A stretch of DNA of 32,051 nt from a virus: IMG/VR virus record IMGVR_UViG_3300042398_000119, positions 1 through 32,051 of that record; one strand, given 5' to 3'. Under the pieces are notes generated by a model. That model had not been told where the DNA came from, made no database searches, and saw only the letters and a list, made by a program, of their open reading frames with translations. A program made the position numbers and the translations under genes. Below are positions 1-32,051 of this stretch, in pieces (position 1 is the stretch's first letter; every line of letters starts with the position of its first letter).

Positions 1-279
1 TGGGAGTCCGGCATCAATTGGATAAGTCCAAACACCGACCTAGAAATTCTTCTTATGACTTGCGAGCTAATCGACGAACGCTGGAATCTCCGAGTGCGTG
101 TAATGACAGACAACAATCCGAAAGACCGCCGGGGACTTCGAGAGCTAGACAAACAAATCGTTTCTAACTTAGGGCTTCTAGGATTTACTCCGTCTGACCG
201 CTCCCGCTTAGGAGTGGCAGAAGTAAAGAAAATGAGCAAGCTCGAAGAGCTAATGGCGAAGAAGGCTAATCGTGAGTAG
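1..279 (+). CDS. terS: Terminase small subunit, 3' part (5' end cut by window start)
   Basis: This is the C-terminal 92 residues of the small terminase subunit, the DNA-recognition part of the packaging motor. The reading frame is open from base 1, and the complete homologue lies at 31112-31561, where position 1 here corresponds to codon 58. The fragment differs from that copy by only two residues that I can see (Leu to Ile and Lys to Arg, in the helix around bases 145-155), although many codons differ silently. An ATG at base 55 is internal and is not the true start. The stop overlaps the large-subunit start by 8 nt, so the two genes are translationally coupled. The family assignment (P27-like) rests on the N-terminus of the other copy. 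Confidence 0.9.
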   Translation, partial: WESGINWISPNTDLEILLMTCELIDERWNLRVRVMTDNNPKDRRGLRELDKQIVSNLGLLGFTPSDRSRLGVAEVKKMSKLEELMAKKANRE

Positions 280-769
280 TTGGCCCCCGCTATGGCTAAC
301 TCCAGTTCCGCAGAAAGCTATCGAACAAGGCGACGGAGAAATAGTAATTGAGTTTTCGGAAACTTTCGGGACAATCGGTAAGGACGGAATCGCTGGAAGA
401 GTTGGACAGGCTCTAGAGCTTCGACCGTGGCAACAAGAACTTATCCGGAATGTTTACGCCCGGGACAAAGACGGTGGGCTTCTTGCGCGAACCGCTCTAA
501 TCGGAATGCCAAGAAAAAACGGAAAGTCTTCTCTCTCTTCCGTTAGCTTCGCTCTCTACTCCTTGTTAGCTGAAGGAGTAGAAGGTGGAGAAGTTTATTC
601 AATCGCAGCGGAAAAAGAACAGGCAAGAATTGTATTCAGCGAAACGAAAAGAATTGTTGAATCTACCGAGCTATCTGAAATGGTCAAGGTCTATCGGGAC
701 GCACTCTTCGTTCCAGCAACTAACTCCGTCTATCGAGTTCTTTCCGCTGAAGCGTATTCCAAAGAAGGA
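1..769. repeat. Left copy of a diverged terminal repeat (terS 3' part and terL 5' part)
   Basis: This stretch aligns base for base with 31283-32051 (offset 31282), without gaps. I count about 36 substitutions in 769 bases, nearly all at third codon positions. It covers the last 92 codons of the small terminase subunit and the first 166 codons of the large subunit. The divergence is too high for sequencing error and wrong for an exact packaging repeat. It most likely marks the point where a circular or permuted genome map closes on a sister strain. Confidence 0.93.
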
Positions 770-1795
770 TACAATCCTCACCGGATTATCGCCGACGAAG
801 TTCACGCTATGAAAGACCGCTCACTCTTTGACGTTATGAGCTTGGCTATGGGAAACCGTGGAAGCCTTGCTCAGCTAATCGCAATCACAACCGCTGGAGT
901 AAAAAAGGATATGACAGGTGGCGACTCTATCGCTTACAACTTGTTCCAATACGGACAGAAGGTTTCCCGCGGAGAAGTAAAAGACCCGTCTTTCTTTATG
1001 GCGTGGTGGGCAGCACCGGACGAAGCCGACCACCGCGACCCGAAAGTTTGGGAGCAAGCTAACCCGGGCTTCGACGACTTGGTAGACAAGGCAGACTTCG
1101 AGAGCGCAGTCAAGCGAACACCGGAAGCGGAGTTTAGAACTAAGCGACTAAACCAATGGGTATCTTCGCAGACCGCTTGGCTCCCGGCTGGAACTTGGGA
1201 CGAACTAAAGAGCGAACGGGAACCTAGCCCAGACGACGAAATCATTCTTGGCTTTGACGGTTCGTTCTCCGGGGACTGTACCGTTCTTGTTGCTTGCGTA
1301 ATCCCAAAGACCGAAGAGGACAAACCTTTCCTTTGGCTAGTCAAGGAATGGGAAAAAGACCTAACTATCCACGACGACTTATGGCGCGTAGACATTCAAG
1401 AAGTCGAAGAAACGATTCTAAACTTTATTCAGAAGTATCCGAGAACTAGGGAAGTAGCTTGCGACCCTTTCCGTTGGCAGAGGTCAATGGAAGTCCTAGC
1501 TGATAAAGGCGTCCCGATTATTGAGTGGCCGTCTACTTCGCCAAAGCGTATGGTTCAAGCTTGCGCGAAATTTTACGACGCGGTGACGGGCGGGCAAGTA
1601 GAACACGACGGAAGCCCAGTTCTATCAAGGCACTTAGATAACGCCGTGACAAAGATAGACAACTTGGGAATCCGTATCGTAAAAGAGAACCGTCATTCTC
1701 CCCGCAAGATTGACGCAGCGGTAGCGGCAGTAATAGCCTTCGATAGAGCAGTTAGCAGTAGAATAGAAGAAATGGTTCCCGACTTCTTTTTCTAA
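272..1795 (+). CDS. terL: Terminase large subunit (ATPase plus nuclease)
   Basis: This is the 507-residue DNA-packaging motor that cuts concatemers and pumps DNA into proheads. The ATPase half has a Walker A of the form GMPRKNGKS (residues 78-86), a Walker B IIADE (172-176) and a TTAG coupling motif (206-209). The nuclease half shows the expected acidic residues: D329 in GFDGS, D398 in ACDPF and D481 near the C-terminus. Length and order fit the Terminase_1 family of HK97-like phages. The start is a GTG that overlaps terS by 8 nt; the same GTG is kept in the right-hand copy at 31554. Family assignment is secure from motifs. The packaging mode (cos or headful) cannot be read from it. Confidence 0.97.
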   Translation: MSSWPPLWLTPVPQKAIEQGDGEIVIEFSETFGTIGKDGIAGRVGQALELRPWQQELIRNVYARDKDGGLLARTALIGMPRKNGKSSLSSVSFALYSLLAEGVEGGEVYSIAAEKEQARIVFSETKRIVESTELSEMVKVYRDALFVPATNSVYRVLSAEAYSKEGYNPHRIIADEVHAMKDRSLFDVMSLAMGNRGSLAQLIAITTAGVKKDMTGGDSIAYNLFQYGQKVSRGEVKDPSFFMAWWAAPDEADHRDPKVWEQANPGFDDLVDKADFESAVKRTPEAEFRTKRLNQWVSSQTAWLPAGTWDELKSEREPSPDDEIILGFDGSFSGDCTVLVACVIPKTEEDKPFLWLVKEWEKDLTIHDDLWRVDIQEVEETILNFIQKYPRTREVACDPFRWQRSMEVLADKGVPIIEWPSTSPKRMVQACAKFYDAVTGGQVEHDGSPVLSRHLDNAVTKIDNLGIRIVKENRHSPRKIDAAVAAVIAFDRAVSSRIEEMVPDFFF

Positions 1796-1804
1796 GGGTG
1801 AATA

Positions 1805-1936
1805 ATGGCAACAGTAATTCAAATAATCGGAGCCACGCTAATTGTTGCGGGAATTGCTCTAATCTCGATTCCCGTTTCTCTTATTGTCGCTGGAACAGCG
1901 GCGGTCTTATTTGGAATTGCTATGGAGCGTAACTAA
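1805..1936 (+). CDS. Small two-helix membrane protein
   Basis: A 43-residue ORF lies between terL and portal. It starts at ATG 1805 after AAGGG and its stop shares one base with the portal start (TAATG at 1934-1938). The protein is almost entirely hydrophobic, with two likely transmembrane segments separated by a Ser-Ile-Pro turn and a short charged C-terminus (MERN). The tight spacing between two essential genes argues that it is translated. I do not recognise a family. A role in membrane association or packaging is possible but nothing shows it. Confidence 0.7.
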   Translation: MATVIQIIGATLIVAGIALISIPVSLIVAGTAAVLFGIAMERN

Positions 1937-3288
1937 TGTTGAATAACCTTTTTGAGAAAAGGGCAATAAGCTTTCAAACCCTATGGGGAGCTGGCGAAGA
2001 CCTAACCGACCTGAATCAGTCTGGAACGGTTATCAACTCAGAAACCGCGTTCAAGATTACGGCGATTTGGTCTGCGGTATCTCTTATCTCGGACACAATC
2101 TCTACGCTTCCCCTAGACGCTTACATTCGACGCGACGGCGCACGTGGCCCATTCCGTCCGAAGCCAGCTTGGGTTTCTAAACCAGACCTAGACCAACAGC
2201 CTTCCGCATTCTGGCAGTCGGTAATCGTTTCGCTTCTAATCGACGGCAACGCTTTTATTCGCGTCTTCCGTTCGGGCGGTCAAGTTGTAAATCTAGTTCC
2301 ACTAAACCCGCACAAAGTCCAAATAAGACGCAACGGTATCGGACGTGTAATGTTCGAAGTTCAAGGAGAGAAAAATCTTCTTAGCTCCGAAGACGTTATC
2401 TTTATTTCTGACCTAGTTCGTCCGGGTGAGATTCGCGGAATGGCTAGAGTCGAAGCTCTCAAAGATAACTTCGGTTTATCTATGGCTTTGGAATCTTACG
2501 CAGCTCGCTTCTTTAGCAACAGCGCAACTCCGCAGGGAATCATTACCTTTCCGGGAAACCTAAACAGCGAACAGGCGGAAAATCTTCGCCGTGGGTTTGA
2601 TTCAGCTCACCGTGGACTAAAGCGTTCACACAAGACCGGAGTTCTATCTGGTGGCGCAGAATGGAAGCCAACGGCAGTAGACCCTGAGAACTCTCAGCTA
2701 GAAACTTCACGTCGCCTATCAGTCGAAGACGTAGCTCGCGCGTTCAACGTTCCAAACCATATGCTCGGAGTTCAAGGTTCGACCGCTTACGCTTCGGTTG
2801 AACAAGACTCTATCTTCTTTGTCCAGCACACACTTCGCCCAATCGTGACCAAGCTAGAGGTAGCATTCAGCCCGCTTCTAAACGAAGTCCCCGGCGGAGA
2901 AAACGCATTCTTAAAGTTCAACCTAGACGGACTTCTTCGCGGAGATTCTCAGGCCCGAGCAACGTCTTACTCAATCGGACTTCAGGCGGGTTATTACACC
3001 GTGAACGATATCCGCAGATTCGAAGACCTAACTCCAATGGCAGATTCCGTAGCCGACCAAGTTCGAGTTCCACTAGCTAACGTTTCTATCGACGATTCTA
3101 GAATCACTACCGAAGACAAGAAGGTAGCTATGGCGCAGAAGCTAGTTCTTGCCGGATACGAACCAAAGGCAGTTCTAGCAGCTCTAGGTCTTCCAGCTAT
3201 TCCGCACACCGGAGTTCCAAGCACACAACTTCAGCCAGTCGCGCAGCTCGACCCGGCTAATCCTGAAGGCGTTTACGAGGTTCAGTAA
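1936..3288 (+). CDS. Portal protein, HK97-type
   Basis: The 450-residue product forms the dodecameric ring at the capsid vertex through which DNA enters and leaves. The pattern is typical of HK97-type portals. It has an N-terminal segment with TAIWSAVSLISDTIS followed by SVIVSLLIDGNAFIRV, a central helical clip region (ESYAARFFSNSATPQGII), and the conserved AFNVPNHMLG stretch followed by an HTLRPIVTKLE helix. It lies directly after terL in canonical head-gene order. The start ATG overlaps the upstream stop by one base, and its own stop overlaps the next start in the same way. The last 60 residues are Pro- and Gln-rich and probably flexible. Confidence 0.95.
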   Translation: MLNNLFEKRAISFQTLWGAGEDLTDLNQSGTVINSETAFKITAIWSAVSLISDTISTLPLDAYIRRDGARGPFRPKPAWVSKPDLDQQPSAFWQSVIVSLLIDGNAFIRVFRSGGQVVNLVPLNPHKVQIRRNGIGRVMFEVQGEKNLLSSEDVIFISDLVRPGEIRGMARVEALKDNFGLSMALESYAARFFSNSATPQGIITFPGNLNSEQAENLRRGFDSAHRGLKRSHKTGVLSGGAEWKPTAVDPENSQLETSRRLSVEDVARAFNVPNHMLGVQGSTAYASVEQDSIFFVQHTLRPIVTKLEVAFSPLLNEVPGGENAFLKFNLDGLLRGDSQARATSYSIGLQAGYYTVNDIRRFEDLTPMADSVADQVRVPLANVSIDDSRITTEDKKVAMAQKLVLAGYEPKAVLAALGLPAIPHTGVPSTQLQPVAQLDPANPEGVYEVQ

Positions 3289-3548
3289 TGGCGATAAGTT
3301 CGGGAGTTATCACCGTTGGAACAGTTCCGTCAATTATTGACGGAACTTTCAACTCTAACTTTCGTCTAATCATTCACAACAACGACAACACGGACGCAGT
3401 TTACTTGGGTGGCTCAGGGGTATCGGTAGCTACTGGTTTGAAGTTAGATAAAGGAATAATTCTTCAACTTGAAATGAATCCACTAGAAAGCGTTTACGCA
3501 ATCTCGGCAAAAGCCGGACACACAATTAGTTATCTGAAGCAGGTATAA
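3288..3548 (+). CDS. Small beta-rich head-region protein
   Basis: An 86-residue protein is coupled to the portal gene by a one-base overlap. The sequence alternates hydrophobic and polar residues with many Gly, Ser and Thr (for example LIIHNNDNTDAVYLGG). It looks like a small all-beta sandwich without Cys or membrane segments. Genes of this size between portal and protease are often minor head or decoration proteins in siphophages. Position and fold type make a virion role plausible, but I recognise no family and cannot assign a function. Confidence 0.75.
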   Translation: MAISSGVITVGTVPSIIDGTFNSNFRLIIHNNDNTDAVYLGGSGVSVATGLKLDKGIILQLEMNPLESVYAISAKAGHTISYLKQV

Positions 3549-3549
3549 G

Positions 3550-5520
3550 TTGCCCTATTACATCACGGACAAATCCGCAGACTGCCCTAACAATTGGGCC
3601 GTAGTCAAAGAAGACGGGGAACTTCTTGCTTGCCACGACACTAAAGAATCCGCAATTGAACAAGCTATCGCAGTATCGATAGCGGAAGAAACCGAATTCG
3701 TTGGAGAGCGCGCAGCCGTCGGAGAACTAAAAATTGGCGATTGGGTAACTTGGAACATTAGAAACCCGAAGGTTCTTGCTTTGGTCGTACTCATTGAAGG
3801 CGAACTAGCAGGGCTAGAAGTTTACGAATTGGAAGACGAAGTTTATCACTCGACTAATCGCCTAATGATTATGAACGTCTTCAAGCTTCAGCGAATCCCA
3901 ATGCCGGATAGAATTTCTGCCGAAGTAGAAGACGCAGAAGAACAAGAAGAAGACGAAGGCGAAGAAAATCTGCCAGATAACTATCGTCCGGCACTAGCTC
4001 CAGATGTTCCAGAAGGTAGAGCCTGCGGAAATTGCTTCTTCTTCAATGAAGCCCGACTAAACGACGACGGAGATAAAGCGTGGTGCGAGCGTTGGGACGC
4101 ATTCGTAGACGGCGGAAACTACTGTAATGCGTGGCAACCTAACGAAGAAGATAGGGTAGCGCCCGACGCTTTAGAAGTTGGAGATTCCGTTTCTTGGAAT
4201 TCTTCTGGCGGAAGAGCGCGCGGAGTAATTGAAAGAATCGAACGGGACGGAACTATAAATGTTCCAAACAGCGACTTCACAATTACTGGAACCGAAGATG
4301 ACCCTGCCGCTTTGATTCGTGTTTACCGCCCGGGCGGAGAAGGACTAGAAGCTACCGATACTTTAGTTGCTCACAAATTCAGCACTCTAACAAAGATTCA
4401 AGAGCTAGACGAAAACCGCGCAGTAAATCTTACGCCACCTGCGTATATGAGAGCAGCCGCTAGACGTGGACTTGAATACTACGCACAAGGTCTAGCCGGG
4501 GACGGTCTAGTAGATAGAACTGTTAGAGAAGCCCGCGCTATGGCAGAAGGAAACGTCACCGCTGATAAGTGGGTTCGTATCGCTGCGTGGATTGCTAGAC
4601 ACTTAGGCGACCTAGATTCTCCGGACGCAAATCCAACTTCAGAAAATTATCCAAGCGCGGGAGTTGTCGCGCACCTTCTTTGGGGAAGTGGCCCTAGCAA
4701 ATCTTCAGCTAATCGCGCTATGAAATATGCGCAGGGAGTCGTTGCTAGACTAGAGGAAGAAAATCGCGCAACCATAAGTCAGGAAAGCGAACAAATGGCA
4801 AAGATTGAAAAGCGAACTAACGAAGTCCAGTTCGAACTGAGAGCCGTTGAAGGTGGCGACGGTATGACCTTCACCGGATACGCCGCAGTCTTCAACTCCC
4901 CTAGCGAACCACTTCCGTTTATCGAGCGTATCGCGCCGGGAGCATTCAAGCGTTCACTAAAGGCACGCAACGATATCAAGCTTCTATGGAACCACGACAC
5001 CGGAAGCGTTCTTGGTTCTACCCGGGCTGGAACTCTAAAGCTAGAAGAAGATAACTATGGACTACGCGTTACCGCAATTCTTCCAGACACAAATCTAGGA
5101 CGCGACGTTCGAACCCTAGTCCAGCGCGGCGACGTAAACGCTATGAGTTTTGGCTTTTCAGTTCCAGCGGGCGGAGATTCTTGGAACGCCGAGGGAACAG
5201 AAAGAACTCTAAAGTCTGTCAGAATTTTTGAAGTAAGTGTTGTTGCCTACCCCGCATATAGTTCCACCGCGGGAACCGCAGCCGTTCGTTCATTCGACGG
5301 AGTAGCCAAACGCGCAGAGGTAGACGCTGACCAACTAGCAGACGCTATGCTGGCAATCGAAGACGGCAAGGACTTATCTCTAGAGCAGTCCGAGCTTCTA
5401 ACAAAGGTAATCCAGCGACTAACTCCACAAGAAGAAGCCGAAGCTGAAGCTAACTCCGAAGAGCTAACCGCGCTGGAACTAAAGAAGAAGAAATTCGAAC
5501 TACTAATGAAGAGGTTATAA
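3550..5520 (+). CDS. Multidomain head polypeptide ending in an HK97-type prohead protease
   Basis: A 656-residue protein with several modules. Residues 1-50 form a small alpha/beta domain. Residues 159-192 hold four cysteines (C159, C162, C179, C192) in a pattern like small Fe-S or Zn modules. Residues 208-285 look like the DUF2945/TUDOR-type domain. Residues 295-400 form a helical module often found fused to phage head proteins. Residues 416-656 are the S78 prohead protease with catalytic H482 (LLWNHD) and S533 (AMSFGF). The protease cleaves scaffold and capsid delta domains during maturation. The start is a TTG at 3550, one base after the upstream stop. The C-terminal Glu/Lys-rich helix may act as scaffold. 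No separate scaffold gene is visible. Confidence 0.88.
   Translation: MPYYITDKSADCPNNWAVVKEDGELLACHDTKESAIEQAIAVSIAEETEFVGERAAVGELKIGDWVTWNIRNPKVLALVVLIEGELAGLEVYELEDEVYHSTNRLMIMNVFKLQRIPMPDRISAEVEDAEEQEEDEGEENLPDNYRPALAPDVPEGRACGNCFFFNEARLNDDGDKAWCERWDAFVDGGNYCNAWQPNEEDRVAPDALEVGDSVSWNSSGGRARGVIERIERDGTINVPNSDFTITGTEDDPAALIRVYRPGGEGLEATDTLVAHKFSTLTKIQELDENRAVNLTPPAYMRAAARRGLEYYAQGLAGDGLVDRTVREARAMAEGNVTADKWVRIAAWIARHLGDLDSPDANPTSENYPSAGVVAHLLWGSGPSKSSANRAMKYAQGVVARLEEENRATISQESEQMAKIEKRTNEVQFELRAVEGGDGMTFTGYAAVFNSPSEPLPFIERIAPGAFKRSLKARNDIKLLWNHDTGSVLGSTRAGTLKLEEDNYGLRVTAILPDTNLGRDVRTLVQRGDVNAMSFGFSVPAGGDSWNAEGTERTLKSVRIFEVSVVAYPAYSSTAGTAAVRSFDGVAKRAEVDADQLADAMLAIEDGKDLSLEQSELLTKVIQRLTPQEEAEAEANSEELTALELKKKKFELLMKRL
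4795..5520 (+). CDS. Nested in-frame prohead protease from an internal start
   Basis: An ATG at 4795 lies in frame inside the long protease polypeptide, preceded by AGGAAAG with 7-8 nt spacing, as good as the ribosome sites of neighbouring genes. It would give a 241-residue protein beginning MAKIEKRTNE, the usual length and start for a stand-alone HK97-type protease with a C-terminal helical tail. Two products from one gene (long and short) are therefore likely. This is inference from the ribosome site and the domain border. An internal Met with a chance purine run is the alternative. Confidence 0.5.
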   Translation: MAKIEKRTNEVQFELRAVEGGDGMTFTGYAAVFNSPSEPLPFIERIAPGAFKRSLKARNDIKLLWNHDTGSVLGSTRAGTLKLEEDNYGLRVTAILPDTNLGRDVRTLVQRGDVNAMSFGFSVPAGGDSWNAEGTERTLKSVRIFEVSVVAYPAYSSTAGTAAVRSFDGVAKRAEVDADQLADAMLAIEDGKDLSLEQSELLTKVIQRLTPQEEAEAEANSEELTALELKKKKFELLMKRL

Positions 5521-5688
5521 ATGGCAAGCAAGGACGCAATCAAAGAAGCAATTCTAAAATCTTCAGGTAATCCGGAATATGGAATAGTTGTTGATAATGT
5601 AGAAGCTTGGGCGCAAGCAATCTGGGAGCTAGATAACGCAGCTCCAGCTAAAGAAGTTCGCGTCACAGAGGCTAAAGAAACCCGATAA
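5521..5688 (+). CDS. Small acidic protein downstream of the protease
   Basis: A 55-residue ORF starts at the ATG directly after the protease stop (TAAATGG) and ends just before a terminator. It contains one amphipathic helix (SKDAIKEAILKSSGNPEYG) and a second segment with two tryptophans (VEAWAQAIWELDNA), followed by a charged tail. Codon use matches the neighbours. I do not recognise it. Its position between protease and capsid would suit a small head-assembly factor, but nothing in the sequence proves that. Confidence 0.7.
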   Translation: MASKDAIKEAILKSSGNPEYGIVVDNVEAWAQAIWELDNAAPAKEVRVTEAKETR

Positions 5689-5722
5689 GGGCCGTCGAGG
5701 ATTTCCCCCTTTCTCTCGACAC

Positions 5723-5760
5723 GCAACCCCGCCGTATTCCTTTCCGGCGGGGTTGCTCTT
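5723..5760 (+). terminator. Strong hairpin terminator before the capsid gene
   Basis: A perfect 12-bp stem (5723-5734 with 5745-5756; GCAACCCCGCCG and its complement) encloses a 10-nt loop and is followed by TCTTTACC. A smaller 6-bp hairpin (GTCGAG/CTCGAC, 5694-5699 with 5715-5720) lies just upstream. It probably ends the terminase-portal-protease transcript, so that capsid is transcribed separately from the following promoter. Confidence 0.85.
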
Positions 5761-5772
5761 TACCCGGATTAG

Positions 5773-5778
5773 TAGAAT
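5773..5778 (+). promoter_or_regulatory. Candidate -10 box (TAGAAT) of the capsid promoter
   Basis: TAGAAT lies just after the terminator and about 90 nt before the capsid start. The same GTAGAAT core recurs before 9800 and 11731, and TAAAAT before 15754 and 17639. No convincing -35 box is visible. The resulting leader contains short complementary segments (CCCGT at 5803, ACGGG at 5830) and ends in a strong AAGGAG ribosome site. Confidence 0.5.
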
Positions 5779-5870
5779 ATAAATAGCGGGTCGAGTCAGC
5801 TCCCCGTTGTATCCGTTCGAGTTAGCTTGACGGGAATCCATCATCATAAATCAAACAAGGAGTAACAACT

Positions 5871-7046
5871 ATGTCAGACTTTCTAAAGTCGCAGGTTGAA
5901 GCCCGCAACAACCTAATCCAGCAGGCTCGTACAGTAATCGAGTCAGCCGAAGCGGACAAGCGCGGACTAACCGTAGATGACCAAGCAACAATCGAGCGTA
6001 TTGAGAACGAAATTTCTCAGCGCGACGCAGCTATCGACACCGCAAAGAAAATGGAAGAGCGTGAGGCCCGCGCAGTAGACGCAGCTCGCAACTCTTTCAT
6101 TCCTTCTAACGAGGTTCGTGGCGACGCAGAAATTCTTCGCGCAATTGCTAACGGAGAAATGCGTTCACACGTATTCGGCGCAGAGAAAAGAACTCTAGTT
6201 CCTTCCGACAACACCGTTCCAAAGTCTTTCTACGACGAGGTTTTCTCAATCGCTAGATTGGCTGGCCCAATGCTAAACGTTGCTCAGGTTATCAACACCG
6301 CCAGCGGCGACCAGCTAACAATCCCAACCTTGACAGCGTATTCAACTGCGACTATTAAGACTGCTGGTTCAGCTATCGACGACAGCGAGCCAACCTTCAG
6401 CTCAATTACACTAGGCGCATTCAAGTACTCATTCTTGGTTCCTGTTGCTAACGAGCTACTAACCGACGCAGGTTTCGACATCTCGGCTCTAATCGCTGAG
6501 CAGGCCGGAAACGCAATCGGTTTCGGAATCAACACCGGACTAACCGTAGGAACTGGAACCGTAGAGCCAACTGGTATCTTCACAACCGGAGCTTCAGCGG
6601 TTACAGGTGGAACCGGAGTATCCGGCGCACCAACTTACGAAAACCTAGTTGACCTTCTATACGCACTAGACGGACAGGCTCGCTTGCTTCCGGGTGTTGG
6701 TTGGTTGATGAACAAGTCAGGTCTTGCGGCAGTTCGCAAAATCAAGGACGGTTCTGGAGCGTTTATCTGGTCAGCCGGAAATATCGCACAGGGTCAGCCA
6801 GACCAGCTACTCGGTTACCCAATCTACGAGAACCCGGCCGCAACAAACGTGGCCGTGAACAACTTCTCAATCGGTGTAGGTCACTTGCCTTCCCTGAAGG
6901 CTCGCGTAGCCGGAGGAATCCAAGTTGCTCAGTCAGCTGATTACGCATTCAACGAGGACGTAACTACTTTCCGTGTTACCGCTCGCGTTGACTCGAAGTT
7001 GACACACGCAAGCCACTTCGTAAAGTTCCGCGGAGGCGCAAGCTAA
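5871..7046 (+). CDS. Major capsid protein, HK97 fold
   Basis: The 391-residue main shell protein. Residues 1-70 are a charged coiled coil typical of the delta/scaffolding domain that the prohead protease removes. The mature part begins near residue 100 and shows the Phage_capsid (HK97 gp5) pattern: VPKSFYDEVF, then a TIPTLTAYSTATIKTAG segment, the spine-helix region with ISALIAEQAGNAIGFG, and GTGTVEPTGIF before the P-loop region. The gene has its own promoter and a strong AAGGAG site 8 nt before the ATG, and is followed by a terminator. That fits very high expression. Codon use is the most biased in the window. Confidence 0.96.
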   Translation: MSDFLKSQVEARNNLIQQARTVIESAEADKRGLTVDDQATIERIENEISQRDAAIDTAKKMEEREARAVDAARNSFIPSNEVRGDAEILRAIANGEMRSHVFGAEKRTLVPSDNTVPKSFYDEVFSIARLAGPMLNVAQVINTASGDQLTIPTLTAYSTATIKTAGSAIDDSEPTFSSITLGAFKYSFLVPVANELLTDAGFDISALIAEQAGNAIGFGINTGLTVGTGTVEPTGIFTTGASAVTGGTGVSGAPTYENLVDLLYALDGQARLLPGVGWLMNKSGLAAVRKIKDGSGAFIWSAGNIAQGQPDQLLGYPIYENPAATNVAVNNFSIGVGHLPSLKARVAGGIQVAQSADYAFNEDVTTFRVTARVDSKLTHASHFVKFRGGAS

Positions 7047-7070
7047 GCCATAAGCATTAGCTAACAGACT

Positions 7071-7120
7071 GGAAAGGTCGCCGGACGGTAGGGTTTCGGC
7101 GGCCTTTCCTTTTGTCTTTT
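7071..7120 (+). terminator. Terminator after the capsid gene
   Basis: A 13-bp stem with one G-T wobble (7071-7083 GGAAAGGTCGCCG, paired with 7097-7109) is followed by a T-rich run (TTTTGTCTTTTT). It ends the monocistronic capsid transcript and insulates it from the glycosyltransferase genes. Confidence 0.85.
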
Positions 7121-7125
7121 TGACC

Positions 7126-7134
7126 TGATAATGT
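7126..7134 (+). promoter_or_regulatory. Extended -10 promoter for a leaderless glycosyltransferase mRNA
   Basis: TGATAATGT (GATAAT at 7127-7132) sits 8 nt before the ATG at 7141, with no Shine-Dalgarno between them (TTTTTCT). The predicted transcription start falls at or next to the A of the ATG, so the message would be leaderless, a common arrangement in Actinobacteria. Confidence 0.55.
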
Positions 7135-7140
7135 TTTTCT

Positions 7141-8349
7141 ATGAAACCTACCAAATCAAAGAACCCTGCTAACCGCGAACAGTTCAACGGAAGTGTTACG
7201 GTCTACTCAAATTCGCCCGACCAACCGACGGGCTACGGACAACAAGCTCGCTACTTAGTAGATAGATTGAAGCGTCACGGCTTTGACGTCGCTGCTCTTT
7301 CTAACTACGGACTAGAGGGAATCAAGCGCGAACTAGAAACGCCTTACGGAAAGATTCCACACTTCGCCCGGGGCTTCGATATGTATTCGAACGATTCTGC
7401 TCCGATAGACCACAAAACTTTTTCGGTTGCTAAGCCAAACCAACCAAACGCTATGATTACGCTCTATGACGTTTGGGTTCTAACTAACCCGGCTTTCTTT
7501 GACATAGATATTCTTAGCTGGGTTCCACTCGACCACATAACACTACCGCCTAGAGTCGAAGAGTTTCTAAAGAAAAAGAAAGTGACTCCAGTTGCTATGG
7601 CTCCGCACGGAGTTAGACAAATGGAAGCTAAAGGGATTGAGTGTAAATACGCACCGCACGGAATAGACACTAAAGTTCTAAAGCCTACGTTTGAAATAAA
7701 CGGACAATCGGTAGAAGAGCATATGGGAACTAAAGACCGCTTCGTTGTTGGAATGGTGGCGGCAAATAAAAGTGCGGGGCTAGTCCATAGGAAAGCATTC
7801 TCAGAAAATCTTTTGGCCTTCTCTATCTTTCAAAAGAAGCACCCGGACGCTATGCTCTATCTTCACACAGACCCAGTTTCTAAAGGTATTGGCTGGAATC
7901 TAGTTTCGCTTCTTCAAAGCTTGGGAGTAGATAAAGACGACGTTGCCTTTCCCAATCCGCTAAGTTATCGCTATGGAATCCCGCAGGAAACTCTAGCCGG
8001 ATACTATACGGGAATGGACGTTCTTCTAGCTACGTCTTATGGAGAAGGCTTTGGAGTCCCGTGTGTCGAGGCTTTAAGTTGTGGAACCCGCGTGGTCGGT
8101 TCTTCTTGGGCAGCTACTCCCGACCTTCTTTCTGAAGATTCTTTTCTAGTAGAGGGCCAGCCTTCTTGGGATTCGGGGCAGGACGCGTGGTGGCAAATCC
8201 CGAACGTGCCTTCTATCGTTGCCGCGCTCGAAGAGGCTTACAAGCTAGGCAAGGGTCGTTCGCAAATAGCAATCGACTTCGCCGCAGACTTTGACGTGGA
8301 TAAAGTTTGGAGTAAATACTGGTTGCCAATTCTCCGGGAGAAGTTTTGA
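7141..8349 (+). CDS. Glycosyltransferase, GT4-like (GT-B fold)
   Basis: A 402-residue protein with the two-lobed GT-B layout. The N-terminal part has the GYGQQARYLVDRLKRHG acceptor-side loop and helix. The C-terminal nucleotide-sugar lobe starts near residue 200 (FVVGMVAANKS) and carries the E-x7-E-type motif in SYGEGFGVPCVEALSCGT. It should transfer a sugar from a nucleotide donor. It opens a three-gene glycosyltransferase cassette lying between capsid and connector genes, so modification of virion proteins or of the host surface is more likely than DNA modification. No ribosome site precedes the ATG. The donor and acceptor are unknown. Confidence 0.88.
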   Translation: MKPTKSKNPANREQFNGSVTVYSNSPDQPTGYGQQARYLVDRLKRHGFDVAALSNYGLEGIKRELETPYGKIPHFARGFDMYSNDSAPIDHKTFSVAKPNQPNAMITLYDVWVLTNPAFFDIDILSWVPLDHITLPPRVEEFLKKKKVTPVAMAPHGVRQMEAKGIECKYAPHGIDTKVLKPTFEINGQSVEEHMGTKDRFVVGMVAANKSAGLVHRKAFSENLLAFSIFQKKHPDAMLYLHTDPVSKGIGWNLVSLLQSLGVDKDDVAFPNPLSYRYGIPQETLAGYYTGMDVLLATSYGEGFGVPCVEALSCGTRVVGSSWAATPDLLSEDSFLVEGQPSWDSGQDAWWQIPNVPSIVAALEEAYKLGKGRSQIAIDFAADFDVDKVWSKYWLPILREKF

Positions 8350-9086
8350 TAGCTTGGGTTAGTCATCATCTACCCGGGCCAAACGGTGAGCTAGTCGGTG
8401 GCGCAGAAATGAGCGACGCAATTCTTCTACAAGACCCGCCCGTAGACGTTATGGTTTTCAATCCTAATAATTGGGAAGGAGCTTTAGACTTTGACGAAGT
8501 TGTAATAACAGGAACCGACGCGCTCGACCCGTGGGCTATGACGCAACTAGCAAAGAAGAAGCCCGCGGTGCTGGTTCATCATCAACAAACCCGAAGTAAG
8601 TATCGGGCAAATCTAATTAGCAACGCTAAAGTTTTTTTAGCGCGAACTCCTAGACACTTAGAAATAGAAAAGGAATGGACACAGCCGAAGAAGTCAAGCT
8701 GGGTTCTTTCCCCGCTGGACGTGAGCGAATTCTCGGTGAAACCAAAACTAGATTTCGCGGTTTGGGCTGGACGTTGGCACTATCAAAAAGGCCCGGACGA
8801 GGCGATAAAGTGGGCCGAAGAAAGAAATATAAAACTTGTTATGTTTCGAGATAAGCCGAGAAGCGAAGTTTTAGAAGCTATGAGTGTTGCGAAGTATTTC
8901 GTTTTTCTGCCCAACGAATTCGACGCGGAACCAAGAGCAGTAATTGAAGCGGTTATGTCTGGGTGTGAAGTCCACACTAACGAACGAGCTGGAATTACTT
9001 CAGTACCAAATTGGCGAAAACCAGAAGTTCTAGAAGAGCTAGTCAAAAACTCTAAGCGACTATTTTGGGAAGCGGTTTTAGAATGA
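8346..9086 (+). CDS. Second glycosyltransferase, GT4-like, compact
   Basis: A 246-residue protein starting at a TTG that overlaps the upstream stop by 4 nt. The N-terminus (SHHLPGPNGELVGGAEMS) resembles the glycine-rich loop with GGAE seen in GT4 enzymes. The C-terminal lobe shows AVWAGRWHYQKGPDEAI (a start-of-domain motif) and PNEFDAEPRAVIEAVMSGCE, the E-x7-E equivalent. It is shorter than usual GT4 enzymes (about 350-400 aa), with a reduced N-terminal lobe. It is probably co-transcribed with its neighbours and acts in the same modification pathway. Substrate unknown. Confidence 0.8.
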   Translation: MIAWVSHHLPGPNGELVGGAEMSDAILLQDPPVDVMVFNPNNWEGALDFDEVVITGTDALDPWAMTQLAKKKPAVLVHHQQTRSKYRANLISNAKVFLARTPRHLEIEKEWTQPKKSSWVLSPLDVSEFSVKPKLDFAVWAGRWHYQKGPDEAIKWAEERNIKLVMFRDKPRSEVLEAMSVAKYFVFLPNEFDAEPRAVIEAVMSGCEVHTNERAGITSVPNWRKPEVLEELVKNSKRLFWEAVLE

Positions 9087-9766
9087 AAAAACCAACTGTA
9101 AGTATCGTTCTTGCTATTTGGGGAGAGGGCTATTCACAATTTCTTCCTCAATGGTTCAAGGCAACCGAAACACTAGAAAGAGAATTCGACGAAATTGTAG
9201 TCGTTACAGACAACAAAAACGCAAGCGCGGTTCTTTCGGCGATTACAGATTTTTCAAAAGTAAGAATACGGGTAGAGGAACACGAAGAATTCGGCGGATA
9301 CTGGAATCGAGCTATCGACCTTTCTACTAGTAAATGGATAGCCTTCTGTTGCGCCGACGATTACTTTCTTCCTTCAGCTCTAAACGCAATAGATGAGGCA
9401 GATAAAGAAGAAGCTAATCTAATTTGCGATAGCTTGATTCACAAAGGCTCCAACTTTAGACAAAGCGCATATTGGGAACCTTCCGAACTAAATCACACCT
9501 TTAGGCTTATGGGCGGAAATACAATCACTAAACGACTATGGGAAGCCGCAGGTGGTTTTCCAAAGGGCTTTCAATTCGCCGATTGGGGATTTGCCCTAAG
9601 AATGAAAAAGACTGGTCTTGTAAAGCCGTTTTATGCTTCAATCGACCGAATTGTTTATGACGTCGGAAACGACCGTCTAACTATGTCGGGAGCAACTCTT
9701 CCAGCCGAAGACCGGGCCAACGGTCATAGTCAAATAGATAACCTAGTCAGGGAGCTTGGACTCTAA
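9083..9766 (+). CDS. Glycosyltransferase family 2-like (GT-A fold)
   Basis: I place the start at ATG 9083, which overlaps the upstream stop (ATGA) and gives 227 residues starting MKKPTVSIVLAIWGEGYSQF, a typical GT2 N-terminus. A TTG six codons earlier (9065) is also open. The nucleotide-sugar-binding strand (FDEIVVVTDN) and the metal-binding acidic motif CCADDYF follow in the correct order, and AAGGFPKGFQFADWGFALRM resembles the acceptor-side GG..E/DW region. Third gene of the cassette. It likely adds a further sugar to the chain begun by the two GT4-like enzymes, which is inference. Confidence 0.85.
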   Translation: MKKPTVSIVLAIWGEGYSQFLPQWFKATETLEREFDEIVVVTDNKNASAVLSAITDFSKVRIRVEEHEEFGGYWNRAIDLSTSKWIAFCCADDYFLPSALNAIDEADKEEANLICDSLIHKGSNFRQSAYWEPSELNHTFRLMGGNTITKRLWEAAGGFPKGFQFADWGFALRMKKTGLVKPFYASIDRIVYDVGNDRLTMSGATLPAEDRANGHSQIDNLVRELGL

Positions 9767-9770
9767 CTAG

Positions 9771-9776
9771 TAGAAT
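9771..9776 (+). promoter_or_regulatory. Candidate -10 box (TAGAAT) before the connector gene
   Basis: TAGAATAGAAG follows the glycosyltransferase stop directly and is nearly identical to the element at 11702. The start at 9800 lies 24 nt downstream with an AAAGGAAA ribosome site. Probably drives the connector-tail tube operon. Confidence 0.45.
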
Positions 9777-9799
9777 AGAAGCGAACAAAGGAAAATCTT

Positions 9800-10396
9800 A
9801 TGGCAATCGTAAACGGTTATTGCTCACTCGCAGAAATCAAGGCTTCCGCAAGAATCTCGGATTCAGTCGACGATAGCCTTCTAGAGCTTGCGGTCGAATC
9901 AGCTTCTCGAATGGTTGACAGCTACACCCAACGCTACTTCTACAACGCTGGAACTGCGACCCGTCTATTCGCTCCGCAGGATTCTTACGTTGCCGAAATT
10001 GACGACCTAATCACTTTGACAACTCTTCAGACTTCGGACGGCGACAACTTTGGCACAACTTGGGCCGCTAAGGATTATCAGCTAGAGCCACTAAACGGAA
10101 ACGTGGACGGTCTTACAGGACACCCAGCTACCCGTATCAGGGCCGTAGACGACTTTATTTTCAACGTCCTAGACGGAGAGGCAACCGTTCGGGTTGTGGG
10201 CGTGTGGGGCTGGTCAGCGGTTCCAATCGCGGTAAAACAAGCTACCGTCATTCAGGCCGCAAGAATTTTCAAACGTAACGATTCGCCTTTGGGTATCGCC
10301 GGATTTGGCGAAATGGGAGCCGTCCGCGTGGGCGTTCAACTTGACCCGGACGTGAAGCACCTAATCGACGTTTACAGAAAAGTTAGATTCGCCTAA
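9800..10396 (+). CDS. Head-tail connector (adaptor, gp6-like)
   Basis: A 198-residue protein with the hallmarks of Phage_connect_1/gp6-like adaptors. It opens with CSLAEIKASARI followed by DDSLLELAVESASRMVDSYTQRYF, the usual helical start. A beta insertion follows, and it ends in a C-terminal helix (AVKQATVIQAARIFKRNDSP). These proteins form the ring that docks on the portal. The position before tail terminator and tail tube is canonical. The stop overlaps the next start by one base. Confidence 0.85.
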   Translation: MAIVNGYCSLAEIKASARISDSVDDSLLELAVESASRMVDSYTQRYFYNAGTATRLFAPQDSYVAEIDDLITLTTLQTSDGDNFGTTWAAKDYQLEPLNGNVDGLTGHPATRIRAVDDFIFNVLDGEATVRVVGVWGWSAVPIAVKQATVIQAARIFKRNDSPLGIAGFGEMGAVRVGVQLDPDVKHLIDVYRKVRFA

Positions 10397-10803
10397 TGGC
10401 TTCAATTACTGACCTTCGCGCTGCTCTCGCTACAGCCATTGGACGTATCTCGGGGCTGAGAACCACCACCGAAACACCGGACACAATCTCCCCGCCTATC
10501 TCGATTATCAACGTCGCCAGCGTCAATTATGACAAAGCTGGTTCCCGTGGACTTGACGAATACAACTTCGTCATTACTTGTATCGTTGGGCGCGTGGGCG
10601 AAAGAAGCGCCCAAAGACTTCTCGATTCTTACGTGACTCCAGCCGGGACTTCGTCGGTCAAGCTTGCGATAGAATTAGACAGGACGCTCGGTGGGAAATG
10701 TGATTCTCTCCGAGTAACCGATATGCGGAATTACGGCTCCATTGTCATTGGCGAAGTTACCTATCTAGCCGCTGAATTCAACGTCGTAGTTTACGCACAA
10801 TAA
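10396..10803 (+). CDS. Tail terminator / tail completion protein
   Basis: A 135-residue protein with an N-terminal helix (ITDLRAALATAIGRISGLRT), a beta-rich centre with the PPISIINV segment, and an ending in edge strands. This is the shape and gene position of tail terminator proteins (lambda gpU/HK97 gp10-neighbour class), which cap the tail tube and join it to the head. It overlaps the connector gene by one base and precedes the tube gene. The assignment is by position and general pattern rather than a diagnostic motif. Confidence 0.65.
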   Translation: MASITDLRAALATAIGRISGLRTTTETPDTISPPISIINVASVNYDKAGSRGLDEYNFVITCIVGRVGERSAQRLLDSYVTPAGTSSVKLAIELDRTLGGKCDSLRVTDMRNYGSIVIGEVTYLAAEFNVVVYAQ

Positions 10804-10834
10804 AACCGCTAGGAAAATAGGAGAAACAAAACAA

Positions 10835-11245
10835 ATGCCAAAATATGTAGTTATCAACCCAAGAGTCACAATCAACGGCGGAACAGTTTCAAGTTCCGTA
10901 GCTGCCGCAACTCTAGAGCTAACCTCTACTGATATTGACGTGACCAGCTTTGGTTCAAACGGCTGGACAGAAATTATCGGTGGACTAAAACAGGGAACAG
11001 TATCCCTAGACTTCCACAGCGGATACGCCGCTGGTGAAATCAACACCGTTCTAAACCCGCTACTTGGAACAATCGCAACCGTCACAATCAACCCAAACGG
11101 AACCGCAACGTCTTCAACTAACCCTGCGTGGACTGCGCTTGTTCACGTGAACAGCGTATCTCCAGTCGCAGGAGCAGTCGGCGATTTGGCTACGTTCAGC
11201 GTTTCATACCCAACTTCGGGTTCCGTATCCTTCGCAACCGCATAA
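10835..11245 (+). CDS. Major tail (tube) protein
   Basis: A 136-residue Ser/Thr/Gly/Val-rich all-beta protein, with TSTDIDVTSFGSNGW followed by GGLKQGTVSLDFHSGY. This matches the strand-helix-strand pattern of siphophage tail-tube subunits, including the Asp-rich region before the single helix. The gene has its own strong ribosome site (TAGGAGA) after a 31-nt gap, fitting an abundant structural protein. It stands directly before the frameshifted chaperone pair, which is the expected place. Confidence 0.85.
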   Translation: MPKYVVINPRVTINGGTVSSSVAAATLELTSTDIDVTSFGSNGWTEIIGGLKQGTVSLDFHSGYAAGEINTVLNPLLGTIATVTINPNGTATSSTNPAWTALVHVNSVSPVAGAVGDLATFSVSYPTSGSVSFATA

Positions 11246-11254
11246 GGCTAGAGA

Positions 11255-11509
11255 ATGAAACTAACCCTACGCATTGAGTTCGCAGACGGAACACACAAGG
11301 ACGTTCTTGTATCGGCTCCCGATATGGTGGCGTTCGAAGACAAGTACGACCTTTCAATAGCAAAACTAGACGACCCAAAAATGGGCTGGTTGCTTTTCTT
11401 GGCTTGGCATTCTGAAAAGCGCAAGAAGCAAACAGACAAAGAATTCGAAGCTTGGCTAGAACTAGTAGACGCCATTGGAGCAACAGAAGACCCAAAAGTA
11501 ACAAAATAG
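11255..11509 (+). CDS. Tail assembly chaperone, short form (gpG-like)
   Basis: An 84-residue protein lying between tail tube and tape measure, the position of lambda G-type chaperones that coat the tape measure protein during tail assembly. It is a small alpha/beta protein with an acidic C-terminus (LVDAIGATEDPKVTK). A slippery heptamer CCCAAAA at 11491-11497 lies four codons before the stop, in the zero frame C CCA AAA, so part of the ribosomes should move into the -1 frame. Confidence 0.85.
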   Translation: MKLTLRIEFADGTHKDVLVSAPDMVAFEDKYDLSIAKLDDPKMGWLLFLAWHSEKRKKQTDKEFEAWLELVDAIGATEDPKVTK

Positions 11510-11658
11510 TCGGACTAGGCGATAGCTCCGCTCATTGGTTCATAGCTTCCCTAGCGGTCGAGTCCGGAATTCCTCCAAGTGTTTTATTGGAGCAATCCGA
11601 CCGAATGCTTTGGACAATGAACAGGTGGCTTGTCGCTAAGAACCTTCCACCGCGATAA
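11255..11658 (+). CDS. Tail assembly chaperone, -1 frameshift product (gpGT-like)
   Basis: A -1 shift at CCCAAAA (11491-11497) replaces the last three residues of the short form with a 53-codon extension read from 11497 to the stop at 11656-11658, giving a 134-residue protein. The extension (SNKIVGLGDSSAHWFIASLA and onward) has no good start codon of its own: the only upstream ATG in this frame, at 11452, would read through the end of the first gene. An overlapping second frame between tail tube and tape measure is a conserved feature of siphophages. Frameshifting itself is inferred from the heptamer. Confidence 0.85.
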
Positions 11659-11660
11659 GG

Positions 11661-11691
11661 AAGTCCCCTGCTTCGGCAGGGGCTTCTTTAT
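11661..11691 (+). terminator. UUCG-loop terminator after the tail chaperones
   Basis: CCCCTGC (11665-11671), a TTCG tetraloop and GCAGGGG (11676-11682) make a very stable hairpin followed by CTTCTTTATTT. Flanking AAG/CTT bases can extend the stem. It separates the tube-chaperone transcript from the tape-measure transcript. Confidence 0.85.
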
Positions 11692-11701
11692 TTGGATTCG
11701 G

Positions 11702-11707
11702 TAGAAT
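11702..11707 (+). promoter_or_regulatory. Candidate -10 box (TAGAAT) of the tape-measure operon
   Basis: GTAGAATAGAAG directly follows the terminator, matching the element at 9771. The leader is about 20 nt with a purine-rich AGAAGG site before ATG 11731. A promoter here is expected because the terminator just upstream would otherwise cut off the tail genes. Confidence 0.5.
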
Positions 11708-11730
11708 AGAAGAAAAGAAGGCTGGTTGAA

Positions 11731-12237
11731 ATGCTAAGAGTAGATGTTGAAGGCATAGGCGCAACCGTCAATGAACTAAAAAAATTCGAACCGCAACTCT
11801 TCGCTCAAATGAGAAAAGAAATCATAACCGAACCTGGCGTTGCTTCGGTTCTTTCTTCCATAGAGTCTAAGGTTCCTAAAGTTTCTCCCCTATTTGGAAT
11901 GCTCCATAACGGAAGAACTAGATACGTAATTCCTAAGATTAGGACTTACATAAGACCAAGCGCAAAACTTGGCAGGGGTGGCACGGAGCGTTCTCTAATT
12001 GGCTTTGAAGCAATTTCTCCCGACAACGCGGCAGGTTTTGAGATTCTCGACTTGGTAGGTTCTGGCCCCGACGCTAATTCTAGGAATGCTAGGGGAATGC
12101 TCAGCAAACTTAGTGGTAAAGCTTCTCGTTATGTCTGGAAAGGATACGAAGCTAAAAAAGAAGGCGTATCCGCCGCAGTCCTAGCAATCATAAAAAGATA
12201 CACAACTAAAACAAACGTGAAGCTAAAGGTAATGTAA
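11731..12237 (+). CDS. HK97 gp10-like tail/connector protein
   Basis: A 168-residue protein whose start (LRVDVEGIGATVNELKKFEP) is typical of HK97 gp10-type proteins, where a short beta strand leads into a long helix (QLFAQMRKEII). The later part is basic and beta-rich. In most siphophages this gene sits between the connector and the tail terminator. Here it lies after the chaperones and immediately before the tape measure, so it may serve the tail rather than the neck. It overlaps the tape-measure start by one base. Confidence 0.65.
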   Translation: MLRVDVEGIGATVNELKKFEPQLFAQMRKEIITEPGVASVLSSIESKVPKVSPLFGMLHNGRTRYVIPKIRTYIRPSAKLGRGGTERSLIGFEAISPDNAAGFEILDLVGSGPDANSRNARGMLSKLSGKASRYVWKGYEAKKEGVSAAVLAIIKRYTTKTNVKLKVM

Positions 12238-14480
12238 TGGCAGTCAGAATACCGATTATCACCGTCTTCGACTCTAAGGGTTTGAAGCAAGCGCAGTATC
12301 AGCTAAACAAAGTCCGTGGCAACTTCCAAGCTCTAGGACGAAACGCTGCTATTGCCGGAGTCGGTATTGGAGTAGTCGCCGCAGCTCTAGGTAAGAGCGT
12401 CCAGAACGCAGCCGAAGCTCAAAGAATAATGTCGCAGACCGAAGCAGTTCTAAGGTCTACTGGAACAACTGCTAATGGAACTGCCGCAGATATCGCAAAC
12501 CTTTCTGAAACTCTAAGTCGTCAAACCGCAGTAGACGACGAACTAATTCAGTCCGGAGCAAACCTTCTTCTTACCTTCAAGAACATTCAAAACCAGTCCG
12601 GGCTAAACAACGATATTTTCAACCAAACAGTTCAAGCAACCCTAGACGTTTCCCGGGCTATGGGAACCGACGCAAGCACCGAAGCTATCCGTCTAGGTAA
12701 GGCGTTGAACGACCCGGTAAAAGGACTTACAGCTCTAAGCCGAGTTGGTATTCAATTCACCGCGCAACAGAAAGAGCAGATAAAAGCTCTTACCGAATCA
12801 GGCGACCTTCTTGGCGCGCAGAAGATTATCCTTGCGGAACTACAATCTCAGTTCGGCGGTTCGGCGCAAGCTTACGCACAAACCTTCGCTGGACAAATAG
12901 AGCTTCTTGGAATTGAGCTAGAAAACTTCAGCGAAGAAATTGGCGTTATTGTTATGCCAGCTCTTAGAAGCCTTATGGACGGACTCCGCGAAATGGCTCC
13001 GGAGATTGGTTCAAAACTCCGCGACGCAGTAAACTCCGTAGATTGGAAAGCACTAGCTAAAGCACTTCTTGATACAGCTACTTTCTTTCTTCAGAACGCA
13101 GAAGTAATTATCAAGGTTTCCGGTGCGCTCTTCGCTTTGAATACGGCTTACAACCTAATCAAAGTAACACAAGGAATCTATAACGCGGTCGCAGTCGTTA
13201 CTAATGCGGTTCTAGGTGGAACCGACGTAGCAGCTAAGAAGGCAACTATCTCACTTGGTTTCCTGCGCTCCGCTTTGTTATTGAGTGGTATTGGCGCAGC
13301 GGTTGTAGCTCTTGGTTTCATAATCGACGGAATCTCAAAGACCAATGAAGGCGCAAGAGTCACAACTCCAACCGTCACTAGCTTTGGAAGCGCAGTTCTG
13401 AAATCTGGACAAGACGCAGAATGGGCCGCCACGAAATACGGCGCAGCGAAGAGCGCAATCGAAGGACTAAACAGCGCGTCGGCTGCGTATAAGCCACCCG
13501 TTCTATCAGTTGGCCCGGACGCCGCAGAACGCCGAATGAACCTAGACAAGTCTTTCAATCTTTCTAAGTATCTAAATGTTCAAGCCGAACTAGAAAAGAA
13601 TGCTCAAAATACATCTACCGCCGCTTCTCCAGCCGTGGCAAGAACGACTTTCGCTGGAGTCTTGTCAAAAAACTTACTAGAGCAAACTCGACTAACCAAG
13701 CTTCAAGCAAAAGGACTTACCGAAGGAGCAGCAGCACTAGCTCTTTCAACCGTAAAAAATAAAGCTCAATTCAAAAAACTTGAAGCCAATTTGAGCAAGC
13801 CAGAAATTCTAAACAAAAGGCAATCTGTATTCAACAGGACTGCGGCTGGTATCGCTGAACTTAGGCAGATTGAAGCAGATAGGCAAGCCGATGCTGCTCA
13901 GGCCAGAGCGGACGAAGCCGAAGCACAAAGACAACGTGACGCGATTATCGCCGCAGAAAAAGCCGCAGCCGAAGAACGCGAAAGAATCTATAGGTCATTC
14001 GCTGATTCGGTTACTAGCACATTCGCAAGTATCAAGGACGCAATCGTTGGAGCCTTTAGTCTTCCCGAGCTAGGTGGTTCGACAGATTCGATTATTCGGA
14101 ATATGGATAAGCTTCTCACCCGGGTAAAGTCGTTCTCGGCTAACATCACAAAGCTATCCGATATGGGACTAAACGCAAATCTTCTACAACAGGTTATTCA
14201 AGCTGGCCCAGTTGCGGGCGCACGTCTAGCAGCGAGCCTAGTAGCCGGGGGAGCGGACGCGCTTGGAAGAATCAATGCGGGCTATGGCGAAATCCAAACT
14301 CTCGGTTCAGAAATCGGTATGACTGGAACTCAGTCAAGATTCAATAACCCAACTCAACAGAACGTCTACAACATAAATGTAGAAGGCGGAGTTGGTTCCG
14401 GTGCGACTATTGGAAAAGCAATCGTTGACGCTATCAAGGCTTACGAAAGAACTTCAGGCGCGGTCTGGCAGGGTGCGTAA
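12237..14480 (+). CDS. Tape measure protein
   Basis: A 747-residue protein, the longest in the window. It sets tail length and helps DNA pass the membrane. It has an N-terminal helical region (KGLKQAQYQLNKVRGNFQAL), a tape-measure-like QSGANLLLTFKNIQNQ region around residues 100-220, hydrophobic segments near residues 310-380 (including SALLLSGIGAAVVALGFIID), and a long Ala/Glu/Arg coiled coil with AERQADAAQARADEAEAQ-type composition around residues 540-585. Using the usual rule of about 1.5 angstrom per residue, the tail would be about 110 nm. That figure is an estimate only. Confidence 0.93.
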   Translation: MAVRIPIITVFDSKGLKQAQYQLNKVRGNFQALGRNAAIAGVGIGVVAAALGKSVQNAAEAQRIMSQTEAVLRSTGTTANGTAADIANLSETLSRQTAVDDELIQSGANLLLTFKNIQNQSGLNNDIFNQTVQATLDVSRAMGTDASTEAIRLGKALNDPVKGLTALSRVGIQFTAQQKEQIKALTESGDLLGAQKIILAELQSQFGGSAQAYAQTFAGQIELLGIELENFSEEIGVIVMPALRSLMDGLREMAPEIGSKLRDAVNSVDWKALAKALLDTATFFLQNAEVIIKVSGALFALNTAYNLIKVTQGIYNAVAVVTNAVLGGTDVAAKKATISLGFLRSALLLSGIGAAVVALGFIIDGISKTNEGARVTTPTVTSFGSAVLKSGQDAEWAATKYGAAKSAIEGLNSASAAYKPPVLSVGPDAAERRMNLDKSFNLSKYLNVQAELEKNAQNTSTAASPAVARTTFAGVLSKNLLEQTRLTKLQAKGLTEGAAALALSTVKNKAQFKKLEANLSKPEILNKRQSVFNRTAAGIAELRQIEADRQADAAQARADEAEAQRQRDAIIAAEKAAAEERERIYRSFADSVTSTFASIKDAIVGAFSLPELGGSTDSIIRNMDKLLTRVKSFSANITKLSDMGLNANLLQQVIQAGPVAGARLAASLVAGGADALGRINAGYGEIQTLGSEIGMTGTQSRFNNPTQQNVYNINVEGGVGSGATIGKAIVDAIKAYERTSGAVWQGA

Positions 14481-15727
14481 TGGCAGCCCCAGCTCTAAAG
14501 GTAGAACTAGGTCTTGACTTAGGTGGAAACGACCCGTTCGCTTTTCGACTTGACGACGCAGTAAAAGGCGTCCTTGACAATACGGATTACACGCTAGGCG
14601 GAACGAAGCTCTTTGACATTTCTTCCCGTCTTGTTTCCGTCGCTATCCGTCGAGGAAAGTCCCAAGCTCTCGACCGCATAGACGCAGGTATCGCAACAAT
14701 CACCGTCGATAACTTCGACCGACTCTTTGACCCGCTCTACGAAAACGGATTGTATTACGGGCAGCTTATTCCCCGACGCGAAGTTGTCATTAGCTCAAAC
14801 AATTATCCAGTCTTCAACGGCTTTATTGATGACTTCGATATTCAGTACGAACCGGGAAAGAAGTCCGTTGTTTCAATCGCAGTTTCGGACGCATTCTCAG
14901 TTCTAGCTAACTCTTCCCTAGACGAAGTAGTGCCCCCGAGCGAATTGTCTGGAGCAAGAATTGAGCGCGTTCTAAATCTTCCCGAAGTTAGCTGGCCGGA
15001 AGATAGAAGAGAGATAGATTCGGGTAATACTCTTATGCTCGATTCAGTAGTGAACGAAGGCACGGGAACACTTAGCTATCTCCAGCTTGTAGAAACTAGC
15101 GAGTTCGGAACTATCTTTATATCCCGCGAAGGAAACGTAGTCTTCAGAGAAAGAAACTCCGTCCCGAACGTTATCGACGTAGTCTTCGCTAATACAAGCG
15201 TTGACCCGCTTCTTACTGCCGTTCCATTTATTGACGTGAACATTGTTTACGGTTCTGAGAATCTTTACAACCGAGTTTTCCTACAGAACGACGAAGCTAT
15301 TCCAGAAGAAGGATTCGCAGAAGACCTAGATAGCCAAGCTCTATACGGTGTTCGCGCCTACGACAAGTCCGGGCTACTGGTTCAAAACGCAAGCGACCTT
15401 CAATTCCTATCTGACTTCTTGCTACAGAGATTCAAAGAGCCACAATACCGATTCGAAACCGTGACCGTATCGCTAGACAACATTTCGACCGAGCAACAGA
15501 ACCTAGTTCTAGACTTAGAAATCGGCGACATTGTTCAAGTCAAGTTCTTACCTTCTGAAGTTCCCCCGGCTATCGAGCAGTATTGCCGGGTAATCGGTAT
15601 AAACAATAGCTGGGACACCAATAGCAAGAACATTACCTTCAGCTTGGAGCGCCTAGACTTCGCAATCTTTATTCTAGATGACGCTGTTTTGGGTGTCCTA
15701 GACGACGACCGCCTTGCTTACGAGTAA
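14480..15727 (+). CDS. Minor tail protein / tail hub
   Basis: A 415-residue protein follows the tape measure with a one-base overlap, where distal tail and hub proteins sit. It contains a barrel-like region with FDRLFDPLYENGLYYGQLIP and the VVISSNNYPVFNGFIDDFDI hairpin, features shared by actinophage minor tail proteins. The middle and C-terminal parts are gp27-like in general pattern. Both ends carry the same motif, LDDAVKGVLD near residue 24 and LDDAVLGVLD near residue 402. One protein here may combine distal-tail and hub roles, since no second protein of this class is seen. Confidence 0.75.
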   Translation: MAAPALKVELGLDLGGNDPFAFRLDDAVKGVLDNTDYTLGGTKLFDISSRLVSVAIRRGKSQALDRIDAGIATITVDNFDRLFDPLYENGLYYGQLIPRREVVISSNNYPVFNGFIDDFDIQYEPGKKSVVSIAVSDAFSVLANSSLDEVVPPSELSGARIERVLNLPEVSWPEDRREIDSGNTLMLDSVVNEGTGTLSYLQLVETSEFGTIFISREGNVVFRERNSVPNVIDVVFANTSVDPLLTAVPFIDVNIVYGSENLYNRVFLQNDEAIPEEGFAEDLDSQALYGVRAYDKSGLLVQNASDLQFLSDFLLQRFKEPQYRFETVTVSLDNISTEQQNLVLDLEIGDIVQVKFLPSEVPPAIEQYCRVIGINNSWDTNSKNITFSLERLDFAIFILDDAVLGVLDDDRLAYE

Positions 15728-15730
15728 AAT
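15725..15730 (+). promoter_or_regulatory. Candidate -10 box (TAAAAT) overlapping the tail-hub stop
   Basis: TAAAATAGAAGAAAG starts at the stop codon of the hub gene and resembles the GTAGAATAGAAG elements at 9771 and 11702. The tail-fibre gene at 15754 follows with an AAGGA ribosome site. Confidence 0.35.
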
Positions 15731-15753
15731 AGAAGAAAGACATAAGGAAAATA

Positions 15754-16143
15754 ATGCCTAGAAAAACCTTTACCGCAGGAGAAGTCCTTGCGGCAGCCGA
15801 CGTCAATTTATACCTGAGCAACGAAGCGGTATTCGCTAGCTCGACTGCGACCACCTACACCGTTCTTCCGGGCGACCGCTACGAAACCTTAGTAATGTCG
15901 GGAACTGCTAACTCAACGATTAGCTTCAGCACCGCTACCGCATTCGAAGCTGGGGAAAGAATAGATATCTTTCAAGAAGGAGCCGGAACTGTAACAATCG
16001 CCCGGGACGGAACCGCAGTATCTTTCGCAGGTCGAGGAACCGCTGGAACCGCTTACCGCATTGGTCAGCGTTATGACGCCGTATCTGTTGTCTGCGTAGG
16101 TACTAACTCCTATCGTATAATCGGGAACGCGAACGCGGTCTGA
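15754..16143 (+). CDS. Tail-tip / fibre protein, beta-structured
   Basis: A 129-residue Ala/Thr/Gly/Val-rich protein. The N-terminal motif FTAGEVLAAADVNLYL is a familiar start of actinophage minor tail and fibre proteins. The rest looks like a small beta domain (for example GERIDIFQEGAGTVTIARDG) as in tail-fibre or pyocin-knob-like modules. It is placed between hub and glycine-rich adhesin, so it is likely a tail-tip component or an adaptor for the adhesin. Exact family not certain. Confidence 0.7.
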   Translation: MPRKTFTAGEVLAAADVNLYLSNEAVFASSTATTYTVLPGDRYETLVMSGTANSTISFSTATAFEAGERIDIFQEGAGTVTIARDGTAVSFAGRGTAGTAYRIGQRYDAVSVVCVGTNSYRIIGNANAV

Positions 16144-16145
16144 TT

Positions 16146-17015
16146 ATGAGAGGAATAGCTTTTGGTATTCTCTCGGCAGCAGCTTCACCTAGCATTAGTG
16201 TTGAATACCTTGTAATTGCTGGTGGTGCTGCGGGTGGTGGTGGTGATACTGGCGGTGGTGGTGGTGCTGGTGGATACCGAACATCTACTCTTGCTTGTTC
16301 GCTAGGAACCAACTTTTTAGTTACTGTCGGTGCTGGTGGAGCAATAACTACAACTACTGGCTCTAGTGGAGCAAACTCTGTATTCTCAACGATTACTTCT
16401 GCTGGAGGTGGTGGAGGTGGTGCTACTGGTTCTACTGCTGGTGTTGCGGGTGGTTCTGGTGGTGGAGCTACTAGAGGCCGAACTGATTTCGGTGCTGGTA
16501 ACACACCTTCAACAAGTCCTTCTCAAGGTAATAATGGCGGACAGGGCGGGCCGGGAAGCGGAGGAAATATCGCTACTTCTGGAGGTGGAGGTGGTGCTGG
16601 AGCTGTAGGTTCTAATGGAACTTCAGGAGTACCCGGAACTGGTGGAAACGGTACAGCTTCATCTATAACTGGTTCTAGCGTAACTCGAGCTGGAGGTGGT
16701 GGAGGAGCCATCTATTCCAATACAACAAACGGAGCTTCTGGAGGAACTGGAGGCGGTGGACAAGGTGGAGGAAATAATAACCCTGCGACTTCTGGAACTA
16801 CAAATACTGGTGGAGGCGGTGGTGGAGCAGGTCTAAAGGACTTTGGTTCTCCATTCATACCGGGTGCTGGAGGTTCTGGAGTTGTTATCCTTCGCTATCC
16901 AGTATCCGCAACAATCACAATCGGTGCTGGCCTAACAGGTTCAACAGCAACAGACGGCTCTTTCAAGGTAACAACAATAACCGCTGGTAGCGGAAATGTA
17001 AGTTGGGCAGCATAA
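16146..17015 (+). CDS. Glycine-rich tail adhesin (receptor-binding candidate)
   Basis: A 289-residue protein with a short N-terminal domain ending in SVEYLVIAGGAAGGGGD, then long runs of GGGG(A/S/T) blocks interrupted by short loops, and a C-terminal domain with GGSGVVILRYPVSATITIG. The YLVIAGGGGGG...SGVVILRYP frame is typical of glycine-rich phage tail proteins. The poly-Gly II helix sandwich of T-even-like gp38 adhesins is the nearest known architecture. It probably contacts the host receptor. Codon use (GGT and GGA runs, TCT, ACT) differs from the neighbours. There is no clear ribosome site, so translation may be coupled to the upstream stop two bases away. Confidence 0.8.
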   Translation: MRGIAFGILSAAASPSISVEYLVIAGGAAGGGGDTGGGGGAGGYRTSTLACSLGTNFLVTVGAGGAITTTTGSSGANSVFSTITSAGGGGGGATGSTAGVAGGSGGGATRGRTDFGAGNTPSTSPSQGNNGGQGGPGSGGNIATSGGGGGAGAVGSNGTSGVPGTGGNGTASSITGSSVTRAGGGGGAIYSNTTNGASGGTGGGGQGGGNNNPATSGTTNTGGGGGGAGLKDFGSPFIPGAGGSGVVILRYPVSATITIGAGLTGSTATDGSFKVTTITAGSGNVSWAA

Positions 17016-17389
17016 TGGCACACTACGCATTCTTAGACGACAACAACATTGTCACCGAAGTTATTACAGGAATTGACGAAACCGAACTTATCGAAGGTCT
17101 TGACCCTGAAACTTGGTACGGCAACTTCCGAGGACAGGTTTGTAAAAGAACAAGCTATAACGGAAACATAAGAAAAAACTACGCAGGAATTGGTTTTACT
17201 TATGACCCTGAACTTGACGCTTTTATTGGCCCTAAGCCTTTTGAGTCTTGGATTCTTGACGAAGCAACTTGTCGCTGGGAAGCTCCAACGCCATACCCAA
17301 CTGACGGCTTTAGCTACTTTTGGAACGAGGCAGAATTGGCTTGGGAAGTTATGGACTTCTCTGAACCTAACGGGGCGATTCAAAACTAA
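17015..17389 (+). CDS. Conserved aquatic-phage tail-region protein
   Basis: A 124-residue protein from ATG 17015, which overlaps the upstream stop by one base (a TTG four codons earlier is less likely). It begins AHYAFLDDNNIVTEVITG and contains KRTSYNGNIRKNYAGIGFTY and a Trp-rich end (ESWILDEATCRWEAPTPYP). I recognise this type from many cyanophage and other aquatic phage genomes, where it is found beside tail genes without a known function. It is probably a virion or tail-fibre-associated protein. Confidence 0.75.
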   Translation: MAHYAFLDDNNIVTEVITGIDETELIEGLDPETWYGNFRGQVCKRTSYNGNIRKNYAGIGFTYDPELDAFIGPKPFESWILDEATCRWEAPTPYPTDGFSYFWNEAELAWEVMDFSEPNGAIQN

Positions 17390-17634
17390 TGGCTGAGGAA
17401 ACAACTGGCGTTCGCATAACCCAACAAGCTATTTACGCTAAGCAACTCGAACACGGTGAAACCCTTGTCAAAATACTCGAGAAGCTCGACCACTTAGACG
17501 AAGTTCCAAACCGTCTTCGGGAAGTAGAACTAACGCTTGCCCGATTAGCTTGGATTGAGAAGATTGCCTACACTGGATTGGCCGCGGGAATCACAGGACT
17601 TGCTTCTGCTCTTTTTTCCCTTTTGGTAAAATAG
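17389..17634 (+). CDS. Small coiled-coil membrane protein, holin-like accessory
   Basis: An 81-residue protein with an amphipathic helical N-terminal half (LEHGETLVKILEKLDHLDEV, likely coiled coil) and one C-terminal transmembrane segment (YTGLAAGITGLASALFSLLV). This layout is common in actinophage lysis cassettes (DUF2746-like proteins). It starts one base inside the upstream stop and lies directly before the endolysin. A role in holin function is plausible from position and topology only. Confidence 0.65.
   Translation: MAEETTGVRITQQAIYAKQLEHGETLVKILEKLDHLDEVPNRLREVELTLARLAWIEKIAYTGLAAGITGLASALFSLLVK
17627..17632 (+). promoter_or_regulatory. Candidate -10 box (TAAAAT), leaderless endolysin promoter
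   Basis: TTTTGGTAAAATAGTTTTATG: the TAAAAT hexamer ends 6 nt before the ATG at 17639 and no Shine-Dalgarno precedes that ATG. A leaderless message is the simplest explanation. Read-through from upstream with coupling is the alternative. Confidence 0.45.
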
Positions 17635-17638
17635 TTTT

Positions 17639-18130
17639 ATGCGTTATCCATTCAATAAGCCAATTCCTAAAATTTCTTCGCCTTATGGTTGGAGATTCCA
17701 CCCAATCGAGAAAATTCGCAAGCACCATAACGGCGTCGATTACGCGGTGGAAGTCGGTCGCCCGGTTTACGCAATCGCTAACGGAACCGTTGTCTATGCG
17801 GGAGCTTCAAAGCTAAAGTTTCCTAACGGGGAACCTGCTGGCGGTGGCTACATTGTTAGACTGCGCCACAAGGTTAACGGCGAATGGATAACTTCCGGCT
17901 ACTACCACTTGAAAAAAGGCTCAATAAAAGAAGCTGGAATCAAGGTCGGGCAGAAAGTCTTAGAAGGCACAAAGCTTGGAGAATCGGGCAACACCGGAGA
18001 ATCTACCGGGCCGCACCTTCACTTCGAAATCCAGCGCGGTAAGTTCTACGTTTGGAACAATAAAGGTCTGCGCTACACCGAACCGACTAGCTACATCAAA
18101 ACCCAAATAGCTCTAGAAAAACTAAAGTGA
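17639..18130 (+). CDS. Endolysin, M23 (LytM-type) zinc endopeptidase
   Basis: A 163-residue protein consisting of a single M23 peptidase domain. The zinc and catalytic residues are visible: H30 and D34 in the HNGVDY motif, and H126/H128 in GPHLHFE. The strand pattern between them (PVYAIANGTVVYAG) is typical. These enzymes cut peptide cross-bridges of peptidoglycan. There is no signal peptide and no separate wall-binding domain, so release depends on a holin, and the small membrane proteins on both sides fit that need. This is the only lytic enzyme visible in the window. Confidence 0.93.
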   Translation: MRYPFNKPIPKISSPYGWRFHPIEKIRKHHNGVDYAVEVGRPVYAIANGTVVYAGASKLKFPNGEPAGGGYIVRLRHKVNGEWITSGYYHLKKGSIKEAGIKVGQKVLEGTKLGESGNTGESTGPHLHFEIQRGKFYVWNNKGLRYTEPTSYIKTQIALEKLK

Positions 18131-18399
18131 GAATCTTTGACGCTCTAATGCTTCTTCGGGAGCAAGAAGGCGAAGATACTTCTGGCCCGTCTTGGAAGTA
18201 TCGAAGAAAACTAATCTATGGCGGTTATCGCTTGGGCTTCGTTATGATTCTTTTTGGAATGGGAACCTTCTTCTTTGACAAGGAAGTATCCGTCCAGCTA
18301 GTAATCGGCGGGGTAGCTCTTATCTCGATTATCCTTACTGCGTACACCGCTTCTGCTACCTTTGAAGACGTAAACCTATACAAGAAAGAAGAAGAATAA
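18127..18399 (+). CDS. Two-helix membrane protein of the lysis cassette
   Basis: A 90-residue protein starting at a GTG that overlaps the endolysin stop by 4 nt (GTGA). It has a charged N-terminus with KYRRKLIYGGYR, then two transmembrane segments (LGFVMILFGMGTFFF and VQLVIGGVALISIILTAY) and a Glu/Lys-rich tail. Topology and place match a class II holin or holin partner. I recognise no specific family. Confidence 0.7.
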   Translation: MRIFDALMLLREQEGEDTSGPSWKYRRKLIYGGYRLGFVMILFGMGTFFFDKEVSVQLVIGGVALISIILTAYTASATFEDVNLYKKEEE

Positions 18400-18584
18400 T
18401 GTTGAACCTACAACCTGCCACCCGCAAATGGATTTATGGAATTGTCGCCGCAACCGTCCCGCTACTTATTAGCTTGGGAACAATTACTACCGAACTAGGC
18501 GCGCAGATTCTAAACGTTGCCGCAGCTCTACTAGCAATCGGTGGTTCGGCTTTAGCTATTACTTACGTCCCCGACGAAGAGTAA
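18399..18584 (+). CDS. Probable holin
   Basis: A 61-residue protein with two hydrophobic helices (IYGIVAATVPLLISLGTITT and ILNVAAALLAIGGSALAITYV), a short turn and an acidic C-terminus. Small holins of actinophages and r1t-like phages have this size and shape, and they follow the endolysin as here. The start overlaps the previous stop by one base. Its end overlaps the 3' end of the convergent WhiB-like gene by 22 bp. Confidence 0.7.
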   Translation: MLNLQPATRKWIYGIVAATVPLLISLGTITTELGAQILNVAAALLAIGGSALAITYVPDEE

Positions 18585-18844
18585 CGCTCCGCTTCAGTAG
18601 TGCCTCCCCAAATCCCCGCAACCCGGGTGGACTTGGCGTAGTCCCGGCATTGTACCCGAACTGGGCAATTCTGGCAGATACCTTTAGCTATTTCTTCGAC
18701 TAATTTTTGGCTGATTTGGCTTGCTTCTTGGGCAAAGAAGACGTCGGGCAGTTCTTCGCACTCGACAGAACCGACCTTCCGAATCGCTTCGTGAAGTTCT
18801 AGGTAATTGCGCTCAATTCCCAATAATTGTCGTAGGGTAGTCAT
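18563..18844 (-). CDS. WhiB-like iron-sulfur transcriptional regulator
   Basis: The only minus-strand gene: a 93-residue Wbl protein. The four cluster-binding cysteines are present (C29, then C57-x2-C60 and C66), followed by the GIWGG turn (residues 77-81) and a short C-terminal tail. Wbl proteins bind a 4Fe-4S cluster, associate with the main sigma factor and occur only in Actinobacteria and their phages, which fixes the host phylum. Phage Wbl proteins can alter host transcription; the mycobacteriophage TM4 protein is a known example. The ATG is 6 nt after a TAGGGT box, so the message is probably leaderless. Confidence 0.92.
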   Translation of the reverse strand: MTTLRQLLGIERNYLELHEAIRKVGSVECEELPDVFFAQEASQISQKLVEEIAKGICQNCPVRVQCRDYAKSTRVAGIWGGTTEAERYSSSGT

Positions 18845-18893
18845 AGTCTAACCCTAAAGGAAAGTTAGACCGAAAATAGCAAGAAAGGGAAAA
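18845..18893. promoter_or_regulatory. Divergent control region with inverted repeat between wbl and recombination genes
   Basis: This 49-nt gap separates the leftward WhiB-like gene from the rightward early genes. It holds a perfect inverted repeat GTCTAAC (18846-18852) / GTTAGAC (18864-18870) with an 11-nt spacer. On the minus strand TAGGGT (18856-18851) lies 6 nt before the wbl ATG. On the plus strand an AAAGGGA ribosome site precedes ATG 18894. The repeat could be an operator serving both directions. Confidence 0.55.
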
Positions 18894-19778
18894 ATGATTA
18901 GCAAGCTAGAACTAAAGGAATTAGGGGACGCAGTATTCTTAGGCGACTTCGAATCCGGTTCCCCGGAGTGGCACGAACTAAGAAACGAAGACGCAGCCGT
19001 GGGTGGCTCTGATATTGGAGCAATCGCAGGACTTTCTCCGTTCGAGAGCCAAATTACAAAATGGGCCAAGAAGACAAAACAAATTCCGGACGACTTTGAA
19101 CCGTCTATGGCTATGCGACTTGGGACGAAACTCGAAGCTCCAATTCTAGAAATCTTCGCCGAAGAACACCCGGACTACGAAATCTTTACGACGGGAACTT
19201 GGGCGCATAAAGAATTCAATTGGCAACGAGCTAACCCGGACGCGCTCTATCGAAAGCCGGACGGAACTTGGGGCATTATTGAAGTCAAGTTCTCGCGCGA
19301 TTACTGGAGCGAAGTTCCGCAACACTACCGGGCGCAGGTGCTTTGGTATATGAACGTGTTTGGAATTCAAGAAGCAACGCTAGTAGCTCTAGCAGGTTCT
19401 AGCTATCAAGAATTCGAAGTCGAGTGGGACACGTTCGAAGCGACCTCACTAATCGCTGCGGCTTACCGCTTCAGGGAATCAGTTCTGAATAACAAAATGC
19501 CGGACTGGGACGGAAGCAATTCCACGTTTGAAACTATCCGAGCTATGAATCCTAAAATCGAAGACGGAGAAGAACACCTAGACGAACTAGGACTTCACTA
19601 CTTCGAAGCTTTGGGCGACTTCGAGAAGGCAGAAAAGAAACTTACCGAACTAAAGAGTCGAGTCCTGTCGGCTATGGGCGGAAAGAAAAAGGGAATCGTC
19701 TACGGCGAACACGCGATTAGCTTGCGCGCTCGGGGAATGGGCAATCCTTACCTACACCACGAAAAGAAAGGGAAATAA
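18894..19778 (+). CDS. YqaJ-type viral recombinase exonuclease
   Basis: A 294-residue nuclease of the YqaJ/lambda-exonuclease class, which resects double-stranded DNA ends for phage recombination. The order of active-site elements fits: GGSDIGAI (residues 37-44), E81 in GTKLEAP, D116 in NPDALY, and E130-x-K132 in IIEVKF, followed by a helix with the HYRAQVLWYM motif. The C-terminal 70 residues are helical and charged. It is the first gene of the rightward early operon and is followed by a likely annealing partner, as in RecE-RecT-type pairs. Confidence 0.92.
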   Translation: MISKLELKELGDAVFLGDFESGSPEWHELRNEDAAVGGSDIGAIAGLSPFESQITKWAKKTKQIPDDFEPSMAMRLGTKLEAPILEIFAEEHPDYEIFTTGTWAHKEFNWQRANPDALYRKPDGTWGIIEVKFSRDYWSEVPQHYRAQVLWYMNVFGIQEATLVALAGSSYQEFEVEWDTFEATSLIAAAYRFRESVLNNKMPDWDGSNSTFETIRAMNPKIEDGEEHLDELGLHYFEALGDFEKAEKKLTELKSRVLSAMGGKKKGIVYGEHAISLRARGMGNPYLHHEKKGK

Positions 19779-19781
19779 CAA

Positions 19782-20294
19782 ATGGCACAATTCAATCTAA
19801 ACGAATACGAAACAGTCGAAGAAAGACACGCAAGAGCAATAGCTGAGTATCCAGATATCAGGTGCGTAATTGTGAATCACACTACACCGCAGGATAGAGC
19901 GGTTGGGACTTGGGTGGTAGAAGCTCGGGTTTACCTAAACGCTGAAGACCAAGAACGCGAACTACCAAAAGCTACTGAATGGGCTTTCGAAGTAGACGGC
20001 GTTGGAATGGCTAACAAAACTTCCGCGCTAGAAAACGCGTGTACTTCCGCTCTTGGTAGAAGTCTTCGGTGGGCATTAGGCGGTTCTAAAGGCCCGTCAA
20101 AACAAGAAATGGAAAAGGTAGCTCGTGGGCAGACTCCTAAGCTTCCGGTTAGAGCGTGGCTCTACGAAGCTGGCGAACTAACAACCGCTAAAGATATTGA
20201 CAAACTGCGACTGCTCTATTCCGAAGCAAAAACCGCTAAGGCAGATAGCGCAATTCTTGAAGCGATAAAGACAATGGCGGAAGGATTGGCCTAA
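19782..20294 (+). CDS. Putative single-strand annealing protein partner
   Basis: A 170-residue protein 3 nt after the exonuclease stop. The central block GMANKTSALENACTSALGRS followed by LRWALGG closely resembles the E-x2-x-T-S-A-(I/L)-G-R-A-L-x2-x-G motif of ERF/Rad52-like phage annealing proteins, and the beta-rich region before it (TWVVEARVYLNAED) fits that fold. It is shorter than most members. The neighbour exonuclease supports a recombination role. The family call is from one motif, so it is moderate. Confidence 0.6.
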   Translation: MAQFNLNEYETVEERHARAIAEYPDIRCVIVNHTTPQDRAVGTWVVEARVYLNAEDQERELPKATEWAFEVDGVGMANKTSALENACTSALGRSLRWALGGSKGPSKQEMEKVARGQTPKLPVRAWLYEAGELTTAKDIDKLRLLYSEAKTAKADSAILEAIKTMAEGLA

Positions 20295-20623
20295 TGGAAA
20301 CGCCCGGTCAAATCGTCGAAGAGCTTCAGCGGATAAGTAAAGAAATGGAAAAGGGAGCTTCGGCTCTCTATGACGCAGAAGTGAAACTAGCGGACGCTGA
20401 AGCGAGCTATGACAAGTCCGTTTCTCTATCCTTCTTGAATAGTCAAGGCACGGTAGCAGACCGTCAAGCGGTGGCAAAACTCCAAGCGGTAGACGAAAAG
20501 CTAAAGGCAGACCTAGCCCGGGCTGAGTTCAATCGGGTAAAAATGAAGATGAAAGTCCTATCGGATACGGCCACAATGACCGCCGTTATTAGCCGTAACG
20601 TAGAACTCCAATGGCGGAGCTAG
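20294..20623 (+). CDS. Coiled-coil protein of the recombination module
   Basis: A 109-residue, largely helical protein. Residues 5-50 and 60-90 form heptad-like charged helices (EELQRISKEMEKGASALYDA and onward), and the C-terminus reads SDTATMTAVISRNVELQWRS. Proteins with this profile are found beside recombinases in several phages, without an assigned role. One-base overlap with the previous gene shows co-translation. Confidence 0.65.
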   Translation: METPGQIVEELQRISKEMEKGASALYDAEVKLADAEASYDKSVSLSFLNSQGTVADRQAVAKLQAVDEKLKADLARAEFNRVKMKMKVLSDTATMTAVISRNVELQWRS

Positions 20624-20649
20624 ACTAATGGGCGGGAGAGTGGCGGCTT

Positions 20650-20883
20650 ATGAAGATTCGGGAAAAGTGTTCTTGTGGCGCAAGTTTTTACGCGTCCGGG
20701 GACGAAGCTACTCAGCTTTACAAGAATTGGATTCGTCGTCATTCCTGCCCGGCTCCAACGCAAGAAGAGATTCTCAATTTCAGAGATACGGACAGCTCTT
20801 CAACAATCGGATTCTCCGCAGACTATTCCGGGACGGGCTTAGACCTACCCGCGAAGAAATATGACCCGTGGGAAGATGAATAA
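20650..20883 (+). CDS. Small zinc-binding protein, unknown role
   Basis: A 77-residue protein with a metal-ligand pattern near the N-terminus (KCSCGASFYASG, then RRHSC), giving C-x-C and H-x-C pairs 20-25 residues apart. The rest is acidic and Ser/Asp-rich and ends in PWEDE, possibly disordered. I chose the frame beginning at ATG 20650 over an overlapping ORF at 20628, because it carries the Cys/His cluster and couples to the next gene. Function unknown. Confidence 0.6.
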   Translation: MKIREKCSCGASFYASGDEATQLYKNWIRRHSCPAPTQEEILNFRDTDSSSTIGFSADYSGTGLDLPAKKYDPWEDE

Positions 20884-21205
20884 AAAAGAGTTTCAAAAAT
20901 ACTTAGACCGAGATAAGGCTTGTCCGTGTTGCGGTTCAACGGGGCCAGAACTGATTCCGCAACACCGAGCTAATCGCGGAATGGGTGGAAGTAAAGAACG
21001 CAATCGTCCGTCGAACATTATTGCTTTTTGTTCTTACTCAAACGGGCTAATCGAATCGCAATCAGGCTTCGCAGCTAAGGCACGAACTCTAGGTTGGAAG
21101 CTCTACTCACATCAAGACCCGGCAGAAACTCCGGTGCGACTTTGGGACGGCTGGCACTTTCTAGACGATAATTTTGGAAAGGTTCCAACGAACCAACCAG
21201 ACTGA
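20876..21205 (+). CDS. HNH-like endonuclease
   Basis: A 109-residue protein starting MNKKEFQKYLDRDKACPCCG (an in-frame ATG five codons upstream at 20861 is possible). It has the CPCCG zinc pair, then LIPQHRANRGMGGSKERNRP and SNIIAFCSYSNG, which matches the beta-beta-alpha HNH layout with H in PQHRA, N in PSN and a third Cys in AFC. The last His of the HNH triad appears replaced by Asn in the SYSNG segment. Such HNH proteins are frequent in Microbacteriaceae and other actinophages near replication genes. Cleavage activity is not certain. Confidence 0.75.
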   Translation: MNKKEFQKYLDRDKACPCCGSTGPELIPQHRANRGMGGSKERNRPSNIIAFCSYSNGLIESQSGFAAKARTLGWKLYSHQDPAETPVRLWDGWHFLDDNFGKVPTNQPD

Positions 21206-21214
21206 AAGGAAAAA

Positions 21215-21634
21215 ATGGCTGGATATGAACCACGCTTTGACGTGGACTTTACACGCGGAAGAATCGGGGAAGAGCTTGTCGAAACTTTTTTGGCTGACCT
21301 AATCGGCAAGAAGATAGAAGTCAAAACTGATTATCGAGTAAACGAAACGGGAAACGTCTACGTTGAAACGTGGCAGTATTCGGAACCGGACGCTTCGGAC
21401 AAGAAGCAATCAGGGATAAACGTAAGTGAAGCTGAATACTATTGCTTTGGCTCACCGCTTGGGGAAGGATTCGTAATGGTCAAAACCAGCGTCCTGAAGC
21501 AATTCATAAGCAACACGAACCCCCGGGAAGCTAGACAACCAATCGCGTCAAAGGCAACGAAGGCTTCAATCGGGCGACTGATTCCGCTTGCTGATTTATT
21601 GGCTAGTATCGGACTAGCTAAGAAAGGGAACTAA
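21215..21634 (+). CDS. PD-(D/E)XK-type nuclease-like protein
   Basis: A 139-residue protein. The N-terminal helix RIGEELVETFLADLIGK is followed by KIEVKTDYR, the E-x-K half of a PD-(D/E)XK site, and a third strand NVYVETWQY. The helix-E...ExK order resembles small restriction-like or resolvase-like folds (E in GEE, D in one of the connecting strands). It stands between an HNH gene and the replication organiser, so processing of replication or recombination intermediates is likely. The exact substrate is unknown. Confidence 0.65.
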   Translation: MAGYEPRFDVDFTRGRIGEELVETFLADLIGKKIEVKTDYRVNETGNVYVETWQYSEPDASDKKQSGINVSEAEYYCFGSPLGEGFVMVKTSVLKQFISNTNPREARQPIASKATKASIGRLIPLADLLASIGLAKKGN

Positions 21635-22305
21635 TGCCGCTGATTCGGGGACACCACTCATTCGACGACCACTTTACGCAGATACCGAACGACTGGTTGC
21701 GCGACTCTAGAATCTCGCTCGGAGCTAAAGGCCTTCTAGCGCAGCTTCTTTCGCACGCTCCGGGCTGGAGAATTAGTCAAGAAAACCTAGCCTTCGCTAA
21801 TGGAGTTGGACGCGACGCAATTCGAACGCTGATAAACGAACTGCTCGAAGCTGGGTATCTAATGCGCTCCGAAGACCGCGAGAGAAACGAAAAGGGTTAT
21901 CTAGGTGGATACACCTACACCACGCAAGACCCGTCGGGCGAACCTACGTTGGATAAGCCTACGCAGGACAATCCGCTACATAAGAACAACATCTTAAAGA
22001 AGAACAACTTAAAGAATAACGAGAGAATATACAGCGATTCAGAATTTGATTCTTTCTGGGAAAGCTATCCGAAGAAGGTAGACAAAGGCGCAGCCCTACG
22101 AGCATTCAGGCGCGCAATCAAGAATCAAGACCCGGCCGTTGTAATCGCCGGAGCGAAGGCTTACGCTGAAGACCCGAATCTCCCGGAGAAGCAATTCATA
22201 AAGAACCCTGCTACTTGGTTGAATGCTGAGGCTTGGGCGAATGGGCCACTACCTAAACGCAAGACAACCGACTCAAAGGCTTTGGAGGAATGGGCGAATG
22301 ACTAA
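21634..22305 (+). CDS. Replication organiser / DnaD-like replication initiator
   Basis: A 223-residue protein. Residues 1-85 form a winged helix-turn-helix (FTQIPNDWLRDSRISLGAKG, then ISQENLAFANGVGRDAIRT), as in phage replisome organisers. A low-complexity Asn/Lys linker follows (residues 115-130). The C-terminal domain begins FWESYPKKVDKGAALRAFRR and ends IKNPATWLNAEAWAN, a signature of phage replication initiators. It probably binds the origin and recruits the host helicase, since no phage helicase is present. It overlaps the next gene by 8 nt. Confidence 0.85.
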   Translation: MPLIRGHHSFDDHFTQIPNDWLRDSRISLGAKGLLAQLLSHAPGWRISQENLAFANGVGRDAIRTLINELLEAGYLMRSEDRERNEKGYLGGYTYTTQDPSGEPTLDKPTQDNPLHKNNILKKNNLKNNERIYSDSEFDSFWESYPKKVDKGAALRAFRRAIKNQDPAVVIAGAKAYAEDPNLPEKQFIKNPATWLNAEAWANGPLPKRKTTDSKALEEWAND

Positions 22306-22660
22306 GAACGAACTCAAAGAGCTAATGGAATACCTCAGCGCAATCGACAACCGACAACTGACCGCTGAGAAGCTTCAGGTCTGGTTCGACCTAATTGGAT
22401 ACCTAGACTTCGCCGAAGCTAAGACTGCGGTTATTGAAGCTCAGCGGGACAGCTCAATTAGCTACGTGGAAGCCAAGCACGTAATCGCTTACTCGCTTCG
22501 AATCAAGGAGAAAAGAAAGGCCGAAGAAACTCGCGCCACGTCCTACACCGAAGAACGCAAGGGAACTCCGCAACCGAAATGCGCTCACGGTATCGGGCTT
22601 CTGACCTGCGACCCGTGTTGTCGGAACGCTGCTATTCAAGCCGGACTAATCAAGGGCTGA
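22298..22660 (+). CDS. Replication-associated protein with C-terminal zinc motif
   Basis: A 120-residue protein from ATG 22298, which overlaps the upstream stop. It is helical in residues 1-80 (TKNELKELMEYLSAIDNRQL and SYVEAKHVIAYSLRIKEKRK). Its end carries a Cys/His cluster, KCAHGIGLLTCDPCCRNAA. Proteins with this shape often follow DnaD-like initiators in actinophages and may act in loading the host helicase. I infer that from position only. An upstream in-frame TTG-type start at 22223 would read out of frame through the initiator gene and is not credible. Confidence 0.6.
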   Translation: MTKNELKELMEYLSAIDNRQLTAEKLQVWFDLIGYLDFAEAKTAVIEAQRDSSISYVEAKHVIAYSLRIKEKRKAEETRATSYTEERKGTPQPKCAHGIGLLTCDPCCRNAAIQAGLIKG

Positions 22661-22672
22661 TACTCTAATGCG

Positions 22673-22942
22673 GTGGAAGAGAATGAAGCGATATGTAACC
22701 GTTGCGGGCATATTTGGCGCGTCAAAATGGACGAACCCAAGACGGGAGTTCGGTGCGCTGATTGTCGAATGGGCCAGTCGCTCATTGTCAAATATGGGAA
22801 TACTAAGTGTCTTCCGTGGCAAGGCGACTTCGACGACGAAACCCTTTCGAAGCCAATCTACGAAGGGCTTTCAGTTCTCCCCGGGATTCGGAACTGCGGT
22901 CATCTCGACTGCGTCAATCCTGAGCATATAAAAAAGTCCTAA
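22673..22942 (+). CDS. Zinc-finger protein with HNH-like tail (paralogue of 28761-29114)
   Basis: An 89-residue protein from GTG 22673. It has two CxxC pairs (CNRCG and CADCR), then YGNTKCLPWQGDF, and ends LPGIRNCGHLDCVNPEHI. The last block, C-x-H-x2-C-V-N-P-x-H-I, is the second half of many HNH_3 nucleases, while the usual catalytic first half is not evident. The same order of motifs appears in the protein at 28761-29114, so the genome holds two diverged copies. DNA binding or nicking is possible. An ORF in another frame at 22668 was rejected because it lacks these motifs. Confidence 0.7.
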   Translation: MEENEAICNRCGHIWRVKMDEPKTGVRCADCRMGQSLIVKYGNTKCLPWQGDFDDETLSKPIYEGLSVLPGIRNCGHLDCVNPEHIKKS

Positions 22943-22956
22943 CTAACTGTTAGGGT
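22938..22956. promoter_or_regulatory. Inverted repeat and TAGGGT box before the SSB gene
   Basis: CCTAAC (22938-22943) and GTTAGG (22949-22954) form an inverted repeat with a 5-nt spacer, overlapping a TAGGGT hexamer (22951-22956). The same TAGGGT box lies before the WhiB-like gene. The half-sites match the CTAAC/GTTAG cores at 18846-18870. A promoter-operator for the SSB-RusA transcript is likely. Confidence 0.45.
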
Positions 22957-22981
22957 AAAAAAAAAGAAAGGTGGAAACACT

Positions 22982-23308
22982 ATGGCAACAGTAGAAGTAA
23001 AAGGCGAAATCGTCGGACTAGTCTTTGGCAACAAGGGCGTTCAGATTCTCGAAACCTTCAAATCAAAAGACGGCGAAAAGCGCGACGCAAGATACACCGC
23101 TTGGCTAGACACTCCGACTTCGACTCTTCAGGTCGGACAGAAAGTATCCGCTCGCGGTCTGCTCTCAGCGGCAATCGGAAACTACAAGAACAAAGAAGGC
23201 GAAGACAAGACCGTAGTAAATCTGTCAATCAACTTCGCAACAATCAAACTCGACGGTTCAGAAGCTCCGGGTATGGTTCCAACTCACGAAGACGCTCTGC
23301 CGTTCTAA
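22982..23308 (+). CDS. ssb: Single-stranded DNA-binding protein
   Basis: A 108-residue OB-fold protein. It has beta-strand-rich segments (EVKGEIVGLVFGNKGVQILE and KVSARGLLSAAIG), and the C-terminal tail ends EDALPF, the acidic DxPF-type tip through which bacterial SSB recruits repair and replication enzymes. Keeping this tip suggests the phage protein recruits host partners. It lies in the replication operon before RusA. It is shorter than host SSB (about 150-170 aa) because the flexible linker is nearly absent. The start has a strong AAAGGTGG site after its own promoter. Confidence 0.82.
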   Translation: MATVEVKGEIVGLVFGNKGVQILETFKSKDGEKRDARYTAWLDTPTSTLQVGQKVSARGLLSAAIGNYKNKEGEDKTVVNLSINFATIKLDGSEAPGMVPTHEDALPF

Positions 23309-23466
23309 TGTTTATCCGTTGGCTAGTCCCCGTTGCGTCCGGAATTTTATTCGTGGAGTTCGCTTCCGAATCTTCCGGCTTCCTACACGTGACGGGGCTA
23401 GTCTTCGGTCTTTTCTACCTTTGGGCAGGAATCTCGGAAGCTTGGAATCAGTATGTCGTCAACTGA
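23308..23466 (+). CDS. Small two-helix membrane protein
   Basis: A 52-residue protein that starts one base inside the SSB stop (TAATG). It has two hydrophobic helices (FIRWLVPVASGILFVEFA and HVTGLVFGLFYLWAGI) separated by a polar loop and ends in WNQYVVN. Its end overlaps the RusA start by 14 nt. Two more 52-residue membrane proteins occur at 24706 and 24864. Function unknown; small membrane proteins in early operons often alter host envelope processes. Confidence 0.6.
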   Translation: MFIRWLVPVASGILFVEFASESSGFLHVTGLVFGLFYLWAGISEAWNQYVVN

Positions 23467-23863
23467 ATTACTAATCGAAGTCTTTGGCGACCCGGCTTCT
23501 CAGGGTTCGCACTCCGTAATCAACGGACGCATTGTTCAAGTCAATTCCGCGAAGCACAAACGCTGGCGTAACGCAGTCGTCTTCGCAGCCCTAGACCTAA
23601 TTCCGGAAGGCTGGGAACCGATAGATAGCCCGGTCGAGCTTTCCGTCATCTTTTATCTGCCCCGCCCGAAGACGGCGACCCGGGAGTTCCCTTCCGTAAT
23701 GCCCGACCTTGACAAGCTGATTCGTAGCGTCGGTGATTCCTTGACCACGGCGGGAATGTACGTGGACGATTCTCGGATAGTTCGGCTAACAGCTACAAAG
23801 CTCTACGCCGACCATAGAGGCCCGGGAGCCTTGATACGGGTAAACACTCTACCCGAGTCCTAA
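23453..23863 (+). CDS. rusA: RusA-type Holliday junction resolvase
   Basis: A 136-residue protein with the RusA pattern. An N-terminal strand leads to PASQGSHSVINGR, then come a FYLPRPKTA strand and the active-site block MPDLDKLIRSVGDSL (D85, D87 and D95, with K88), followed by YVDDSRIV (D105/D106). It cuts branched recombination and replication intermediates before packaging. It closes the replication/recombination operon and is followed by the non-coding repeat region. Confidence 0.93.
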   Translation: MSSTELLIEVFGDPASQGSHSVINGRIVQVNSAKHKRWRNAVVFAALDLIPEGWEPIDSPVELSVIFYLPRPKTATREFPSVMPDLDKLIRSVGDSLTTAGMYVDDSRIVRLTATKLYADHRGPGALIRVNTLPES

Positions 23864-24049
23864 AAACCCGCCTACGGGCGTTCTACGGCTCCAAATCTAT
23901 CGAACACCCGTTCGAACTACCCTGAATTATAACGATTTGGTAACATTCCCAGAAATTTCTCAAAATCTGCCGAAATTGGTAGAAATTCCCGAAAATCTAT
24001 GGTTAGCTATTACTAACCGGAAAGGCCGGGGCAACGAAAGGGAAGCAAA
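23864..24049. other. A+T-rich non-coding block with direct repeats: candidate origin or control region
   Basis: This 186-nt stretch has no ORF of note. It contains a 20-nt repeat at 23951-23970 and 23981-24000 (15 of 20 bases equal, exactly 30 nt apart) with a third GAAATT core at 23972. The first copy starts with a perfect 10-bp palindrome (AGAAATTTCT). An inverted repeat GGTTAG/CTAACC (24001-24018) and a strong ribosome site for the next gene follow. The position after the replication genes fits an origin with iterons. A promoter region is the alternative. Confidence 0.45.
24001..24018. promoter_or_regulatory. Inverted repeat upstream of the small-gene operon
   Basis: GGTTAG-6 nt-CTAACC lies 32 nt before ATG 24050. 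Its half-site core GTTAG/CTAAC is shared with the inverted repeats at 18846 and 22938, though in the opposite arrangement. It could be an operator for the operon of small genes. Confidence 0.4.
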
Positions 24050-24268
24050 ATGAAGGAAGCAAGAATAAAGACAAGCGAGATTCAGGACGCAGCTCAGGCT
24101 TACATAGCTTCAGGATTCAACGACGACGCTATGCGCCCGCTAATGAACCTAATGTCTTGGCAGACCGCTTACATTCAGAAAAGATTCTGGAAAATTGTAG
24201 ACACCGCAGCCCGCAACGCGGTCAAAGAAGGAAAAGCAAAATACGAAGCAGAAAGGGTGGACGCGTAA
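24050..24268 (+). CDS. Small helical protein, first gene of the small-gene operon
   Basis: A 72-residue, mostly helical and basic protein (KTSEIQDAAQAYIASGF, then FWKIVDTAARNAVKEGKAKY). Its leader AACGAAAGGGAAGCA (24033-24047) is identical to the 15 bases before the TTG gene at 29786. It begins the run of tiny genes. I recognise no family. Confidence 0.65.
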   Translation: MKEARIKTSEIQDAAQAYIASGFNDDAMRPLMNLMSWQTAYIQKRFWKIVDTAARNAVKEGKAKYEAERVDA

Positions 24269-24296
24269 GCGTCCCCCGGAAGGAAAGGGAAAAGAA

Positions 24297-24458
24297 ATGG
24301 CTACCAAGAAAATCGAACTAACAGAAGCTCAGATACTCGCACTAATTCACGCAATCGAAATCACCGAAGGAAGCTTCTCCGGTTATGACATAGACGCAGA
24401 CGACAAGCGAGAGCTGGCAGTTCTAGAGCGCGTTCTTACAAAGCTAGAAAACGCATAG
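24297..24458 (+). CDS. Small acidic helical protein
   Basis: A 53-residue ORF with a strong ribosome site (AAGGAAAGGGAAAAG). The sequence begins ATKKIELTEAQILALIHAIE and continues with an acidic loop (GYDIDADDKRE) before a second helix (AVLERVLTKLENA). This two-helix layout with a central acidic loop is common among small phage proteins of unknown function. Real by ribosome site and codon use. Not recognised. Confidence 0.6.
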   Translation: MATKKIELTEAQILALIHAIEITEGSFSGYDIDADDKRELAVLERVLTKLENA

Positions 24459-24472
24459 GAAAGGAAAACTAA

Positions 24473-24706
24473 ATGACCAACCTAACAATTCTCGACCACT
24501 TCGAGAGAGCGGACGACGAGTTCGTGATTATCGGATTCACCCGGGGCAAGAACAATCAGTTCGTTTATTGCGTCGAGATTCGCAACGGAGCAGACCATTT
24601 CTTCGAGCATTACACTTCGCTCGACGGAGAACTAAACAAGCGACTAGCGCACGACAAGTTCGACGAATTCGTAGACAAGTTCTCATTCCCAAAGGTGCGT
24701 GTCTAA
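24473..24706 (+). CDS. Small alpha/beta protein, unknown
   Basis: A 77-residue protein with aromatic-rich beta strands (DDEFVIIGFTRGKNNQFVYC, then VEIRNGADHFFEHYTSLDG) and a C-terminal helix (HDKFDEFVDKFSF). The ribosome site AAAGGAAA is clear. It overlaps the following membrane-protein gene by one base. No family recognised. Confidence 0.6.
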   Translation: MTNLTILDHFERADDEFVIIGFTRGKNNQFVYCVEIRNGADHFFEHYTSLDGELNKRLAHDKFDEFVDKFSFPKVRV

Positions 24707-24864
24707 TGAAACTCTTTGGATTCTTTATTCTTTTCGCAGCTATCTTGGCTGGCAGTTGGAAGCTTCAGGAAACGAACTTGCTTCTTGGATACACTCTCGG
24801 AGTCTTCGGGTTTCTCGGAACGACTATCTTCTTCGTCGATTACCTAGCAAGGAAGTATCTCTAA
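24706..24864 (+). CDS. Small two-helix membrane protein
   Basis: A 52-residue protein starting one base inside the previous stop (TAATG). Two hydrophobic helices (LFGFFILFAAILAGSW and LLGYTLGVFGFLGTTIFFV) flank a short QETN turn, and it ends YLARKYL. It is the same length and layout as its neighbour at 24864 and the protein at 23308, although I see no clear sequence identity between them. Confidence 0.6.
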   Translation: MKLFGFFILFAAILAGSWKLQETNLLLGYTLGVFGFLGTTIFFVDYLARKYL

Positions 24865-25022
24865 TGGGAATCGAAAGTCTTGCGCTTGTAATCTTCGCTT
24901 GGCTTATGGAGCTGAGCAGATTCCTAGAAGATAACGCAGGACTTCTATTCTTTACTTCCCTTCTTCTTGTTCTTTGGCTTAGCGGAGTTATCACCGTAGT
25001 TCGACGCTGGAGGTCAGAATGA
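24864..25022 (+). CDS. Small membrane protein
   Basis: A 52-residue protein coupled to the previous one by a one-base overlap. It has an N-terminal hydrophobic helix (IESLALVIFAWLMELSRFL) and a second helix (GLLFFTSLLLVLWLSGVITV) ending in basic residues RRWR, which suggests a cytoplasmic C-terminus. The ATG of the next gene overlaps its stop (ATGA). Unknown role. Confidence 0.6.
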   Translation: MGIESLALVIFAWLMELSRFLEDNAGLLFFTSLLLVLWLSGVITVVRRWRSE

Positions 25023-25204
25023 ACGAAGTTGAATTTGTTCTCCGCCGGATTCTAAAAGTCGGACACGAATACGCAAAGGAGCAGAGCGCAACAAGAAACG
25101 ACAATCCAGCTCTCGGACTCTACCGATACACCGCCCAGCTTCAATTACTTAACTACCTAGAAAATCAGTTCTTGGAAAGGACAACAAATGACAAGCAAGA
25201 CTAA
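25019..25204 (+). CDS. Small helical protein
   Basis: A 61-residue protein with an ATGA overlap to the upstream gene. It has helical segments (EVEFVLRRILKVGHEYAKEQ and YTAQLQLLNYLENQFLE) separated by a polar loop. It ends 17 nt inside the next gene. Not recognised. Confidence 0.6.
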   Translation: MNEVEFVLRRILKVGHEYAKEQSATRNDNPALGLYRYTAQLQLLNYLENQFLERTTNDKQD

Positions 25205-25424
25205 CCCGGCAATCGAGTTCGGAAACGACGACTTCAATCCGAACCAATTCAGCTACCAGACCGCTCAGCAAGACGGAATCCTTATGGGCCGTCTTCTAAT
25301 GCGGGACGAAGTTCTTCGCCTAATCAAAGCGACAAACCCGGTTCCGACCAAAGCGGTAGCAAAAATTCTCGACCTAGTGGAAGGATTGAACGCTGATGTT
25401 TACGCTTCTGAAACTTCCCGTTGA
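25188..25424 (+). CDS. Miniprotein of the G...ER family, member 1
   Basis: A 78-residue protein. After a polar N-terminus it contains QTAQQDGILMGRLLMRDEVL, a helix with G-x3-G and R-D/E residues, then a linker and a second helix (TKAVAKILDLVEGL). This helix-linker-helix layout recurs at 25396, 25584, 25868, 26156 and 28588, so I treat it as the most diverged member of a small paralogous family. It has a strong GGAAAGG ribosome site. Function unknown. Confidence 0.55.
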   Translation: MTSKTNPAIEFGNDDFNPNQFSYQTAQQDGILMGRLLMRDEVLRLIKATNPVPTKAVAKILDLVEGLNADVYASETSR

Positions 25425-25587
25425 AACGCTAGACGCTTACAACAGGGGACGACGCGACGAACAAGCCGCAGTTGAAAATCTTCTAGAGTTTCTAGTGGTC
25501 AAGCGACTAATTGACCCAGACACTTTGAACCTGCTAATTGAAGAACTAACACAGATTGACCGCAGACCAAGAAGGGAAATGGAATGA
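25396..25587 (+). CDS. Miniprotein of the G...ER family, member 2
   Basis: A 63-residue protein overlapping member 1 by 29 nt. It contains LDAYNRGRRDEQAAVENLLE, matching the Y-x-x-G-x(n)-E motif, followed by IDPDTLNLLIEELTQI, matching the second-helix pattern D-x-x-x-L-x-x-L-I-E-E-L. It ends in a basic-acidic tail (RRPRREME). The next gene starts within its last codons (ATGA). Confidence 0.55.
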   Translation: MFTLLKLPVETLDAYNRGRRDEQAAVENLLEFLVVKRLIDPDTLNLLIEELTQIDRRPRREME

Positions 25588-25871
25588 GCTGGAAAGACGA
25601 AGACGAAGTGACAACCACTTACGGAACAATTCAACAGGTCAAACAAGAAAACTATATCCGCGGCTTCTATGACGGGCTAGACAAGAAGCTCACGAACAAC
25701 ACCGCTTACACCGACGGATTCAAAGCCGGGCAACGAAATGAACGTGAGTATCTTCTCAGCTTCGTCGAAGACCACGAAGGAATCCCAATCGTTGTTCAAG
25801 ACCTAGTGGAAGAAATAAATGGGCGATACAAAAAAGAAATGAACGACCTATTGAAAGGAATGGGGCTATGA
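25584..25871 (+). CDS. Miniprotein of the G...ER family, member 3
   Basis: A 95-residue protein with two G-containing repeats: NYIRGFYDGLDKKL and AYTDGFKAGQRNEREYLLSF. The second is the closest match to the family motif [YF]-x-x-G-x(n)-ER-E. A second helix follows (IVVQDLVEEINGRY). The start overlaps the previous stop by 4 nt. It is longer than its relatives because of the extra N-terminal segment. Confidence 0.6.
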   Translation: MSWKDEDEVTTTYGTIQQVKQENYIRGFYDGLDKKLTNNTAYTDGFKAGQRNEREYLLSFVEDHEGIPIVVQDLVEEINGRYKKEMNDLLKGMGL

Positions 25872-26071
25872 CTAAGGCAGTCGCAAAGAACAAATACTCC
25901 GGATACACAAAAGGGCAAATGGAACAGCGCGAGCAGATACTCGAAATGCTTGAAGAGGAAATCGCCCGCTTTGAGAAACACCCTTACAAGCTAGGTTCCT
26001 TCGATACGCACGGAATCTATCTCGGGCTAAAAATCGCACACCTACACGTAAAGGAAATGAAATGGACTTAG
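25868..26071 (+). CDS. Miniprotein of the G...ER family, member 4
   Basis: A 67-residue protein with SGYTKGQMEQREQILEMLEE, a clear family motif (Y-x-x-G-x(n)-R-E-x-I-L-x-x-L). The second half differs (SFDTHGIYLGLKIAHLHVKE) and contains several His. It has ATGA overlap with member 3. Unknown role. Confidence 0.6.
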   Translation: MTKAVAKNKYSGYTKGQMEQREQILEMLEEEIARFEKHPYKLGSFDTHGIYLGLKIAHLHVKEMKWT

Positions 26072-26187
26072 AAACAAAACTCGACCTTCTGCTAATCGAA
26101 CTAGAAACTTACGGCCAGATGATAAAAGACCTTGAAAGGGATATGGTGGCGTTCAATGAGTGGCTTCAGACCGAACTCGAAAGATAA
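26062..26187 (+). CDS. Tiny coiled-coil protein
   Basis: A 41-residue ORF with a good ribosome site (AAGGAAATGAA) overlapping the end of the previous gene by 10 nt. It is one continuous amphipathic acidic helix (ETKLDLLLIELETYGQMIKD followed by LERDMVAFNEWLQTELER) with heptad-like leucines, likely an oligomerising coiled coil. Such short proteins are easily missed. Spacing and codon use support translation. Confidence 0.5.
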   Translation: MDLETKLDLLLIELETYGQMIKDLERDMVAFNEWLQTELER

Positions 26188-26347
26188 GAAAGAGCGCAAG
26201 CTAACTTTCGCATTCGCCCGGGGATATCACCGCGCGACAATCGCAGAGCGGGAAAGAATAATCGCCGACCTGCTCAAAGACGCAGTAGTAATCACAAACG
26301 TAGACGTGGAGATTTTAGAAAGGATTGTTGAAATTGTCGAAGGCTAA
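26156..26347 (+). CDS. Miniprotein of the G...ER family, member 5
   Basis: A 63-residue protein from ATG 26156 (a TTG at 26132 is open but less likely). The motif is FAFARGYHRATIAERERIIA, followed by DLLKDAVVI, and the second helix NVDVEILERIVEIVEG agrees well with member 6 (DTDVKGIIEALKEEI). The N-terminus is basic (SKDKKERK). It overlaps the coiled-coil gene by 32 nt. Confidence 0.6.
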   Translation: MSGFRPNSKDKKERKLTFAFARGYHRATIAERERIIADLLKDAVVITNVDVEILERIVEIVEG

Positions 26348-26447
26348 GCACCGCGGAAAGAGAAAACCGTTCTATCTTCGTCGCCAGCTTCTATGGCTTC
26401 GATACCGAATTCACTTCTTCTTCTTAGATAGGAAAAGACGTGGATAA
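26334..26447 (+). CDS. Very basic 37-residue peptide (TTG start)
   Basis: An ORF from TTG 26334 to the stop at 26445-26447, overlapping both neighbours. The peptide is rich in Arg/Lys and aromatic residues (SKAKHRGKRKPFYLRRQLLW and a tail DRKRRG). A purine-rich AAAGGATTG run lies 9-10 nt upstream. It fills what would be a 92-nt gap in a region of overlapping genes, which supports it, but the short length leaves doubt. Confidence 0.4.
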   Translation: MSKAKHRGKRKPFYLRRQLLWLRYRIHFFFLDRKRRG

Positions 26448-26652
26448 GTTTCCGGAAGCTTTGAAGCTGCTAAACGACCAGAATCTAGTTTGGTCTGAAG
26501 ACTTCGAAAGCATTAGAAAAAACCTTGCGTTGCTAATGGCTAAAGCTTGGGAAATGGAATACGCTGGACTGGAACCCGAACTCGGGGACTTGGCACTCAA
26601 TCTTGTAAGGGGAACAAATGCTGGAAGACCTGAAGCCACCGCAACGGATTAG
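26440..26652 (+). CDS. Small acidic helical protein
   Basis: A 70-residue protein from GTG 26440. It is helical (DKFPEALKLLNDQNLVWSED, then SIRKNLALLMAKAWEMEYAG) with two Trp, acidic, and ends in a short Ala/Thr-rich tail. It overlaps the next gene by 35 nt. I do not recognise it. Confidence 0.55.
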   Translation: MDKFPEALKLLNDQNLVWSEDFESIRKNLALLMAKAWEMEYAGLEPELGDLALNLVRGTNAGRPEATATD

Positions 26653-26833
26653 TAGTTGCGCGGTAAGAACGATACGGAACAAGCTAGAGAAGAAAGACCA
26701 AGAAATCTTAGACGGAGCGTTAGCAAACCCAGACTTCAACTCCGGAGCTTTAGCCCGGGAACTAAGCTCTAGGGGACTAAAGATTAGCGACGTTTCAATC
26801 CTGCGTCACCGGAAGAAAGAATGCTCTTGCTAG
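26618..26833 (+). CDS. Small helix-turn-helix-like protein
   Basis: A 71-residue protein from ATG 26618 (AAGGGGAACAA ribosome site). The centre reads LEKKDQEILDGALANPDFNS followed by GALARELSSRGLKISDVSIL, which fits a tri-helical DNA-binding domain (recognition helix around ISDVSILRHRKK). It precedes the metallophosphoesterase gene with 13 nt overlap, a pairing I have seen in other actinophages. DNA binding is inferred. Confidence 0.6.
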   Translation: MLEDLKPPQRISSCAVRTIRNKLEKKDQEILDGALANPDFNSGALARELSSRGLKISDVSILRHRKKECSC

Positions 26834-27981
26834 AAAACCTAGAACCAGCCAAGAAAGTAGAACCAACTCCATTCGGTCGCCCGGGAGTAATCTTTGACGG
26901 CAAACAAGGCGAAGCAACCACTCCTTATTCAGAATCGCCAGCGAGCTTCGAAGAGTTTCTAGAAGCGGCTGGAATGAATCCTGAAGAGTTCGAAGTAATC
27001 GGAACTCCCCGGGTAAGCAAGTGGCAACAGAAAGAAGGAGGGGAATTCCTAACGTCTTTCCGATTCACGTTCCGCAAGCGAATCAGCGGAATCGACCTGC
27101 CACTTCTTTACGCCGAAGCTAAGAAGTCTGCGAAGTCAAAGAAGCCAAAGCTAACTGGAACAAGCGACAAGGCTTTAGTTGTTCTTTGGTCTGACTTACA
27201 GGTTGGAAAGGTAGACCACCGCGGAGGAACTGCCCAGCTAATCGAGAGAGTAGAACTAACAACGGCGAAGCTTATTCAACAAGTCAAGAAAGAAAAACCT
27301 TCGAAGGTAATATTCGCTGACGTCGGCGACACCATAGAAAATTTTATCAACGCAAACGACGCTAACCAACTTTTCACGAACGACCTCTCGATTATGGAGC
27401 AGGTGGATTTAGCGACAACTCTAGCGTGGACGACCTTGCGCGCTCTATGCGAACACGTTCCAGAAATCGTTTACCTATCGGTTGCTTCCAACCATTGTCA
27501 AATGAGAATCAACAAGCAACGCGTAGGCAAGGGAACAGACGACTGGGGAATCCATATCGGACGAACCCTAGCCCGGTTAGCTTCGGAAGTCGGTCTGCCG
27601 ATTACATTCGTAGAGCCACAACCGCACGACGAATCTCTAGCGTTGGATATCTTCGACGACGGGTTCCACGTTCTCGGACTTTGGCACGGACATCAAAGCC
27701 CGCGTCCAGACCAAGTTCCGACGTGGTGGAGGCAACAAGCTTTCGGGAATCAGCCCGTCGCAGCGGCGACAATCGGAGTGAGCGGACACTTTCACCACTT
27801 GCGAATCGTCGAGCTAGGTTCAACACCGCGGGGAACTTCTCGCTTCTGGATTCAAGCTGCGACTATGGACAACGGCTCCGGCTGGTGGAAGCGTCAAGCG
27901 GGAGAAGATTCTCAGCCGGGACTTGTGACCTTCTTCTTAGAAAAAGAAATCGACTTCACGGGAACCGTTTACAAACTATAG
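26821..27981 (+). CDS. Calcineurin-like metallophosphoesterase
   Basis: A 386-residue protein. The C-terminal 270 residues form a metallophosphoesterase with motifs in order: SDLQ (124-127; the family's usual DxH is here D-x-Q), GD in ADVGDT (169-170), N224-H225 in VASNHC, H289 and H291 in WHGHQSP, and G322-H323-F-H325 in SGHFHH. The N-terminal 115 residues are a separate domain of unknown role. Relatives in actinophages are usually annotated as phosphoesterases of uncertain substrate. Nuclease and nucleotide hydrolysis are both possible. The ATG 26821 follows GAAAGA. Confidence 0.82.
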   Translation: MLLLENLEPAKKVEPTPFGRPGVIFDGKQGEATTPYSESPASFEEFLEAAGMNPEEFEVIGTPRVSKWQQKEGGEFLTSFRFTFRKRISGIDLPLLYAEAKKSAKSKKPKLTGTSDKALVVLWSDLQVGKVDHRGGTAQLIERVELTTAKLIQQVKKEKPSKVIFADVGDTIENFINANDANQLFTNDLSIMEQVDLATTLAWTTLRALCEHVPEIVYLSVASNHCQMRINKQRVGKGTDDWGIHIGRTLARLASEVGLPITFVEPQPHDESLALDIFDDGFHVLGLWHGHQSPRPDQVPTWWRQQAFGNQPVAAATIGVSGHFHHLRIVELGSTPRGTSRFWIQAATMDNGSGWWKRQAGEDSQPGLVTFFLEKEIDFTGTVYKL

Positions 27982-27991
27982 AAAGGGAAAT

Positions 27992-28591
27992 ATGAAAATA
28001 CTAAATCTTTACTCCGGAATCGGTGGCAATAGAAGACTTTGGGGTTCGGAACACGAAGTAACTGCGGTTGAGTATGACCCAGCTATCGCAGCAATCTATA
28101 AAGACTTCTTCCCTGAAGACGAAGTCGTAGTAGCGGACGCTCACGAATACTTACTGGAGAACCACAAGAACTTTGATTTTATTTGGTCTAGCCCTCCTTG
28201 CCAAACCCACAGCTCATTCAGGCACAACATAAACGTAAGGTTCCGCGGAACGAAACCCGCCTACCCAGATATGAAGCTCTACCAAGAAATAATCTTTCTT
28301 CAGCACAACAGCGAAGCTCTTTGGCTCGTGGAGAATGTTATTCCTTACTACGAACCGCTAATCGCGGGAAAGAAGATAAACAGACATCTCTACTGGTCTA
28401 ACTTTGAAATTCCTAATCTGCCAAAAGTAAATGAAAAGATAAGGTCAAATCAAATACCGGGATTACAGGAGTTACACGGCTTCGACCTTTCTAAATACAA
28501 ACTAAGCAACAAAAGGCAGATACTTCGGAATTGCGTTTATCCTGAAACTGGGCTAGAGATTCTAAAAATTGTAGAAAGAATAAAACAATGA
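27992..28591 (+). CDS. DNA cytosine-C5 methyltransferase, compact
   Basis: A 199-residue enzyme with motif I (LYSGIGGNR, residues 6-14), the acidic motif II (VEYDP), motif IV with the catalytic cysteine (SSPPCQTHS, C70) and motif VI ENV (114-116). A C-terminal block RQILRNCVYPETGLEIL serves as motifs IX/X. It is short for the family because the target recognition region is small. It lies in the early region among small genes. Possible roles are protection of phage DNA from host restriction or marking for other phage enzymes. The recognition site cannot be read from the sequence. Confidence 0.9.
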   Translation: MKILNLYSGIGGNRRLWGSEHEVTAVEYDPAIAAIYKDFFPEDEVVVADAHEYLLENHKNFDFIWSSPPCQTHSSFRHNINVRFRGTKPAYPDMKLYQEIIFLQHNSEALWLVENVIPYYEPLIAGKKINRHLYWSNFEIPNLPKVNEKIRSNQIPGLQELHGFDLSKYKLSNKRQILRNCVYPETGLEILKIVERIKQ

Positions 28592-28758
28592 AGACTCTAA
28601 GAGATTATCTAAAGGCATTCAATCAAGGAAAAGAAATAGAACGTCTAACAATAATCAACTGGCTAGAAGAAGTAGACCAGATAGACGCGTTCGGAGATAC
28701 GGACGTGAAGGGTATTATCGAAGCACTCAAAGAAGAGATTCACAAGCGAAGGGATTAG
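28588..28758 (+). CDS. Miniprotein of the G...ER family, member 6
   Basis: A 56-residue ORF with ATGA overlap to the methyltransferase. It contains YLKAFNQGKEIERLTIINWL, the family motif in its clearest form, followed by DTDVKGIIEALKEEI as second helix, most like member 5. It stands apart from the other members, which are clustered at 25188-26347. This suggests the family was spread by duplication within the genome. Confidence 0.6.
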   Translation: MKTLRDYLKAFNQGKEIERLTIINWLEEVDQIDAFGDTDVKGIIEALKEEIHKRRD

Positions 28759-28760
28759 AA

Positions 28761-29114
28761 ATGAATTGCGAGCGTTGCGGAATGGAAGTTAGCGAAGCGG
28801 CAGTAGAAAGAAGAAAGGCACGGGGAACCTATGACGGTAAATGCTCAGACTGCCGTAATGGAATGGCAACTGAAATAAAATACAACGGAACGGTCTGCCG
28901 TCCGTGGCGTGGAGAAGTAGACGAACACTTCAACCCGATAGATAGAAACCTAAAGCTTTATCTTCCGGGCTTCCGCACTTGTCTTCACAAAGACTGCGTA
29001 AACAAAGAACACATAATCCAGCCGGACTATTCGCTGGAGCTAGAGCGCAACGACATTAGCTACCGAACAGGAACAAGAAGTGAAATGAAAGACTTTCTAA
29101 AGGAATCCGCATAG
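28761..29114 (+). CDS. Zinc-finger protein with HNH-like tail (paralogue of 22673-22942)
   Basis: A 117-residue protein. It starts with the CERCG pair, then CSDCR, YNGTVCRPWRGEV and LPGFRTCLHKDCVNKEHI, in the same order as the protein at 22673-22942, and adds a 27-residue C-terminal extension. The end block resembles the second half of an HNH_3 nuclease. It could be a nuclease with a modified active site or a DNA-binding factor. A good ribosome site is absent; ATG 28761 follows the previous stop by two bases. Confidence 0.7.
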   Translation: MNCERCGMEVSEAAVERRKARGTYDGKCSDCRNGMATEIKYNGTVCRPWRGEVDEHFNPIDRNLKLYLPGFRTCLHKDCVNKEHIIQPDYSLELERNDISYRTGTRSEMKDFLKESA

Positions 29115-29284
29115 TGCCTACCTACGAATACAAATGCCCTGACTGTCCTATGACCATTACCATTACCCGAAGCGTAGAAGCTGAAGAGCATAAGCCGGGT
29201 TGCGCTAACTGCGCGCAAGTAATGGTTAGAGTCTTCGACGCTCCACCTATCCAGTTCAAGGGAAAGGATTGGGGAAAAGATTAG
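29114..29284 (+). CDS. FmdB-like zinc ribbon protein
   Basis: A 56-residue protein from a GTG that shares one base with the upstream stop. The N-terminus MPTYEYKCPDC is diagnostic of FmdB/CxxC_CxxC_SSSS-type putative regulatory proteins. The second pair CANC follows, and the end FKGKDWGKD resembles the family's FxGxG(W/F)xxxD tail. A single zinc ribbon is expected. Phages carry such proteins near terminase and HNH genes, with unknown function. The stop lies inside the start region of the next gene. Confidence 0.75.
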   Translation: MPTYEYKCPDCPMTITITRSVEAEEHKPGCANCAQVMVRVFDAPPIQFKGKDWGKD

Positions 29285-29618
29285 AAGGTTCCCTAAGCCC
29301 TGCCGTATCTGCGGAGTCCTATCCCCCGAACCGCTATGCGAACCACATCAAGCGCAAGCCAAAGCAATTCACGAAGCTCGACGTTCTCAGCGCAAGGCAA
29401 CGACGGGACAGTATGGCGGGGACTACGCACGACGGGCTAGAGCAGTCCGAGAGTCTGCGATTGCTTGCCACCTATGCGGAGAAGGAAAGAAAGAAAATGA
29501 CCCATTCGAAGCTGACCACGTAATTCCTGCCAGCTCTGGAGATACTGGACAACTTCTTCCTGCTCATAGAAGCTGTAATAGACGCCGTAGCAATAAGCCC
29601 CTGCCCGGTTCCCGCTAG
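29280..29618 (+). CDS. HNH endonuclease without a usual start codon (hidden gene)
   Basis: An open frame from 29223 to the stop at 29616-29618 contains no ATG, GTG or TTG, yet encodes a clear HNH nuclease: RFPKPCRICG, then a helical region, CHLCGEGKKENDPFEADHVI, and LLPAHRSCNRRRSNKPLPG. The zinc pairs (CRIC/CHLC) and the DH...H..CN core are all intact. Possible starts are ATT at 29280 (after GGGGAAAAG) or ATT at 29268 (after AAGGGAAAGG), or a +1 shift from the upstream FmdB-like gene. The terminase genes lie downstream. HNH proteins beside terminase genes help cos cleavage and packaging in HK97-like phages. Confidence 0.75.
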   Translation: MRRFPKPCRICGVLSPEPLCEPHQAQAKAIHEARRSQRKATTGQYGGDYARRARAVRESAIACHLCGEGKKENDPFEADHVIPASSGDTGQLLPAHRSCNRRRSNKPLPGSR

Positions 29619-29641
29619 ATTGCTACCGCTCACCTAGCTAG

Positions 29642-29690
29642 ACCCCCTACCGGCATTACCCGGGGACGGGCTATTTTCTAAGGATTTTTT
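29642..29690 (+). terminator. Possible imperfect terminator after the HNH gene
   Basis: CCCCCTA-CCGG-CATTAC-CCGG-GGACGGG can fold into a bulged hairpin (about 29642-29670), followed by CTATTTTCTAAGGATTTTTTC. The stem is weaker than the other terminators. The 167-nt gap up to 29785 holds no other obvious feature besides a weak TTGGTT/TAGAAG promoter-like pair near 29740-29766. Confidence 0.4.
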
Positions 29691-29785
29691 CAAGCCAATA
29701 CCCCGACCGCAGTTCTGCGTAAACACCCGCGAAATTAGTTGGTTTTCTGGTGCTACGCTAGAAGCCTAGAAACGAAAGGGAAGCA

Positions 29786-29887
29786 TTGAGAAACGGGAAG
29801 AGCTACCAAAAATCACCGAAGCGAACTAGCAAGGGGAATTCAGCTCGGCGAAGAAGTCGAGCTAAACAAATCAAAGGCAGAAAATGA
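29786..29887 (+). CDS. Very basic 33-residue peptide (TTG start)
   Basis: An ORF from TTG 29786 to a stop that overlaps the next ATG (ATGA at 29884-29887). The 15 bases just before it, AACGAAAGGGAAGCA, are identical to the leader of the gene at 24050, which is strong support for translation. The peptide is Arg/Lys/Ser-rich (RNGKSYQKSPKRTSKGNSAR, then RRSRAK), probably disordered and nucleic-acid-binding. It may act as a leader peptide coupling translation to the methyltransferase gene. Confidence 0.5.
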   Translation: MRNGKSYQKSPKRTSKGNSARRRSRAKQIKGRK

Positions 29888-31062
29888 AAATCGAAACCCT
29901 ACAAATCAAAGACCTAACGCCCGACCCGGCTAACGCTAGGCAACACGACGAAAAGAACCTAAAGGCTATTCAAGGTTCCCTAAAGGAGTTCGGTCAACGC
30001 AAGCCCATCGTCATAACCGAAGCGGGCATAATCGTCGCCGGAAACGGAACCGTCGAAGCTGCGAAGCGTTTGGGCTGGTTGAAGATTGACGCGGTTCGAG
30101 TCCCGGGCGATTGGACACCGGAGCAGACAAAGGCGTTCGCTCTAGCCGACAACCGCACCGCGGAACTAGCTTCTTGGAGTCCGGAAGTCCTAGCTAGTCA
30201 ACTTGTCGAATTAGAAGCGGCTGGATTCCAAATTGAAGAGTTTGGCTTTGAAGTCCAAGAAGCTCCAATCGACCCGAGTTCAATAAAAGAAGATGAAGTC
30301 CCTGAAGAAGCAATAAGCCGAGTTGCTCTTGGAGATATCTGGCAGCTAGGAAAGCACAAACTTATCTGCGGAGATAGTTCCGATGCTGAATTAGTCAAGG
30401 CTCTTATGGACGGGCAAACCGCAGACTTAGTTTTCACAGACCCTCCTTATCGAATGGAGGCAGAAGGCGGAAGCGACCAATGGGTAGGACGTTCAGCCGC
30501 GAAGGTTGGAGAGTCGATTAAAGATATTGTTGACTTTGACCCAGTCGCATTCTTGGAAAGCTTGCCTTCTTACTTTACAAAAACAATGAACGCGTATATT
30601 TTCTGTAATAAAGACCTAGTCCCGGACTACTTAAATTGGGCTTTGAAAAGCGGCTATGCCTTCAATATCTTATTTTGGAAAAAGCCGAATGCCCTTCCGC
30701 TTGGCAGTCAGCACCGACCAGATACCGAGTACATTATCTTCATTAGAAAAAACGCTATTTGGAACAATGGACTAGAAGGCGTTAATTATTCGAAAGCCTT
30801 AGAGTTCGGCAGAGAGAACTCCACCACTCACCCGACTATGAAGCCTGTTGGACTTATCTCAAATGAGCTTCTTATTAGCTCCCACAAGGGTGGGATTGTT
30901 GTTGACCCATTCTTAGGCTCAGGCTCTACTTTGGTAGCGGCAGAGCAGACTGGTCGCGTTTGCTATGGCTTCGAGTTGGAACCTAAGTATTGCGACATCA
31001 TTCTCAAGCGGTGGGAAACACTCACCGGGCAGACAGCCCAGCTACTTTCCAAGCCCCTTTAG
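29884..31062 (+). CDS. ParB-like / DNA methyltransferase fusion
   Basis: A 392-residue protein. Residues 1-95 form a ParB/Srx-type nuclease-fold domain (LTPDPANARQHDEKNLKAI, then VAGNGTVEAAKRLGW and ADNRTAE). The methyltransferase follows with TDPPY (185-189, motif IV) placed before DPFLGSGSTL (341-350, motif I), the beta-class order. HPTMKPVGL lies just before motif I. DPPY suggests adenine-N6 methylation, with cytosine-N4 as the other option. This fusion is common next to terminase genes in phages. It can protect virion DNA during or before packaging. The target site is unknown. Confidence 0.92.
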   Translation: MKIETLQIKDLTPDPANARQHDEKNLKAIQGSLKEFGQRKPIVITEAGIIVAGNGTVEAAKRLGWLKIDAVRVPGDWTPEQTKAFALADNRTAELASWSPEVLASQLVELEAAGFQIEEFGFEVQEAPIDPSSIKEDEVPEEAISRVALGDIWQLGKHKLICGDSSDAELVKALMDGQTADLVFTDPPYRMEAEGGSDQWVGRSAAKVGESIKDIVDFDPVAFLESLPSYFTKTMNAYIFCNKDLVPDYLNWALKSGYAFNILFWKKPNALPLGSQHRPDTEYIIFIRKNAIWNNGLEGVNYSKALEFGRENSTTHPTMKPVGLISNELLISSHKGGIVVDPFLGSGSTLVAAEQTGRVCYGFELEPKYCDIILKRWETLTGQTAQLLSKPL

Positions 31063-31111
31063 GGGATTGGGAGAAATCCAAAAAAATTTTTAAGATTGCG
31101 GAGAAAGCCTA

Positions 31112-31561
31112 ATGCCAGCCGGAAGACCTACTAAACCAGTGGAGCAGAAGCGACTAATTGGCAATCCCGGCAAGCGCGCTCTGCCCGAGCAATCGGCAAT
31201 AATGCTTATTCCGCAAGCTTCGCAAACTCCAGAACCCGCACGTCCACTTCTCAAATACGGGCAGGAGCTTTGGGACAGGGTTTGGGAGTCCGGCATCAAT
31301 TGGATAAGTCCAAACACCGACCTAGAAATTCTTCTTATGACTTGCGAGCTAATCGACGAACGCTGGAACCTTCGAGTGCGTGTTATGACAGATAACAACC
31401 CGAAAGACCGCCGGGGACTTCGAGAGATTGACAGACAAATCGTTTCGAATTTAGGGCTTCTAGGATTTACTCCGTCCGACCGCTCTCGATTAGGCGTGGC
31501 AGAAGTAAAGAAAATGAGCAAGCTCGAAGAGCTAATGGCGAAGAAGGCTAACCGTGAATAG
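31112..31561 (+). CDS. terS: Terminase small subunit, complete copy
   Basis: A 149-residue protein, the full-length counterpart of the fragment at 1-279. It begins PAGRPTKPVEQKRLIGNPGK, the typical N-terminus of P27-family small terminase subunits (GRP-K-P...L-x-GNPGKR). A helical core (TDLEILLMTCELIDERWNLR) and a basic C-terminal helix (AEVKKMSKLEELMAKKANRE) follow. The ATG follows GGAGAAAGCCTA. It recognises phage DNA and loads the large subunit, whose GTG start overlaps its end by 8 nt. Confidence 0.93.
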   Translation: MPAGRPTKPVEQKRLIGNPGKRALPEQSAIMLIPQASQTPEPARPLLKYGQELWDRVWESGINWISPNTDLEILLMTCELIDERWNLRVRVMTDNNPKDRRGLREIDRQIVSNLGLLGFTPSDRSRLGVAEVKKMSKLEELMAKKANRE

Positions 31562-32051
31562 TTGGCCCCCGCTTTGGCTAACTCCAGTTCCGCAGAAAGC
31601 TATCGAACAAGGCGACGGAGAAATAGTAATCGAGTTCTCGGAAACGTTCGGGACAATCGGTAAGGACGGAATCGCTGGAAAGGTTGGACAGGCTCTAGAG
31701 CTTCGACCGTGGCAACAAGAACTTATTCGGAATGTTTACGCCCGGGATAAAGACGGTGGGCTTCTTGCTCGAACCGCTCTAATCGGAATGCCAAGAAAAA
31801 ACGGAAAGTCTTCTCTCTCTTCCGTTAGCTTCGCTCTCTACTCCTTGTTGGCTGAAGGCGTAGAAGGTGGAGAAGTTTATTCAATCGCAGCGGAAAAAGA
31901 ACAAGCAAGAATCGTATTCAGCGAAACGAAGAGAATTGTTGAATCTACGGAGCTATCTGAAATGGTCAAGGTCTATCGCGACGCACTCTTCGTTCCAGCA
32001 ACTAACTCCGTCTATCGAGTCCTATCCGCTGAAGCATATTCAAAAGAAGGA
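31283..32051. repeat. Right copy of the diverged terminal repeat
   Basis: Aligns without gaps to bases 1-769, with roughly 95% identity (about 36 substitutions counted by eye). Changes are almost all synonymous. Visible amino-acid changes are few: two in TerS, Ser to Asn at residue 2 of TerL and one Arg/Lys swap. If the two ends represent one locus, the genome unit is 31282 bp. Confidence 0.93.
31554..32051 (+). CDS. terL: Terminase large subunit, 5' part (cut by window end)
   Basis: The first 166 codons of the large subunit, from GTG 31554 to the window end, including the complete Walker A (GMPRKNGKS) but not the Walker B. It is the counterpart of 272-769. The protein differs from that copy at residue 2 (Asn for Ser) and in an Arg/Lys exchange near residue 43, while most of the DNA differences are silent. 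The truncation is due only to the end of the sequence. Confidence 0.93.
   Translation, partial: MNSWPPLWLTPVPQKAIEQGDGEIVIEFSETFGTIGKDGIAGKVGQALELRPWQQELIRNVYARDKDGGLLARTALIGMPRKNGKSSLSSVSFALYSLLAEGVEGGEVYSIAAEKEQARIVFSETKRIVESTELSEMVKVYRDALFVPATNSVYRVLSAEAYSKEG

Follow-up and report, generated by a model that had tools for sequence, protein, structure and literature searches.

How is an intact nuclease gene translated when the reading frame that holds it contains no ATG, GTG or TTG? The question is raised by a 131-codon frame on the + strand, bounded by TAA at 29220-29222 and TAG at 29616-29618, in the 32,051 nucleotide stretch of viral DNA (IMG/VR record IMGVR_UViG_3300042398_000119) that we refer to as the window; the genes and sites of the window described below lie on this same strand. 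A sequence-only reading had recognized in the frame an intact HNH endonuclease lacking a standard start codon, and this is borne out by a match to PF01844 (E=1.2e-4, 22.6 bits against a cut-off of 21.4), by matches to eight HNH families of the PHROGs collection (best 2e-10, including PHROG 338 and PHROG 144) and by the motifs CRICG, CHLCG, EADHVIP and LLPAHRSCNRRR. The same reading had predicted that gene finders would miss the gene, and a simple gene caller does indeed return a spurious 84 residue ORF at 29269-29523 in its place; with this caller no other comparable start-less gap was found in the window. As we describe below, comparison with related contigs argues that positions 29280-29618 are a working, separate gene for a 112 residue HNH nuclease, whose translation is very probably initiated at the ATT codon at 29280-29282.

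The predicted protein comprises an N-terminal CxxC...CxxH knuckle followed by the HNH core. In an alignment of 14 homologues residues C8, C11, C20, H23, C63, C66, D79, H80, H96, C99 and N100 are invariant, and the catalytic and zinc residues (D79, H80, H96 and N100 along with C63, C66 and C99) are thus all kept. Judged by its sequence, the protein started at the ATT is a complete HNH domain, with profile positions 5 to 105 covered in a comparison with 5h0m, the HNH endonuclease of phage GVE2 and the nearest solved structure matched over almost the whole length, although the sequence match is weak (E=0.019). An AlphaFold model is of moderate quality (pLDDT 79.5, pTM 0.48), and a Foldseek search of the PDB with this moderate-quality model gave no match at E<=0.001, with PacI and Hpy99I appearing at noise level only.

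Directly upstream of the nuclease is an FmdB-type zinc-ribbon gene at 29114-29284 (PHROG 1076; TIGR02605, 39.7 bits against a cut-off of 31.3) that starts with GTG and ends with TAG at 29282-29284. The local sequence reads GGGGAAAAG-ATT-AG, with T29282 common to the FmdB stop and the proposed HNH start, and the HNH gene beginning at ATT 29280 therefore overlaps the FmdB gene by 5 bases. It had been claimed that the nuclease frame begins exactly where the FmdB gene ends; this needs correcting, since the frame is already open within the FmdB gene and the two genes overlap. Two ATT codons had been proposed as starts, at 29268, preceded by AAGGGAAAGG, and at 29280, and both are present in the window. 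Only the second of these is conserved.

The point at which conserved coding begins can be located from substitution rates in the 14 full-length members of what we call the ATT lineage, the group of contigs that share this junction. In the HNH frame dN/dS is 0.125 after the ATT and 0.106 over codons 2-30, as compared to values of 1.6 and 2.2 for the control frames over codons 2-30. For the 18 codons that precede the ATT, dN/dS is 1.36 in the HNH frame versus 0.17 in the FmdB frame, and conservation of the FmdB frame upstream of the junction is seen more generally (0.17-0.23). The low values thus move from the FmdB frame to the HNH frame at the junction, where one conserved frame gives way to the other. 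By this measure strong purifying selection acts on the HNH frame downstream of the ATT but not upstream of it, and conserved coding opens at ATT 29280 or no more than one or two codons away.

A scan of IMG/VR with the HNH protein yielded 32 relatives. The junction in which GAT-TAG ends FmdB and ATT-AG opens the nuclease occurs in 16 contigs, the window and 15 of these IMG/VR relatives, which come from 15 metagenome IDs, and in none of the 15 others is there a canonical start at the HNH boundary. Codons that flank the junction differ among these contigs, which therefore do not represent one assembly repeated. That a base might be missing or extra at this site had been raised at the outset; no such change is found in the ATT lineage, where 15 independent contigs carry the same junction. 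ATG, GTG and TTG are absent from the whole frame in the window and in several other members (L003, L005, L008, L009, L011, L013 and L017), and the remaining members have scattered, non-conserved occurrences of these codons within it. A degenerate search of the junction that allowed GAC and any stop codon recovered the same contigs plus one, L157 (IMGVR_UViG_3300028557_001834), which also reads GATTAG. This contig is divergent and ends 20 codons into the HNH gene; in its close relatives a TTG start overlaps the stop TGA (GATTGA), its FmdB is nearest to those of ATG- and TTG-start relatives, and its junction may be of independent origin or an error. A scan of GTDB genomes returned only remote HNH relatives, mostly from Actinobacteria.

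In the wider family the same position is occupied by standard start codons. Among 115 distinct junctions 99 have ATG, GTG or TTG at the HNH codon or at most one codon away, and ATT only is found in the other 16, corresponding to 15 of the lineage and L157. Two relatives, L019 and L030, have an FmdB gene ending in TGGGGAAAAG exactly as in the window, followed by ATG GGT as opposed to ATT AGA; ATG is found in the same FmdB context in a dozen further relatives, and another group has TTG overlapping TGA. In L004, whose HNH protein is 97% identical to that of the window, an ATG sits exactly at the position of the ATT, and in L015 there is a TTG; in both of these contigs FmdB and HNH are separated by an additional small gene. 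The inserted gene encodes about 80-90 amino acids with a C2H2-like Cys/His pattern. In a tree of HNH proteins the ATG-start L019 is sister to the ATT lineage (99/95) and L004 and L015 are nested inside it, a topology that suggests a single origin of the ATT state in the lineage, with two later restorations of a canonical start accompanied by gene insertion. An HNH homologue is also encoded by Pontimonas phage phiPsal1 (MG835450.1, about 30533-30844; 2528-2839 in L002), unannotated and with an ATG start that overlaps the preceding stop; the phiPsal1 annotation has a spurious ORF at 30570-30683 instead.

Conservation of the ATT is in part dictated by the FmdB reading, in which the same letters specify Asp (GAT) followed by TAG, and conservation alone therefore cannot separate initiation at the ATT from a +1 shift. 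The sequence-only reading had offered the latter as its alternative, a programmed +1 ribosomal frameshift at GAT TAG A that would fuse the zinc ribbon to the nuclease. The geometry is right, in that a ribosome passing over a single base at the FmdB stop would continue in the HNH frame, and GAT TAG is invariant across the ATT lineage; as in +1 frameshifting of the prfB type, a stop codon lies between the two frames. Unlike in prfB-type frameshifting, there is neither a conserved slippery codon nor a fused homologue here. The preceding Lys codon, where an AAA-to-AAG slip could be envisioned, varies between AAA, AAG and AGA, and on reasoning only one would expect the Asp-tRNA from GAU to re-pair poorly with AUU. 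In-frame FmdB-HNH fusions number zero in the 115 distinct junctions; in three of these FmdB does lie in the HNH frame, yet a stop intervenes and HNH has a separate ATG. In L019, L030 and other relatives whose FmdB context matches, ATG stands at this very point, and in the close relatives L004 and L015 a gene stands between the two, with HNH starting from its own ATG or TTG. The fusion alternative thus lacks support, and we consider a frameshift very unlikely.

Very unlikely as well is a start elsewhere, either upstream inside FmdB, at ATT 29268, or at a non-canonical codon further in. HNH-frame ATG or TTG codons do occur 45 or 72 bases upstream in L012, L014, L018 and L032, and ATT 29268 is present in the window behind AAGGGAAAGG, but such upstream starts are not conserved, roughly half of the ATT-lineage sequences carry GTT instead of ATT at position 29268, and the upstream part of the HNH frame is free of protein constraint (the dN/dS of 1.36 given above). 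A start further in would cost the protein its conserved F-x-K-P-C-x-x-C knuckle, the first position of which is residue 4.

That the sequence or its assembly is in error, or that the gene has decayed and lost its start, is extremely improbable. The single divergent contig L157, with GATTAG where its relatives have GATTGA and a TTG, is the kind of one-contig case that could be an error, but the lineage itself consists of 16 independent contigs with diverged surrounding bases and one common junction, no HNH motif residue has been lost, and dN/dS is as low as 0.125. For the ATT lineage an error or a pseudogene is ruled out by the shared junction together with this ratio. Transcriptional slippage on GGGGAAAA, a G4A4 run just upstream of the junction in the window that might give rise to mRNAs with fused frames, is scarcely credible, as the number of A residues differs over the lineage, being 4, 3 or 2 (GGGGAAAAG, GGGGAAAGG, GGGGAAGAG), so that the run is short and not conserved.

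Initiation at ATT 29280 as a separate gene is hence the explanation that we retain as very probable, because conserved coding begins at this codon or very close to it, relatives have canonical starts there and the junction is conserved in 16 contigs. The rare ATT start put forward from the sequence alone is in this way supported by comparative evidence, namely the junction, dN/dS and the start codons of relatives. Preceding the ATT is a purine-rich, Shine-Dalgarno-like stretch, AAGGGAAAGGATTGGGGAAAAG, at 29258-29279, inside the 3' end of FmdB and purine-rich because it is FmdB coding sequence. Its predicted duplex with the anti-Shine-Dalgarno sequence has an energy of -11.5 kcal/mol in the window and of -7.4 to -11.5 kcal/mol over the ATT lineage; corresponding predictions are -5.9 to -8.5 kcal/mol for ATG-start relatives with the same junction and -1.8 and -2.8 kcal/mol for the canonical-start L004 and L015. 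At the G-run lies the Gly codon of an FmdB Trp-Gly pair; all 15 of 15 sequences of the ATT lineage use GGA for it, whereas it is divided among GGA (7), GGC (4) and GGT (3) in ATG relatives. Of the six fourfold sites at conserved residues it is the sole one that is invariant, with the other five varying in the ATT lineage. Weak starts are offset by strong ribosome sites in other genes (PMC5622118, PMC13009471), and the pattern here, at one site in one lineage, is suggestive of a strong ribosome site that compensates for a weak ATT start.

In the mechanism that we consider most likely, initiator fMet-tRNA would read AUU 29280 as the start of HNH. Ribosomes that finish FmdB at the UAG at 29282-29284, or that bind to 29258-29279, would have their P site one base from the AUU, and initiation there would occur at a low rate coupled to translation of FmdB, probably in a process of termination and reinitiation. 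Initiation factor IF3 would be expected to limit initiation at AUU 29280, in keeping with its effect on AUU starts elsewhere. For the coupling, the low rate and the part assigned to IF3 we extrapolate from infC, sigR and work on re-initiation (PMC5472188, PMC2268962), with the presumed behavior of IF3 and of the ribosome borrowed from other bacteria. Tight control of the nuclease through a rare start, as had been suggested for this gene, is plausible.

The position of the gene bears on what such a nuclease might do. A putative cos overhang, the 10-base 3' overhang CCCGACCGCA at 29702-29711, lies 83 bases past the HNH stop, with HNH the last gene before it. In several related contigs one end stops at ...AC, immediately ahead of these ten bases, and the opposite end begins directly past them (contig ends around the ten bases are found in L004, L005, L008, L012, L013, L015, L020, L022 and L026); comparison of L020 and L213 with the uninterrupted L025 leaves a gap of exactly ten bases, and Illumina adapter-like bases are present at the tips of two contigs. 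That the ten bases are missing from both ends would fit a 3' overhang removed by end repair. The first gene after the cos encodes a ParB-N/N6-N4 DNA methyltransferase (29884-31062, Pfam and PHROG matches) and is followed by the terminase small subunit (31112-31561; PF25673, PHROG 83) and then by the large subunit, so that the proximity of HNH to the terminase noted initially stands, with terS and terL one methyltransferase gene beyond the cos. HNH proteins in packaging modules of the HK97 type occupy a position beside cos and terminase. From its gene position and family the present one is probably the cos/terminase-associated HNH of such a module. The ends of the contig, 1-769 and 31283-32051, overlap by 769 bases of terS/terL sequence at 95.3% identity; by this overlap the contig, which IMG/VR lists as linear, wraps a circular map, with the two ends probably deriving from slightly different strains.

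More speculatively, cos phages of one lineage, with Actinobacteria as their probable hosts, may have fixed AUUAG, an AUU start overlapping the stop before it, so as to keep a packaging nuclease at a low level, translation-coupled and sensitive to IF3, with the L157 junction perhaps a second origin. We regard this scenario as possible but doubtful. A second origin in L157, if real, would point to selection and not to drift.

Few bacterial genes that start with AUU have been documented. Because contexts are matched and the start codon alternates between ATG, GTG, TTG and ATT at a single position, the family provides a natural series with which non-canonical initiation and the coupling of stop and start become directly testable. 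There is also a practical side, in that viral gene calling limited to ATG, GTG and TTG misses a conserved nuclease, with a spurious ORF replacing HNH in the window. The literature searched, with incomplete coverage that makes this no proof of a first case, contained no phage gene whose AUU start is conserved.

It is of interest to compare the junction with systems that are already known. AUU starts have been described and are rare, with infC, pcnB and cvfC1 as examples (PMC5472188, PMC5622118, PMC13009471), and switches from AUG to AUU are very rare, with 1 in 61,358 reconstructed AUG starts (PMC5622118), a rarity that counts against an AUU start for HNH. The infC gene starts with AUU in E. 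coli, and IF3 represses non-canonical starts in Streptomyces (PMC5472188). Like HNH, infC (AUU in E. coli, ATC in Streptomyces) has a conserved non-canonical AUN start that gene finders miss or misplace (PMC5472188); infC is, however, a host gene within an autoregulatory loop of IF3, whereas for HNH no such loop is known, and the proposed start overlaps the stop of the gene before it. Streptomyces sigR, which starts with GTC and is repressed by IF3 (PMC5472188), shares with HNH a non-canonical start and, probably, an actinobacterial setting and differs in its codon, in having been shown experimentally and in controlling a sigma factor. In S. aureus the conserved AUU start of cvfC1 is accompanied by an extended Shine-Dalgarno sequence (PMC13009471), and cvfC1 together with ccpN (AUA) resembles what is proposed for HNH in combining a lineage-conserved weak start with a strong extended ribosome site (PMC13009471). 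The start of cvfC1 was mapped by ribosome profiling, whereas that of HNH is placed by comparison only, and the HNH ribosome site would lie inside another gene, with the start overlapping a stop. At the level of the protein the closest parallels are 5h0m and HNH proteins of the HK97 type, from the first of which the window protein, a predicted nuclease, is set apart by the weakness of the sequence match, and with which it shares an N-terminal Cys/His knuckle, an HNH core of nearly full length and a place beside cos and terminase.
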